From Verrucomicrobiota bacterium (lineage in GTDB: Bacteria; Verrucomicrobiota; Verrucomicrobiia; Verrucomicrobiales; DEV007), in NCBI GenBank assembly GCA_020630975.1, contig JAHDID010000018.1, forward strand, positions 48,906 through 103,768: DNA of 54,863 bases, given 5' to 3'. A program made the position numbers and the translations under genes. The notes below the pieces were generated by a model that was not told where the DNA came from, ran no database searches, and saw nothing but the letters and a program-made list of their open reading frames with translations. Shown piece after piece: positions 1 to 54,863 of the stretch. Position 1 is the stretch's first letter, and each line of letters begins with the position of its first letter.

Positions 1-141
1 GACCGCAGCTATGGCCATAGGCTTCGGAACTCGGCATTTTTGGAAATGCCGCTACGCGCAGCTCCGCATCCACCGTAGGGGAAGATCCCAATCTTCCGAC
101 CGCAGCTATCGGCCATAGGCTTTGGAACTCGGCATTTTGGC
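1..141. repeat. Edge cluster of hairpins and a 41-bp direct repeat
   Basis: Two near-identical copies of about 41 bp, both starting GACCGCAGCTAT and ending CTCGGCATTTT, lie at 1-40 and 98-138. Between them are two perfect hairpins: GGCATTT/AAATGCC (33-39/44-50) and GGAAGAT/ATCTTCC with a CCCA loop (80-97). The second 18-mer recurs at 9949-9966, so this looks like part of a dispersed extragenic repeat family cut by the window edge. No coding potential is evident. Confidence 0.6.
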
Positions 142-154
142 ATTTACTCACTCA

Positions 155-187
155 ATTAAGTGTGTTAAGTGATTTAATACACTTAAT
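155..187. promoter_or_regulatory. Operator palindrome of the GntR/YtrA-type regulator
   Basis: ATTAAGTGT (155-163) and ACACTTAAT (179-187) are perfect 9-bp inverted arms. Inner TTAA/TTAA matches (165-168/174-177) extend a 33-bp interrupted palindrome centred on 171. Read as AGTGTG-13 bp-TACACT it matches the AGTGTA-N13-TACACT arrangement that I recall for the Bacillus subtilis YtrA operator. It abuts the start codon of the GntR gene, so autorepression of the operon is the natural inference. Confidence 0.65.
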
Positions 188-575
188 GCTTCCTTTCTAC
201 GTCAACTTCCGGCCCGGGGTAGCTCCATACGAGGAGATCGTATTTGGAGTCAAAAAGGCGCTGGCGACTGGGCGGCTGCACGCGGGCGATCGTTTTCCCT
301 CTGTGCGGAGCATGAGCCGTGAGCTGAAGCTAAATCCTAATACCTGTCAGCGGGCCATCTCAGAGCTGACAGACGAGGGCATACTGGAGGTGCGGACTGG
401 GGTGGGGACTTTTGTCTGCGAGCGCCCAGAGCTGCAGTCGGGCTCGGCCGCACGCCTGCTCGGGGAGCAGATCGATATTTTGATCGTAGAGGCGCGCCAG
501 CTCGGCGTGCCTGCAGAGGAGCTAAAGCAACTAATCGACCAAGCCTGGGAGGGGCTGGATGACTCACAATCATGA
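186..575 (+). CDS. GntR family transcriptional regulator, YtrA subfamily
   Basis: A short GntR repressor of about 129 residues. An N-terminal winged helix-turn-helix covers roughly residues 8-80, including the typical segments GRLHAGDRFPSVRSMSREL and GVGTF. It is followed by a short helical tail of about 50 residues, as in the YtrA subfamily, and has no large effector domain. An in-frame GTG at 162 lies inside the operator palindrome, so ATG 186 is preferred; no Shine-Dalgarno sequence is visible. The stop overlaps the ABC ATPase start (ATGA). YtrA-type regulators usually control an ABC transporter encoded in the same operon and often respond to cell-envelope stress; the ligand here is unknown. 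Confidence 0.85.
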   Translation: MLPFYVNFRPGVAPYEEIVFGVKKALATGRLHAGDRFPSVRSMSRELKLNPNTCQRAISELTDEGILEVRTGVGTFVCERPELQSGSAARLLGEQIDILIVEARQLGVPAEELKQLIDQAWEGLDDSQS

Positions 576-1528
576 GTGAACCCATAATCAAATGCGAAAA
601 CCTGCGCCGCCGATACCGGCGGCATGCGCTGACACTGCGCACCAAGCCTGTGCTGGAGGGAGTGGATCTAGAGGTGCTGGAGGGCGAGTGCTACACGCTG
701 ATGGGCTCCAACGGAGCGGGCAAGTCGACCCTGATCAAACTACTGATGAATCTGATCAAGCCTGGCAGTGGTTATGCCGCGATCGATGGTACACCTTGCT
801 CGAAGCTGTCTCGACTCGACTTGCAGAAGATTGGCTTCGTCTCGGAAAGCCAGGAGATTCCCGAGGCAGTTACCATTCGCTATTGGCTGGACTACCTCGC
901 GCCCTTTTACCCCACCTGGGATAGAGATTTCGAAAAGCAGCTACTCAAAGATCTCGACCTCGATCCTCGCCAGCGTGTCCGTAGTTTGTCTAGGGGGATG
1001 AGGATGAAATTAGCGCTGATTGCTGCGATTGCCTATCGCCCGCGCCTGTTAATACTCGATGAACCTTTCTCAGGGCTAGATGCTCTGGTCCGAGATGAAT
1101 TCATCAGTGGTCTGCTGGAGGTGACTAATGCCGAGGGGTGGACTATGTTCATGGCCTCTCATGACTTTGATGAGGTCGAGCGTCTGACCGATCGGCTAGG
1201 TATGCTGCATGAGGGGCGGATGATTTTGAACGAGAGCGTCGATGATCTACGCTCTCGCTACACCAGGGTACATGTGAGTCTGCCTGAGTCGTTTTGTCTA
1301 GATCGGGACAAACTACCTAGCCACTGGGGCGACCTCCAGTCTGAAGGTAGCGAACTGTATTTTGTCGATTCCGCCTTTGAAAATCGAGAGAAAACGGAGG
1401 CAGATATCAATCGGGTCTTTGAATCTTGTAAACGGCTCGATCTGATGCCTATCTCTCTGCGCGATACATTTGTCTCCATCGCTCGCGAGATGAAGACTGC
1501 TAAAACTCAAACAGGGATAATGTCATGA
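572..1528 (+). CDS. ABC transporter ATP-binding protein (YtrB-like)
   Basis: The 318-residue nucleotide-binding subunit of an ABC transporter. Walker A GSNGAGKS is at residues 45-52, the signature LSRGMR at 139-144, Walker B LLILDEP ending at 164, and the H-loop His near 197. A C-terminal extension of about 90 residues follows the ATPase core. It is translationally coupled on both sides by ATGA overlaps to the GntR gene and to the membrane-protein gene. The three-gene order is that of YtrA-type loci. The substrate cannot be read from the sequence; an exporter role is inferred. Confidence 0.9.
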   Translation: MSEPIIKCENLRRRYRRHALTLRTKPVLEGVDLEVLEGECYTLMGSNGAGKSTLIKLLMNLIKPGSGYAAIDGTPCSKLSRLDLQKIGFVSESQEIPEAVTIRYWLDYLAPFYPTWDRDFEKQLLKDLDLDPRQRVRSLSRGMRMKLALIAAIAYRPRLLILDEPFSGLDALVRDEFISGLLEVTNAEGWTMFMASHDFDEVERLTDRLGMLHEGRMILNESVDDLRSRYTRVHVSLPESFCLDRDKLPSHWGDLQSEGSELYFVDSAFENREKTEADINRVFESCKRLDLMPISLRDTFVSIAREMKTAKTQTGIMS

Positions 1529-2868
1529 ATGTATTTTCGGAGTTTCTACACGTGGCGTATGCCGATACCAAGCGTCTTGGGTGGATTTGGGTAGTAGGAC
1601 TTGTTCTAGGATTTTTTACCTCTTATATCTGGCCTTTGGGTTCTGTTCCTGCGTGGGTCTCGGCTTTTGTTGTTCCTTACATAGTTTCGCGAGTATACCG
1701 CATGACATCGGATCGAGCGAGTTGGGTGGTTCATCCCATTCGGAAAGGGGTTTTAGGAGTGTGGTGCGCTCTATTTATCTGCCTTGCGGTGGGTTTTCCG
1801 CACTTGGGGGCAGCGCTTTGGAAAGTCATGCAGGGAGTGTGTTGGGATGTGGCGATCTGCTATGAATTTGAGATTGCTAGGTTTTCGATCATTCTATCGC
1901 TCATCGTTTATTTGATTTTGTCTTTGAGCTCGACTGGGGTTGGTTTGTTTCGGACGGTAATTGTTTTGATATTGCTGTATATTGCGGTGTTATTTGTTGT
2001 GGTTAGATTTTCGCCTTTAGATACTGTTTTTGATTGGATTACTGCAATATTCTTCCCTGATATCTTTGATGTTTTTTCTGTATGGATGGCAGTAAATGTC
2101 GCAATTATACTGCTGATTTTGTCGTCTGGGTTTCGTTTTGTATGTCGCCGCAAGCCGTCGCTGTGTTTTCTTCTTTGCTTTGTCATGCTGTCGCTCAGTT
2201 GCCAACTATGGAGCCGCATCGACCTAGGCTGGGGATTCGAAAAACTGCCTCTTTGGGAGATGGCCGAGCTTCAGGCTCGGCCGCGCGACGATGGAAAGGT
2301 AGGATCGCAAGTCGATACGCCTCGATTAGCAGCAGATCAGTCTTTGCAAGTCAGTGTTTATAGTGACGAAGATTTATACTTTCGAAAGCGTGCTGCTTAT
2401 TCAGTATTGGGCCTAGATGATGAGATTGAGAAAATAGAGTTGGAGCACGGCGTGCTACTGGACGAAGGTGAGATACAGGTCAATCGCACGGGCTCTTTTG
2501 AGATAAGTCACTTCACAGCAGAAGTTTTCGAGACCTATCGACCGAGCTTATTCAGTAAATACTACTCAGATGGTGAGGTGCTAATAAAATGTGCAACGGA
2601 GAAAAATGGGGAGGGCAGTTACATGGCGAAATTCGATGTATTTTCTCTAAGCCATGGTAACGCCATCTACCCTTCTTTTCGGAGGCATTACGAAAATCAG
2701 TTCAGTGTGGTGGCGCGAGAGGGAAGCGAGATCGAGTTCATCGCAGATCTCCCCAGAAGAGAGGGATTGATGCTGTTTTCGGATAAAGATCGAGTGACTT
2801 TCGATTTTGTGCTCCACCGCCTTACTGGAGTTCAGCGAGTCGTGCCTGAGGATGCTCAAGGCTTCTAA
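1525..2868 (+). CDS. Multi-spanning membrane protein, likely permease partner of the ABC ATPase
   Basis: A 447-residue protein. Its first half, about 1-230, is a series of roughly six hydrophobic segments; the second half, about 240-447, is soluble and charged. It starts in an ATGA overlap with the ABC ATPase gene, so it is most simply the membrane subunit of that transporter, although I recognise no ABC-2 permease signature. The membrane half is visibly more T-rich than the neighbouring genes. The soluble half may face the periplasm. Family unknown. Confidence 0.6.
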   Translation: MNVFSEFLHVAYADTKRLGWIWVVGLVLGFFTSYIWPLGSVPAWVSAFVVPYIVSRVYRMTSDRASWVVHPIRKGVLGVWCALFICLAVGFPHLGAALWKVMQGVCWDVAICYEFEIARFSIILSLIVYLILSLSSTGVGLFRTVIVLILLYIAVLFVVVRFSPLDTVFDWITAIFFPDIFDVFSVWMAVNVAIILLILSSGFRFVCRRKPSLCFLLCFVMLSLSCQLWSRIDLGWGFEKLPLWEMAELQARPRDDGKVGSQVDTPRLAADQSLQVSVYSDEDLYFRKRAAYSVLGLDDEIEKIELEHGVLLDEGEIQVNRTGSFEISHFTAEVFETYRPSLFSKYYSDGEVLIKCATEKNGEGSYMAKFDVFSLSHGNAIYPSFRRHYENQFSVVAREGSEIEFIADLPRREGLMLFSDKDRVTFDFVLHRLTGVQRVVPEDAQGF

Positions 2869-2959
2869 GCCTGATGGTTAGCGTCGAAGTGCGGCGCAAA
2901 TGTGTTTTTTACCTAGGTTTCGTCGCTCGCAAGAGTGGGTAAATGTGCCTGAGATTTTG

Positions 2960-5509
2960 ATGAATTGGTTCAAACGCATAGGAATCGTTTTGCTGTTCGG
3001 TGTTTCAGTGCTGTTCGGGGAAGAAGAGGCTGAGCGCCGCGCTCAGATGCCTGAGGCTCATTTTGATGTGCTCGACAAGTACTGCCTAGACTGCCACGAT
3101 GCGGCTACCGAGGAGGGGCAGGTGAATCTGGAGGATCTGTCTTTCACCCTGTCGGACGATATCGCCACGGCTGAGCTATGGGCGAAGGTGCTGGACTCGA
3201 TCAACTCGGGGGAGATGCCGCCAGAAAAGAAGGAGCCGATCTCGGAGGAGGAGAAAGAGGTTTTCTTACGCGACCTGTCGGAGCAGATGGTGCTGGCGCG
3301 CAGCATCTTGAGCGATAGTGGTGGAGTGGTCACGCTGCGGCGGCTGAATCGTCGTGAGTATGCCAATACGGTGGAGGAGCTGCTCGGAGTGCGGCCAGAT
3401 ACCTCGCTACTGCCCGATGATCGAGCCAGTGCGGAGTACGATACGCTCGGCGCCTCGTTGTTTTTCTCGAGCGATCAGCTGGAGCAGTACCTGGCGACTG
3501 CGCGGAATGTGCTGAATCTGGCTGCTTTTCAGAAAAAGCCGGCTGAGTCAAAGATCACTCGCATCGAGCCGGAGGATATCTATCAGCCCAAATATGCACA
3601 GATGGCAGTGGATCGGCTCGACCGTGCGACTCGCTACTACCAGTGGCGGGCCGCTGGGGGCACGGATGATGTGGCCAAGGAGCACGGCTTCCTCGATGGC
3701 TGGCAGGCCGAGCGACAGTTGAATAGCTTTCACCAAGACTACCCACCGATCCAGAAGTGGCTGACAGCTCCGGAGAATAAAAAGGGCGCGGCACTGATGA
3801 TTACCATCAAAGATGGCTTTACCTGGATGAAGGCACCACGCCTGCGTGCCTGGCAGCCGGGCCGCTACATCCTGCGTGCGCGGGTGGGGGCCTATCTGGA
3901 TGATCCGGCGCGCTTTCACTACCTGGAGTACACCGCAGACGAAGGGCAGAATAGAACTCGACTGGGCTGGCGCAAGGTCACTGCTCCGGTGCGCAAGCCG
4001 GAGATCATCGAATTCGAGATCAATCATCCGCCGGGCAGAGACATCACCTATCAATTTCACAAGCGTCTGCACATGGACCGGGGCGATAAGAATATCGAGG
4101 CCGAGCTACGCAAGGAGAATAAAACCGGCACCCCATGGGGCGTGTGGGTGGACTGGTATGAGCTAGAGGGGCCGCTGCCGCAGGAGGGCAATGCGAAGAT
4201 CGATGCCGTCTTTGCCGCAGGGGAGACGGGGCTAGAGGATGAGGCAGCGTACGCGCGGGCCGTGCTGCAGCGCTTCGCTGAGGTGGCGTTTCGCGGTGAG
4301 CAGCCGAGCGACGAATTTCTCGACAATCTCTATGGGCACTACGCTGCTGGGAGAGAGAAGGGGCTGGAGCGCAGAAAAGCACTGATCGAGCCGCTGGCCA
4401 TCGTGCTAGCGTCGCCGAGCTTTCTCTATCTCGTCGAGGAGGCGGATACGGAGTCGACAGGTGAGCAACTGCGCGATGTAGAGCTAGCCTCGCGACTGTC
4501 TTACTTCCTCTGGAGTACGGCACCAGATACGGAGCTACTCTCTCTAGCTGCCGATGGCCGTCTGAGCGATCCGGGGGTGCTACAGGCGCAGACCGATCGC
4601 CTACTCGCCGATCCACGCTCTGAGCGATTTATCGATAGCTTCGTCTACCAGTGGCTGGAGATGTATCGACTGGGGATGTTTGCCTTTGCCGGGCGCGATT
4701 ACCCGACCTTCGATAATGCGGCGCGCGACTGTGCGGGCGAGGAGGTCTACCAGACCTTTACCTCAGTCCTGCGTGAGCGCCTGCCGCTGCGCGAGCTGAT
4801 CCAGTCCGATCAGGTGGTGGTGAATGATGTGCTGGCCGACTACTACGGTATCGAGGGGGTGAAAGGCCACCACTGGCGTCGGGTGCCTGTGCCCGAGGGA
4901 TCACCACGCGGCGGACTACTCGGCTCTGCCGCTGTGGCTGCGATGGGCTCCGATGGCCAGCGTAGCTCGCCGGTCGAGCGGGGTGCCTGGGTGCTGCGCA
5001 AGCTGCTGAACAATCCACCGCCACCCGCTCCGCCCAATGTGCCACAGCTGAGCCGATTCGATGGGCAGGTGCTATCGAAGCGTGCGCTAGAGCACGCCCA
5101 CCAGGAAGACTCGCAGTGTGCCCAGTGCCACAAAAAGATCGATCCCATCGGCTTTGGCATGGAGAATCTCGATGCTGCCGGCATGTGGCGCGACACCGAG
5201 GTGATCCGCGGTCGCAAGCGTGCCGTGCTGGCCACCTTTCCCATCGATGCCAGCGGTGCTTTTGGTCCCGCCGATGATCGGCGCGAGTTCGATGGTTTTT
5301 ACCAGCTGAAAGATCATGTGGCGGATCATGTGGATGACTTTGCTCTAGGACTAGCCGAGGCGCTTATCGCCTACGGCATGGGTCGCCCCTACGGCTTCAC
5401 CGATCACGACCTAGCCCACGCGATCGTGGCAGGGGCGAAGGATGGCGACTACCAAATCGTGGATTTCATTCACGGGCTGGTGCAGTCGGAGGTGTTTCGG
5501 AGCCGTTAG
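2960..5509 (+). CDS. Secreted cytochrome-c-like DUF1587/1592/1588/1585 protein
   Basis: A large exported protein typical of planctomycetes and verrucomicrobia. ATG 2960 gives a clean signal peptide (MNWFKRIGIVLLFGVSVLFG) and is preferred over the upstream ATG at 2900. A haem-binding-type CxxCH (CLDCH) lies at residues 42-46 in the PSCyt domain. DUF1587-like sequence around LRRLNRREYANTVEELLG follows, then a carbohydrate-binding-like insert around AGRYILRARVGAY, DUF1592, DUF1588 with a second CxxCH (CAQCH, 720-724), and DUF1585 at the C-terminus. Genes of this type usually sit next to a DUF1552 gene; here the partner begins at 6081, with a toxin-antitoxin pair between. Biochemical function is unestablished; a link to polysaccharide catabolism is often supposed. 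Confidence 0.88.
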   Translation: MNWFKRIGIVLLFGVSVLFGEEEAERRAQMPEAHFDVLDKYCLDCHDAATEEGQVNLEDLSFTLSDDIATAELWAKVLDSINSGEMPPEKKEPISEEEKEVFLRDLSEQMVLARSILSDSGGVVTLRRLNRREYANTVEELLGVRPDTSLLPDDRASAEYDTLGASLFFSSDQLEQYLATARNVLNLAAFQKKPAESKITRIEPEDIYQPKYAQMAVDRLDRATRYYQWRAAGGTDDVAKEHGFLDGWQAERQLNSFHQDYPPIQKWLTAPENKKGAALMITIKDGFTWMKAPRLRAWQPGRYILRARVGAYLDDPARFHYLEYTADEGQNRTRLGWRKVTAPVRKPEIIEFEINHPPGRDITYQFHKRLHMDRGDKNIEAELRKENKTGTPWGVWVDWYELEGPLPQEGNAKIDAVFAAGETGLEDEAAYARAVLQRFAEVAFRGEQPSDEFLDNLYGHYAAGREKGLERRKALIEPLAIVLASPSFLYLVEEADTESTGEQLRDVELASRLSYFLWSTAPDTELLSLAADGRLSDPGVLQAQTDRLLADPRSERFIDSFVYQWLEMYRLGMFAFAGRDYPTFDNAARDCAGEEVYQTFTSVLRERLPLRELIQSDQVVVNDVLADYYGIEGVKGHHWRRVPVPEGSPRGGLLGSAAVAAMGSDGQRSSPVERGAWVLRKLLNNPPPPAPPNVPQLSRFDGQVLSKRALEHAHQEDSQCAQCHKKIDPIGFGMENLDAAGMWRDTEVIRGRKRAVLATFPIDASGAFGPADDRREFDGFYQLKDHVADHVDDFALGLAEALIAYGMGRPYGFTDHDLAHAIVAGAKDGDYQIVDFIHGLVQSEVFRSR

Positions 5510-5547
5510 TAGATTGACCCGTTAGTTAAATTGCGTAGAATTTTATT

Positions 5548-5766
5548 ATGATAAGTGTTGAGGAGATACGAGCTGAAGCTAAGGCTATGTCATCTGAGGA
5601 ACGAGGGGCACTAATCAGTGGTCTCATCGAAGATCTTGGGCACCCTAATTATGATGTGTCCGATGAGGAGGTCGCTAGACGGGTGGCAGAAACTGATGAT
5701 GGATCGGTTCTTGATATTTCTCACGACGAGCTTGTTTCTGGTCTGAATTTGAACCCAAAAAATTGA
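5548..5766 (+). CDS. Antitoxin of a RelE/ParE-type module (addiction module component)
   Basis: A small acidic protein of 72 residues beginning MISVEEIRAEAKAMSSEERG. It has the length and the repeated helix pattern of the putative addiction module component family (TIGR02574/Unstab_antitox type). It overlaps the next gene by 4 bp, the usual antitoxin-first arrangement. It would neutralise the toxin by direct binding and may autoregulate the pair. No clear operator palindrome was found upstream. Confidence 0.75.
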   Translation: MISVEEIRAEAKAMSSEERGALISGLIEDLGHPNYDVSDEEVARRVAETDDGSVLDISHDELVSGLNLNPKN

Positions 5767-6068
5767 AGGCCGTTCGATATCACCCTTTAGTTCAGTCGGA
5801 TATCAATAACGCGATCGACTATTACAGGAGAGAGGCTTCTGAGCGCGTGGTTAGCGAGTTTTGGAGTGAGTTATTGTCGGCAATTTTGTCAGCTAGAACT
5901 CATCCGGCGCATTGCCACATAGACCTTCATTCAGGCTTGAGACGAAAGAATCTAAATAAGTTTCCTTACAATATTTTATTTAAAGAATTTCCAACATTTA
6001 TTCGAGTTCAGGTAGTGCGGCACAATAAGAGATTGGAAACCTTTGGGACCTACCGAAAACAGAATTAA
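5763..6068 (+). CDS. RelE/ParE superfamily toxin
   Basis: A 101-residue protein with the ParE/RelE pattern. The N-terminal VRYHPLVQSDINNAIDYYRREA is the characteristic strand-helix, and a basic C-terminal strand region RVQVVRHNKRLETF follows. It starts at TTG 5763, overlapping the antitoxin stop; the weak start and overlap fit tight coupling. Whether it targets mRNA on the ribosome (RelE) or gyrase (ParE) cannot be decided by eye. The pair sits between two genes that are normally adjacent, so it is probably a recent insertion. Confidence 0.75.
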   Translation: MKAVRYHPLVQSDINNAIDYYRREASERVVSEFWSELLSAILSARTHPAHCHIDLHSGLRRKNLNKFPYNILFKEFPTFIRVQVVRHNKRLETFGTYRKQN

Positions 6069-6080
6069 AAAAATAGCTTA

Positions 6081-7403
6081 ATGAAAACCAACCTATCCCG
6101 CAGAGGCATCCTGAAAAGTAGTTCGGCTACTATCGCGCTCCCATTTCTAGAGTCGTTTGGTTTTCGCAAATACGCCAGTGCAGCATCTACCAGTGCTGCT
6201 GCAACTGCCATCCCCAAGCGGATGATCTGGATGGGCATGGGCTTCGGTGTGACGGCCGACAAGTGGTTCCCTAAAGTCGACCAAGTGGGTACGGACTACG
6301 ATTTCCCTGAAATCCTCAAGCCACTGGAGAGGCACCGGCAGGATGTGACCTTTATCCAAAACCTGATGCACAAAAACTCGAAGGATGGCCACAGTGGCAG
6401 TACTTTCTGGCTGACGGGGGCGAATCGCCATGCGGTGGCGGGGCAGAGCTTTTACAATACCATATCGGTCGATCAGTTGGCGGCAGAGACCTTGGGGCAA
6501 GACACGAGATTTACCTCGATCCAGCTGTGCGCGCGTGGCGGGGCCAACTCTAGTAGCGATGGCCACGGACCGGGCCTGTCGCTAGCCTGGAATCGGCAGG
6601 GCAAACCGGTGGCTGGACTAGGCACACCGGTGGAGGCTTTTCACCGCTTGTTTTCCGATGAGTCGACACCGCTAGCCGAGCGCCAGACTCGCCTGGCCGA
6701 GCAGCGCAGTGTGCTGGATACGGTCATGTCGGATGCCAAGTCCGTGCAGCGAAGGCTGAGCCGATCCGATAATGAGAAGCTGGACGAGTACTTCCAATCG
6801 GTGCGCGAGATCGAAGTGCGTCTCTCGAAAGAAGAGCAGTGGCTAGGGGTGGAGAAACGGCAGCCAGACCCTGCTGTGACAGCCCCCGATGAGTCGCTAC
6901 TCGGCTACCCCGAGATGGGGGTGATGGCCGACCTGATGGTGGCAGCGATGCAGGTCGATGCCTCGCGCGTGTATACCTATCGCATGCCGGTCGATACTAT
7001 GATCGCCAGTCTCGGTGCAGGTATCAGCGCCCATACCATGAGCCACTACTCGCACGGCGAGCGCCGCGATGTATCGGAGATGCGCGACCTGCACAATGCC
7101 AGGTTTTTTGCCTCGTTTATCGACAAGCTCAAGGCAGCTAAAGAAGCCGATGGCAGTAGTCTCTACGACCATACCTGTCTGACCATGGGTACCAATCTAT
7201 TCTCCGTGCACACGCTGAAAAACTGCCCGACTCTGGTCACTGGCGGTGGTGCAGGCTTTCAGCACGGTCAGCACTTGGTGATGGACGACCCCAAGACACC
7301 ACTGTGTAACCTGTGGCTGAGCCAGCTGCGTGGCTGTGGTATCGAGGCCGAGAGCTTTGGGGACTCGCGCGGCGAGGTGCCGGGGCTAGTGGCGGAGGCT
7401 TAG
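6081..7403 (+). CDS. DUF1552 secreted protein
   Basis: A 440-residue DUF1552 protein. The N-terminus MKTNLSRRGILKSSSATIALP carries a twin-arginine-like SRRG motif followed by a hydrophobic stretch, suggesting Tat export. The family pattern of invariant His/Asn segments (RMIWMGMGFG, FIQNLMHKN, SHYSHGE, HTLKNCPTLVTGGGAGF) is present and the length is normal. DUF1552 genes typically follow DUF1592/DUF1588 genes and the two products probably act together in the periplasm. The activity is unknown. Confidence 0.88.
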   Translation: MKTNLSRRGILKSSSATIALPFLESFGFRKYASAASTSAAATAIPKRMIWMGMGFGVTADKWFPKVDQVGTDYDFPEILKPLERHRQDVTFIQNLMHKNSKDGHSGSTFWLTGANRHAVAGQSFYNTISVDQLAAETLGQDTRFTSIQLCARGGANSSSDGHGPGLSLAWNRQGKPVAGLGTPVEAFHRLFSDESTPLAERQTRLAEQRSVLDTVMSDAKSVQRRLSRSDNEKLDEYFQSVREIEVRLSKEEQWLGVEKRQPDPAVTAPDESLLGYPEMGVMADLMVAAMQVDASRVYTYRMPVDTMIASLGAGISAHTMSHYSHGERRDVSEMRDLHNARFFASFIDKLKAAKEADGSSLYDHTCLTMGTNLFSVHTLKNCPTLVTGGGAGFQHGQHLVMDDPKTPLCNLWLSQLRGCGIEAESFGDSRGEVPGLVAEA

Positions 7404-7496
7404 CTAGGAAGATGCTATAGGTCGTATATGGCCTATAACAAAGAATAGGCAGGGAGCCTCTGATCAATCGCTCTCTTCGAGGCTTTCAGTGTCCAG

Positions 7497-8153
7497 CTAA
7501 GCAGCTTCTTTATTCAAAGAGATCGAATCGACGACTACGGCTACCACCTCATCTGGACCCATCTCGGAGGTATCGATGCGAATGGCGTCGGTAGCCTGCT
7601 TGAGCGGCGATGCTTTGCGCATGGAGTCGGCTAGATCGCGGGCCTCGATGGAGTCTTCGATACCCTCGGCGCTACGGCGAGCGGCGCGGATCTCAGGAGA
7701 GGCATCTACGAAAAACTTGTAGGGAGTGTCGGCGAAAACCACGGTACCGATATCGCGACCCTCCATGACTAGAGCGGGAAACCGAGCGAAACCACGCTGC
7801 TCCTCTACCAGGCGCTCGCGCACCTCTGGGATGGCGGCGATGGCTGAGACTGAGCTGTTGATGGCATCGTTCTTCAGCTGTTCGTCACTTAGGCGGCGGC
7901 CTTGGATCTCGACGTAGCCGATCATCTCCTCTTCGCCACAGGCAAAGGAGGTCTCATTGAGCAGAGTGATCACAGCGTCCGCATTGTTCGGATCGATGCC
8001 ATTTTCTAGCACCCACCAGGTAAAGGCGCGGTACATCTCGCCAGAATTCACAAACACACAATCGAGGGCACGGGCCACTCCTTTGGCTACGGTGCTCTTT
8101 CCGGAGGCGGCGGGGCCATCGATGGCTATTACAAAGGGAACTCTGAAACTCAT
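7497..8153 (-). CDS. cmk: Cytidylate kinase
   Basis: A 218-residue (d)CMP kinase that phosphorylates CMP and dCMP with ATP for pyrimidine nucleotide supply. The P-loop GPAASGKST is at residues 13-21, followed by the CMP-site region NSGEMYRAF. GRDIGTVVFADTPYKFFVDAS is the typical middle motif and RRSAEGI.. belongs to the LID region. It is divergent from argH and convergent with the DUF1552 gene; no partner gene such as rpsA follows in this window. Confidence 0.93.
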   Translation of the reverse strand: MSFRVPFVIAIDGPAASGKSTVAKGVARALDCVFVNSGEMYRAFTWWVLENGIDPNNADAVITLLNETSFACGEEEMIGYVEIQGRRLSDEQLKNDAINSSVSAIAAIPEVRERLVEEQRGFARFPALVMEGRDIGTVVFADTPYKFFVDASPEIRAARRSAEGIEDSIEARDLADSMRKASPLKQATDAIRIDTSEMGPDEVVAVVVDSISLNKEAA

Positions 8154-8268
8154 TAAAGAAAATTTTCTCTAAGATGCGGCAAATGCGGGTGCTGCGCAAT
8201 GGATATCTCCCGTCGAGGGGCATTTCGTGTTTGCAAAGGCGGTGTGCTGAATGGACAGAAGAGGCACT

Positions 8269-9648
8269 ATGTGGAAAGGCCGATTTCAAGTAGAAACCTC
8301 GAATCTAGTCCAAGCCTATGGCGAGTCGATCTCGTTCGATTGGCGACTGTATCCGTATGATATCCAGGGCTCGATAGCTCACTCTCAGGTGCTGCGTGCC
8401 GCAGGCATCCTGACCGATGATGAGCAGCAGCAGATCGCCGATGGGCTGACTCAGATCAAAGCGGATATCGATGCTGGGGACTTCGAGTTCAAAACCAGTC
8501 TCGAGGACATTCACATGAATATCGAGAGTGTGCTCACTGAGCGCATCGGCGATGTCGGGGCTAAACTACACACCGCCCGGAGTCGGAATGATCAGGTGGC
8601 TCTGGATGTGCGCCTCTACTGTCGAGATGAGGTACAGCAGATTCACGGGCTACTGACCAAGCTGCAGCAGGCTCTGCTGCAGCTGGCGCAGAATCACCCC
8701 GAGGCAGTCGTGCCAGGCTACACTCACCTGCAGCGCGGCCAGCCCGTGCTATTTGCCCATCACCTGTTGGCCTATCTCGAGATGCTCGAGCGGGACAAAG
8801 GCCGCCTCGCGGATGCCTACCAGCGGATCAATGTGATGCCGCTCGGCTCCGGTGCACTGGCGGGCTCGACGATACCGCTGGATCGCCAGGTGGCGGCAGA
8901 TATCTTGGGCTTCCCAGCTATCACGCAGAATTCTATGGATGCGGTGAGCGATCGTGATTTCATCGCCGAGCTACTTTTCGACTTTGCCCTGGTCGGCACC
9001 CATCTCTCGCGCCTGAGCGAGGATGTCATCCTATGGGCATCGGCAGAGTTTGGCTTTATCGAGCTATCGGATGCGCACACCACAGGCTCCAGTCTGATGC
9101 CGCAGAAGAAAAATCCCGATGTGGCTGAGATCACTCGGGGGAAGACCGGTCGCCTGACGGGGAATCTGATGTCCATCCTGACCACGCTGAAAGGCCTGCC
9201 GATGACTTACAATCGCGATCTACAGGAGGACAAGGAGCCGCTCTTTGACTCGATCGACACCATCAAGATCGCGGTTGATGTGTTTGCCGAGATGATGGCT
9301 GAGGCCAAGATCTGCGAGGCTGTCACTGCCGAGGCTACTGCGGACCCATTCCTACTCGCTACGGATATCGCTGATTATCTGGTGCTAAAGGGTGTGCCAT
9401 TTCGCCATGCTCACGAGATAGTGGGGCAGCTCACGGCTCATTCGCTGTCTGAGCAGGTGCCATTTCAGGAGATCCCACTGGCGACGTATCAGACCTTTTC
9501 CGATGTCTTTGCCGACGATGTCTACGATGTGCTGGAGGTGAAAAAAGCTCTCGATGCCCGCGTGGCCGTGGGTGCCCCATCGCCTGCCAATGTGGCTGGT
9601 CAGGTGTCTGGCTGGCAGGATCGTCTGGCTAGCGAGGTGGCTTGGTAA
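8269..9648 (+). CDS. argH: Argininosuccinate lyase
   Basis: Catalyses argininosuccinate to arginine plus fumarate, the last step of arginine synthesis; a homotetramer of the fumarase/aspartase superfamily. The family signature GSSLMPQKKNPD begins near residue 273 and carries the catalytic serine; HTARSRNDQVALD and GYTHLQRGQPVLFAHHLLAY are also intact. ATG 8269 (MWKGRF) matches the usual MWGGRF-type N-terminus and is preferred over an in-frame ATG at 8251. The gene is monocistronic, followed by an inverted repeat and a tRNA gene. Confidence 0.95.
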   Translation: MWKGRFQVETSNLVQAYGESISFDWRLYPYDIQGSIAHSQVLRAAGILTDDEQQQIADGLTQIKADIDAGDFEFKTSLEDIHMNIESVLTERIGDVGAKLHTARSRNDQVALDVRLYCRDEVQQIHGLLTKLQQALLQLAQNHPEAVVPGYTHLQRGQPVLFAHHLLAYLEMLERDKGRLADAYQRINVMPLGSGALAGSTIPLDRQVAADILGFPAITQNSMDAVSDRDFIAELLFDFALVGTHLSRLSEDVILWASAEFGFIELSDAHTTGSSLMPQKKNPDVAEITRGKTGRLTGNLMSILTTLKGLPMTYNRDLQEDKEPLFDSIDTIKIAVDVFAEMMAEAKICEAVTAEATADPFLLATDIADYLVLKGVPFRHAHEIVGQLTAHSLSEQVPFQEIPLATYQTFSDVFADDVYDVLEVKKALDARVAVGAPSPANVAGQVSGWQDRLASEVAW

Positions 9649-9691
9649 GTGTAGATTTGGGAGAAACTGAGAGCGAGTTTGTAAAAAGGCG

Positions 9692-9744
9692 CTTGCCAAA
9701 GTGGTCGAATGAAATTACAGATGGCGCTCGCCAGTTTTGGCAAG
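9692..9744. repeat. 9-bp inverted repeat between argH and tRNA-Leu
   Basis: CTTGCCAAA (9692-9700) and TTTGGCAAG (9736-9744) are perfect complements separated by 35 nt. It could be a long-loop hairpin downstream of argH or a regulatory site for the tRNA. No T-run follows, so a Rho-independent terminator is not supported. Confidence 0.35.
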
Positions 9745-9773
9745 CATCACGATTCAGTGAGTGCTTACTTTTT

Positions 9774-9858
9774 GCTCGGGTGGCGGAATTGGTAGACGCG
9801 CAGGATTAAGGATCCTGTGGAGCGATCCGTGGGGGTTCGATTCCCCCCTCGAGCACCA
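9774..9858 (+). tRNA. tRNA-Leu, anticodon AAG
   Basis: A complete 85-nt class II tRNA with encoded CCA. The acceptor stem pairs GCTCGGG with CTCGAGC, including one G-T pair. The D-arm is GCG..CGC, the anticodon stem CAGGA/TCCTG, and the T-arm GGGGG-TTCGATT-CCCCC. A long variable arm of about 13 nt contains GGA/TCC. The 7-nt anticodon loop TTAAGGA places AAG at positions 34-36 with G37, normal for Leu NAG isoacceptors. A34 would need deamination to inosine to read CUU, CUC and CUA. Confidence 0.93.
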
Positions 9859-9946
9859 CTTTTCTTTTTGTTTTTTGGAAGGTGGTTTAGATTTTAGCTG
9901 GGGTTGCTAAGATCTGAATCTGGGCATTTCAGCTACTCGGTTGGCA

Positions 9947-9968
9947 GAGGAAGATCCCAATCTTCCTC
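9947..9968. repeat. Perfect hairpin shared with the left edge of the window
   Basis: GAGGAAGAT-CCCA-ATCTTCCTC is a 9-bp stem with a 4-nt loop. The inner 18-mer GGAAGATCCCAATCTTCC is identical to 80-97. It lies 18 bp beyond the stop of the leftward sulfatase gene and may also act as a 3'-end hairpin, although no T-run follows on that strand. Confidence 0.55.
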
Positions 9969-9986
9969 CCTTCTATCCCCAAGGCC

Positions 9987-11510
9987 CTACTCATAGTCCC
10001 ACTTCATGATCCAGGGATCGTTCATGCGCTTTTGCAGGCCTTTCAGGCGGTCTTTATACTCCTGTAGCTGCTCAGCATAGGCGGGATCGGTGGCTAGGTT
10101 TTTGGCCTCGTGCGGATCTTCGGAGATTTTGTAAAACTCGAAGGCGGGCCGGTTGATGTATTCGCCGACGGTTTTCTGGCCGTAGGGCGCGTCCATGGAT
10201 TTCTGAAGCTGTGCCTGAAAGCTGCTGGCTTTCCACAAATCAGAGGCAAATGGATAGGGGAGGCCGTGGGCGATATTCCAGATCAGCTTGTAGTCGCGGT
10301 CGCGGATGACTCGCATCGGGTAGTACATCTGGATCTCGTGGAAGGTGTGCGAGGCAAATATCTCTTCCCAGTGCTGGGCCTCGGCATCGCCAAGGATAGG
10401 GACCCAGGAGCGCCCGTGGTAGCTCTGTAGACCTTTGCGTGGGCCGCGATTTTCCTTAGCTGCGTAGTCTTTGTCCCTCCAGTATTGGTTGGCATCGACC
10501 ATCTGCTTGGGCTGATTCTTTTCTCGGTCCAGCCCGCCTGCAAAATCGAGGATCGATGGGGTGATATCGATGTGGCTGATCATGGCCTGGCTCTCAACGC
10601 CGCGCTCGGTCTGGTAGGGATCGCGCACCACGAAGGGGACGCGGAGCCCACCCTCGTAGACGGTGGTCTTTCCTCCGGCGAAGGCCATGCCGTGATCAGA
10701 GGTGAAAATGAGCATCGTATCATCCCATAGGTCGGCCTCCTCGAGGATGGAGCGCAGCCTAGCGACGCCCTGATCGATACGAGAGACACTCTGGTAATAT
10801 TGGGCCAGCTCCTCGCGAGTCTCGGGGGTGTCGCTGAGGAAGTGGGGGATAGGCATATCCGCAGGATCGTAAAACACTTCCTCGACGCCGGGGAATGCGC
10901 CACGGTTGGGCTTATTACCAAACAGGTCGGGTTTGAGGTCTAGCTCAGAAGTCTGGTCAATGCCGCCGCCACGATGGGGATCTGACATGGCGAAGTAGAG
11001 GAAAAATGGCTGCTCTGAGTCGGCAGCGATGAAGTCGCGCACTTTTTCCGCCATCTCGATCGGGCTGCGAGGGTTGGCTTTGAAATAGGTCTGAAAACGA
11101 TACACCTCCTCAGGTGCGACGTGATATTTGCCAATATGACCGGTGCGGTAGCCGGCATCAGCCATCACTCGGGGCAGAGATAGGCTGATCACATTGTGAA
11201 AGCTGTCGAACTTATGGAAGGCGTGCGCGTGGCCATACTGGCCGTTGGCGTGGTTGTGCAGGCCAGACATGACGACCGACCGGCTCGCCGAGCAGCTAGC
11301 AGTGGTCGCAAAGGCATTGTGAAATAGGGTGCCATCGGCTGCTACCGCATCGATCGCCGGCGTCTGAGCGACCGGGTCGCCATAGCAGCCTAGGGTCGGA
11401 GACTGATCATCGGTGATGAAAAAGATCACATTGCGCTCTGCGGCTGTGCCCGTCTGGAGTGAAGTGGCAGCCAGCACTGCTGCCATGGAAAAGAGTAAAA
11501 TCGCTCTCAT
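9987..11510 (-). CDS. Secreted type I sulfatase
   Basis: A 507-residue exported sulfatase (alkaline-phosphatase superfamily) with a signal peptide of about 23 residues. The metal ligands are in NVIFFITDDQSPTLGCYGD. The formylglycine motif C-S-A-S-R is at residues 73-77, so maturation needs a formylglycine-generating enzyme. A second metal-site motif is FTSDHGMAFAGGKTTVYEGG. The C-terminal DPHEAKNLA segment is typical of the family. It probably removes sulfate esters from marine polysaccharides; the substrate cannot be read. It is divergent from purU and unlinked to glycosidases here. Confidence 0.92.
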   Translation of the reverse strand: MRAILLFSMAAVLAATSLQTGTAAERNVIFFITDDQSPTLGCYGDPVAQTPAIDAVAADGTLFHNAFATTASCSASRSVVMSGLHNHANGQYGHAHAFHKFDSFHNVISLSLPRVMADAGYRTGHIGKYHVAPEEVYRFQTYFKANPRSPIEMAEKVRDFIAADSEQPFFLYFAMSDPHRGGGIDQTSELDLKPDLFGNKPNRGAFPGVEEVFYDPADMPIPHFLSDTPETREELAQYYQSVSRIDQGVARLRSILEEADLWDDTMLIFTSDHGMAFAGGKTTVYEGGLRVPFVVRDPYQTERGVESQAMISHIDITPSILDFAGGLDREKNQPKQMVDANQYWRDKDYAAKENRGPRKGLQSYHGRSWVPILGDAEAQHWEEIFASHTFHEIQMYYPMRVIRDRDYKLIWNIAHGLPYPFASDLWKASSFQAQLQKSMDAPYGQKTVGEYINRPAFEFYKISEDPHEAKNLATDPAYAEQLQEYKDRLKGLQKRMNDPWIMKWDYE

Positions 11511-11641
11511 GAGGCAGGGTGGCGTGACGCAAAGCGCTGGTCAAGATAAGCAAACGAGGATCGGAAGTGGGCGATATTCTCTCTTTTTCTTGTCGTAATG
11601 GAGATTAAGATACCGCCGCGCGACATCCGGTCTCGTATCTC

Positions 11642-12520
11642 ATGGCTACAACTACAAATTCTTCTGTCCGTCCCACAGCTATCCTGCTGGCATCGTGTCC
11701 TGACCAGCCAGGTATCGTGGCTGCAATCTCTCAGTTTCTTTACGAAAACTCAGGTAACATCGTGGATGTCGATCAGCATGTGGATGTCGATGAGAAGACG
11801 TTTTTCATGCGCATCGAGTGGGAGGTTGTCACCTTTGGCATCGCTCGCGAGTCGATCGCAGCGGCTCTAGCACCGATCGCTACCCAGTTTTCTATGGAGT
11901 GGCAGCTGCATTTCTCCGATGTGAAGCCGCGTGCGGCGCTGTTTGTGACACGGGAGAATCACTGTCTCTACAATCTCCTGTCTCGCTATGAGAATGGTGA
12001 GCTGAATCTCGATATCCCGCTGATCATCAGCAATCGGGATGAGCTAAAGGATGCTGCGGACCGGTTTGAGATCCCATTTCACCACCTGCCTATCACCAAG
12101 GAGAACAAGGCGGAGCAGGAGGCCAAGACCATATCTCTCATGCACGACCACGGCTGCGAGATGGGCATCCTCGCCAAGTACATGCAGATCCTCAGTAGCC
12201 AGCTGGTCGATGCCTTTCCGCACAAAATCATCAATATCCACCACTCCTTCCTGCCGGCTTTCCCGGGGGCGCGCCCGTATCATTCCGCGTTTGAGCGTGG
12301 GGTAAAGATCATCGGTGCGACCAGTCACTACGTGACCGAGGATCTCGATGAGGGGCCGATTATTGCTCAAGGTGTCGCGCCAGTTTCGCATCGTGATTCG
12401 GTGAAGGATTTCATCCGCAAAGGTCGCGATCTCGAGCAGAATATCCTCAGTCGTGCCGTCTGGCTGCATATCAACCGCCGCACTCTCGTGGCGGGAAATA
12501 AGACGGTGGTTTTCGGCTGA
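11642..12520 (+). CDS. purU: Formyltetrahydrofolate deformylase
   Basis: Hydrolyses 10-formyl-THF to THF and formate, adjusting the one-carbon pool. An N-terminal ACT-like domain covers about residues 12-85 (LLASCPDQPGIVAAISQFL), followed by a formyltransferase-fold domain from about 95. The catalytic His is in NIHHSFLPAFPGARPYHSAF and the Asp in TEDLDEGPI. Length (292) is normal. It lies 98 bp upstream of metH in the same direction, a sensible partnership because both act on folate one-carbon units. The TCAAGATAAG core of the metH regulatory element also occurs upstream (11541-11550). Confidence 0.92.
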   Translation: MATTTNSSVRPTAILLASCPDQPGIVAAISQFLYENSGNIVDVDQHVDVDEKTFFMRIEWEVVTFGIARESIAAALAPIATQFSMEWQLHFSDVKPRAALFVTRENHCLYNLLSRYENGELNLDIPLIISNRDELKDAADRFEIPFHHLPITKENKAEQEAKTISLMHDHGCEMGILAKYMQILSSQLVDAFPHKIINIHHSFLPAFPGARPYHSAFERGVKIIGATSHYVTEDLDEGPIIAQGVAPVSHRDSVKDFIRKGRDLEQNILSRAVWLHINRRTLVAGNKTVVFG

Positions 12521-12573
12521 TTGATTTGGTCGGACACTCCAGCCTGGAGACTTTGCTAAAAACTCCTACCCAA

Positions 12574-12589
12574 ACTCTCAGCTGAGAGT
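12574..12589. promoter_or_regulatory. 16-bp perfect palindrome upstream of metH
   Basis: ACTCTCAGCTGAGAGT is fully self-complementary. It sits directly before the SahR-like element in the 98-bp purU-metH gap. A symmetrical protein-binding site is plausible. No T-run follows, so a purU terminator is less likely. Confidence 0.35.
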
Positions 12590-12590
12590 A

Positions 12591-12621
12591 AGATATCTAC
12601 GCATCAAGATAAGTAGATATG
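12591..12621. promoter_or_regulatory. SahR-type operator over the metH start codon
   Basis: ATATCTAC (12593-12600) and GTAGATAT (12613-12620) are perfect 8-bp arms around GCATCAAGATAA. The right arm runs into the metH ATG (12619). The element aligns with the metK/sahR intergenic element at 33259-33290, with ATCAAGATA and GATATG identical in both. Binding would block transcription or translation initiation of metH. Recognition by the SahR-type protein encoded at 33305 is inferred. Confidence 0.65.
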
Positions 12622-15600
12622 AGTGATCTGACATCTGAACTACGCGCTGAGCTCGATAAGAGAATCATGGTCCTGGATGGGGCGATGGGCACCACCATAC
12701 GGGGCTATGGCCTAGAGGAGGCGGATGCTCGTGGTGAGCGCTTTGCCAAAAATAAGAAGGATCTGCTCAATAATGGCGACATCCTCTCGCTGACCAAGCC
12801 CGATGTGATCGGCGATATCCACAAGCGCTTTCTGGAAGCCGGTTCGGACATCATCGAGACCAATACTTTCTCGGGTACCACACTGGCGCAGAGTGAGTTT
12901 TTCGTGGAGGACCCTCGGGAGTCGGGCAAAGGGCGGAAAGATCCCGAGTTTTTCGATCGCGAAGTGTGTAATAATCCTTTCCTAAAAGATCTGGTCTGGG
13001 AGCTGAATGTGGAGTCGGCCAAGCTGTGCCGCCATTGGTGTGATCAGATCGGCTCCGATACGGGTAGAAAGCGCTATGTAGCAGGTGCCATCGGACCGAT
13101 GACGGTATCGCTATCTCAATTGGCGGATGCAGATGATCCAGCCTTCCGGATCGTGCAATTCGATCAAGTCCGAGACTCCTACAAGCACCAGATCCGCGGA
13201 CTGATTGAGGGTGGTTGCGACATCATGATGGTCGAGACGATCTTCGACGCGCTGAATGCTAAGGCTGCTCTCGTAGCTGTGCGAGAAGTCTATGATGAGG
13301 ATAATATCGAGCTGCCAGTGATCATCTCAGCAGCCGTCGGCAGAGGCGGCGAGACAATGATCTCGGCTCAGAAAGTCGAGGCCATGTGGAATGCTGTGGC
13401 CCATGTGAATCCCCTAGCTGTCGGGCTCAACTGCTCTCTCGGCCCGGATGTAATGGAGCCGTTCATCGCTGAACTTGGTAAAGTGTCTAGCACCTACATC
13501 TCATGTTACCCCAATGCTGGCGATCCAGACCCGCTGAAGCCGACCGGATTTTCCTACAACGAGGAGCAAATGATTGGGTACATCGACGGCTTTTTGAAGA
13601 ATGGCTACGCCAACCTCATCGGTGGCTGCTGTGGCAATACGCCAGAGTACATCGCGCACTATGCTGAGCTGGCGCAAAAGTACGAGCCGCCCAAGCCATC
13701 GGCACCAGACGCCGCGATGCGTCTGAGTGGCTCGGAGGTGTACAACCACACTCCCGACAAAAATTTCCTCATGGTCGGCGAGCGAACCAATGTCGCCGGA
13801 TCGCCAAGATTCCTCAAACTGGTCAAAGCTGACCAGCTCGAGGACGCCGTAGCCATCGCCCGCCAGCAGGTGGAGAATGGTGCGCCGGTCATCGATATCT
13901 GCATGGATGAGGGCATGATCGACGGTGTTGAGGTGATGACTCGATTCCTCAAGTTATTGCAGGCAGAGCCAGACGTAGCTGCCGTGCCGATCATGGTCGA
14001 CTCGTCGAAATGGGAGATCATCGAGGCAGGCCTGAAATGCCTACAGGGTAAGGGTATCGTCAACTCGATCTCGCTGAAGGAAGGTGAGGAGGCATTCAAA
14101 GAGAATGCCCGCAAGATCATGAAATACGGTGCTGCCGTGGTGGTGATGGCTTTTGATGAGAAAGGCCAGGCCGACAGCTACGAGAGCAAAATCCGCATCT
14201 GCGAGCGCGCCTATCGTGTGCTGGTAGACGACGTCGGCTTCAATCCCGAGGACATCATCTTTGATCCCAATATCCTCACCGTCGCCACCGGTATGGAGGA
14301 GCACAATAACTATGCGGTCGACTTCATCGAGGCGACCCGCTGGATCAAAGAAAACCTACCTGGGGCCAAGGTCTCCGGAGGTGTGTCGAATATCTCCTTC
14401 TCCTTCCGTGGTAATAACACCGTGCGCGAGGCGATGCACGCCGCATTCCTCTACCACGCCTGCAAAGCGGGTATGGACATGGGTATCGTCAATCCAGGCA
14501 TGCTCGAGGTCTACGACGAGGTCGAGCCTAGCCTGCTGAAGCTGGTCGAGGATGTGCTGCTCAATCGTCACGACGGAGCCACTGAGGCGCTCATCGATTT
14601 CGCCGAAGAGCTGAAGAACAAAGGTGCCCACAAAAAAGACAAAGCCAGTGGCCCTGACTTGAGCTGGCGCGAGGGTGCCAGTGTCGGCGAGCGCATGACC
14701 CATGCCTTGGTAAAAGGTATCACTGACTTTATCGAAGAAGATACCGAAGAGGCACGCCAGGCTCTCGGCAAACCGCTGAACGTGATCGAAGGCCCGCTCA
14801 TGGATGGTATGAAAGTGGTCGGCGATCTCTTTGGCGCGGGCAAGATGTTCCTACCCCAGGTGGTGAAGAGCGCTCGGGTGATGAAAAAGGCCGTCGCCTA
14901 CCTAGAGCCATTCATGCTCGCTGAGAAAGGCGACGACGAGGAGGACAATGCGCCAACTTTCGTCATCGCCACCGTGAAGGGCGACGTACATGACATTGGC
15001 AAAAATATCGTGTCTGTGGTACTCGGCTGCAATGGCTACAAAGTCGTCGACCTAGGCGTGATGGTCGACTGCGACAAGATCATGGAGGCAGCCGTGGAGC
15101 ACGGCGCTGATATCGTCGGCATGAGCGGTCTGATCACCCCATCGCTCGATGAGATGATCCACAATGCCAAGGAATTTGAGAAGAAAGGCTACAAGATGCC
15201 GATCTTGCTCGGTGGTGCGACCACCTCGCGGGCACACACCGCTATCAAGATATCCGAGCACTACAGCGAGCCGATCATCCACGTGGGCGATGCCTCGCTA
15301 GTGGTAGGCGTGTGCAATAGTCTGCTCTCCGAAAATCTGCGCGACGGCTACCTAGCCGACCACGCCACTATGGAGCAGCGCGAGCGCGACATGCATGCCG
15401 GCAAAGGTAGCACTGCAGTGTATGTGCCGTTCGCCCAGGCCCAGGAGGAAAAGCTAAAGATCGATTGGGAGACTACGGATCTAGCTGTGCCGAGCTTTAT
15501 CGACCAGTACACTATCGATAGTGTGCCATTGGCCGACATCGTAGATGTGTTCGATTGGAGTCCGTTTTTCCATGCTTGGGAGCTGCGCGGAGTGTTCCCG

Positions 15601-16395
15601 AAGATCCTGAAGCATAAAGATCACGGCGAAGAGGCGACCAAACTCTACGACGATGCGCGCCGTATTCTCGATGATCTGGTGAATAATGAGCGTCTTCTGG
15701 CTCGTGCCACCTACGGTATTTATCCTGCGCACTCCACAGGCGAGTCCGTAGAGGTCTTTGCCGACGAGGACAAGACTCTTCACCTGCAGACTTTCCATTT
15801 CCTACGCCAGCAGAAAGAAAAGATCAAAGCGGGCAGCCCCTTTCAGAGTCTGGCCGACTATGTGGCTCCCGATACTTGTGGGCGCCCCGACCATATTGGT
15901 GCCTTTGCCGTGACGGCGGGGAACGAAGTCGAAGAGTATGCCAAGACCTTCAAGGATAAGGGCGACGACTATACGGCTATCATGATCCAGGCACTGGCCG
16001 ATCGCTTTGCTGAGGGGCTGGCCGAGCTCATGCACAAGCGCGTGCGCGATGACATGGGCTTTGGCATTAGCGAGGGCCTGACCAATGAAGACTTCATCAA
16101 AGAGCGCTACCGTGGTATCCGCCCTGCGGCAGGCTACCCAGCCTGCCCGGATCACACGGAGAAGCAGACCCTTTGGAACCTGCTAGATGTCGACAAGACG
16201 CTAAATATGCAGCTCACTAGTAGCTACGCCATGTTCCCGCCATCGTCGGTGAGTGGTTTGTACTTCTTCAATGAGCAGGCCAAGTACTTTGCTGTAGGCA
16301 AGATCGAGCGAGACCAGCTCGAGGCCTATGCCGCCCGCAAAGGAATGGCCCTAGAAGAGGCTGAGAAGTGGCTGGCACCGAATCTGGCAGACTAG
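12619..16395 (+). CDS. metH: Cobalamin-dependent methionine synthase
   Basis: A full-length modular enzyme of 1258 residues that transfers the methyl group of 5-methyl-THF to homocysteine through methylcobalamin. Domains in order: the homocysteine/zinc domain (about 1-350) with GLNCS and [10 protein letters not shown] near 335; the pterin-binding domain (about 370-640) with [13 protein letters not shown]; the cap helices (about 660-750); the B12 domain with DVHDIGKN near 789, whose His is the cobalt ligand; and the C-terminal SAM-binding reactivation domain with [16 protein letters not shown] palindromic SahR-like element covers the start codon, and there is no space upstream for a cobalamin riboswitch. 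purU precedes it in the same direction. Confidence 0.96.
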
Positions 16396-16748
16396 GTGCT
16401 CCCTGCGGTTGTCCTTTCCGAGATCTCAGATGCTAGCTCCTCCGAGGCTTTAGCGGTCCCGGAGGGGCTCGAAGATAATAGCCAGTGGCAAGCTTAACGC
16501 AGCCACCGGATGGGGCAGAAGTGAATCCACACCCCGGCGGGGTGCTAGAAACTTTTGCTAACCTATAGCGCTCCAGGATCCGACAAGTCGAACCGAAAAC
16601 GACATTAGAATCTGCGAGTTACCAAACCTGCGGAAGGGGGCTATGTGGAGATCTGATCTTCGAAATTTGGTTGAAGCCGCATGCGTGACTGCGTTTGGTT
16701 TTGGCTTGTCAGCGTCCGCACTATTGATGTAACTCTCACAGAGATAAG
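16396..16748. repeat. Intergenic region with a structured multi-hairpin repeat (16435-16565)
   Basis: No gene is visible in this 353-bp gap. It contains a row of hairpins: AGCTCCTCCG/CGGAGGGGCT (16435-16444/16460-16469, one G-T pair); CCAGTGGC/GCCACCGG around AAGCTTAACGCA; and CACCCC-GGC-GGGGTG (16530-16544). The order, with the GCTCGAAGATAATAGCC and GGGGTGCTAGAA segments, resembles a repeat family that I remember as abundant in planctomycete genomes; this is from memory and unchecked. The remaining 180 bp before the next gene show nothing recognisable. Confidence 0.5.
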
Positions 16749-18224
16749 ATGTGGAGGGGGATTCTAGTCGTGACGATGGTTACGTGGCTCTTGACTGCAC
16801 TCGGTCAAGCCCAAGTGCCAGGTATGCCGCCAGCCTATCATACCTACGACGAGTACCGTACGCTAATCGAGTGGCAGGGTGCTAGCGATGCTGAGACGGC
16901 TGATGCGGATGCCGATGGGGCGACCAATCTAGAAGAATACGCCCATGGTACGAGCCCTGTTGATTCCAGCGACCTACCAGAGCTGGTGGGGAGTGTGGTT
17001 TATGTGGATGATAGTGCGTTTTTTGATGTCAGCTATCGGAGGAACCCAGTGGCTGCAGATGTGACGTATCAGTTGCAGGCATCGGCAGATCGCATCTCAT
17101 GGCAGGATGTGGTGGTGCCTTCAGAGGATGTCACGATCAGCTCCATAGATAGCTCCTACCTAGAGCAGATAGTCGAGCGGGTAGCAATCGGGGCTGAGAA
17201 GCAGCGATTTTTTCGGATTAGCATCAGTCGCAGTAGTTTGAGTGGATCGACGAGTTTTTCCACTGAGACGTTTGCCTCTTCGTTAGCAGGCTCGGGTATC
17301 GGTCTGCGGATCATTGCCAACCCAGGAACAGGATATATTAATCCAGATTCTATCGAAGCTACTTTAGAACCCTATAAAGGGGCCAGTCTTCACGTTGAGT
17401 TTGTTGGTAGGTTTAGGCTGGGCAATGACCTGCAGTTCGCCAATTTTGATACCCTATACCTCACTGGTACACCCACGACTTATCTGGAGCAGGGGAGCGC
17501 CTACAATAGTGCGGCATCGATTCATCTGATCGATTCTCAGAATGTGTTTATATCTGATATCGGCATGGGCGGCTCTGGGGAACCTCGTCCAGATGATGCA
17601 GCTCCCCAGCAGAATGGGATTCACATCGTTGGCTCTTCGAATGTCACGATTGAGCGGTGTTTCATAGGTCCGCTCAAAGCGACGATGCACCACGGTGTAC
17701 ACATCGCTGCCTCCGACGAGGTGCTAATCGATCAGTGTCGCTTCCAGAATATCACGGCTGCGTCGGTGCTTTCCGGCACGGGTATATGGCCGCACCCGAC
17801 CGATCTCAATGACTTTGTCGATCCTGTGGATCTCCGTAGTAGTGGTATCACCGTGCAGAATTGTGAGTTTGAAAATGTATCGGTAGCAATCGGCTTCGAT
17901 GACGCGACCTACGATGCGACTGCTCAGAATAATTCGATCGTTACCCATTACTCTCATGCGATCATCGCAGAGGATGGCGCGACGGATATTTTAGTCGATA
18001 ACAATCAGACTAGAGACGGTCGGGGGGCACTAGCTGTAGTGGGTACAGGGCAAACCATGGTGACCGCTTCCTTCATGACGATTTCTAATAACATAGCAAT
18101 CAATGCCAACGACTCGTCGCTCGTGCCACCCCAGCATTACATATCAGTCACCCCAGTATCGAGTGCCTACCACAATACGGAGAACCCTAATATTACTCTG
18201 ATTAACAATCAGGAGCAGGACTAG
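16749..18224 (+). CDS. Secreted right-handed beta-helix protein with a Ca-binding TSP3-like segment
   Basis: A 491-residue exported protein with a signal peptide of about 20 residues. Near residues 50-70 is the acidic segment DADADGATNLEEYAHGTSP, the TSP3/EF-hand-like motif common in verrucomicrobial surface proteins. From about 180 onward, repeated short strands with N/S/V patterns (SNVTIERCFI, EVLIDQCRF, ITVQNCEFENVS) indicate PbH1 parallel beta-helix coils as in pectate lyases and NosD-like proteins. Such folds usually bind or cleave polysaccharides; no catalytic residues can be assigned. The gene stands alone between metH and the convergent dcd gene. Confidence 0.75.
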   Translation: MWRGILVVTMVTWLLTALGQAQVPGMPPAYHTYDEYRTLIEWQGASDAETADADADGATNLEEYAHGTSPVDSSDLPELVGSVVYVDDSAFFDVSYRRNPVAADVTYQLQASADRISWQDVVVPSEDVTISSIDSSYLEQIVERVAIGAEKQRFFRISISRSSLSGSTSFSTETFASSLAGSGIGLRIIANPGTGYINPDSIEATLEPYKGASLHVEFVGRFRLGNDLQFANFDTLYLTGTPTTYLEQGSAYNSAASIHLIDSQNVFISDIGMGGSGEPRPDDAAPQQNGIHIVGSSNVTIERCFIGPLKATMHHGVHIAASDEVLIDQCRFQNITAASVLSGTGIWPHPTDLNDFVDPVDLRSSGITVQNCEFENVSVAIGFDDATYDATAQNNSIVTHYSHAIIAEDGATDILVDNNQTRDGRGALAVVGTGQTMVTASFMTISNNIAINANDSSLVPPQHYISVTPVSSAYHNTENPNITLINNQEQD

Positions 18225-18292
18225 GGCAGCTTTTTGTATAGATAGTGGGATTTCTCCTCAAAAAATGGTGTTGCTCGCGGTAGCCTTTGTGT

Positions 18293-18315
18293 AATCCACT
18301 GCTGATCAGTGGATT
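18293..18315. repeat. 9-bp-stem hairpin between convergent genes
   Basis: AATCCACTG-CTGAT-CAGTGGATT forms a perfect stem between the beta-helix gene and dcd and overlaps the left end of the 37-bp repeat by 3 nt. There is no flanking T-run, so intrinsic termination is uncertain. Confidence 0.5.
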
Positions 18316-18349
18316 CAATAGGGTACAATTTTCAGTCAATAGGGTACAA
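18313..18349. repeat. Dispersed 37-bp repeat, copy 1
   Basis: Two direct copies of AATAGGGTACA spaced 21 bp apart (18317 and 18338) lie inside a 37-bp block that recurs at 26151-26187. The only differences are one A/G and the 9-mer TTCAGTCAA, which is reverse-complemented in the other copy. The block ends 15 bp beyond the stop codon of the leftward dcd gene. Confidence 0.75.
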
Positions 18350-18363
18350 TCGCCCCTATCGGA

Positions 18364-18900
18364 CTAGAATTGGTTTTTCCACATCATCGACTCGACTGGT
18401 TTGGGGGTGCGGTCGTTGTATTTGGCGGAGGCTTTGGTGCTGTAGGGGGTGAGCACTTCGCCTTCGACTTGGAAGTAGATGAGCTGGCCGATGGGCATGC
18501 CCTCGTAGACTCGGACTGGTTGTTTGACCGAGATCTCGAGGGTCCAGTAGTTGCAAAAGCCGACATCGCCTTTGCCAGCGGTGGCATGGATGTCGATGCC
18601 GAGGCGGCCGACGGATGATTTCCCCTCGAGGAATGGCACGGTATGGTGGGTCTCGGTGTACTCGATGGTCGAGCCGAGGTAATTGATCTGAGGCTCGAGT
18701 ACGAAGCCCTCTTCAGGCATCTCAAAGTGCTCGATCTCGTTGTGCGCTTTGGCGTCTAGCACCCGGTTTTTGTAGGTGGCTAGGTGTTTGCTCAGGTGCA
18801 CGTCGTAGCTATTCGTGCCGAGGCAGGCTCGGTCGAATGGCTCGAGTACGATCTGTCCGTCTTCTATGGATTTGAGGATCTCTGCGTCGCTCAGTATCAT
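18364..18900 (-). CDS. dcd: dCTP deaminase
   Basis: Deaminates dCTP to dUTP on the way to dTTP. The 178-residue protein carries EGKSSVGRLG (92-101), which supplies the catalytic Ser and Arg, and WTLEIS with the catalytic Glu at 122. IGQLIYF and a C-terminal Tyr/Asn-rich segment close the nucleotide site. Length is normal for the trimeric dUTPase-fold family. The start overlaps the hisS stop by 4 bp, so the two are translationally coupled. It is probably the last gene of the leftward cdaA train. Confidence 0.92.
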   Translation of the reverse strand: MILSDAEILKSIEDGQIVLEPFDRACLGTNSYDVHLSKHLATYKNRVLDAKAHNEIEHFEMPEEGFVLEPQINYLGSTIEYTETHHTVPFLEGKSSVGRLGIDIHATAGKGDVGFCNYWTLEISVKQPVRVYEGMPIGQLIYFQVEGEVLTPYSTKASAKYNDRTPKPVESMMWKNQF

Positions 18901-20228
18901 GATGATTTTCCTTCCTCTGCTTCTACGCCTTCGGGGTTGTCTAGTATGCCTAGGCTGACCATCTCGCTTTCGACGATGGTGTCGGTGACTTCATCGACGA
19001 CCTCTTCCACATCGCAAGTGTTCTCCTCGCGAGCGACGAGATTTTTCACGGTGACCTGGGGATACTCTGAGCCGATCAGCACGGCGCAGTAGGCACCCAT
19101 CTGCTCGGCGGTTTGGAATTGTTTGCCCAGCTTGGTCGGAGTCATGCTGGAGGCTACGCGCAGATCACTATCGCGTAGCAGCTGGATGACACGGCTGGCC
19201 TCGGGACGCTTTTCCTCGTCGGCTACGACCACGTAGACCTCTACGGACTGCGACTCGGCGACTACCTCGGCCATCATCTCGCCCGGCTCCTCGGTCTCGC
19301 GGACGAGATCGGTGATGACCATGTCGCCCATGGCAAATCCGCAGGCGGCCATATCGACTCCACCGATCAGGCCTAGCAGTTGGTCGTAGCGACCGCCACC
19401 GGCGACGGCACGCATGCCTTTGCCGATGTCGAATATCTCAAACACGGGCCCTGTGTAGTAGGCCAGGCCACGGACGATGCTCAGGTCTACCTCGACGTAG
19501 TCGCCCATGCCGCGAGCGGTCAGATCATTCACGATCAGCTGTAGATTTTCCGAGGCATCGGCTCCGCTGGCGATGAATGCCTCGATATCGGTGGGCTCGA
19601 TGGAGAAAGGTGCCAAGGCTTTGGCGAAGTCCTCAGGCTTGGTGCGCTCCATCTTATCGACGATCTGGAGGAAGGTGCTCAGATCCTCGTCGCTCACACC
19701 TTTGTCGGTGGCGAAGTTGGTCCAGGCCTGGCGATCGGAGATACGCAGGCGGAAGTCTTCTTCATTGAAGCCGAGCTCGCGCATGATGTCGACGGCTAGG
19801 GCGGCTAGCTCAGCATCGGCAGCGGCGCTTTCCTCGCCGAGGATGTCGCAGTTGAACTGGTAAAACTCGCGGCCGCGGCCTTTCTGGTGCTTCTCGTAGC
19901 GGAAAAACTGACCGATGGAAAACCAGCGCAGTGGTTTTTTGAAATCGCGCTGTCTGGCGGCTGCCATGCGCGCCAGAGTCGGCGTCAGCTCAGGGCGCAT
20001 CGATACATCGCGGTCGCCTTTGTCGGTGAAGCAGAAAAGCTGCCCAACGATCTCGTCTCCACTCTTCTTTTTGTACAGATCGGTGGGCTCGAGCACGGGG
20101 CCCTCGTACTCGACGAAGCCATAGCGATGCGCTACCCGCCTCCACGTGTTGAAGATGTAGTTCCGTGCGGCGCAGTCCTCTGGGTAGAAGTCGCGAAAGC
20201 CTTTTAATGTCTGGAAGCCCTTGGCCAT
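18897..20228 (-). CDS. hisS: Histidyl-tRNA synthetase
   Basis: A class II aminoacyl-tRNA synthetase of 443 residues that charges tRNA-His. The N-terminal GFRDFYPED motif is present, as are class II motif 2 (WFSIGQFFRYEKHQKGRGREFYQFN), the histidine-binding motif RGLAYYTGPVFEI and AGGGRYDQLLG. The C-terminal anticodon-binding domain starts near 335 (VEVYVVVADEEK). An acidic tail of about 35 residues (rich in E/D/V) extends beyond the usual end. Confidence 0.95.
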   Translation of the reverse strand: MAKGFQTLKGFRDFYPEDCAARNYIFNTWRRVAHRYGFVEYEGPVLEPTDLYKKKSGDEIVGQLFCFTDKGDRDVSMRPELTPTLARMAAARQRDFKKPLRWFSIGQFFRYEKHQKGRGREFYQFNCDILGEESAAADAELAALAVDIMRELGFNEEDFRLRISDRQAWTNFATDKGVSDEDLSTFLQIVDKMERTKPEDFAKALAPFSIEPTDIEAFIASGADASENLQLIVNDLTARGMGDYVEVDLSIVRGLAYYTGPVFEIFDIGKGMRAVAGGGRYDQLLGLIGGVDMAACGFAMGDMVITDLVRETEEPGEMMAEVVAESQSVEVYVVVADEEKRPEASRVIQLLRDSDLRVASSMTPTKLGKQFQTAEQMGAYCAVLIGSEYPQVTVKNLVAREENTCDVEEVVDEVTDTIVESEMVSLGILDNPEGVEAEEGKSS

Positions 20229-20294
20229 GGCGGGAGTTTAGCTGATGTTTTCAGCTTTGCACGGAGGGGGTTGGGGATTTTTCTGGAGACGTCG

Positions 20295-20510
20295 TCAGGC
20301 GGACTTTTCTTTGATCGCGATCAAAGCCAGCACGCCTCCTAGCGGCATAAATAGGATAATGAGTAAAATCCAGATCGGCAGGGCAGCGCCGTCGGTCCGT
20401 TTGATCGCGCGACGTATGCCGAGGATCGTGATAATCAGACAAATAAGGAAGATGGCGGCGAGCACTAGAGCTCCGAGATCGGTCAGGCCGCCGGCTGGAG
20501 TGATGTTCAT
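20295..20510 (-). CDS. Small two-helix membrane protein (PLDc_N-like)
   Basis: A 71-residue protein with two hydrophobic helices (about 10-32 and 46-66) and a basic RRAIKR stretch between them. The pattern, with a PLGG turn in the second helix, resembles the phospholipase-D nuclease N-terminal (PLDc_N) family of small membrane proteins. Function unknown. It lies in the leftward train between the 54-residue membrane protein and hisS. Confidence 0.6.
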   Translation of the reverse strand: MNITPAGGLTDLGALVLAAIFLICLIITILGIRRAIKRTDGAALPIWILLIILFMPLGGVLALIAIKEKSA

Positions 20511-20536
20511 TTTAGGGTAGTGGGGTAGGCGAGGCG

Positions 20537-20701
20537 TTAGGGTTGTTTGTTCTCGAGCTTTTTACTGAGCCAGAAATAAACCACAGCGAGGATCAGAAAC
20601 AGAAACGCTAGGTAGAAGTGTGAAATGAAGGCAAATAGTAGTGCGCAAATCGAGCACAAGGTGGCGCAGGCCTGGCAGATGAGATTTGGCTGGGGTTTCA
20701 T
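20537..20701 (-). CDS. 54-residue membrane protein coupled to bioD
   Basis: A small frame starting ATG at 20701 that overlaps the bioD stop by 4 bp (ATGA). The product begins MKPQPNLICQACATLCSICA, has one long hydrophobic stretch (about residues 15-45, ending FLILAVVYFWL) and a charged tail KKLENKQP. Three Cys lie in the N-terminal 20 residues. The overlap, hydrophobicity and operon position support a real gene; I recognise no family. Confidence 0.5.
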   Translation of the reverse strand: MKPQPNLICQACATLCSICALLFAFISHFYLAFLFLILAVVYFWLSKKLENKQP

Positions 20702-21357
20702 TCGGTGACCGATCGCCTAACAGCTGCCACATCTGCCTCCGAGGAGGTGTGGTAGATGGGCACTCCAGGCATACAGGTCTCTAGCGTATCGAAATTGGTC
20801 GCTTTTGCCAAATCAATCTCGCTATCGGTAGTGGGTAGATCATTCAGCACGATGGCATTGCAGGCGATCTGGTAGTCGTAGATCGAGCTGTAGGTGAGCA
20901 TCACGTGGTTGAGCACGCCTAGGCGATTGGCGGCTACCATGATGATCTCGTCGGTCAGCTCAGCGGCGATGTCGGCCATGGTGCGATCTGCCGCCACTGG
21001 GACTAGCCAGCCGCCTGCACCCTCGATCAGTACTAGCTCGTGGCGCTCTGCCAGCTGCTCGTAGGCGGCGAAGATAGGATCGAGATCGAGAGTCTCGGGA
21101 TCGTCGACCGCCGCGACTGGTGCCAGAGGTTTGTCGAGGTGGATGGGATTGATCAGGCTCAGCTCAGGGACGACATCGGCACCGCCGGACGCTTCCCAGA
21201 TCGCCTGGCTATCGCCATGGTCGATACCGCACTCGATCGGCTTGAAGCCGACAGCATCGATACTATCGGCCCGCAGGCTGCGCAGCAGAGCTGTGGTGAC
21301 AAATGTCTTGCCGACTCCTGTGTCGGTACCGGTGATGAAGATGCTGCGTGCTGCCAT
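20698..21357 (-). CDS. bioD: Dethiobiotin synthetase
   Basis: An ATP-dependent carboxylase closing the ureido ring of dethiobiotin from DAPA and CO2. Of 219 residues, the P-loop GTDTGVGKT is at 10-18. FKPIECG and VLIEGAGGWLVP are the family motifs for DAPA and metal binding. No other biotin gene lies in the window; bioD sits alone in a train with glmM upstream (18 bp) and a small membrane protein downstream (4-bp overlap). Confidence 0.92.
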   Translation of the reverse strand: MAARSIFITGTDTGVGKTFVTTALLRSLRADSIDAVGFKPIECGIDHGDSQAIWEASGGADVVPELSLINPIHLDKPLAPVAAVDDPETLDLDPIFAAYEQLAERHELVLIEGAGGWLVPVAADRTMADIAAELTDEIIMVAANRLGVLNHVMLTYSSIYDYQIACNAIVLNDLPTTDSEIDLAKATNFDTLETCMPGVPIYHTSSEADVAAVRRSVTE

Positions 21358-21375
21358 GTGGATTGAAAGGGTTAA

Positions 21376-22740
21376 CTACTCACCGATCGCAGCCTCTGCT
21401 GCCACCGCGATGCGGTCGATCTGCTCGGCGATGTAGTCTTCGTCTTGGCCTTCTACTAGGATGCGTAGGAGGGGCTCGGTGCCGGAGTAGCGCATGAGGA
21501 TGCGGCCGCTGTCGCCTAGGGTAGCTTTGACTTCGGAGACGATGCTTTCTACAGAGTCGACGGTGGTCAGATCTGGCTTTTGGCTGACTCGCACATTGCG
21601 CTGTACCTGCGGGAGGCGCTGTAGCATCTGGCGTAGCTCGCTGAGCGGCTTGCCTGCGGAGCGCATGATGCCTAGCAGCTGCACGGCGGATACGATGCCG
21701 TCGCCAGTGGTATTCTGATCGCGGAAGATAAAGTGGCCGCTCTGCTCACCGCCGAGATTGTAGTCGCCCTCGCGCATGGCCTCGACCACGTAGCGATCGC
21801 CCACGCCAGTGCGCACGACTTTTCCACCGGCGTTTTTGATCGCCACATCGAGACCTGCATTGCTCATCACGGTGGTGACGAGGGTGTCGTTGCTCAGGGT
21901 ACCCTCGGCGAGCATGGAGATGGCTGCGATGGCCATCAGCTCATCGCCATCTAGCACGCTGCCGGTCTCGTCTGCTAGGAGCACGCGGTCGGCATCGCCA
22001 TCGTGCGAGACGCCGACATCGGCGCCAGTTTCTTTGACGATCGCCTCGATGCGGTCGGTGTAGGTGCAGCCGCAGTCGGCATTGATGTTGATACCATTGG
22101 GCTCGCGGTGGTAGACTTTGACCTCGGCACCAAGTTTTTCGAGGATGGCAGGGCTAGTCTGGTAGGCGGCGCCATTGGCTGCATCGAGAGCGATGGTCAG
22201 GCCCTGCAGGCAGTCGGGCTCTAGCCCGTGGCAGACGAAGTGTACGTAGCGATCGACAGCATCCTCGAGTGTGGCTGTACGGCCGATCTGCTCGATGGGC
22301 TGAGGCTCAGCTGGTGGCTCGGCTAGGAGAGCCTCCTCGATGGCGAGCTCGACGGAGTCGTCTAGCTTGTAGCCGTCTGGGCCGAAAAATTTGATACCAT
22401 TGTCGTAGAATGGGTTGTGCGAGGCGGAGATGACGATGCCGAAGGCTCCATCTAGCTCCTGAGTGAGCTGGGCCACAGCAGGGGTGGGGATGACACCGGC
22501 GAGGCGTACGTCGATGCCGCGAGAGTTGAGACCTGCGGCGATGGCTGCCTCTAGCATATCGCCAGACTGGCGGGTGTCTTTGCCGATCACGACGATCGGC
22601 CAGTCGCTGCTATCGCGATCTGCCAGTAGGACATCGGCCGCAGCTTGGCCGAGACGTAGGACGAGGTCGGGCACGAGTGGGTAGACGCCAGCTTTGCCGC
22701 GAATGCCATCGGTACCGAATAGGGTGCGTTGTTTGCTCAT
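21376..22740 (-). CDS. glmM: Phosphoglucosamine mutase
   Basis: Interconverts glucosamine-6-P and glucosamine-1-P for peptidoglycan and LPS precursor synthesis. In its 454 residues the phosphoserine loop SASHNP has the active Ser at 107. The metal loop DGDADR is at 247-252, the sugar loop GGEQSGH is intact and the C-terminal phosphate loop RYSGTEPLLR is present. It follows cdaA and a cdaR-like gene, the order seen in Firmicutes, where GlmM binds and inhibits the CdaA cyclase. Confidence 0.95.
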   Translation of the reverse strand: MSKQRTLFGTDGIRGKAGVYPLVPDLVLRLGQAAADVLLADRDSSDWPIVVIGKDTRQSGDMLEAAIAAGLNSRGIDVRLAGVIPTPAVAQLTQELDGAFGIVISASHNPFYDNGIKFFGPDGYKLDDSVELAIEEALLAEPPAEPQPIEQIGRTATLEDAVDRYVHFVCHGLEPDCLQGLTIALDAANGAAYQTSPAILEKLGAEVKVYHREPNGININADCGCTYTDRIEAIVKETGADVGVSHDGDADRVLLADETGSVLDGDELMAIAAISMLAEGTLSNDTLVTTVMSNAGLDVAIKNAGGKVVRTGVGDRYVVEAMREGDYNLGGEQSGHFIFRDQNTTGDGIVSAVQLLGIMRSAGKPLSELRQMLQRLPQVQRNVRVSQKPDLTTVDSVESIVSEVKATLGDSGRILMRYSGTEPLLRILVEGQDEDYIAEQIDRIAVAAEAAIGE

Positions 22741-22781
22741 GTAAGGTATGGAAGTAAAAGTCTCGAACTGGGGAGCTTTTT

Positions 22782-23003
22782 CTAGGCGCCTGGGACAGGT
22801 GTGATCAGCGGATTGGTAGGCTGATCGCTAGGTGGCGCAGTGGGACGGATCTCGGTGCCGGGGATGGGCGGGGTCTTCTGGTTCTTTCGATCTAGGTGGG
22901 AAAATATGGTGAACCAAACGACTACTGCGATGAGCAGAGACACGAGCTTGCTGATCCAGTTGACCACAAAAACGTCTTTAATCTTCTCCGATTGCATCGT
23001 CAT
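22782..23003 (-). CDS. Truncated CdaR/YbbR-like membrane anchor
   Basis: A 73-residue protein between cdaA and glmM. It has a charged N-terminus, one membrane helix in NWISKLVSLLIAVVVWFTIF and a proline-rich tail (PPIPG, PTAPPSDQP). The NW.SKL.SLL.A...W pattern is how CdaR/YbbR proteins begin, and the position matches cdaR, but all YbbR repeat domains are missing. The start (23003, or 22997) overlaps the end of cdaA by about 20-26 bp. The proposed role is a minimal regulator or scaffold of CdaA. Confidence 0.65.
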   Translation of the reverse strand: MTMQSEKIKDVFVVNWISKLVSLLIAVVVWFTIFSHLDRKNQKTPPIPGTEIRPTAPPSDQPTNPLITPVPGA

Positions 23004-23805
23004 CTTCAGAGTTGTCAGTTGTCGTTTCTTCTTCTGCGCTGAGCAGGAGGAGGCTGAGTTTTTCGCGGATTTCTTTCTCCTCTAGGTCGCGGTCGAGTTT
23101 GCCCTGCACACCTATGGAGATAGCGCCAGTCTCCTCGGAGACGACTAGGGCGATGGCATCGGACTCCTCGGTGATGCCCATGGAGGCGCGGTGGCGTAGG
23201 CCGATACTGCGATCGCTGAGTTCGCGCTGATTGAGCGGGAATACACAGCCAGCGCCGGCTATGCGCTCGTCGCTCATCCGGACGATCATGCCGCCGTCGT
23301 GCAGGATGGTGCCGGAGTGAAAGATGGTGCCGATGATCTCGCGGCTGAGCTTGCTGTCGAGCTCGACGCCGGTCTCGAGATATTGTTTTAGGTCGATGCT
23401 GCGCTCGATGGCGATGAGGGCGCCGACCCGATTTCGCGACAGCATATTGAGGATCTCGACCAGTTCGTCGATGAAGCGCTCGCGGCCTTGTTCGTTGAGG
23501 GTTAGGAAAAAGCGGTGATTGCCCAGCTCTGCCAAGGCGCGGCGCAGCTCGGGCTGAAAGATGACCACCAAGGCTATGGCCAAGAAGACTGAAATGTAGC
23601 GCAGCAGCCAGCCGATGACCTGTAGATTCAGCCAGCCGGAGAGCAGAGCCATGATCACATAGATGAGGATCAGTGCGGTGAAAATCCGTGCGCCACGAGT
23701 GGCCCTAAAATAACGGTAAGTCTGAAAAATAATAACCCAGAGGATGGCGATCTCGATCAGTACGAGATACCAACTTTTGGCTAAGAATTGGATGGCGGTT
23801 TCCAT
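22978..23805 (-). CDS. cdaA: Membrane diadenylate cyclase
   Basis: Makes the second messenger c-di-AMP from two ATP. The 275-residue protein has three N-terminal membrane helices (about 14-30, 40-58, 66-85) and then a DAC (DisA_N) domain. The catalytic motifs are LHDGGMIV (DGG at 170-172, in place of the usual DGA) and GLRHRASMGI (RHR at 204-206). It is the first gene of the leftward train cdaA-cdaR-like-glmM-bioD. No c-di-AMP phosphodiesterase is seen in the window. Confidence 0.92.
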   Translation of the reverse strand: METAIQFLAKSWYLVLIEIAILWVIIFQTYRYFRATRGARIFTALILIYVIMALLSGWLNLQVIGWLLRYISVFLAIALVVIFQPELRRALAELGNHRFFLTLNEQGRERFIDELVEILNMLSRNRVGALIAIERSIDLKQYLETGVELDSKLSREIIGTIFHSGTILHDGGMIVRMSDERIAGAGCVFPLNQRELSDRSIGLRHRASMGITEESDAIALVVSEETGAISIGVQGKLDRDLEEKEIREKLSLLLLSAEEETTTDNSEDDDAIGED

Positions 23806-24111
23806 ATCAGCAGCAGCTTCAGACAGTGGCAGCAGCCTGTAGGGTTTTCACTTAAGCCATAATGAGCCTTTCGCAACTACGACCCCAGTGAGGGCGGCGG
23901 AAATCTGAAAAAGTGAGGGTGAAAGGGGGGAGGGGTATGCCGCTGACGCCGCGCTTGGAGGAACCGTGGAGCATGACCACGACGCCAGCAGCTGCCCTTT
24001 CGGGCACATCGAGAGCGGCTGGCTAAGGGGTCGAATCCAATGGGAAACGAACAACCAACCACTCTACAGGGTAGAGTAGAGTCGCTGGTCACAGGAAAGG
24101 TCACAAAAAAG
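23806..24111. other. 306-bp intergenic region with clustered hairpins
   Basis: No gene is visible between the MscS-like gene and cdaA, both leftward. GCCGCT (23939-23944) can pair with AGCGGC (24014-24019), enclosing CGTGG/CCACG (23965-23969/23977-23981) and TGCCC-TTTC-GGGCA (23993-24006), a branched fold. A separate ACTCTAC-AGG-GTAGAGT hairpin (24061-24077) could end the MscS-like transcript. I could not match this to a known riboswitch or small RNA. The cdaA promoter must also lie here. Confidence 0.35.
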
Positions 24112-24993
24112 TTAAACTTTTTCTGCGTGTCGTGTCTGGCCTGAGATACTGCGGCCACGATTGGTGGTGGTGACCAGTTGGCTGTTGGGCACGATGATGA
24201 ATCCTTCGTCGATGGTTTCGAGTCTGGCTGCGACTGCGCCGACCTCACGGACCACGGCTAGCTCTCCCTCGATCTCGATGGCTGAGCCTGGAGGGAATAG
24301 ATCGCGTGCGTAGACTCCAGATACCACATTGCGAGCGACAGGGCGTAGGCCAAAACCCATGGCCAGAGCGATGGCGAGACCAGATGCGGCGAGTAGGATT
24401 TTGACAGCTGCATTTAGCAGATCGGTCTGGATGCCAAGCTGGCTGAGGACGACTGTGGCGATGATCACTACGAGTAGGCCATAGATGAGATTGCCGATGA
24501 CGCCACCATACTCGATGCCAAAGTTGTCCAGACTACCGCGGATCGCTTTTCTCACCGTATCGGCGGCGATGATGCCTGCCAGTAGAATGAAAATAGCAGT
24601 AAACAGCTTGGGTAGGAACTGGATGACTGCATTGACGAATGCGGACAGGTCCTTGATACCCCAGATATCGGAAGCAGCCTTGATCGAGTAAAAGGCGATC
24701 ATCCAAAAGACGATGGATGAGACCACTTTCGATAAAGGCGCTGAGATACCTAGGCTACCTAGAGTCGACTTGAGCCCGACTTTCTCAGACAGAAAGTCGA
24801 CCCCAATCTTCTTTGCGACCACTCTGATTACAAATTTCAGAACCGCTGCAATGGCTAAAAATAAGACCAATACGATCAAACCGTTTACTAGCGGCTCTCT
24901 AAAGTTCTTGATCGTGTTTAGAATGCTCTCCAGCTGCTCTGTGACAGCTGTGAGTGCACTATTAGCTAGAAGATCGGCCTGGGCTACGGTCAT
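24112..24993 (-). CDS. MscS-like channel with conserved TM-helix repeats
   Basis: A 293-residue membrane protein. Hydrophobic helices lie at about 38-60, 92-112, 127-148, 165-190 and 197-218, the last rich in Ala/Gly (LAASGLAIALAMGFGLRPVARN) like an MscS pore helix. A short beta domain around PGSAIEIEGELAVVREVGAVAARLETIDEGFIIVPNSQL follows. The pattern fits the conserved TM-helix (PF05552)/CmpX-type family of MscS relatives, likely in osmotic or envelope stress response. It lies 34 bp downstream of a small gene that overlaps a sigma-factor gene, so it may be co-transcribed with the sigma factor. Confidence 0.75.
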   Translation of the reverse strand: MTVAQADLLANSALTAVTEQLESILNTIKNFREPLVNGLIVLVLFLAIAAVLKFVIRVVAKKIGVDFLSEKVGLKSTLGSLGISAPLSKVVSSIVFWMIAFYSIKAASDIWGIKDLSAFVNAVIQFLPKLFTAIFILLAGIIAADTVRKAIRGSLDNFGIEYGGVIGNLIYGLLVVIIATVVLSQLGIQTDLLNAAVKILLAASGLAIALAMGFGLRPVARNVVSGVYARDLFPPGSAIEIEGELAVVREVGAVAARLETIDEGFIIVPNSQLVTTTNRGRSISGQTRHAEKV

Positions 24994-25027
24994 CTTGGTC
25001 TGGTTTTATGTGGTAAGTTGTTGGTCC

Positions 25028-25288
25028 TTAATAGGATCGTTTGGGTCTCTTCTCCGAGTCCCCTAAGCATACCATAGTATCGAGTAAGCCCAAGAAAGCT
25101 TTTGAAGCTCCTTCAGCTACGAAGTCGGCAGAGTCTTTCATCATAGCCTGCGCTTTGGCGCGTTCCATGATGGCTTCTATCCTCCGGTTTGATGGTGCGG
25201 GGGGGGGAGTCGGGCCCACGATGTCGGCAAATTCTTTCATGCTGATCGCAAGTTCCTGATCCGAGACTTCTTCTAATTTAGTTTCCAT
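25028..25288 (-). CDS. Small hydrophilic protein overlapping the sigma-factor gene
   Basis: An 86-residue soluble protein with no membrane helix and a single Cys, and a proline cluster (GPTPPPAPSNRR) in the middle. Its start overlaps the end of the sigma-factor gene by 11 bp, the usual place for an anti-sigma factor, but it lacks the zinc-binding HxxxCxxC motif and the membrane anchor common in that group. A regulator of the sigma factor is inferred from position only. Confidence 0.55.
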   Translation of the reverse strand: METKLEEVSDQELAISMKEFADIVGPTPPPAPSNRRIEAIMERAKAQAMMKDSADFVAEGASKAFLGLLDTMVCLGDSEKRPKRSY

Positions 25289-25985
25289 TTAGAGTCTCCT
25301 CTCTGATTTTCTGTTGGCTGAGATACACTTCCTTAAATTTCTCCATGGCTCGATACAGGCGCATCTTGGTGGCGCTCAGTTTTAGACCGAGCACATCCGA
25401 CATCTGTTCAAGACTGAGATCGGAAATAAATCTCAAGGTGATTACTTCTTTGTCTTCTTCACGCAGCTCCTTCAGTGCGAGATGGACGTATTCGCTGTTG
25501 TCCATGGAGGGACCCATCGCTTCGCGGTGGACCTCGTTGGTTCTAGCTATCATCTCATCGCCCACTGTCTCTTCACGCTCTCTCTTCGTGGCGAGTTTTC
25601 GGCGCCGGGTCATACAAAAATTGTAGACGATGCGAAACATCCAGGTTTTGAAAGTCGACCTGCCTTCGAACTGGTGGATCTTGTGAAAGATCCGTAGGAA
25701 GGCATCCTGGGTGGCTTCTTCTGCCTCCAGTTTGTCTCCTAACATCCGATAACAAGTGCTGTAAACCATAGCTTCGTATTTCTGCAAAAGCTCATAGTAG
25801 GCTTCGGTGCTGTGCGGGAGTTCCGCCTTGCACCTCGCTACTAGATCGGCATCCACATCTGTCGGTCGCTCAGGAGCAACATCGTCGCTCGTCTCGCCTA
25901 CCGCCAGCATGTCTGCCGGAGATTTTGCTATATCTTCTACCATTTCCACGCTTCCTTCTTTGGTAGAGTCTTCCTCGGGCTCCAT
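25278..25985 (-). CDS. ECF-type RNA polymerase sigma factor
   Basis: A 235-residue sigma-70 family protein. Region 2 covers about residues 65-130 (YEAMVYSTCYRMLGDKLEAEEATQDAFLRIF, then FKTWMFRIVYNFC). Region 4 covers about 170-222 (LKELREEDKEVITLRFISDLSLEQMSDVLG). It has an unusually long acidic N-terminal extension of about 60 residues. It probably forms an operon with the overlapping 86-residue gene and the MscS-like channel, suggesting an envelope or osmotic stress regulon. Confidence 0.88.
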   Translation of the reverse strand: MEPEEDSTKEGSVEMVEDIAKSPADMLAVGETSDDVAPERPTDVDADLVARCKAELPHSTEAYYELLQKYEAMVYSTCYRMLGDKLEAEEATQDAFLRIFHKIHQFEGRSTFKTWMFRIVYNFCMTRRRKLATKREREETVGDEMIARTNEVHREAMGPSMDNSEYVHLALKELREEDKEVITLRFISDLSLEQMSDVLGLKLSATKMRLYRAMEKFKEVYLSQQKIREETLNGN

Positions 25986-26150
25986 AGGTCACTTTTTTGC
26001 GCCTTTTTGGTAAATTAGTTTTGAAAGGCTGCAAAACTTTTAACCGAAAAATGCAGTTTAGGAATTGGCCATATTCGCGCCAAAAACCCTCACAACCGAC
26101 TAATTTACAGTAATTAAAGAGAATGGCTGAAATCGGGGTTTTGGAGCCAA

Positions 26151-26187
26151 ATTCAATAGGGTACAGTTTTGACTGAATAGGGTACAA
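26151..26187. repeat. Dispersed 37-bp repeat, copy 2
   Basis: The block again carries two direct AATAGGGTACA units with a 21-bp period. It matches 18313-18349 except for one base and the central 9-mer, here TTGACTGAA, the exact reverse complement of TTCAGTCAA. It ends 15 bp beyond the stop of the leftward arsC gene, nearly the same position relative to a 3' end as copy 1. Confidence 0.75.
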
Positions 26188-26202
26188 AACCGCATTTATT
26201 TT

Positions 26203-26655
26203 TCAGGAGTCGGGCTGATCTTTGAGCCAATCTGCGATGTGTGCCTCGAGTTGGGCTCTCAGACTGCGGTAGTGTTCTAGCTTTTCCGAGTCACTCAGGG
26301 TGGCCGGTTTGCGATCTGGGTAGGGGCTCTCTGTGCGCCAGCAGATGGTCTCTGCGGAGGTGTATGAGCCGATCGAGCACTGGCTCTCGCCTACACTACA
26401 GACCACTATAGAGATATCAAAGGGGCCTTCCTGTGCGATCTCGGAGAGTGTTTTGCTGTAGTGGCCATCCAGAGAGATGCCGGTCTCTAGCATGACGTCG
26501 TAGACGCTAGGCTTGATGGCTTTTACGCCGAGACCAGCGCTATACACGCGGAATCTGTCGCCTGCGTGGTGCCGTAGTAGGGCCTCGGCCATCTGCGAGC
26601 GGGCCGAGTTGTGACTGCAGAGAAAGATCACTTTGGGGCGGTGATCATGGCTCAT
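26203..26655 (-). CDS. arsC: Thioredoxin-coupled arsenate reductase
   Basis: A low-molecular-weight phosphatase-fold enzyme of 150 residues that reduces arsenate to arsenite. The P-loop CSHNSARS carries nucleophile Cys13 and Arg19. Cys86 and Cys93 (CSVGESQC) are spaced like the Cys82/Cys89 pair of pI258 ArsC, so all three redox cysteines of the thioredoxin-dependent class are present. The start overlaps the stop of the upstream oxidoreductase gene by 4 bp. It is the last gene of a five-gene operon. No ArsB, Acr3 or ArsR gene is present. Confidence 0.85.
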   Translation of the reverse strand: MSHDHRPKVIFLCSHNSARSQMAEALLRHHAGDRFRVYSAGLGVKAIKPSVYDVMLETGISLDGHYSKTLSEIAQEGPFDISIVVCSVGESQCSIGSYTSAETICWRTESPYPDRKPATLSDSEKLEHYRSLRAQLEAHIADWLKDQPDS

Positions 26656-28205
26656 CGGCGCTGCAGTGCGGTTAGTTGGTTGAAGACTTTCTGCACGGTC
26701 GGGGTGAGACGTGTCCGATTGTAGAGATCGCCAGACTGGCGGATCACCTCGGCGAGTGTGGGGTAGGGGTGGATGACGCTAGCGATGCTGCCCAGGCCCA
26801 TACCGGCTTTCATCGCCACACTGATCTCGCTGATCAGATCGCCGGCATGTGGTCCTACGATGGTGGCGCCGAGGATCTTGCCAGATTTTTTCTCGGTATG
26901 GACTTTGATGAAACCCTCGGTCTCGCCCTCGAGTATAGCTCGGTCGAGGTGGTCGAAGCTTTTGTGAAAGGTCGAGTAGTCGATGCCCTGCTGCTGCAGG
27001 TCAGTCTCGTAGAGGCCGACGTGTGCCACCTCGGGGTCGGTGTAGGTGGCCCAGGGTATCAGGAGGTCGGAGAATTTGTCGCGGCCAAAGAACAGCGAGT
27101 TGCGGATCACCAGTCTGGCCATGAAGTCGGCCATGTGGGTGAACTGGTAGCGGGTGGCCACATCGCCCACAGCGAAGATTTTAGGATTGGTGGTGCGCAG
27201 ATTGTCATTCACCTGGATGCCGCTGCGCTCATCGTACTCGACACCGACTTTCTCTAGACCTAGCCCGTGTACATTCGGCTTTCGGCCTGCGGCGACTAGC
27301 AGGGCATCGACTGTGAGCTGTTTTTCCTCGCCCGCCTGCTCGTAGGTGATGGTGACGGGCTGATTTTCACCGCCATGGCTGTCGACGCGCTTGTAGGTGG
27401 TGTTTAGGATGAAGTTTACCCCATCTCGGCGCATGGAGTCTTCGACCACTTGGGCGGCGTCGCGGTCTTCTTTGGGCAGGATACCATCGCGCCGGCTGAA
27501 TACAGATACAGCCGAGCCGAATCGCTGGAAACACTGGGCCAGCTCCATGCCGATCGGTCCAGCGCCGAGTACGGCTAGGCGAGGTGGCAGTTCGGTCAGA
27601 TTAAAGACGCTGGCGTTGGTGAGGTAGGGAGCGTCTGCTAGGCCCTCGATGTCTGGTATGGCTGCTGAGCCGCCTGTGGCGATCACGGCTTTGGCGAATT
27701 TCAGCGTCTGGCCATTCACCTCCACGGTGTCCTTGCCGGTGAATGTGCCTCTGCCGAGAAACACATCGACTCCCAGCTCCTCGCTGAAGCGTTCGGCAGA
27801 GTCGACCGGGGCGATGCCTGCGCGGAGTCTGCGTAGCCGCTCCATCACCTTGCCAAAGTCCACCGACACCTCGCCAGTATTCACCCCAAAGTCGCCAGCC
27901 CTTCTGGCGGTGTGGGCGACGCGCGCGGCGCTGATCATGGCTTTCGACGGCACGCAGCCGATATTTAGGCAATCTCCGCCGAGCAGGTGAGATTCGATCA
28001 GGGCGACTTTGGCTCCGACACCTGCGGCACCGGCCGCGGTGACTAGCCCGCCAGCTCCTGCGCCGATGACGACCAGATTGTACCGGCCATCGGGCTCGGG
28101 GTCCACCCAGTCCCGAGGGTGCACATGATCGAGGAGCGCGGAGTTGTACTCGTCGAGAGGGGCTAGAAAATCGGCCCAGTTGCTCGTGTCTTTGTCTGCA
28201 TCCAT
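26652..28205 (-). CDS. FAD-dependent disulfide oxidoreductase (MerA-like)
   Basis: A 517-residue class I pyridine nucleotide-disulfide oxidoreductase. The FAD-binding GAGAGG is near 48-53. The redox pair is in GGDCLNIGCVPSK (Cys79, Cys84), the NAD(P)-binding GAGPIGMELAQ near 225, and the C-terminal HPYPTLAEV supplies the His of the active-site base. It lacks the N-terminal HMA domain and the C-terminal Cys pair of true mercuric reductase, so mercury reduction is unlikely. Related proteins often accompany TVP38 genes, as here. The electron acceptor is unknown; reduction of a thiol carrier for the neighbouring ArsC is one possibility. Confidence 0.8.
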   Translation of the reverse strand: MDADKDTSNWADFLAPLDEYNSALLDHVHPRDWVDPEPDGRYNLVVIGAGAGGLVTAAGAAGVGAKVALIESHLLGGDCLNIGCVPSKAMISAARVAHTARRAGDFGVNTGEVSVDFGKVMERLRRLRAGIAPVDSAERFSEELGVDVFLGRGTFTGKDTVEVNGQTLKFAKAVIATGGSAAIPDIEGLADAPYLTNASVFNLTELPPRLAVLGAGPIGMELAQCFQRFGSAVSVFSRRDGILPKEDRDAAQVVEDSMRRDGVNFILNTTYKRVDSHGGENQPVTITYEQAGEEKQLTVDALLVAAGRKPNVHGLGLEKVGVEYDERSGIQVNDNLRTTNPKIFAVGDVATRYQFTHMADFMARLVIRNSLFFGRDKFSDLLIPWATYTDPEVAHVGLYETDLQQQGIDYSTFHKSFDHLDRAILEGETEGFIKVHTEKKSGKILGATIVGPHAGDLISEISVAMKAGMGLGSIASVIHPYPTLAEVIRQSGDLYNRTRLTPTVQKVFNQLTALQRR

Positions 28206-28241
28206 AGGTGAGTGGGTAGAGTTAGAGGACCGGCAAATGGA

Positions 28242-29216
28242 TCAAACTCCAGAGAAGTTTTGTCCTTTTTCGGTGATTGTTCGATTTTGCTCTCGGTTTC
28301 GTAGCCCGATCATGGTCAGCCCTAGGCCGCATAGTATCACTGCGCCGCCGATCCATTCGTGTTTCATCGGTATCTCGGATAGGATCAAAAAGCCGAACAG
28401 CAAACCTAGCAGAGGGATAGCGGCCTCGGCTAGGCTTAGGTGGATGGAGTTGGCTTGTTGTAGCCCCCACTGCCAAGTGAGCTGGCCGAGCACTACGATG
28501 CCGAGTGCGTAGAATAGCATCCACTTCCATAAGAATGGGTTAAACAAATCCGTGAAATGCTCGACCCCTCTCATCATGAGAAGGGCAATCAGGAAAAACA
28601 CCGTGCCCACCACGACTCGGATAGTCGAGAAGATACCTACAGACACGTGATCGATGATCGCCCTACGGAGCTGCACAGATATCACCATGAGGAGCGCTGC
28701 GATCAGCACCTTTAGACTACCGGAGTTCGCATCGGTGAATCCGCCGTGGCTAAACATCACAAATGTCCCCGCCATGGCTAGCAGCGAGCCATACAGAGCG
28801 GAGCGGCCGATCGCTTCGCGAAAAAATAGATACCCCGATAGCAGGACGAGTGGGATTTTAGTGCTTTGGAGCAGGACGACTGAGGCTACCGATGTCTGGG
28901 TAAGGGCGAGGAAGATAAGGGTGGGGGCGATAGCGCCTTCGAGTATCCCTACTAGAACCACCATGACCCAATTTTTCGTCGAAACGCCACGCAAGCGGTC
29001 CGGCTGGAGCTGACGATGGAATAATGCCAGATAGGTGAAACCGGCAATGACATTGCCGACTAGTAGGACATTGCAGTAGGATACGGGGTTTCTGCCCTCT
29101 ACCAGTTGCTGGTTCCCCAAGTCGACGATCTTTCCCAATACGGCAAACGAAGCGGCAAATATGAGCGTGCCGATGAATAGGCTGCTGATACCGATGCGAT
29201 TACTTACGGTTTCCAT
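28242..29216 (-). CDS. EamA/DMT family transporter
   Basis: A 324-residue inner-membrane protein with about ten hydrophobic helices arranged as two EamA repeats (first half about 15-150, second half about 165-305). It ends in a short basic tail. DMT exporters move small metabolites; the substrate is not evident. It overlaps the SRPBCC gene upstream by 17 bp and lies 36 bp before the oxidoreductase gene. In this arsC operon it is the only polytopic carrier-type candidate for export, since no ArsB/Acr3 is present. Confidence 0.8.
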   Translation of the reverse strand: METVSNRIGISSLFIGTLIFAASFAVLGKIVDLGNQQLVEGRNPVSYCNVLLVGNVIAGFTYLALFHRQLQPDRLRGVSTKNWVMVVLVGILEGAIAPTLIFLALTQTSVASVVLLQSTKIPLVLLSGYLFFREAIGRSALYGSLLAMAGTFVMFSHGGFTDANSGSLKVLIAALLMVISVQLRRAIIDHVSVGIFSTIRVVVGTVFFLIALLMMRGVEHFTDLFNPFLWKWMLFYALGIVVLGQLTWQWGLQQANSIHLSLAEAAIPLLGLLFGFLILSEIPMKHEWIGGAVILCGLGLTMIGLRNREQNRTITEKGQNFSGV

Positions 29217-29727
29217 GGGATTCTATATGTTGTTTTAGGTTCTGCAGGCCTTTCATGTGTTTGGCGCCGGTCGATTGATCGATACGTAGGATGTAGTAGC
29301 GCCTGAGCGGGTGGGATGGGACCTTGCCCCAGAAATCCCACTGAACTTTGGTCACTCCAGGTGTGTCTGCTACTAAGGTGAAGCGACTGGTCGAGGTGGG
29401 GTAGCCATCGTCGAAATGGGTTTGGTATTCCACCATGGTATGGGGTTCAGCTTGAGTGATCACGATCTTTCCGCCCTGCCAATACATCGTCGCGCCGGGG
29501 CCAGCCTCAGGCCCAGTAAATCGATTGGGCGAATCTGGCGAGTACCATGGCGACCAGTGTTTTCTCTGTGATGGGTTATTGATATAGGGAAAGATCTCCT
29601 GTGGCGAGGCTTGGATGGTGATCTCGCGAGGCACGTCGAAGTCTCTGGGTAGCAAAAGGCCGACTACGAGAATGAGTAGAGGGATGCCCAGAAGTAATGA
29701 TATCGCAATAGTAACAAGTTTTTTCAT
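29200..29727 (-). CDS. Membrane-anchored SRPBCC (polyketide cyclase-like) protein
   Basis: About 175 residues from ATG 29727, which overlaps the TVP38 stop by 4 bp and follows GAGGAAAA. An N-terminal membrane helix MKKLVTIAISLLLGIPLLIL is followed by an SRPBCC fold: REITIQASPQEIFPYINNPSQRKHW, SPNRFTGPEAGPGATMYW, VQWDFWGKVP. Such domains bind hydrophobic ligands in a deep pocket. The role in this operon is unknown. Confidence 0.78.
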   Translation of the reverse strand: MKKLVTIAISLLLGIPLLILVVGLLLPRDFDVPREITIQASPQEIFPYINNPSQRKHWSPWYSPDSPNRFTGPEAGPGATMYWQGGKIVITQAEPHTMVEYQTHFDDGYPTSTSRFTLVADTPGVTKVQWDFWGKVPSHPLRRYYILRIDQSTGAKHMKGLQNLKQHIESHGNRK

Positions 29728-30428
29728 TTTTCCTCTAGGTTGGTTTTGATGGCCTTTTGCGCGATACGGGTGATAAACACGGTCACGAGTATCGTCGCGA
29801 CTAGGCCTATGCCGTACATGGCCCATTGGACTGGTGTTTTATCGTTAGATTCGGCAGCCGCTTTGCCCAGTGAGCCGATGTAGACATACATGATCGTTCC
29901 CGGCAGCATACCGATCCAGGAGGCTAGTACGTAGTGCCAGAGCTTCACTTTGGTGATGCCGTAGGCGTAGTTCAGCAGGGTGAACGGAAAGATCGGAGAG
30001 AGTCTGGTGAGGCCTACGATCTTCCAGCCAGCCTGGGCTACGGCGCTGTCGATAGCTGAGAAAGTCGAGTTGCCTTCGATCTTTTTTTCTACCCAAGTGC
30101 GAACCAGGTAGCGACCGACGAGGAAAGCTAGCGTCGCTCCCAGAGTGGATGCGATCGATACATAGACGACGCCCATCACCACACCAAACAGTGTGCCTGC
30201 TGCGGCTGTGAGTAGGGAGGCGGGGACAAAAAAGACAACGGAAAGGGCATAGATCGCGATGAAAGCGATGGGCCCCCAATACCCGAGTCTATCGACCCAG
30301 TCTAATGCTGCCTGTAAGTAATCTGCTACCGGGAGGAGGCGGAACAAGGCTATCACTCCCGATACGATCGCGAGAATGACGATAATCTTTAGCCAGGGGA
30401 TTGGTTTCTTTGCATCCTCAGTAGACAT
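29724..30428 (-). CDS. TVP38/TMEM64 family membrane protein
   Basis: A 234-residue DedA-superfamily (SNARE-associated) membrane protein with about six hydrophobic segments. The family core is around PASLLTAAAGTLFG, ATLAFLVGRYLVR and GLTRLSPIFPFTLLNYAYG. It is the first gene of the operon TVP38-SRPBCC-EamA-oxidoreductase-arsC. Relatives act in lipid scrambling or metal and selenite handling; the substrate is unknown here. Confidence 0.85.
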   Translation of the reverse strand: MSTEDAKKPIPWLKIIVILAIVSGVIALFRLLPVADYLQAALDWVDRLGYWGPIAFIAIYALSVVFFVPASLLTAAAGTLFGVVMGVVYVSIASTLGATLAFLVGRYLVRTWVEKKIEGNSTFSAIDSAVAQAGWKIVGLTRLSPIFPFTLLNYAYGITKVKLWHYVLASWIGMLPGTIMYVYIGSLGKAAAESNDKTPVQWAMYGIGLVATILVTVFITRIAQKAIKTNLEEK

Positions 30429-30530
30429 TTTTCAGCGACAACAGACAAGCGTTGATCACTTCGTCGTTGCTGCTTGGGATTCATTTCAATTATTTTCACT
30501 AATCTGCGGATAGCGCGAGGTAGACACAAA

Positions 30531-30559
30531 AAAGGGCGGGTGAATATCACCCGCCCTTT
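30531..30559 (-). terminator. Rho-independent terminator of metK-ahcY
   Basis: A perfect 13-bp stem AAAGGGCGGGTGA/TCACCCGCCCTTT has a 3-nt loop. It lies about 30 bp after the leftward ahcY stop and is followed on that strand by a T-run. It may also work towards the right for transcripts from the opposite side. Confidence 0.9.
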
Positions 30560-30587
30560 CTCCAAAATCGTTAGACTAAGCTGAGGC

Positions 30588-32015
30588 CTAGTAGCGATAG
30601 GTCTCGGGCTTGTATGGGCCCTCGACTGGCACGCAGATGTAGTCGGCCTGCTCCTGAGTCAGGACGGTCAGTTTGGCGCCGATTTTCTCGAGGTGCAGCT
30701 TGGCCACCTCTTCGTCGAGGTGCTTAGGCAGCACGTATACACCTGGGGCGTAGACTTCTTTGTTCTTCCACAGATCCATCTGAGCCAGAGTCTGGTTGGT
30801 GAAGCTGTTGGACATGACGAAGCTTGGGTGACCGGTAGCACAGCCGAGGTTCACCAGACGGCCCTCTGCGAGCATGTACATCTGGCGTCCGTCTTCGAAT
30901 GTGTACTGGTGTACCTGAGGCTTCACTTCCTCGATAGTCACTCCTGGTGCTTCGTTGAGCGCAGCTACCTGGATCTCGTTGTCGAAGTGACCGATGTTAC
31001 ACACGATAGCCTGGTCCTTCATATTGGTCAGGTGCTCGAGGCGGATGATGTCTTTGTTACCAGTGGTGGTCACGTAGATGTCTGCCCAGCCGAGAGTGTC
31101 CTCGATAGGCAGGATACGGTAGCCCTCCATGGCTGCCTGCAGCGCACAGATCGGGTCGATCTCGGTCACTACGACCTGAGCACCCTGTCCGCGGAGTGCC
31201 TGAGCACAGCCTTTACCCACATCGCCGTAGCCACAGACGACGGCGACTTTGCCAGAGATCATCACATCGGTAGCACGCTTGATACCATCGACGAGAGACT
31301 CACGACAGCCGTAGAGGTTGTCGAATTTCGACTTGGTCACCGAGTCGTTCACATTGATCGCAGGGATGCGGAGCTTGCCAGCCTCTGCCATCTGGTAGAG
31401 ACGGTGCACGCCAGTGGTGGTCTCCTCGGAGACACCCTTCCAGTCTTTCAGGTAGTTGGTCCACTTGTCTGGAGTCTCAGCGTGGATGCGCTTGAGCAGG
31501 TTTTTGATGATCTGCTCCTCTTCGCTCTCGGAGTCGGAGTTTACCCAGCTCTCGTCGCCTTCCTCTAGGTCGGCACCTTTGTGGATGAGTAGAGTCGCAT
31601 CGCCACCGTCGTCGACGATCATCTCAGGACCGCTGCCGTCTGGCCAAGTGAGAGCTGCCTCAGTGCAGTCCCAGTACTCCTCGAGAGTCTCGCCTTTCCA
31701 GGCAAATACGGGCACGCCAGCCGCTGCGATAGCTGCAGCAGCGTGATCCTGTGTGGAGAAGATATTACAGCTACACCAGCGCACGTCTGCACCCAGGTCT
31801 ACGAGCGTCTCGATGAGCACTGCGGTCTGGATAGTCATGTGCAGAGAGCCCATGATGCGCACGCCGTCGAGCGGCTTGTCAGCGGCGTATTTCTCGCGTG
31901 TCGCCATGAGGCCAGGCATCTCGTGCTCGGCGATGGAGATCTCTTTTCTGCCGAAATCAGCCAAGCTGATGTCGGCCACCTTGTAGTCCTGCTCGGACCG
32001 ATCGATAGATGACAT
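30588..32015 (-). CDS. ahcY: Adenosylhomocysteinase
   Basis: An NAD-dependent hydrolase splitting SAH into adenosine and homocysteine, which relieves product inhibition of methyltransferases. The 475-residue protein shows [15 protein letters not shown] at the substrate site, [16 protein letters not shown], the NAD-binding loop [11 protein letters not shown] and the C-terminal KPETYRY end. It lies 54 bp downstream of metK and ends in a strong terminator, so metK-ahcY form one transcript that supplies and recycles SAM. Confidence 0.96.
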
Positions 32016-32069
32016 AATCGTTGTTTCTATTTTTGATTTAAAGGGTGGTGTGTTTTTTTCCGCAGCGGT

Positions 32070-33251
32070 TTACGCGCCTGCGGCACTCTTGAGGTCAGCT
32101 GCTTTGTCAGTTTTCTCCCAAGTGAGGGCGTCGGTATTGTCCTCGCGACCGAAGTGACCGTAGTTGGTCGTCTCTCGGTAGATAGGGCGCAGTAGATTGA
32201 GCTGAGATACGATGTCGGCTGGCTTGAAGGAGAACACCTCCTGCACAGCTGCCTCGATCTTGGCCTCGTCGACGTGGCCTGTGCCAAAGGTATCGACACG
32301 CACAGAGACAGGCTCTGGGTGACCGATAGCGTAGGCTAGCTGGAGCTCACAGCGATCTGCTAGATCGGCTGCGACTACGTTTTTGGCGACCCAGCGGCAC
32401 ATGTAGGCAGCGGAGCGGTCGACTTTTGATGGGTCTTTTCCGGAGAAAGCACCACCACCGTGGCGGCCCATACCACCGTAGGTGTCGACGATGATCTTAC
32501 GACCGGTGAGACCGCAGTCGCCCTCAGGACCGCCGATGATGAATAGGCCAGTTGGGTTGATGAGGATCTCGGTGTCGTCGGTGAGCATATCGCCTGGGAG
32601 ATGCGCATCGATGAGGTCCTTTTTGAGTAGCTCACGGATCTCCTGAGTGGTGATGTCTGCAGAGTGCTGAGTCGACACCACGACCGCTGTGATGCGGCTC
32701 GGCTTGTCGTCGATGTACTCGACGGATACCTGAGTCTTGGAGTCTGGGCGGAGCCACTTGTGAGTGCCGTTTTTGCGTAGCGCTGTCAGCTCGCGGCCGA
32801 GGTGGTGAGACAGTGCGATCGGCAGAGGCATGAGAGAGTCGGTCTCTTTCACCGCGTAACCGAACATGATGCCCTGGTCGCCAGCGCCCTGCTCTTCGGT
32901 GTCTTTATCTGCGGCAGCTGCAGCATCGACACCCTGTGCGATGTCTGGAGACTGCTGGCCCAGCGCATTGGTGAAGAAGAAATTCGCTGCGTTGAATTTG
33001 CAGTCGTCATTGGTGTAGCCAATGCCCTCGATAGCTTCTTTTACCACCTCGCGGTAGTCGAACTGAGCTGCAGTGGTGATCTCGCCGCCGAGGACGACGA
33101 TGTTGTCTTTTACCAAAGTCTCGCATGCGATGCGAGAGGCGGTGTCTTGCTCGAAGCAAGCGTCTACGATGGAATCTGAGATGGTGTCGCACACTTTGTC
33201 TGGGTGACCTTCGGTGACGGACTCTGAAGAGAAGATATACTGGTTAGCCAT
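32070..33251 (-). CDS. metK: S-adenosylmethionine synthetase
   Basis: Makes SAM from methionine and ATP. The 393-residue protein has [14 protein letters not shown] at the N-terminus, the ATP-binding hexapeptide GAGDQG and the phosphate loop [19 protein letters not shown]. Length is normal. It is divergent from sahR, and the 53-bp gap holds the palindromic SahR-like element. ahcY follows in the same transcript. Confidence 0.97.
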
Positions 33252-33256
33252 GATGG

Positions 33257-33290
33257 AACATATTTACAAATCAAGATAGGTTGATATGTT
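33257..33290. promoter_or_regulatory. SahR-type operator between metK and sahR
   Basis: AACATAT (33257-33263) and ATATGTT (33284-33290) are perfect 7-bp arms. Inside lies ATCAA-N6-TTGAT (33270-33285). The block aligns with 12591-12621 at the metH start: ATCAAGATA and GATATG are identical. It lies 5 bp from the metK ATG and 14 bp from the sahR ATG, so one site could repress both directions. Confidence 0.7.
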
Positions 33291-33304
33291 AAGCGTCGTT
33301 GTAG

Positions 33305-34243
33305 ATGGCGTCAATTTTAAATAACCTTCGCTTGATCTCTGATCCGACGCGGGTTCGGATCTTGAGATTGTTGCGTGTCGAAGATCTCTCAGTCGTTGAG
33401 CTGCAGGAGATCATGGCGATGGGGCAGTCGCGCATATCGACTCACCTATCGCAGCTGAAGAAGCAGGGGCTGGTGGTTGATCGGCGCTCAGGCAAAAACG
33501 TGATTTACTCCTTCAATCGAGACGCTCAGGCGGTTCCCGATGGTTTGGTGCAGATTTTGGAGTTGGCTTCGACGGAGGTCGTGGAGATCGGGGATGACTA
33601 TGCGGCTCTGCAGCTGGTCGTGGCCAAGCGGTCGGATCGCAGTCGAGCGTACTTCGATGAGTTAGCCGGGAAATTTGGCCGCACCTATGTCCCTGGGCGC
33701 TCGTGGAAATCTCTGGCCGAGGCATTGATCAAGCTGATGCCGCCGATGGTCATAGCCGATCTCGGGGCGGGCGAGGGCACACTGTCTCAGCTACTAGCTC
33801 AGCGGGCGACACAGGTCATAGCGGTCGATCACTCGCAGAAGATGGTCGATTTCGGTACGGAAGTGGCGAGGAAATACGGCACTGATAACCTTGAGTTTCG
33901 CCTAGGTGATCTGGAAGAGCCGCCGATCGATTCAGAGACTGTCGATCTGGCTTTCTTCAGTCAGGCGCTGCACCATGCTCAGAAGCCGGAAAAAGCTGTA
34001 CAATCGGCTTTTCGGATTTTAAAGCCTGGTGGCACAGTGGTGATCTTGGATCTACTCAAGCATCAATTCGAAGAGGCGCGGGATCGCTATGCCGATGTGT
34101 GGTTGGGCTTTTCTGAGCTAGAGATCACCCGTTACCTCACTCAGGCAGGTTTTAGCGATATCGAGATCAGTGTGGTGGATAGAGAGGCCGAGCCTCCGCA
34201 TTTTCAGACCTTGATGGCGATCGGACGGAAGGGGATGGGTTAA
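33305..34243 (+). CDS. sahR: SahR-type regulator: ArsR HTH fused to a SAM-dependent methyltransferase domain
   Basis: A 312-residue fusion protein. Residues 1-75 are an ArsR winged helix (LISDPTRVRILRLLRVEDLSVVELQE, SRISTHLSQLKKQGLV). About 145-260 is a class I methyltransferase fold with motif I VIADLGAGEGTLSQLL and the acidic residue in IAVDHSQKMV. This architecture is that of SahR, reported in Proteobacteria as an SAH-responsive repressor of SAM-cycle genes. The divergent metK-ahcY operon and the shared palindrome at metH strongly support that role here. The methyltransferase domain probably senses SAM or SAH rather than acting as an enzyme (inference). Confidence 0.85.
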   Translation: MASILNNLRLISDPTRVRILRLLRVEDLSVVELQEIMAMGQSRISTHLSQLKKQGLVVDRRSGKNVIYSFNRDAQAVPDGLVQILELASTEVVEIGDDYAALQLVVAKRSDRSRAYFDELAGKFGRTYVPGRSWKSLAEALIKLMPPMVIADLGAGEGTLSQLLAQRATQVIAVDHSQKMVDFGTEVARKYGTDNLEFRLGDLEEPPIDSETVDLAFFSQALHHAQKPEKAVQSAFRILKPGGTVVILDLLKHQFEEARDRYADVWLGFSELEITRYLTQAGFSDIEISVVDREAEPPHFQTLMAIGRKGMG

Positions 34244-34267
34244 ACCTGTGAATTCTTAATATGCTAT

Positions 34268-36307
34268 CTAGGCTGGTAGGGCCACTTCGCTGGAGGCTTT
34301 GATTTCATTAATCTTTGTGATCAAATCATTGAGCTGATAGGGTTTTGAGAAGATGGCGTAGGGTTCTCCCTTTGTCTCTGAGATGAATTCTTCTGTATCC
34401 ACGAGGAAGCCGCTAGTTACGATGACAGGTATATTATAGCCTTCTTCATTCAGCTTAGTGAAAAGCTCATTTCCAGTCATGCACGGCATCGCTAAATCTA
34501 ATACTATGGCTAGAATTTCGTCTTCAAAATCCTGGATAATTTCTAGAGCTTCCTGGCCATGGCATGCTCCAAAAGTTCGGTAGCCTTTCTTTTCGCAAAG
34601 CGTACGTACCAAGTTGCGTAGCAGCTCCTCATCATCCACGACTAAAATACCGGGTTCGAGATTAATGTCGCAATCTCTCTGCTTTACTGAGGGGAGGCAA
34701 CGCTTTGCGGAACTAGACGGAGCTGTGTCACGACATCTGGGGAGATACAGACTGAAAGCTGTACCTTGTCCTTCGACTGAAGTGCAGGTGATATGCCCGC
34801 CATGCTGTCGAATAACTCCCATTGCATTAGCCATGCCCAAACCGGTTCCCTTGCCGACTTCTTTGGTGGTAAAGAACGGCTCAAACACCTTGGATTGAGC
34901 ATCCGCATTGATTCCACACCCATTGTCATTAGTGGTAAGTATGACGTAATGCCCGACTTTGCAATCAAGTGCATTCGCCATAGCGCTATCGCTTAAAATG
35001 AAATTTCGGCTCGAGATTACTAACTCTCCGCCAGTTTCGCAGGCATGCATCGAATTTTCGAATAGATTTATCAGTACTTGAATTAACTGTTCCCTATCAG
35101 CTTTTATCGGCCAGCAGTTGTCCTCCAGTGATACTGATATCGAAAAATTCGATCTTTCTCCTAGCTTACTACAGAACAAGTCCACAGTTTCATGAATCAC
35201 TTGGGACAGGCAGACGGATTCGATACTTAGACGAGTATTCCTGGAATATCCTAGTAGTTGTTGGACTAAACCAACTGCTTTGTTGCCAGCTGCAGTGGCC
35301 ATGTTTAGTGGTTTTGAAAGGTTGGTGTTGCTTTCAAACTCAGGCTCGAGAGATAGTAATGATAGATTTCCTAAAATAATAGCGAGAAGGTTGTTGAAAT
35401 CATGTGCCACTCCTCCCGCTAAACGGGCGGCGATTTCCATTCTTTCCATTTCCGAGACATGTTTTTCTAGGTAGTCGGTGCTGGAGCTGTCATTCTGGGA
35501 AAACACAAGCACTGATCCTAGAAAGCTATTGTCTTCTTCGAGAATTGGTGAGGCTAATAAATTTAGCTTGCTTGGGATCGGTGCCCCTATTTCCCACTGG
35601 GATGAAAGGTTGTGAAGGAAGCCGCATGAAATTTTTTCGATGACCAATTGAGCTTCATCTTTTGAGACGGCATCCTTGCTGAAGTCTTCGATTCGACTGC
35701 TTGCAAGGACATTCGGGAAATGGACCGTGGCGGTATGATTTGCCATCCACAGCTCTCCAGTAGCGGAAAAAATCATTACCGGTTGTGGCACGTTATCTAA
35801 AATTGCTTTACATAAGGTGTTTGTCACTGAGGAGAAGTCAATGCCATCTCGCATTATTCCTTGAAGAGATTGTTCCTCTCTAGCGGTTTCAAAGTTTGAA
35901 CGAGCCAGAGCTGAACTGCGTAGGGATTGAAGCTCAGCTTGTGATATACTGTCTAACTCGTCGGCTCGGCGGATGATAAATAATAGTGTTCCGTTAGTGA
36001 CGTAAGACATGACTTGACCGTTGAAATGATTGTTGTCATATTTTTCATCAAACACAATGTGCCGATCTTCAATGCTTTCTTGGTTGTTTATTTGTTCTAG
36101 GCAATACTCTAAATAACTGCCTAGAACGGAATAGGGCTCGATAGTTAGTGTGCGCTGCTCAGAGTTCCAGAACGATCCAAAGTTCTCTTCGATCCATTTG
36201 AGCGGAGGGTTGAGTAATTTGAGCTTGTTGTGGGGTAGTGCTTGAAATACACCATAGCCTAGATCCGTGAAGATTGGTAGGTCGGATTCTCGAAGGATTT
36301 CTTCCAT
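34268..36307 (-). CDS. Soluble hybrid histidine kinase (sensor-HisKA-HATPase-REC)
   Basis: A 679-residue cytoplasmic kinase without membrane helices. Residues 1-130 are a PAS-like or unknown sensor and about 165-275 a second PAS-like domain (ILDNVPQPVMIFSATGELWMANHTA). The H-box GGVAHDFNNLLAI has His302. The ATPase shows N-, G1- and G2-boxes (LINLFENSMHA, DNGCGI, GKGTGLGMA). A C-terminal receiver from about 555 (ILVVDDEELLRNLVR) has its phospho-Asp in AIVLDLAMPCMTG. It lies 12 bp after the small GTPase gene and is last in a four-gene operon. The gene is visibly AT-richer than the housekeeping regions. Confidence 0.88.
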   Translation of the reverse strand: MEEILRESDLPIFTDLGYGVFQALPHNKLKLLNPPLKWIEENFGSFWNSEQRTLTIEPYSVLGSYLEYCLEQINNQESIEDRHIVFDEKYDNNHFNGQVMSYVTNGTLLFIIRRADELDSISQAELQSLRSSALARSNFETAREEQSLQGIMRDGIDFSSVTNTLCKAILDNVPQPVMIFSATGELWMANHTATVHFPNVLASSRIEDFSKDAVSKDEAQLVIEKISCGFLHNLSSQWEIGAPIPSKLNLLASPILEEDNSFLGSVLVFSQNDSSSTDYLEKHVSEMERMEIAARLAGGVAHDFNNLLAIILGNLSLLSLEPEFESNTNLSKPLNMATAAGNKAVGLVQQLLGYSRNTRLSIESVCLSQVIHETVDLFCSKLGERSNFSISVSLEDNCWPIKADREQLIQVLINLFENSMHACETGGELVISSRNFILSDSAMANALDCKVGHYVILTTNDNGCGINADAQSKVFEPFFTTKEVGKGTGLGMANAMGVIRQHGGHITCTSVEGQGTAFSLYLPRCRDTAPSSSAKRCLPSVKQRDCDINLEPGILVVDDEELLRNLVRTLCEKKGYRTFGACHGQEALEIIQDFEDEILAIVLDLAMPCMTGNELFTKLNEEGYNIPVIVTSGFLVDTEEFISETKGEPYAIFSKPYQLNDLITKINEIKASSEVALPA

Positions 36308-36319
36308 TGTATGTGGGGG

Positions 36320-36811
36320 TTATAATATAGAATGTGCCAGCCTGATGAATAAATTTTCTACGCAATCTTTGTCGCTCGCGCTAGTTTCTACGACGTCCCA
36401 GCCTTCGGTTGTCATCTGCTCGATATGCTCGTTCTGGATTTCCCAATCCGCTTTTAGATCGGCTTTATTGAGGGCGCAAAGGAAAGGTGTATTCTCCAGT
36501 TCGGGTCGGGAATTTTTAATGTTCCTGGCGACTTTCAATGAGTCTAATCGACAGCCATCGACTACTAGTAAGTATCCAGCCGCACCTTTGCAATAGGCAG
36601 ACTGTAGATTATCGAATCTATCGTCACCGGCAATATCCCATATGATTAGGTTTACAGTTTCAGTGCCGATGGAGATTTTCTTTTTCTCTATTTTTACGCC
36701 TATGGTTGTGAGATATTGGTCGGAAAAGATTGAATGGACAAACTGGCTGACAAGACTAGTTTTTCCTACCCCGAAGCTGCCGAGCATGCATATTTTCTTT
36801 TGTAGGGCCAT
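36320..36811 (-). CDS. Ras/Rab-like small GTPase
   Basis: A 163-residue stand-alone G domain of the Ras superfamily, strikingly Rab-like. G1 GSFGVGKT is at 11-18, G2 Thr36 in YLTTIGVKIEKKKI, G3 WDIAGDDRF (DxxG 59-62), G4 NKAD 115-118 and G5 TSA 143-145. The residue equivalent to Ras Gln61 is Asp (AGDD rather than AGQE), which may slow hydrolysis or make it depend on a partner. There is no C-terminal Cys for prenylation. It lies between a large membrane-protein gene and a hybrid-kinase gene with gaps of 6 and 12 bp, so it probably acts as the switch of that module. Confidence 0.88.
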   Translation of the reverse strand: MALQKKICMLGSFGVGKTSLVSQFVHSIFSDQYLTTIGVKIEKKKISIGTETVNLIIWDIAGDDRFDNLQSAYCKGAAGYLLVVDGCRLDSLKVARNIKNSRPELENTPFLCALNKADLKADWEIQNEHIEQMTTEGWDVVETSASDKDCVENLFIRLAHSIL

Positions 36812-36817
36812 GCTGTT

Positions 36818-38758
36818 TTAATGTTGTTGTGATAATTTTACGTAGACACCCCACCTAGTTTGGTCGTTGTGATTATTTATCACTGTTTTGATTTGAAGAT
36901 GTGGATGTATCGCTGCTATTTCTTTCTGTAAGTCGTTTAATCGGTTGATTACGACCTGTTGATTGAAGGTAGCTAATGAGCCTTTTATTCTGGAGGCATG
37001 TAGGGTTAGAGTAGGCAGTTGTGTATTTGTTTTGTCGCAGTAAATGACGAGGTTGTTGATGTTTTTGATTATGTCATCGGCTGCCTGGTTACCGATAGAT
37101 AATCGGGTTGTTGTGGCATTGCGGTAGTGAATCGTTTGGGCCTCAATTTTTTTAACGATAGCGAGGTATACGATATTTTGGTCTTCTTGGAACGAAGTCA
37201 GATCAAATACGTGGCCTTCAATCAGAGTGGGGGACGATATGATTTGTTCGTATATTTTTTTAGGGGCGCTTCCTACGAGTTTCCACCTATTGCTTTGTAT
37301 GTGCTGTAGTGATGTTGTTTTTGATATTGGGTACTTTTCGTAGAATAGCGCTTTTAGTAAGGGGGCTATTTCGCTTCGTGATGGGGTTTTCAGAATAGCT
37401 TCTCGAGTGTTAGTTGTTTTTGCTGTCTCTTCGAAAAGAGTTTTTTGGAGTTCGGTGAAGTTTTTCTGAGTTTTGGCTAGTTCGACTTTTTGATCGCCGA
37501 TAATTTTTGTTAAATTGGTTATTGTTTGCTGGCTTTTTAACTGTGTTTTTAAATTTTCTTCCTCTCGTTTTGTTTGAAATATAGGGTCGAGGGATAAGTA
37601 TGGTATTTCCGAAGTTGATTGCCAGTCAAGGTGTACGCTAGCTTGGCTGTAGATGGTTTCTATCGATGTTGCGGCAGGGTCTCTTAGTATCTTGATTTCT
37701 CCGTTTCCGAAAAGCCGTGGCTGAATCGACACTAATTCGATTCCCGGTTCGGCGGAGATTTGTTGTTTTAATTTGTATGTCCAGATTTTATTTCTGACTG
37801 ATATTGTTGCTAATGTTAGTGTAGCGATTCCTAGTAGTCCTAAGATCAGGAACCCCGGCCATTTGGGTGCTTGTTTTATAGGTGAGTGTTCACCTCGCTC
37901 CTTTCGAAGCAGAGGGCTGAGGTGTTGAGCGCATTGTTGTTTTAGAGCTTCTTGATCTCCTGAGAAGTTTCTTAATTCTTCTCCGGCTTCTGTGTGAAGT
38001 TGTTCGAGAGCGTCACTCATGGCTTCGCGATACTCCGCTGGAGGAATCCCTAGGGTGACCGCCGCTATTATGGCGTCTGGGCCATTTTCTAGTAGGATCT
38101 CTTTTTGGCCAAATGAGAAACGGCATAACTCTTCGCCATGTTCGTTGGTTGTGGAGAAGGAGTCTTTTACGAAGCTTCGAATGGCTATAAGCATTCCGGA
38201 TACCATATCGGCATCCTGTTGGTCATCGTCTTTGTCGCTCAGATGTTGGAGTAGTATTCCTGAGTCTGGACTGATTAATAGTAGGTCTTCGACAGAGTAT
38301 TGGAAGGTTTTGAGGATTATATATTCGGACACATCCTTGCCGGTGAGTTTGGCTTCGAGCCACCATTTGATTCGATTGAATGAAGTTGCTGTTCGTAGAG
38401 TTTCGTTCAGTTCATCGAACATGCCCGTAAAGGTATCTTTGACATAGAATCTTATAGCAGGACCTAGTATCGGAAATAGAGCTGCGGAAAGGGGCTTTTT
38501 ATCTTTTTGAACGCTGAGCTGGAGGGCTTCAATTAATGGGTTTTGTAGCGATGTTGCTAATTTTTTATCTGGAGAATCGTGGTGTAAGGATATGGCTTCA
38601 GGGAGACTCGATCCTAGATGGGTAGGGTCACTGATACTTGCAAGCCTATCTTTTAATTGTAGGATTGCAGCAGATTCTTCTGCGAATAGTAATCGTCGCA
38701 GAGTCTCCATCTCATCCTCTGGATCGAGCTGGGATTCGCTGTTGTGCAGAGACTGCAT
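36818..38758 (-). CDS. Single-pass membrane protein with large cytoplasmic domain, related to GTPase-linked OmpA-family proteins
   Basis: 646 residues. The N-terminus carries ETLRRLLFAEESAAI (18-32), a motif shared with the neighbouring coiled-coil protein. Residues about 50-260 form a soluble domain containing ALFPILGPAIRFYVKDTF, FNRIKWWLEAKLTGKD, LISPDSGILLQHLSD and DADMVSGMLIAIRSFVKDSF. A membrane helix follows at about 300-321. After it, IKILRDPAATSIETIYSQ and YLSLDPIF precede a coiled coil (about 397-460). These segments match, from memory, cyanobacterial and myxobacterial OmpA-family proteins encoded near small GTPases. The usual C-terminal OmpA domain is not recognisable here; an unassigned domain takes its place. 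Confidence 0.65.
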   Translation of the reverse strand: MQSLHNSESQLDPEDEMETLRRLLFAEESAAILQLKDRLASISDPTHLGSSLPEAISLHHDSPDKKLATSLQNPLIEALQLSVQKDKKPLSAALFPILGPAIRFYVKDTFTGMFDELNETLRTATSFNRIKWWLEAKLTGKDVSEYIILKTFQYSVEDLLLISPDSGILLQHLSDKDDDQQDADMVSGMLIAIRSFVKDSFSTTNEHGEELCRFSFGQKEILLENGPDAIIAAVTLGIPPAEYREAMSDALEQLHTEAGEELRNFSGDQEALKQQCAQHLSPLLRKERGEHSPIKQAPKWPGFLILGLLGIATLTLATISVRNKIWTYKLKQQISAEPGIELVSIQPRLFGNGEIKILRDPAATSIETIYSQASVHLDWQSTSEIPYLSLDPIFQTKREEENLKTQLKSQQTITNLTKIIGDQKVELAKTQKNFTELQKTLFEETAKTTNTREAILKTPSRSEIAPLLKALFYEKYPISKTTSLQHIQSNRWKLVGSAPKKIYEQIISSPTLIEGHVFDLTSFQEDQNIVYLAIVKKIEAQTIHYRNATTTRLSIGNQAADDIIKNINNLVIYCDKTNTQLPTLTLHASRIKGSLATFNQQVVINRLNDLQKEIAAIHPHLQIKTVINNHNDQTRWGVYVKLSQQH

Positions 38759-38763
38759 GTCGC

Positions 38764-39366
38764 CTATCCTGTCAGCTCAGCCTCAGCCGTTTCGACTCGA
38801 GAATTATTTTCCGTTTTTTTGCCTTGCTGTAGACTAAGGCCCAAGTCGATCATGAGATCGCCCAGTAGGGCTCTATCCGTAGCGCGGTTACGAAGGTCTT
38901 CGATGCCAGTGTCGATGTATACCGTTAGCTCTTCGCGTAGATCGTTGAGAGCTTTATTGTATTGTTCTGATTTTTCGTGTAATTCCTTGGTTACACGTTT
39001 TTCAAAATTATTTAAGCGCTGCTCAAGTCGATTTAGCTGTTTTTTCTGTGAAGTCTCGAGCTGGTCAATAGTCCGCCGAATTTCCTCTCCCTGGGAGACT
39101 CTAGCGTTACTTTCTGCCTCGATGCGCTCTTCTAAGCTTTGCAACCTTTCCTCTGTGAATTGCTGCTGCTCCTGAGAGTGTTTTAGCGCATCTTCCAAAC
39201 GATTGTCCGAATGCTTTTTGAGTTTTTCGATTGAATTGTTTAGTCTCGTTGTTGAAGACTCAATCTGATTGAAAATTTCGGTGGATTTTTTGCCAAAAAG
39301 CAAATCGCGGACAGCTTCTATACTGTTTCCATCTTCCTCGGTTGCAGGAGTGTTTTCGGGGTTCAT
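38764..39366 (-). CDS. Coiled-coil protein sharing an N-terminal motif with its neighbour
   Basis: A 200-residue hydrophilic protein, almost entirely heptad coiled coil from about 30 to 170 (rich in E, Q, R, L). The N-terminal IEAVRDLLFGKKSTEI (16-31) resembles ETLRRLLFAEESAAI of the next gene. The C-terminal ATDRALLGDLMIDLGLSL is a short amphipathic segment. It is the first gene of the operon, 5 bp before the membrane-protein gene. It probably assembles with the membrane protein or GTPase (inference). Confidence 0.65.
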   Translation of the reverse strand: MNPENTPATEEDGNSIEAVRDLLFGKKSTEIFNQIESSTTRLNNSIEKLKKHSDNRLEDALKHSQEQQQFTEERLQSLEERIEAESNARVSQGEEIRRTIDQLETSQKKQLNRLEQRLNNFEKRVTKELHEKSEQYNKALNDLREELTVYIDTGIEDLRNRATDRALLGDLMIDLGLSLQQGKKTENNSRVETAEAELTG

Positions 39367-39373
39367 GGTTTAT

Positions 39374-39409
39374 ATTTTACATAAAAACCATAATTACTCA
39401 AGCTTGAGT
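39374..39409 (-). promoter_or_regulatory. Promoter of the GTPase operon with a 14-bp palindrome over the -35
   Basis: On the minus strand TTGAGT (39401-39396), a 16-bp spacer and TAAAAT (39379-39374) fit a sigma-70 promoter. The -35 lies within the perfect palindrome ACTCAAGCTTGAGT (39396-39409), a good operator candidate. The predicted start falls next to the ATG at 39366, so the message may be leaderless. Confidence 0.45.
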
Positions 39410-39448
39410 GTTCTTTTTTTGGGGCGGAAATGGTTGAAAATTAATTCG

Positions 39449-40735
39449 TTATATCTGTTCCAGAGCGATGATATCCTCGATGGTCTCGCGGCGGGTGATG
39501 GCTGTCACGGTGCCATCTGCCTCCCACCATAGCTGGGGAGCGCGGCCGACGGAGTTGTAGTTCGATGCCATGGCATAGCCGTAGGCACCGCCATCGTGCA
39601 GGACCATCAGGTCGCCGGTCTCGGGAGTGGGTAGCTCTCTGGGATCGAGCATCTCCGAGCCATCGCGGGTGAAGACATCGCCACTCTCGCAGAGAGGGCC
39701 TGCGACGACTACGGGGGAGCTATCGCGCCCCTCGGCTGCCGGTAGAGTGATGCGGTGGTAGGAGCCATACATCGCTGGACGCACCAGATCGACAAAGCCA
39801 GCATCGACCATCGCGAATGTCACGCCCTCTCCCTTAGCATTCGTTTGAGTGTCTTTCACATCGGTGATTCTTGTCACTAGGCAGGCTGCTGGAGCAGCGT
39901 AGAATCGGCCGGGCTCGATCTCGAGTCGCAGCTCGCGGCCAGCGACTTGGCTGAGCTTTTTCTGAGCCGCTTCAAAGACCTCACGCAGCCGCTCGACTGG
40001 TATATCCGCATCGGCATCGCGATAGTCGTGTGGGATACCACCGCCCAGAGACACACCCTCTAGATCTTTGAAATCGGGGACGATCTCGGCAAATTCATCG
40101 GCTAGACGAGTTAGGTTTTCGTAAAGTTCTTCGAACTGGGGGCCGCTGCCGATATGGGCATGCAGCATGACGACCTGCATGCCTGCGGCCTCGGCTGCCT
40201 CGCGAACAGAGTGTGCATCGGTCACCCAGACGCCGTGCTTCGAGCTGGGGCCGCCAGTATCGCACTCGTTGACGTGGCCGTGGCCAAAGCCAGGATTCAC
40301 CCGCAGTGAGATCGGGCCGGTGTAGCCTGCTTTTTGGAGATCGGCGACCATGCCGGGAGAGCCGACATTGGGCAGTACGCCTTCGTTCAGCACCACATCG
40401 AGAGCATTATCGCGAAAGACATCGGCCGTTAGGCAGATCTTTGGTGGCGTGTGACCACCCTCATAGCCTGCGTGTCTAGCGCGGAGCACCTCATTGCCCG
40501 AGACGGCATCGATCCACACGCCAGCTTGGTTCATCTCCTGCAGGATGCGAGTCGCAGGCGAGGCCTTCATGGCATAGCGCGCCTGCACGCCGGGAGCGTC
40601 GGTGGTCGATACCACGGCACCGATACGGGCCCGCAGTACCTCGGCATCCCAGATCCAGAATGGGGTTCCATATTTCTCGGCCAGTTCTTCGAGGAGAACT
40701 GGATCGGCTGCTGGTGTATGAGGCGGTGTTTTCAC
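39449..40735 (-). CDS. lysA: Diaminopimelate decarboxylase
   Basis: A PLP enzyme (fold III, ornithine/DAP decarboxylase type) making lysine from meso-DAP. In its 428 residues the PLP lysine is Lys57 in RYAMKASP. HAHIGSG and the phosphate-binding GGGIPHDY are present, as are EPGRFYAAP and the active-site Cys in GPLCESGDVF. No other lysine gene is nearby. It is divergent from the radical SAM gene. Confidence 0.93.
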   Translation of the reverse strand: MKTPPHTPAADPVLLEELAEKYGTPFWIWDAEVLRARIGAVVSTTDAPGVQARYAMKASPATRILQEMNQAGVWIDAVSGNEVLRARHAGYEGGHTPPKICLTADVFRDNALDVVLNEGVLPNVGSPGMVADLQKAGYTGPISLRVNPGFGHGHVNECDTGGPSSKHGVWVTDAHSVREAAEAAGMQVVMLHAHIGSGPQFEELYENLTRLADEFAEIVPDFKDLEGVSLGGGIPHDYRDADADIPVERLREVFEAAQKKLSQVAGRELRLEIEPGRFYAAPAACLVTRITDVKDTQTNAKGEGVTFAMVDAGFVDLVRPAMYGSYHRITLPAAEGRDSSPVVVAGPLCESGDVFTRDGSEMLDPRELPTPETGDLMVLHDGGAYGYAMASNYNSVGRAPQLWWEADGTVTAITRRETIEDIIALEQI

Positions 40736-40810
40736 GGCTGCTTATTGCCGCAGAATTGGGAAAATCTCAACGCATAATTTAGTGGCTCTCAACTGTGGGT
40801 GCTTGTTAGT

Positions 40811-42151
40811 ATGGTAAAACTGATGCGGATCGGATTTGTTGCTTTGACTGGGCTTAGGGTTTGGGATGCGGCCCTCTTAGAGCTGGGAATGAACTACCCT
40901 GCCTTGGCGAGTCGGGCTGGTGATATTGCCGCTTTACCGTCTCTTGGGCTGCTCACTTTGATGGCTCTGACACCTAATTCTGTGGCTACGGAGTGAATTG
41001 AGATTGGCAATGTCGATTTGGATCCAGTCTCGGCTGATTTCGATGCAGTGGCGATTACGGCGTTAGCAGCTACTGAGGATGAAGTAATACGGTTGGCGGC
41101 TAGGTACCGAGCATTTGGCACAAAAGTCTTGGTGGGCGGACTGGGTGCTACTTTGAATCCACAAGCCTTTTACGGCAAGGTAGATGTGGTGGTGCTGGGC
41201 GAAGGTGAGGTGGTCTGGCCTGCTATCGTAAGTGATCTGCAGGCAGGGGCTCTAAAGTGCGTCTACCGCGCTTCTGAGTACCCTCATTATGATTTGGCCC
41301 AGTCACCGATTCCTGCTTTCGACCGACTCGATCGCCTATCGGAACGGCGGTTTTCGGTTCAGACAGAAAGGGGCTGTCCATGGGCTTGTGATTTCTGTGC
41401 TGCATCTATGCGGTTGGGAAGTTTTCGGACTAAACCGATCGACCGAGTGATGGCGGAGCTAGAGCGAATCCACCATGTGTCAGGGCATACTTTTGTAGAA
41501 TTCGCTGATGACAATACTTTTGCCGATAAGCAACATGGGCGTCGATTGCTCAAAGCTTTAGCGGATACGGATTTTACATTTTTCGCAGAGACTGATCTTG
41601 GTGTGGCAGATGATGCTGAACTACTACAGATGATGCGTGATGCTGGGTGCCGACAGGTGCTAATTGGGTTCGAAAGTCCTGATTATGCCGCTTTAGATGG
41701 TGTGGAGCAGCGGAGTAATTGGAAAGCGAAGCGACACTCAAGGGCTTTGGCGGCAGTAGAAAAAATCCAGAGTCATGGGATCGCAGTGGTGGGTTGTTTT
41801 GTACTGGGTCTTGATGGAGCAGGGCCTGATAGTTTTGATTCGGTGAAGAGATTCGTGGGTGAGAGTGGATTATTTGATGTTCAGATCACGTATCTCACGC
41901 CATTTCCAGGGACACCACTGTATCAAAGATTGAGCGATGATGGGCGCATGTTGATCGATACAGCGCCGGGCAAATACACCTTGTTTGATATAACTTTTCA
42001 GCCTGATAGCATGTCTATCAGTGATTTGGAGGCTGGTTACAGAGGGCTGATGACAAATCTCTACTCTGATGAGATGGTGGATTCCCGTCGTCAGAGATTT
42101 TACAGTCATTTGCGTAGCCGTGTGCTAGCTCGACGGCACACAGCGAATTAG
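40811..42151 (+). pseudogene. B12-binding radical SAM protein interrupted by an in-frame TGA
   Basis: One continuous frame of about 446 codons from ATG 40811, broken by a single TGA at 40994-40996; the frame is kept on both sides. Upstream lies the start of a cobalamin-binding-like domain (LPSLGLLTLMALTP). Downstream it continues (FDAVAITALAATEDEVIRLAARYR, VLVGGLGATLNP, VVVLGEGEVVWP). A radical SAM domain follows with C-P-W-A-C-D-F-C, the 4Fe-4S motif, and a HemN-like C-terminal part (YLTPFPGTPLYQRL). The simplest reading is a TGG-to-TGA nonsense mutation or sequencing error. Restart at ATG 41018 would lose the first 69 codons. A hairpin just after the TGA leaves recoding open. Confidence 0.7.
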
Positions 42152-42180
42152 TTTTGACCGAAGAATAGATAAACAACTTT

Positions 42181-43083
42181 ATGAAAAAGATGAAGTCTGA
42201 ATCAGAGGAATGTGCGTTGAAGCCATTTGATATCTTTACTTTTCAGTTGGGCAGAGCAACGGCGATTCGCCGGGTTGCGACTTGTCGGTGGGCGCTTTTG
42301 GTAGGCGTGTTTTTGGTGTGGACAGCGGGAATCGCTAGGCACTACGATTTTAGACAGCTGCATATTGAGCACCAATGGATATGGGCGCCGTTTCTAGTGG
42401 TTTTGTTTTCTTCGATTCTGATTTTTACGATATTTTGGCTAGTTGCGTTGTTGAAAGGGGGCGGAATGTTCCACAGCCAATATTTGAGCTTTTTGGCACT
42501 GTTCTTGTTCACTGCGCCAAGTGCATGGCTATATGCGATACCGGTGGAGCATCTATTCCCAGGCGATTCTTTGATTTGTGCAAAAATCAATATTGCTCTA
42601 CTGGGAATTGTTTCGCTATGGCGGGTTTTGCTTATGGTCAGAGCATTGATCGTGCTTTCGGGGGTAGGCTGGCCGGGGGCGTTTGGTGCAGTGTTACTTG
42701 GGGCTTCGGTCGAGGCTTTCTTTGGGGCATTCTTTAAACAGCTCGATGTGGTTGGTTTGATGGGTGGTTTTGAGTTGTCACCGACTCAAGAGTTTATGTC
42801 TAGTGCTTATGGTTTTATATCGACTGGAGCTTTTATCTCCGGGATCGTTTCGATCTTCTTTTTGATAGCTCATGGGATGCTACGCAAGGGAGGGCTGTGT
42901 TTCCCTGAATGGAAGAAAGCTGCCGCTCCAAAGCCTGCAATAATGGCTGCAGTTGTGGTTTTGGCTATTTGGGCGGGCATGGCGATACCGTTTCAGATCA
43001 ATGAATCCCTCAGAGAGCCGCGCGTAACATTTGAGGAGAAGGCGAGGGAGCTTAAACGGCCGGGGGCTAGAGAAACTCCTTAG
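42181..43083 (+). CDS. Polytopic membrane protein of unknown function
   Basis: A 300-residue protein with about seven hydrophobic segments (near 37-55, 68-92, 100-122, 132-160, 164-182, 207-230, 248-268), a charged N-terminus and a charged C-terminal tail. The layout loosely resembles Yip1-type membrane proteins, without a clear motif. It begins 29 bp after the radical SAM gene in the same direction and shares its AT-richer composition, so the two may be linked. Confidence 0.6.
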   Translation: MKKMKSESEECALKPFDIFTFQLGRATAIRRVATCRWALLVGVFLVWTAGIARHYDFRQLHIEHQWIWAPFLVVLFSSILIFTIFWLVALLKGGGMFHSQYLSFLALFLFTAPSAWLYAIPVEHLFPGDSLICAKINIALLGIVSLWRVLLMVRALIVLSGVGWPGAFGAVLLGASVEAFFGAFFKQLDVVGLMGGFELSPTQEFMSSAYGFISTGAFISGIVSIFFLIAHGMLRKGGLCFPEWKKAAAPKPAIMAAVVVLAIWAGMAIPFQINESLREPRVTFEEKARELKRPGARETP

Positions 43084-43135
43084 TGCGCGATGGCGCTTTC
43101 GACAGGCTGGCTACTCGCGCTCATGCTAGGGGCCT

Positions 43136-43831
43136 ATGAAAAGCATTTACACGACGTTGATCGCCGCTCTTTCTCTAGGATTCGCTTCTCTGGGGGCTGC
43201 AGAAGAGGGCTGGGTGAGCCTGTTTGATGGCAAGACTCTGGATGGCTGGAAAAAATCTACGGTGGGCTCAGCCGAGTACTCTGTGGTGGATGGCGCCATC
43301 AAAGGACTGACGGTGGAGGGGAGCCCGAATACTTTCCTGCTGTCTGAGAAGCAATACGGGGATTTTGAGCTGCAGTTCGAGGTGAAAGTGCACGACAAAC
43401 TCAACTCAGGGGTGCAGATCCGCTCTCGTGAGAAGACTGAGGCCGATATCGAGCCGCCGAAAGATGGCAAAAAGAAGAAAAATAATCAGCTCGGACGCTT
43501 TTTTGGGCCTCAGGTGGAGATCGAGGCGAGTCCAGGGCAGTCAGGATTCGTCTATGGCGAGGCGACAGGCAGAGGCTGGATTTCTCCAGAGCCGGGCGAG
43601 GGGGCCAAGCATGATTACCTAAAAAATGGCGAATGGAACCAATATCGCATCGTAGCCAAGGGAGACACCATCGAGGTGTGGATCAATGGCAACCATGTGA
43701 CCAAACTGACTGATGCTGAGATCTATAAGACTCATCCGAAGGGCCATATCGGGCTCCAAGTGCATGGAATCAAGAAAGAGACTGGCCCTTTTGATGTTTA
43801 TTGGAAAAACCTTAAAATCAGGGAGTTATAA
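43136..43831 (+). CDS. Secreted DUF1080 (3-keto-disaccharide hydrolase) protein
   Basis: A 231-residue exported protein with a signal peptide of about 22 residues, then one DUF1080 domain. The opening WVSLFDGKTLDGWK, the middle LNSGVQIRSRE, then NGEWNQYRIVAKGDTIEVWINGNHV and the end GHIGLQVHG are family hallmarks (concanavalin-like fold). Members act on 3-keto-sugars or bind glycans in Verrucomicrobiota, Planctomycetota and Bacteroidota. Length is typical for the one-domain type. Confidence 0.9.
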   Translation: MKSIYTTLIAALSLGFASLGAAEEGWVSLFDGKTLDGWKKSTVGSAEYSVVDGAIKGLTVEGSPNTFLLSEKQYGDFELQFEVKVHDKLNSGVQIRSREKTEADIEPPKDGKKKKNNQLGRFFGPQVEIEASPGQSGFVYGEATGRGWISPEPGEGAKHDYLKNGEWNQYRIVAKGDTIEVWINGNHVTKLTDAEIYKTHPKGHIGLQVHGIKKETGPFDVYWKNLKIREL

Positions 43832-44138
43832 AAATCTCAAGGAGCGAAGGTGCCACTCTTTGATAAATGTCGGTTTTTTCTTGCAGTAAAGTGCCCTCTC
43901 TCCTTACAATCCACACAGTTGAAATCGGTAGTGACCTAACTAGGAGCTGCTGTTTGAACTAATAAGGAGGAGGGACCCGGTGCTGTGTATGCAGCACCGG
44001 GTTTTTTACTTTTATGAGAGAGAAGTAATCACCCGCTGGGTGGTACTCCTTTTTGTCATGGGATACCTCGGCGTGACAAAATAAATTTCTTGGAGCACAT
44101 TGGCGGACTCTGCCCCTACCAAACCGGAGGGGCACCCC
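43832..44138. other. Intergenic region between the DUF1080 gene and smpB
   Basis: About 307 bp with no standard gene. It holds a strong SD-like run AAGGAGG (43964-43970), an intrinsic terminator (43975-44007) and a 34-codon frame starting GTG 43980. The smpB SD (GGAGGGG, 44126-44132) is at the right end. A small independent transcript ending at the terminator is possible; no tmRNA-like sequence is visible. Confidence 0.4.
43975..44007 (+). terminator. Rho-independent terminator
   Basis: An 11-bp perfect stem ACCCGGTGCTG/CAGCACCGGGT has a 6-nt loop and is followed by TTTTTT. It lies about 140 bp after the DUF1080 stop, so it ends either that transcript or a short RNA starting in the gap. Confidence 0.9.
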
Positions 44139-44594
44139 ATGATGAGCGACATAGCCACCAACAAGAAAGCCAGACGCGATTACCACATCTCCGATACGCA
44201 TGAGTGCGGCATCGTGCTGAAGGGCACCGAGGTAAAATCCATCCGCGCGGGAAAAGTGAACATGTCGGAGTCCTTCGCCAGGGTCGATAAAGGCGAACTG
44301 TGGCTGTACAACTGCGATATCCGTCCGTACGATCATACGGCGGGATTTTTTCAGCACGAGTCCACCTGCCCGCGCAAGCTATTGATGCACCGCCGCGAGA
44401 TTGATCGACTCTTCGGTCAAGTCGAGCAGAAAGGCGTAACGCTAGTGCCGTTGAAGATGTACTGGAAAAATGGCCGGGTGAAAGTGCAGATCGGCATGGG
44501 TAAGGGTAAGACTCACCGAGATCAGCGGGAAGACATCAAAAAGCGGGATCAGGATCGTGAGATCTCGCGCGAGATTGCCAAATTTAACCGTTAG
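44139..44594 (+). CDS. smpB: SsrA-binding protein
   Basis: A tmRNA-binding protein for ribosome rescue, about 151 residues from ATG 44139. This start follows GGAGGGG with a 6-nt spacer and is preferred over an upstream in-frame start at 44100. Family motifs NKKARRDYHI, GIVLKGTEVKSIRAGKVNMSES, PRKLLMHRREID and the basic C-terminal tail KTHRDQREDIKKRDQDREISR are complete. No ssrA gene is seen in the window. Confidence 0.94.
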   Translation: MMSDIATNKKARRDYHISDTHECGIVLKGTEVKSIRAGKVNMSESFARVDKGELWLYNCDIRPYDHTAGFFQHESTCPRKLLMHRREIDRLFGQVEQKGVTLVPLKMYWKNGRVKVQIGMGKGKTHRDQREDIKKRDQDREISREIAKFNR

Positions 44595-44621
44595 GCAGAC
44601 CAACTAGGTTCTTTCATCGTC

Positions 44622-45407
44622 ATGCTGGATATCCCTGCATTTAATCGCAACGCGTGGAACCTGCAGTCCCTGGAGGGCTGTCGCTGGAGCACGCCCTTTA
44701 CTGAAGAGGTTTTTCAGGCTGCGCGGAGCGGGAGCTGGGAGGTGCGGCTCACGCCAAACCGCGCGGTGCCAGCGAGCTGGTTTCCTCAGCACCCGGATCT
44801 GAGTGGGCTGGATCTACTCGGTGTGGCGAGTGGTGGGGGGCAGCAGATGCCGATTTTCGCGGCTGCCGGGGCGAGGGTTACCTCATTTGATAACTCGGAT
44901 ATACAGCTGCAGAAAGATGAAGAGACTGCATCGGCGCATGGGCTTGAGATCCGCACGGAGCAGGGCGATATGCGGGATCTATCAGCCATTGGCGATGAGA
45001 GTGTGGATGTGATCTTTCATCCGGTCTCGAATGTGTTTTGCGAAGAGATCCTGCCGGTGTGGCGCGAGTGTTACCGAGTGTTGCGTCCCGGAGGTAGGCT
45101 GATCAGTGGGTTTATGAATCCGGCTTTCTTCCTCTTCGACCACTACGAGGCCGAGGAGACGGGCGAGATAAAAGTGCGCTATCCGCTACCCTATTCGGAT
45201 CTGGATTCGCTGGATCCGGAAGTGCTCAGCGATCATCTGGAGGCTCAGGTGAGCCTGGAGTGGAGCCATAGCTGGGAGGAACAACTCGGTGGGCAATGCG
45301 ATGTGGGGTTTTCGATCAGAGGCTTTTTCGAGGATAATTGGGATGATGAATCGACTATCCTGAATCGCTGGATGCCGATGTATGCGGCGACATTGGCGGT
45401 TAAGTGA
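44622..45407 (+). CDS. Class I SAM-dependent methyltransferase
   Basis: A 261-residue enzyme of the methyltransferase-11 type. Motif I is the variant LLGVASGGGQQMPIFAAAG (canonical VLDLGCGxG), a form found in a recognisable subgroup. The acidic ribose ligand is in VTSFDNSDIQL; VDVIFHPVSNVF and CYRVLRPGGRLISGFMN follow. Substrate unknown. It follows smpB by 27 bp in the same direction. A short tandem repeat begins right after its stop. Confidence 0.82.
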   Translation: MLDIPAFNRNAWNLQSLEGCRWSTPFTEEVFQAARSGSWEVRLTPNRAVPASWFPQHPDLSGLDLLGVASGGGQQMPIFAAAGARVTSFDNSDIQLQKDEETASAHGLEIRTEQGDMRDLSAIGDESVDVIFHPVSNVFCEEILPVWRECYRVLRPGGRLISGFMNPAFFLFDHYEAEETGEIKVRYPLPYSDLDSLDPEVLSDHLEAQVSLEWSHSWEEQLGGQCDVGFSIRGFFEDNWDDESTILNRWMPMYAATLAVK

Positions 45408-45412
45408 GAGAA

Positions 45413-45456
45413 GAGGAGAAGAGGAGAAGAGGAGAAGAGGAGAAGAGGAGAAGAGG
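45413..45456. repeat. 8-bp tandem repeat (GAGGAGAA), 5.5 units
   Basis: Five perfect GAGGAGAA units (45413-45452) and a half unit begin 5 bp after the methyltransferase stop, with a degenerate unit before them. Copy-number change here would not alter a reading frame, because the repeat lies after the stop. Confidence 0.9.
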
Positions 45457-45544
45457 CTGCTGTGGTGCAGTATCAATTTTTTCCTGTGGTAGAGATTATA
45501 TTTTGGAGGCTTTTATTATTAGCATGGGTGAAATGCCCTTGCGC

Positions 45545-46174
45545 TTATTGCTTAGGCCAAGCTGCATGGACGTGACCGGAATGACCGGATGTCCCTGGCC
45601 CAAAGGTTTCAGTAGCTCCTAGTTCACGGCACCTGGCCATGAATCTTTTGTAATAAGGGTGTCCATACGCGACTTTTACGCCATTGATCTGATCGACATC
45701 AAAGGCTAGGCCCTCGTAGTGAAGTGAGTTCCAGTTGTGTGAGGCTCCGGCTAGAGAGGTCACTCTGAAAGTGTAGCCTTCTTCTATTAAAATTTTCATG
45801 GCGCGCAGCATACGGAGATCTAGGCGTACGTAGCCCCCTGGAGCTTTGCCGTAGGAGCTCATTTTCACTGCATTGCCGGCAGCAGCCTGTCGGATGTTAT
45901 CAAGGGCAGTGGCTCCATCGCATCGGCCGCTGACCTGTTTGGGCAGCCAGACCACGCTGGGTGAGTCTCTCAGCCATTGTGCTGTCTCTGTAGCTAGTTC
46001 GAGAGGGGTGGGCTGGTGGACGACTATGGGCGCCGGTATTTCGTGCCCCGTCGTTTGCTCGATGAAGGATGACTTCTCAGTCACACAACTGGTGAAGAGT
46101 ACACTGCTGCAAGCAATGAGTAAGAGGTAGGGAAGGCAGGAGTGTTTCACGGGATCGACTTTTAGATCGGACAT
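45545..46174 (-). CDS. Lipoprotein with a peptidase M15-like domain
   Basis: 209 residues. The N-terminal hydrophobic stretch ends in LFTSC, a lipobox-like site that predicts an outer-membrane or periplasmic lipoprotein. The C-terminal domain has the metal-site pattern of D,D-carboxypeptidase/M15-type zinc enzymes: HNWNSLHYEGLAFDVDQ and GHSGHVHAAWP. It probably trims peptidoglycan peptides; activity is not certain. Confidence 0.7.
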   Translation of the reverse strand: MSDLKVDPVKHSCLPYLLLIACSSVLFTSCVTEKSSFIEQTTGHEIPAPIVVHQPTPLELATETAQWLRDSPSVVWLPKQVSGRCDGATALDNIRQAAAGNAVKMSSYGKAPGGYVRLDLRMLRAMKILIEEGYTFRVTSLAGASHNWNSLHYEGLAFDVDQINGVKVAYGHPYYKRFMARCRELGATETFGPGTSGHSGHVHAAWPKQ

Positions 46175-46325
46175 TCTGTGGGTGGAGGCTCAAATCGCAA
46201 CTGATTAGTTACAACTGTCTGATTTAGAAGTAGCTTTTGCCTAGAGGTTACTGTCCTGCATTTTGGGGCGAAGGCGATTGTTTTTCGCGCTCTTACGAGG
46301 TCATACGCGTATGGAAAATAGCTTT

Positions 46326-46379
46326 GAGGTCGCATTTTGATACAACTTGTTGTGTCATATTTGTCGATGCTACGACCTC
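46326..46379. other. Nested hairpin in the gap before the M15-like gene
   Basis: GAGGTCG (46326-46332) pairs with CGACCTC (46373-46379) and encloses TGATACAAC/GTTGTGTCA (46338-46346/46349-46357, one G-T pair, CTTG tip). A 12-bp palindrome CATACGCGTATG is nearby (46303-46314). It could be the 3' end of the upstream leftward gene or a structured leader; nothing else is seen in the 244-bp gap. Confidence 0.35.
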
Positions 46380-46418
46380 ACTCGCTCCCTTGTAGTTAGG
46401 ATAGATGAGGGATTTTGG

Positions 46419-47591
46419 CTATTTCACTACGACTTCTGCTTTGCGCAGGATCAGTTTTTGACCGCCGTCGCGAAACACGAAGCCTGATCGAATGGTCTGA
46501 TAGACCGTGGTGCCTCTGCGGCTGGTCTGACCGGTTGCTTTCTTCTTTTTCTCGGAGCGCAAAAGCTTTGGGTCACCATATTGCTCTGGAGTGATTAGCA
46601 GGATTGCTTCGCGGTTGTGGGCTGTCAGTACCGTGTCTTCTGCCAGGCAGAAAGGAAAGATCGAGTGGTTTTCGAGAATGCCGATGAAGTTTTCGTTGAG
46701 CGTCCGCAACTGGCTGACGAAGCCTGCCATGTACCAGCGGTCATCATAGAGCTGGATGAGATCCTCGATTTGACCAATCTGATGGATCAGCTCGAGGAAG
46801 TAGTCGCGCTCGTTTTGCGGTAGGGCAGGAGCCATCATGCTATTTTTGTCGCCCTCGTGGTACATGCTTTTTCGGCTGAGCCCCGCCCGCTGGGAGCGCT
46901 TTACCGATGCCTCTAGCTCTGTCTCTAGCTGTTTGAGCTGCTCGACGCGGCGCTCTGCGGAGTCGAGTTTTTCCAGGGTGGGAAAGTAGAATCCTTTTTT
47001 GTCTTCTGGGCTGATACTGGCCTGTAGAGCTGCTAGGTCCGCCTGAGTATTGGCGGCGTCTGCCTTGGCTGATTTGAGCTGTTCGGTGAGTTCCTCGATG
47101 GTCTTTTGCTGGTTGATCAGCTCTTTACAAAATTGATCTCGCTCATTGGAGCGCTCTTCTTGCTCTCTTTTTAGCTCTCTTTTTAGCTCTTTGCGAATCA
47201 GTGCGACTTGGCGCTCCTGTTCTTTGGTGCGCTCGCAGGCCTCTGTTTTGAAGGCTTTGAACTGTTCGGCTAGTTTGAAAGCGTTTTGCTTGTAGGTCTC
47301 GATCTCGTCGACTGCGGCGTCGAGGAGGTCGTCGGCATCGGATCTAGCGGTTTCCAGCTGGAGAGAAAGCTCGTGATTCTGGTCCTTTAGCAGACCGAGT
47401 TCTTTGCGAGCTTTGTCGAGGTCGGTTGTGAGTTCCTCGACTCGGCCGGTGGCATCGCGCCGAGCTCTGGTTAGCTCTCGACGCAATTGGTCGGTGATTT
47501 CGGAGCCGGTTTTTCGTGTTTGTTGACCTTTCGTCAACGCATATTCGAAAAGCTCTCCTCGAATATTAATGGGTGCAGGTGGAGTCGACAT
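46419..47591 (-). CDS. Long coiled-coil protein with a GrpE-like C-terminal domain
   Basis: 390 residues. About 25-235 is continuous charged coiled coil. From about 255 the segment YFLELIHQIGQIEDLIQLYDD, then LRTLNENFIGILENHSIFPF and AHNREAI, reads like the GrpE helical bundle. The end GTTVYQTIRSGFVFRDG..LRKAEVVVK reads like the GrpE beta-wing (compare GTVVEVLQKGY..RPAMVVV). A GrpE-type nucleotide-exchange factor for an Hsp70 is inferred. It is about twice the normal GrpE length, and no dnaK is in the window. The match is by eye only. Confidence 0.5.
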   Translation of the reverse strand: MSTPPAPINIRGELFEYALTKGQQTRKTGSEITDQLRRELTRARRDATGRVEELTTDLDKARKELGLLKDQNHELSLQLETARSDADDLLDAAVDEIETYKQNAFKLAEQFKAFKTEACERTKEQERQVALIRKELKRELKREQEERSNERDQFCKELINQQKTIEELTEQLKSAKADAANTQADLAALQASISPEDKKGFYFPTLEKLDSAERRVEQLKQLETELEASVKRSQRAGLSRKSMYHEGDKNSMMAPALPQNERDYFLELIHQIGQIEDLIQLYDDRWYMAGFVSQLRTLNENFIGILENHSIFPFCLAEDTVLTAHNREAILLITPEQYGDPKLLRSEKKKKATGQTSRRGTTVYQTIRSGFVFRDGGQKLILRKAEVVVK

Positions 47592-47807
47592 CTGACAGAA
47601 ATAAGAAAAAGGGTCTTTTCCTTTTATATAAGTTTTTGCCTATATGAAAGGAAAATCGTGCTGTTTAGTCGACTAATTTGCGAAAAACCTAAGAATTCCG
47701 AAAGATATTTGAGAATACAGGTCTTTGCCGCGATATGGGCGCTGTGGTGATAGGTGGCGCGAGGCCGATGAAGAGCTGGCATCAGCTCGATCGGAGCAGG
47801 GCATTGG

Positions 47808-48752
47808 CTACCAGCGATATAGATCGACTCGGCGGCTGGTAGAGATGAGTGTGCGGTAGTGAGACTGGCGGCCGCCACCGATGACTAGCCAGCCATCTGA
47901 GGTCCATGCCGAGGCGCTACCGTGCCTGGCGACGGGCAGTGGAGTGGCGGCGGACCATTTACCAGTCAGCAGATCATAGCGATCATGACTGGCGTAGGTT
48001 GCCTTGGTCTGCAGGTCTTCTCCGCCGGCGACGTAGATGCAGCCATTGTGGATGGCGGCTACCTGGCCGCCGCGCTCTGTGGGGAGCTGGGTGATGGTCT
48101 GCCAGTGGGATGTGCCGGGCCGCCATCGTAGGCAGGCCGAGATCTCGTGGGACTCGTCTCGGCGTCCACCGATGATGTAGATGGCGTGGGCATCCTGCAG
48201 TGGTGATAGGTGGTCGCGATGAGCGGGGAGTGGTGGGAGGTAGTCCTGCTGCCATCGGCCACTGGCGATGTGGTAGGACCAGATGGCTCGATGCTGGATA
48301 CCACCGATCAGGTGTAGCCAGCCATCTCGCTCGATCATCGAGTGTTTGGCACGGGGAGCAGGCATCTGGCTGAGCACTCGCCAGCGATCGTCGCGGATAT
48401 CGTAGGCGAGCAGCTGGTCAGACACGTGCTTTTGCCGCAGGTCCGCATAGCCGCCTGAGACGTAGATGGTATTGCCCTTGGCTGCGATACCGACGTGGTT
48501 TAGCCCGACAGGGAGTGGTGCCAGCCGTTGCCAGGTGTCGGTGCGGATGCAGTAGCACTCGAAGGCTGCTAGAGAGCCACGGAGTGATACCTCGCCTGCG
48601 ACATAGACTAGGCCATCATGTAGTGCGGCAGCGATCTCGGATCGGCTGGTAGGCATCTTTGCCGCTCTCTGCCATTTGCCGGCTTGGCCGGATAGGATGG
48701 AGACAAGAATCAATAGGGGGATCATAAACGGCAAAGAAACCCGAAATATCAT
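47808..48752 (-). CDS. Secreted Kelch-repeat protein
   Basis: A 314-residue exported beta-propeller with a signal peptide of about 24 residues. About six Kelch repeats can be read, each with a GG pair and spaced Trp (VYVAGEVSLRGSL, IYVSGGYADLRQ, HLIGGIQH, YIIGGRRDESHE, IYVAGGEDLQTK, LVIGGGRQS). Probably a carbohydrate- or protein-binding surface protein; sialic-acid mutarotase-type activity is another possibility. It is a lone gene. Confidence 0.82.
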   Translation of the reverse strand: MIFRVSLPFMIPLLILVSILSGQAGKWQRAAKMPTSRSEIAAALHDGLVYVAGEVSLRGSLAAFECYCIRTDTWQRLAPLPVGLNHVGIAAKGNTIYVSGGYADLRQKHVSDQLLAYDIRDDRWRVLSQMPAPRAKHSMIERDGWLHLIGGIQHRAIWSYHIASGRWQQDYLPPLPAHRDHLSPLQDAHAIYIIGGRRDESHEISACLRWRPGTSHWQTITQLPTERGGQVAAIHNGCIYVAGGEDLQTKATYASHDRYDLLTGKWSAATPLPVARHGSASAWTSDGWLVIGGGRQSHYRTLISTSRRVDLYRW

Positions 48753-48871
48753 CGGGTTCAGATTTTTGCTATTTATGAAATATAAGCAACCCTAAAATTG
48801 GTGTGTTTGTGAGGTCGGTAAATTATAGAATGCCCCTTTTTACTGCAAGAGTGTCAGAGGGGCGCACGACC

Positions 48872-49489
48872 TTATGCAGACTCGAATAGCTCTCTGGCTT
48901 TGGCTTTGGCCATCTGCTTTTTGCATTCGGCAATCTCTGCGAAAATCGCATCTCGCTCTTGTTGTTTGAGCTGAAAGTGCTCGCGCGATACGACTCGCAT
49001 CACCTCGAAGCCGGTGAGTAGGCCATACTGGTAGTCGCCATTGGGGTTTTTTACCCACTGCTGCAGCTGTCCTTTGTAGTCCTGACGCAGGCCGAAGCGG
49101 TGCAGAATAGGAGCCACGTGACTGATCAAGCCACGGAAAGTCTTTTCGAAGAAAGGTTCGTTCTTTTTGCCCTGGTACTCTGACTCGACGGTAGGGCGGT
49201 GGTGTGGCCAGTCGCTACGATTCCTTGTCTCATGCATGACCAGTCTGGGCATATCGCCAAATAGTCTGTTCAGGTCAGCTTTGAGACTCTGGATCCTTTC
49301 GGTTCCCAGCTCCTGGATGCGATCGGGATCATTTTCGACTGCTTCCAATACGAAGTTTTGAATCCAATTTTCTGCAAGCGGTTGTACCTCGACTCGAAAT
49401 TCGTCGATGATGGCGTCTAAGGCCACTTCGTTCTCTTTGAGAGCGGCTTCTAACTCAGCTAGTTTGGTTTCTGTCTCTGTGCGCGTCAT
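48872..49489 (-). CDS. Conserved-looking soluble protein of unknown function
   Basis: About 205 residues from ATG 49489 (MTRTETETKLAELEAALKEN), preferred over an in-frame ATG at 49546 whose extra 19 residues look non-native. Mostly helical and charged, with no membrane segment. A central RNRSDWPHHRP stretch and a C-terminal coiled coil (QQERDAIFAEIAECKKQMAKAKA) are the only notable features. Family not recognised. Confidence 0.5.
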   Translation of the reverse strand: MTRTETETKLAELEAALKENEVALDAIIDEFRVEVQPLAENWIQNFVLEAVENDPDRIQELGTERIQSLKADLNRLFGDMPRLVMHETRNRSDWPHHRPTVESEYQGKKNEPFFEKTFRGLISHVAPILHRFGLRQDYKGQLQQWVKNPNGDYQYGLLTGFEVMRVVSREHFQLKQQERDAIFAEIAECKKQMAKAKARELFESA

Positions 49490-49833
49490 AATTGGGATCG
49501 ACGGGAAATTGGTGTGTGTTGTCTCGAGAAAGCCTGATTTTCCCATTTCTAGTTGGAAACCAGTCTTTTACGAAAAGCTGCCAGTGGTCGAGATCACTCT
49601 CGATACTGGTGATGTCATTACATTTCAGCTAAGTAAGATAAAACATTTGCCGAACCTTTTCAATAATTTTTATAATTTCTATACGAGATTTCGTTTCACT
49701 GATCTGCTATCAGTCCTTTCTAGCAGAAGTCGTCTGGCTTCCGGCCTCGCATTACAGGTCTAGATATGAAGAGAAAACTCAGAATCTGAGAGTTTTGTGT
49801 TTAGGTTTTTGTCCAAACCTGTATAACCGAGCC
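49490..49833. other. AT-rich divergent intergenic region
   Basis: 344 bp between divergent genes with no supported gene or strong hairpin. It must hold the promoters for the leftward unknown gene and the rightward EF-hand gene. AT-richness rises between 49630 and 49700. Confidence 0.5.
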
Positions 49834-50139
49834 ATGAAAAGCTGTCTTCTGTTCGTGTTTGCCATTTCATTTTCATCAATGGTCGAAACAAGAGCAGCGA
49901 CATCGAAAAGTGATTCTAAGATTCGAGAGTTTTATCAACGGTATCCCCGATCCGATACCAATCGGGATGGTGTATTGACCATCGCTGAAATGCGAAACTA
50001 CATCAATAAATGGACTCCTGCAGGTATGACGTCTAAGTCATATCCACCACTTCGATTGGCTCTCAGTAAGTCGCCTGCGTCGGATTTGAATAAGGATGGG
50101 GTTTTGACTAAGAGTGAACTGCTCCGGTACTTGAAGTAG
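49834..50139 (+). CDS. Secreted EF-hand protein
   Basis: A small exported protein of about 101 residues from ATG 49834, with a signal peptide (MKSCLLFVFAISFSSMVETRAA). Two EF-hand loops are present, DTNRDGVLTIAE and DLNKDGVLTKSE, both with the canonical D-x-N-x-D-G pattern for Ca2+. Probably a calcium-binding periplasmic or surface protein. It lies about 100 bp before the BLUF kinase gene. Confidence 0.78.
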   Translation: MKSCLLFVFAISFSSMVETRAATSKSDSKIREFYQRYPRSDTNRDGVLTIAEMRNYINKWTPAGMTSKSYPPLRLALSKSPASDLNKDGVLTKSELLRYLK

Positions 50140-50238
50140 GTCACCACCTCTATATGATTGATAGTCAATTATATATTGGGGGATGATTTTTTTGCAAAGT
50201 TGGGTATCTTTATAAAACCCCTTCGCTCTCCCCCGAGT

Positions 50239-51765
50239 ATGATTGTCCGACAATTGGTATATAGCAGCTTTGCGAGTCCTGAGCTCACACAGGATAACAT
50301 AAGTGAAATCGTTAGTCATTCGCAAGAGAAGAACGACGCCCGCCAGATCACGGGGATGATGGTCTACAATGCCAGTCACAATCAGTTTGTACAAGTGTTG
50401 GAGGGGCCGTGTGAGCAGGTGATAGCATTATTTCGAAAGATAGAGGCAGATAGTCGGCACCATTCTGTAGCGATATTGGTGGAGCGAGATTTAGACTATC
50501 GCATGTTTCCCAATTGGAGCATGGGCTTCAAGAAACTGGATACCGAAGCGCTGGATACCACTCAGTCTTCGGCTGCGGTAGCGATGCTGAAGATGCTGGC
50601 TGTAGAAAATGGCACACACACCGAGAAGCCGTCTGTCTTGGTGGTGGATGATGACACTAGTAACGTAGATCTTTTGCTAGCTATACTAGAGCGTGACTAT
50701 GAGGTGTGTTCGGCTACCAGTGGCAAAGAAGCGATTGAACTGGTGAGGGCATCGGATGTGGATGCCGTGTTGCTGGATATCAATATGCCGGATATGAGCG
50801 GATTTGAGGTATGTGCCGAGATCAAGTCGAATGACCGGTATACTGATGTACCGGTGATATTCATCAGTGGTCTGGTGGAGGCAGGTCACAAGGTGACGGG
50901 GCTGGGCGTAGGCGGCTGTGATTATATTTCCAAGCCGATAAACTCGGGCGAGGTATTAGCACGGTTGGCGCTGCAATTGGAGTTGGCGGAGTTGCGACTA
51001 GAGCTAAATCGCAATCTGATCGATCTGCAGGAGAAGAATCGTAGATTGGATATGTTCGCGCGGAGTTTGGCTCATGATCTGAGAAATCCGCTTGGGAACC
51101 TGCAGAGCTTCACTTCGATGGTGAAGGCTGGAATGATAGATGGGGCTGAGATCTCCGAGTGGGTAGATCTGGTGAAAGCGTCGAGCGATGATATGGCAGA
51201 CATCATAAGTGGACTACTGCTGCTGGCGACTATCGATAGAGATGCGGTGGAGCTGGAGCCTACCGACGTGAATGACGTGGCTCACTCGTGTGTACAAGAT
51301 CTGGAGTACATGCTGAACGAGTACGAAGGCGAGATCGTGGTGAGTGATGAGTTGCTACTATGTCAGGGCAGAAAATCCTGGCTGAAGCGGATCTTTAGCA
51401 ACTTGTTCAGCAATGCGCTAAAATATGGAGGTATACCTCCTAAAGTTAGTCTTTCCGCGGAGGCTGTCGGAGAGAATACCGTACGCTATATCGTGAGCGA
51501 CAATGGCCAAGGGCTGGAAGATGAGCAGAAGAATCTGCTTTTTAATGAATTTACTCGGCTGGCACCTGAAGATGCTCCGGGCTTGGGCCTGGGCTTAGTC
51601 CTGGTCAAAACCTTGGTTCAGCAGATGGGTGGCCGGATCTTTGTCGAAAGCCAACCTGGCGAGGGTAGCCAATTTATCGTGGAGCTAAAGGCAGCGAGCT
51701 TCGATAGGACCAATCGAATCGATGACTCTGCGGCAGATGATACTGATCTGCTATTGGCCCGGTAG
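50239..51765 (+). CDS. Blue-light photoreceptor kinase: BLUF-REC-HisKA-HATPase
   Basis: 508 residues from ATG 50239, so the protein opens directly with the BLUF domain. Photocycle residues Tyr8, Asn32, Gln52 (FVQVLEG), Trp93 and Met95 (NWSMGF) are all present, so FAD binding and light sensing are expected. A receiver follows (LVVDDDTSNVDLLL, phospho-Asp180 in LLDINMPD, Lys232 in SKP). The kinase has the H-box RSLAHDLRNPLG with His279. The ATPase shows FSNALKYGG, SDNGQGL and GLGLGLVLVK. The order, with the receiver between photosensor and kinase core, is unusual. No membrane helix; no separate output regulator is adjacent. Confidence 0.9.
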   Translation: MIVRQLVYSSFASPELTQDNISEIVSHSQEKNDARQITGMMVYNASHNQFVQVLEGPCEQVIALFRKIEADSRHHSVAILVERDLDYRMFPNWSMGFKKLDTEALDTTQSSAAVAMLKMLAVENGTHTEKPSVLVVDDDTSNVDLLLAILERDYEVCSATSGKEAIELVRASDVDAVLLDINMPDMSGFEVCAEIKSNDRYTDVPVIFISGLVEAGHKVTGLGVGGCDYISKPINSGEVLARLALQLELAELRLELNRNLIDLQEKNRRLDMFARSLAHDLRNPLGNLQSFTSMVKAGMIDGAEISEWVDLVKASSDDMADIISGLLLLATIDRDAVELEPTDVNDVAHSCVQDLEYMLNEYEGEIVVSDELLLCQGRKSWLKRIFSNLFSNALKYGGIPPKVSLSAEAVGENTVRYIVSDNGQGLEDEQKNLLFNEFTRLAPEDAPGLGLGLVLVKTLVQQMGGRIFVESQPGEGSQFIVELKAASFDRTNRIDDSAADDTDLLLAR

Positions 51766-51766
51766 T

Positions 51767-51828
51767 CCACCCCGAACTGGCGGAGTGGTATGGGCCGCTA
51801 GTTTTTTCCTAGGGCCCATCTGGGGTGG
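51767..51828. terminator. Nested inverted repeats between convergent genes
   Basis: The outer arms are CCACCCC (51767-51773) and GGGGTGG (51822-51828). The inner arms are ATGGGCC/GGCCCAT (51790-51796/51813-51819), extended by CTAG/CTAG, with loop TTTTTTC. It sits directly after the BLUF kinase stop. There is no T-run outside the stem, so the mechanism is uncertain. Confidence 0.45.
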
Positions 51829-51841
51829 CGAGCTGTCTAGC

Positions 51842-52240
51842 CTAGTGGGCGATGAGAGAGCGTGCCTGCTCCACCCACTTTTCCCGAGCGATACGGCCTT
51901 TACACTTTAGCTTGCTCTCAAGCTGGGCAATATCATCGGGCTGTAGTGTCGCTAGTTGCTTAACATCGTGGATGCCAGCTGCGTTCAGCTTAGCGACGAA
52001 TGACGGTCCGATGCCTTTGATTTGGTTCAATGTCGCCATAGGCGCGAGTCCTAGGGACATGCTGGCAAAGGGGCACTTCGAGCGAGCCTTTTCAGCTCGC
52101 TCGCGGAGACGGTCCTCTGCCTGATTCCAATCCGATTCAGGAGAGCCTGGAATGTTTTTCTCGATTCGGTCGAGGTAGATCAGAAAGGCGTCGTGGGCGA
52201 CTTTTTCAGTGTATTCGGGGTGTGAACTGGATGTAGTCAT
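51842..52240 (-). CDS. Helix-hairpin-helix protein
   Basis: A 132-residue protein. The C-terminal part NQIKGIGPSFVAKLNAAGIHDVKQLATL is a classic helix-hairpin-helix with GIGP, as in DUF4332-like or ribosomal L21/RNA polymerase-tail proteins. The N-terminal half has charged helices (ESDWNQAEDRLRERAEKARS). It probably binds DNA or assembles into a complex; the specific role is unknown. It is convergent with the BLUF kinase gene. Confidence 0.65.
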   Translation of the reverse strand: MTTSSSHPEYTEKVAHDAFLIYLDRIEKNIPGSPESDWNQAEDRLRERAEKARSKCPFASMSLGLAPMATLNQIKGIGPSFVAKLNAAGIHDVKQLATLQPDDIAQLESKLKCKGRIAREKWVEQARSLIAH

Positions 52241-52431
52241 AATTAATATTTCTTAAAATTACAGCAATATTTAAAAATAACAAGGCGCTGGGTTGCTGAA
52301 TTTGAGCAAATTATGAAAAAATCCAGCTGAGATGGACGGTGATTGAAGATGAGGGGCTATGTTTATTATAAATTAAGGAAACTTCAAATATATTAGGTTG
52401 AAGATTATAAAGTTTTATGGAATAAATAGCC

Positions 52432-53157
52432 ATGCTCCCCTGTATGCAGGTCCGTGGCCTATTACCTCTGTTTTTCTGTACGGCATCACTTTGGATTTTT
52501 TCCCCCTCTCACCTAGCGGCGGAAGATGATGCTCTCGCGTCAAAACCGCGATTTGGCATCGCGGCGAGCTACTACTGGAATGAGCAGCCTTATGATGTGA
52601 CTTCATTCACGATAGCTGGGCTATCGCCTGCGGCGACTCTGATGAACGAGTCCACGACCTACTCGATACGTGTGGACACGTGGGTGCTGCCTTTTCTGAA
52701 TGTGTATGGGACGATCGGCGAAGTGGAGGGAGAGGCTACGGTCGATGTGGATGTGCCATTCTCCACGCAGGCGACGGTGGGCTATGATGGCTTTCTCTAC
52801 GGCGGGGGAGTGATCGTCGCCCAAAAGTGGGGTGACTACTTCGCCTTTAGTAATCTATCCTACGGCATCACTGATATGGATGATGGCACTGCGGTGGGAA
52901 CGCTGAACTGGAGACCTAGGGTGGGGAAAAAGTTTGGCAATCTAATGCTGTGGACGGGTATGAACTATCAAGAGTCGGAGCGGTCGCAAAGCGGTACGAT
53001 ATCTGGCCTACCCTACCAGATCGACACTGAGATCCAAGAAAACTGGAACTATGCTGTGGGTGGGCGCTACTATTTTAACGAGAACTGGTCGCTACGTGTC
53101 GAAGGTGGGCTGGGCGATCGCGAGAGTCTGGTAGTCGCCTTTAAGCATCACTTCTAG
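52432..53157 (+). CDS. Outer-membrane beta-barrel protein
   Basis: A 241-residue exported protein (signal peptide to about 30, ending LAA). Alternating hydrophobic/aromatic strands run throughout (FGIAASYYWNEQPY, YGGGVIVAQKWGDYFAFSNL, LMLWTGMNYQESE, NYAVGGRYYFNENWSLRVEGG). The C-terminus ends in Phe (VAFKHHF), as expected for a BAM-assembled barrel. A porin or OmpW/lipid-A-type protein; substrate unknown. It follows an AT-rich 191-bp gap with no other visible gene. Confidence 0.75.
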   Translation: MLPCMQVRGLLPLFFCTASLWIFSPSHLAAEDDALASKPRFGIAASYYWNEQPYDVTSFTIAGLSPAATLMNESTTYSIRVDTWVLPFLNVYGTIGEVEGEATVDVDVPFSTQATVGYDGFLYGGGVIVAQKWGDYFAFSNLSYGITDMDDGTAVGTLNWRPRVGKKFGNLMLWTGMNYQESERSQSGTISGLPYQIDTEIQENWNYAVGGRYYFNENWSLRVEGGLGDRESLVVAFKHHF

Positions 53158-53165
53158 AGTGTTAT

Positions 53166-54710
53166 TCATTCGATTGCAGCAGTCGGTGGGAGAGCATCTA
53201 CAAAGCCTGCCTCAGTCCTGCGTAGCTCTTTGACCGTCTCTCTGCGTAGGCGCTCGAGCACAGAGGTGTGCTCTGGGGAGGAGGCTAAATTGTTCAACTC
53301 TTGTGGGTCTTTTTGCAGGTCGTAGAGTTCTTCGATCTCGCCTTCGATCAGAGTGCGGATGTATTTGAACTTACCTTCCGCAAGCATGACGTACCAAGGG
53401 ACGCCGGGGCCATGGTAAAGGCTGGGATCGTCCTTGCCTGGGATCACATCGGTAGCAGAGCCGTATTTTTTGGCTGTGTGTACGAGCATAGCCGGATGCT
53501 GCCAAGTAGCCTCACGACTGGTCAGCAGAGGGCTCAGATCGTAGCCATGCATTTCCCAGGGTAGCGGGAGCCCCGCCTGGGCAAAGAAGGTGGGGGCGAT
53601 ATCGACACCGCTCACTGGTTCGTCGACGACTTTGCCAGCGACTGGGTGCTCGCCAGCGGGGCGAATGATGAGAGGTGCTGCTACGGTGGAGTGGTAGGGA
53701 GCGACTTTGGATTTGAAGCCATGCTGTCCCCAGGCGAAGCCCTGATCCGAGGTAAATACAACCAAGGTATTTTCATCCTGACCGGTCTCGATGAGGGTTT
53801 CCATGAGTCTGCCGACGCCTTCATCGATAGCGAGTACACCCTGGTGATACTGGCGTACCCAGTCTTTTAGCGAGCGACCAGGGAAGTCTTTCATCCCTAC
53901 CGGCACTTTGTCGCGAGTCTTTCGCTCGACTGCGATGCCTGCCTCATTGGGTTCCCAAAATTCCATTTTCGAGGTATACTCGGGCTTGCCCTCTCGTGGA
54001 GGATAGATATCGGCTGGGGAAGGCACCTCGATATCTGCGTAGCGCTCGAGATGGCGGTCTGCTGGAGTGAATGGCCCGTGGACTGCTCCATAGCAGAGCC
54101 AGAGGAACCATCGTTTTTCAGCATCGCGCCCCTCGCCCTGGATGTAGTCGACCGCCCAGTCTGTGTAGTTGTCAGTGGTGTAGCCTTTGACTAGCTGTGG
54201 CTCGCTGCCATTGGTATTGATCAACTGATCATAGAAGTAGTTTGGTGCATTGGCGGGGTAACGAGGGCGATTCCAGATGATCTGGTGGTCCCAGTCTCGG
54301 CCGTAGCCATCGTCGACACCGGTGTGCCATTTGCCGATGTGAGCTGTCTGATAGCCCGACTGTCGGAAAATACTGGGCCAAAATGGGCACTGCTCGGCAT
54401 CATACGCGCTGCCTGGGTAGGTGCCCTCCATGCGCATCGATTCGATACCGTGCTGGTGATGGCCGGTCAGCATAGTGGCTCGCGATGGCATGCACCAGGA
54501 GCCGATATAGGCATGAGCGAAGCGTACGCCATCTGCAGCTAGGGCATCGATGTGAGGCGTCTCCACCCAGTCAAAGGCCTCTGGGTAGCAGCCTACCGTA
54601 CGTGTGGACTGATCGTCTGTGTAGATGAATAGGATATTCGGCCGAGGCGAGTCTGCGGCAGAAAGCGATAGTATCGGACACAGCAGGAGTAAAAGGGCTA
54701 TCAATCTCAT
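53166..54710 (-). CDS. Secreted type I sulfatase
   Basis: A sulfatase of about 514 residues from ATG 54710 (MRLIALLLLL, a better signal-peptide start than 54728). NILFIYTDDQSTRTVGCYPEA carries metal ligands. The formylglycine motif is C-M-P-S-R, with Cys at 73 from this start. VVFTSDQGFAWGQHGFKSK is the second metal site and the end DPQELNNLASSPEHT is typical. It is only distantly similar to the sulfatase at 9987-11510, so the two probably cut different sulfated glycans. It is convergent with the barrel-protein gene, 8 bp apart. Confidence 0.92.
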   Translation of the reverse strand: MRLIALLLLLCPILSLSAADSPRPNILFIYTDDQSTRTVGCYPEAFDWVETPHIDALAADGVRFAHAYIGSWCMPSRATMLTGHHQHGIESMRMEGTYPGSAYDAEQCPFWPSIFRQSGYQTAHIGKWHTGVDDGYGRDWDHQIIWNRPRYPANAPNYFYDQLINTNGSEPQLVKGYTTDNYTDWAVDYIQGEGRDAEKRWFLWLCYGAVHGPFTPADRHLERYADIEVPSPADIYPPREGKPEYTSKMEFWEPNEAGIAVERKTRDKVPVGMKDFPGRSLKDWVRQYHQGVLAIDEGVGRLMETLIETGQDENTLVVFTSDQGFAWGQHGFKSKVAPYHSTVAAPLIIRPAGEHPVAGKVVDEPVSGVDIAPTFFAQAGLPLPWEMHGYDLSPLLTSREATWQHPAMLVHTAKKYGSATDVIPGKDDPSLYHGPGVPWYVMLAEGKFKYIRTLIEGEIEELYDLQKDPQELNNLASSPEHTSVLERLRRETVKELRRTEAGFVDALPPTAAIE

Positions 54711-54863
54711 AAGATGCAGTCTAGGCAAGACCTAGGTTCCCTACCGTTATAAGCGGCATCGCTCGGCAGTGCCAAGGCCGTTCTGAAGAAAACTGCGCGA
54801 GTGGCGAGCGAGCTAAGCTGGATACCGATGCCTGGACGGCTACTTTCGAGGTGCCACAGTGGG

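Follow-up and report, generated by a model that had tools for sequence, protein, structure and literature searches.

A verrucomicrobial Group 1 Rup operon with a predicted longin domain encoded beside a Rab-like GTPase

The four-gene operon and its relatives

The window analyzed here, a stretch of 54,863 nucleotides from a verrucomicrobial contig, carries four intact minus-strand ORFs at 38764–39366, 36818–38758, 36320–36811, and 34268–36307. In this order, they encode a coiled-coil protein of 200 residues, a single-pass membrane protein of 646 residues, a Rab/Ras-fold small GTPase of 163 residues, and a soluble hybrid histidine kinase of 679 residues, which is the output protein. The gaps between the genes, from gene 1 to gene 4, are 5, 6, and 12 bp, and the ORF coordinates thus agree with a preliminary description of the locus, made from the sequence alone, that had listed four leftward genes with this spacing. 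That description had also called the block richer in AT than its flanks, which is borne out by a GC content of 43.6% for the four genes, compared with 53.2% for the window; a lower value was found in 1 of 498 overlapping windows of equal size.

Upstream of the first gene lies a perfect 14-bp palindrome, ACTCAAGCTTGAGT (39396–39409, no strand assigned), and one promoter-like site (39401–39374, minus strand) sits 5′ of this gene. Of the single promoter with a palindrome claimed earlier, the palindrome is real, whereas the promoter is putative, the seven promoter-like sites in the region being no excess over shuffled sequences (8.5, SD 2.9). The palindrome was considered as a regulon operator and rejected because a second exact copy is lacking across the 7.1-Mb genome. 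A terminator scan of the region gave 8 hits, not clearly above the 6.3 obtained in shuffles (SD 2.4).

Gene neighborhoods were tabulated for the best 80 of 537 confirmed relatives of the membrane protein, which is not a random sample. In 71 of the 72 loci of this set where it could be observed, the coiled-coil gene immediately precedes the membrane-protein gene, and in 66 of 74 the GTPase gene immediately follows it. Judged by record titles, the GTPases of this recurrent gene order span 11 phylum-level groups. The four-gene arrangement also occurs on a Nostoc plasmid and on a Mesorhizobium plasmid, and a locus of Roseibacillus ishigakijimensis KCTC 12986 (L037) likewise encodes the coiled coil, the membrane protein, the GTPase, and a fourth ORF. 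Because the gene order recurs in many phyla, the arrangement is beyond chance. Among 387 genomes sampled evenly from the phylum, with about ten candidates scored in the first look at each genome, the GTPase and the membrane protein co-occur in the same five genomes, and in two of these the genes lie on separate contigs, a co-occurrence that is new in this analysis. Two findings weigh against the reading favored below. The coiled coil is not a constant part of the module, as no homolog of it was found in the stretches fetched for three of the four other genomes of this sample that have the pair, and one relative in the genus (G007) retains the coiled-coil and membrane proteins with no GTPase detected. 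Taken together, the two neighbor counts and the co-occurrence (5/5) lend good support to the earlier notion of a self-contained module of GTPase, membrane scaffold, and output, and the neighborhood check that the preliminary description had proposed yields a conserved coiled coil and GTPase beside the membrane protein.

The four genes might instead be a horizontally acquired passenger block with no joint function, as their low GC content and patchy occurrence could suggest: at E < 1e-30, 3 of the 33 genomes examined from the genus have the GTPase, as does 1 of 2 further genomes from the family. The recurrent gene order across 11 phylum-level groups and the genome-level co-occurrence speak against this explanation, which we regard as highly improbable.

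We identify the operon as a verrucomicrobial member of the Group 1 Rup modules, which were predicted in silico by Wuichet and Sogaard-Andersen in 2014 (PMC4316618). In their account, the module comprises a Rab-like GTPase, a coiled coil, an inner-membrane protein with a conserved domain of unknown function and often a C-terminal OmpA domain, together with an output protein whose N-terminal region holds an invariant Gln, proposed there to act in trans (PMC4316618). The GTPases are given as single-domain members of the Ras family of 150 to 240 residues that keep the G3 Asp and lack the catalytic Gln (PMC4316618). The GTPase of the window has 163 residues, matches Pfam Ras with an E-value of 2.6e-30, and contains DIAGDD with Asp63, and its gene has those of a coiled-coil protein and of an inner-membrane protein with the conserved domain in its neighborhood. 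The module is widespread in bacteria and has been described in silico since 2014. The preliminary description, which knew of no described function, was thus half right, as no experimental work on Rup appeared among the open-access papers listed in our searches. Nor did these listings include a paper that ties Rup to longin domains.

The outputs encoded by the relatives go beyond those of the Group 1 Rup description in that HD, nucleotide cyclase, and sigma-54 activator proteins are added. Among 51 fourth-gene proteins, including that of the window, 21 contain HATPase_c, 11 HD, 5 a sigma-54 activator domain, 4 a nucleotide cyclase domain, and 3 GGDEF. Coupling to a phosphorelay, as suggested earlier, fits the copy in the window but represents just one of several kinds of output. 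This diversity also bears on the direction of signaling. In the four-gene conservons (Cvn) of Actinobacteria, which likewise combine a histidine kinase, a small GTPase, and a roadblock/longin-superfamily protein (PMC4316618, PMC13343842), the GTPase has been posited as the output, with Group 1 Rup as an analogous case (PMC4316618). By this analogy, the kinase would sense and pass the signal to the GTPase, which in turn would affect the envelope by way of the OmpA-like membrane protein. We consider this direction unlikely, since the varied fourth genes (kinase, HD, GGDEF, cyclase, sigma-54 activator) look like interchangeable outputs below one switch. In composition, conservons differ from the operon in that their MglB-type protein stands alone and their GTPase is of the MglA type.

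The alignments used below were curated as follows. Alignment A1 omits L028, which has a deletion before the longin domain, and the Rhizobium locus L030, a near-copy of L031; A2 omits 13 of 80 loci that were truncated or outside 450 to 730 residues; A3 omits the ORF that follows the L046 GTPase, as it encodes a second GTPase; A5 omits locus L052, whose ORF by eye resembles a PP2C protein; and A6 comprises 27 of 66 GTPases in addition to that of the window.

The coiled-coil and membrane proteins

By hydropathy, the coiled-coil protein (38764–39366, minus strand) has no transmembrane (TM) segment. Its motif VRDLLFG (residues 19–25; 39292–39312, minus strand) belongs to the same class as LRRLLFA in the membrane protein (residues 20–26; 38681–38701, minus strand). 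This class is present in 70 of 74 coiled-coil proteins and 51 of 68 membrane proteins, compared with 0.65 and 2.05 predicted from shuffles. The shared-motif profile scored 22.3 against at most 12.6 for shuffles, a value that is inflated because one pattern picked both sets, and the motif counts are hence the fair test. The N-terminal motif common to the two proteins is new in this analysis.

The membrane protein (36818–38758, minus strand) is modeled as the N-terminal motif and helices, a longin-fold domain, a TM helix, a long helix, and an OmpA-like C-terminal domain. It has one hydrophobic segment only, with a hydropathy maximum of 2.27, giving a TM helix at about residues 301–323 (37790–37858, minus strand) within a modeled helix of residues 301–336. 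The AlphaFold2 model (pLDDT 81.4; pTM 0.37, making the domain arrangement unreliable) has a large part on each side of this segment, in agreement with the single-pass protein with a large cytoplasmic domain proposed from the first look. The large C-terminal part, presumably periplasmic, is absent from the preliminary description. It includes a predicted long helix (residues 392–448; 37415–37585, minus strand) and an OmpA-like fold (residues 527–646; 36821–37180, minus strand; VIA-align Z of 11.2 to an OmpA C-domain). Whereas Pfam OmpA is matched in 55 of 68 aligned members and OmpA is frequent in Group 1 Rup proteins, the domain in the window has no Pfam match and lacks the Asp of TDxxG, with Arg606 retained.

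Based on the model, residues 153–288 (37895–38302, minus strand), which we take to correspond to the uncharacterized conserved domain of the 2014 paper, are predicted to form a longin domain. The best VIA-align match was VAMP7 (Z = 13.0, rmsd 2.5 over 116 aligned residues), followed by Rab23–Fuzzy–Inturned (12.9), Sec22b (12.6), TRAPP (12.4), Mon1–Ccz1 (11.7), and a Lokiarchaeal longin (11.1), where values differing by 1 or less in Z are ties; the top three Foldseek matches were TRAPP chains (E-values of 5.9e-4 to 8.9e-4). It weighs against the reading proposed below that longin domains also act in SNAREs and coats. The second C-terminal helix of longins is present in the model (helices 241–263 and 270–283), most VIA-align rows of longins (Z of 10–13) extend to residue 286–288 of the predicted structure, and a short helix (143–151) precedes the first strand. 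The best conserved elements are the strand 155–162 (3.44 bits) and the helix 180–201 (3.41 bits), compared with 2.50 bits overall.

The longin assignment is weakened because it derives from predicted structure, with a pTM of 0.37, and lacks sequence-profile support: a profile search of PDB sequences retrieved no longin, its two matches (E-values of 0.049 and 0.14) being unrelated. A Roadblock/MglB identity of the cytoplasmic domain was considered and rejected. Pfam Robl_LC7 scored 12.9 bits on the membrane protein, below the cut-off of 23, which none of the four proteins of the operon reaches, and the hhalign score against a roadblock set built from the 27 of 30 loci that yielded a sequence was 16.0, no better than controls, given values of 18.1 and 18.4 in 2 of 20 column shuffles and of 17.8 in one reversed control. 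The predicted longin fold of the published domain, which sequence profiles miss, is new in this analysis.

Such a domain could also be a dimerization or ligand-binding domain of the PAS superfamily that makes no contact with the GTPase, the co-occurrence then reflecting a common pathway. Several longins of Rab GEFs are among the top structural matches, and the GTPase and this protein co-occur even on different contigs; in view of both, we find this explanation rather improbable.

The small GTPase and Gln127 of the output protein

The GTPase (36320–36811, minus strand) is of the Rup type, and its Ras/Rab fold, proposed from the outset, is confirmed by the Pfam Ras match and by Rab21 as the closest PDB sequence (E-value of 4.8e-22). 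The Phe in its P-loop, GSFGVGKT (residues 11–18; 36758–36781, minus strand), is at what we take to be the position of Gly12 in Ras, where Phe occurs in 64 and Tyr in 6 of 75 GTPases. In the G3 motif, DIAGDD (residues 59–64; 36620–36637, minus strand), the G3 Asp (D59) is retained, and Asp63 presumably occupies the position of Ras Gln61, at which 5 of the 75 aligned GTPases have Gln. The final six residues contain no Cys, as in 73 of the 75 GTPases, and the protein thus lacks a lipid-anchor cysteine.

The output protein (34268–36307, minus strand) exceeds Pfam cut-offs for HATPase_c and a receiver domain, with HisKA slightly under (25.8 compared with 26.9 bits), and its best 19-residue hydropathy mean of 1.47 makes a TM helix unlikely, all of which is consistent with the soluble hybrid histidine kinase described before. 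The kinase core comprises HisKA (residues 295–357) and HATPase_c (residues 404–524; together 34736–35425, minus strand), and the receiver is C-terminal (residues 554–666; 34310–34648, minus strand). Residues 1–150 (35858–36307, minus strand) were modeled with a pLDDT of 91.8 and a pTM of 0.76 as a PAS-like fold and a long helix. Although the best VIA-align score is middling (Z = 8.0, rmsd 3.4, 105 aligned residues), all of the 50 matches listed are PYP or other PAS/LOV/phytochrome proteins by title. The region that harbors the invariant Gln in the Group 1 Rup description thus models as a PAS fold, which is new here.

Just after the PAS-like domain lies Gln127 (codon at 35927–35929, minus strand), a position that is Gln in 49 of 54 aligned output proteins and that fits the invariant Gln of the 2014 paper. 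To relate this residue to the GTPase, we used 199 GTPase ORFs, which gave 177 pairs, 147 of them distinct. Outputs paired with GTPases lacking Gln at Ras position 61 have Gln in 106 of 112 cases, whereas the 35 outputs paired with Gln61-type GTPases have Arg (27), Ser (1), or Gln (7). All 28 pairs of a Gln-GTPase with a non-Gln output fall in a single clade (node support 0.64), and the sister row of this clade has Arg in GTPase and output alike, so that the pattern essentially reflects one evolutionary event. In 27 of the 28 pairs of this clade, for instance that of locus L079, a Gln in the GTPase is combined with an Arg in the partner, the same arrangement as in Ras/RasGAP, which is a further observation new here. 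That the Gln/Arg pattern amounts to about one event and that seven other pairs have Gln in both partners weigh against the trans-Gln reading.

These seven pairs, which retain Gln127 despite the own Gln of the GTPase, would also suit a scheme in which the longin-type domain serves as the GTPase-activating protein, as MglB does for MglA, the output is a plain effector, and Gln127 is a structural residue of the PAS signaling helix. Helix packing is a common reason for the conservation of residues that follow PAS cores. Roadblock MglB is described as having both GEF and GAP activity (PMC10933270). Against this scheme, the 28 positions of the longin domain that exceed 3.6 bits include no Arg, Gln, or Asn, and one would hardly expect a purely structural Gln to be Arg precisely in the clade with Gln61-type GTPases. 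We deem it fairly unlikely.

A possible switch mechanism and its relation to known systems

Considering the data as a whole, we lean slightly toward a Group 1 Rup module that works as a longin platform with a trans-Gln switch; the platform is proposed here for the first time, and the trans-acting Gln follows the 2014 proposal (PMC4316618). Gene order, co-occurrence, conserved motifs, and predicted folds are shown by the data, and the binding and activity that we infer from them would proceed as follows. The OmpA-like domain in the periplasm would report the state of the envelope across the single TM helix to the cytoplasmic longin domain, which, as a dimer, may bind the Rab-like GTPase at its switch regions in the manner of TRAPP, Mon1–Ccz1, and Fuzzy–Inturned, and either load it with GTP or keep it at the membrane. 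The coiled-coil protein, sharing the N-terminal motif of the membrane protein, might scaffold the assembly. In its GTP form, the GTPase would dock on the PAS domain and the following helix of the output protein and thereby alter kinase activity, and Gln127 of this helix would enter the active site and complete hydrolysis, supplied in trans because the GTPase has no catalytic Gln of its own (Asp63). Effector and GTPase-activating protein would then be one molecule, and the signal would be self-limiting.

The likeness to the eukaryotic longin GEF platforms (TRAPP core, Mon1–Ccz1, and Fuzzy–Inturned) is that of a predicted longin fold encoded beside a Rab-like GTPase; it concerns predicted fold only, with no detectable sequence similarity, and the protein in the window differs in being bacterial and fused to a TM helix and an OmpA-like domain. 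In the MglA/MglB polarity switch, a small GTPase of the Ras-like type likewise has a roadblock/longin-superfamily partner, but the GTPase of the window keeps the G3 Asp, its partner appears to be longin-type and membrane-bound, and the operon itself encodes an output protein.

If the longin prediction is true, the operon would place the Rab–longin pairing in bacteria, as a counterpart of a way of controlling Rab switches that is typically associated with complex cells. Roadblock/longin proteins are thought to be archaeal in origin (PMC10933270), and a review table gives “Longin/Roadblock” as present in bacteria, the two unseparated (PMC4917890). On a broader view, for which we see the chances as evenly balanced, many phyla would carry a membrane-anchored Rab–longin switch that has a true longin-fold partner and is shut off by a trans-acting Gln, or by an Arg in the one clade with Gln-bearing GTPases, from interchangeable effectors; the pairing would thus not be confined to eukaryotes and Asgard archaea, and the logic of its catalysis could flip between two arrangements known from eukaryotic GAPs. 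The trans-Gln proposal of 2014 is now directly testable at one residue, whose natural states, Gln and Arg, track the state of the GTPase.

A Group 1 Rup locus in the window

The four open reading frames at 34268–39366 lie on the minus strand and encode, from 5′ to 3′, a 200-residue coiled-coil protein, a 646-residue single-pass membrane protein, a 163-residue GTPase, and a 679-residue hybrid histidine kinase. The frames, their order, and the gaps of 5, 6, and 12 bp were all found as the preliminary description had them, and the block is indeed AT-richer (GC 43.6% versus 53.2% for the window). The GTPase has a Ras/Rab fold (Pfam Ras, 2.6e-30; top PDB sequence Rab21, 4.8e-22). No other of the seven Ras-family matches in this genome is a stand-alone small GTPase, the remaining six lying within open frames that are 485 to 1216 residues long. 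Adjoining the module, at 30588–34243, are genes named by eye from their translations: an S-adenosylhomocysteinase-like gene (30588–32015), a gene resembling methionine adenosyltransferase (32070–33251), and, on the opposite strand, one that looks like a fusion of an ArsR-type regulator with a methyltransferase (33305–34243).

Wuichet and Sogaard-Andersen (PMC4316618) define Group 1 Rup GTPases as lacking the Gln of the G3 motif; their neighbors are a coiled-coil protein and a membrane protein that combines a conserved unknown domain with a TM helix and often OmpA. The output protein has an invariant Gln in its N-terminal region. The authors propose action of a Gln in trans and count zero cases of Rup–MglB coupling. 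The locus in the window has each Group 1 Rup feature tested, except that an OmpA domain is unrecognized by Pfam. The earlier statement that no function had been described needs correction as regards in silico work (PMC4316618) and stands for experimental work, which was not found in literature searches; the locus adds a member to a module already described, experimentally untested as far as those searches showed. Two points, both computational, are added for the family as a whole: the bacterial GTPases nearest to Rab have a predicted longin partner, and the output proteins differ naturally between Gln and Arg, a difference relevant to how the switch is shut off.

Gene order, distribution, and output variety

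Genome contigs were scanned with the membrane-protein domain, and the best 80 of at least 537 confirmed relatives were kept; the same-genus genomes G005 and G009 were taken to recur among these (loci L034, L041, and L040). Within these best 80, the coiled-coil gene lies directly upstream of the membrane-protein gene in 71 of 72 observable loci (exception, L034). A GTPase gene comes immediately after the membrane-protein gene in 66 of 74, and in 55 of 63 another ORF lies behind the GTPase. Of the eight loci where the GTPase does not come immediately after, four carry one close by on the opposite strand (L044, L082, L089, and L091), and none was found within the locus stretch in the other four (L042, L059, L064, and L065). 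The genomes of L064 and L067 carry a GTPase near a contig start, locus L067 itself being too short to tell. Of 387 genomes sampled evenly across the phylum, five match the longin profile (E ≤ 1e-8), and the same five match the GTPase profile (E ≤ 1e-15), an overlap with a chance of about 1e-9 by a hand calculation that omits the window's genome and treats genomes as independent, which is not quite true. Co-occurrence of GTPase and membrane protein, as the proposed module implied, is seen in both samples. In G249 and G398 the two genes are on different contigs, and an output gene with a PAS-type N terminus (E 3e-13 and 7e-6) comes after the GTPase; since the G398 GTPase lies near the end of its contig, a contig break is possible there.

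Within the stretches taken from the remaining four genomes of the phylum sample that matched, G333 alone yielded a coiled-coil homologue (E ≤ 0.01), and none turned up in G249, G258, or G398. G333 also encodes an additional GTPase, accompanied by an output gene of its own, the longin protein being absent from the stretch examined. Genome G007 (L028, G007:C21:277000-292000) has the coiled-coil and membrane-protein genes, the latter with a deletion just before the longin domain; no GTPase was detected in the genome and no output gene beside these two genes, and L028 is a module remnant. A GTPase (E below 1e-30) is present in 3 of 33 genomes of the window's genus. These absences and extra copies count against a fixed four-gene unit.

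In the GTPase tree, the window pairs with L040 (support 100/99), and 62 rows span 11 phylum-level groups by title, with 3 rows in none; deep branches do not resolve. Two GTPase genes stand beside one membrane-protein gene in L045 (1067–1567 and 4066–4566) and L046 (9639–10130 and 10265–10771). L072, from a record titled Klebsiella pneumoniae MAG that is probably a mis-titled bin, encodes a GTPase next to a coiled-coil protein, a membrane protein, and a further, fourth ORF; in the tree this GTPase falls among rows from Chromatiaceae and Chloracidobacterium.

The coiled-coil and membrane proteins have in common an N-terminal motif class (hydrophobic, R/K/Q, any, three hydrophobics, G/A/S/D), seen in 70 of 74 coiled-coil proteins versus 0.65 expected from shuffles and in 51 of 68 membrane proteins versus 2.05; it may be a common docking element. 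The fourth genes (51 proteins including the window's) carry HATPase_c (21), HisKA (18), HD (11), receiver (10), sigma-54 activator (5), cyclase (4), GGDEF (3), and PP2C (1) domains. The PP2C row is, by its sequence, probably L052 and perhaps not a module gene. A Mesorhizobium plasmid copy is annotated as hypothetical, OmpA family, Rab family GTPase, and adenylate/guanylate cyclase. In L027, which is G005's second module, two genes come after that for the GTPase: a kinase-like one (8881–9951) and one with a receiver domain at its start (9948–11390), by eye like a sigma-54-type response regulator.

Longin and OmpA-like domains of the membrane protein

The AlphaFold2 model, built with 68 sequences, has a pLDDT of 81.4 but a pTM of 0.37, so the domain arrangement is less trustworthy than the single domains. 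Residues 155–283 form a β-β-α-β-β-β-α-α unit, with a short helix (143–151) before the first strand. Foldseek placed three TRAPP chains on top (E 5.9e-4 to 8.9e-4), followed by an OmpA periplasmic domain; AP adaptor sigma/mu, Mon1-Ccz1, Ragulator, and dynein roadblock chains were weaker than the 0.001 line. VIA-align ranks longin domains first, led by VAMP7 (Z 13.0; 116 residues, 2.5 Å), with Rab23-Fuzzy-Inturned at 12.9, Sec22b at 12.6, TRAPP at 12.4, Ykt6 at 12.2, Mon1-Ccz1 at 11.7, and a Lokiarchaeal longin at 11.1. The alignments reach residue 286–288 and hence include helix 270–283, which favors longin. Pfam, PDB profile search, and profile–profile comparison with roadblock show no longin or roadblock relation, so it is from structure that the cytoplasmic domain (residues 153–288) is predicted to have a longin fold. 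Its most conserved elements are strand 155–162 (3.44 bits) and helix 180–201 (3.41 bits; moderate pLDDT, about 75–77), versus 2.50 overall, and M189, A192, I193, F196, and D199 are invariant across the 68 proteins, as expected of a putative binding surface.

The C-terminal 120 residues match OmpA C-domains in predicted structure (VIA-align Z 11.2), a domain that Pfam does not find in the window's protein. The Asp of the TDxxG motif and Arg606, which we take to be peptidoglycan-binding residues, are present in 49 and 64 of 68 proteins, respectively. The Asp is absent in the window, where Arg606 is kept, and in the seven verrucomicrobial members displayed with this region, or eight counting L042 (L033–L037, L039, L040, and L042), and L041 is without the TDxxG region; cell-wall binding by the window's domain is uncertain. 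By eye, a Nostoc membrane protein (L032, 5302–7593) has repeated helical segments ahead of the longin domain.

GTPase switch residues and the output Gln

Across 75 GTPases including the window's, the Ras Gln61 position holds Glu (45), Asp (13), Arg (5), Gln (5), or others (7), and the Ras Gly12 position mostly Phe (64) or Tyr (6); two have a Cys within the last six residues. For kinase residues 1–150, the model shows a PAS-like fold that a long helix leaves (pLDDT 91.8; best Z 8.0). This helix holds Gln127, which fits the published invariant Gln, and the position is Gln in 49 of 54 output proteins.

Three outputs of the five Gln-containing GTPases have Arg at the Gln127 position, and GTPases were therefore sampled more widely, with loci from the class of G461 (33 of 63 genomes matching), the order of G466 (30 of 63), and two phyla (25 of 194 and 9 of 199). 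Among 147 distinct GTPase–output pairs, the output has Gln in 106 of the 112 whose GTPase lacks it; the 35 with a GTPase Gln have an output Arg (27), Ser (1), or Gln (7). Pairing a Gln in cis with an Arg in trans is how Ras works with its GAP. The 28 pairs that combine a Gln-GTPase with a non-Gln output all fall in one clade (node support 0.64), so that the swap is one event, not many; in L198, its sister row, GTPase and output both carry Arg (joined clade support 0.998). Parsimony on the same tree gives four changes for GTPase Gln, six for output Gln, and three for output Arg. The swap would be hard to explain if the residue lay at a distance from the active site. A GTPase Gln does not force the output change, as seven Gln/Gln pairs show: five come from the order of G466 (genome of Leucothrix locus L068), and sampling around Trichormus locus L043 gave the other two. 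The six pairs with Gln in neither protein comprise alignment gaps (L236 and L110), L198, L027 (His), and L169 and L271, which are probable one-residue alignment slips with Gln next door.
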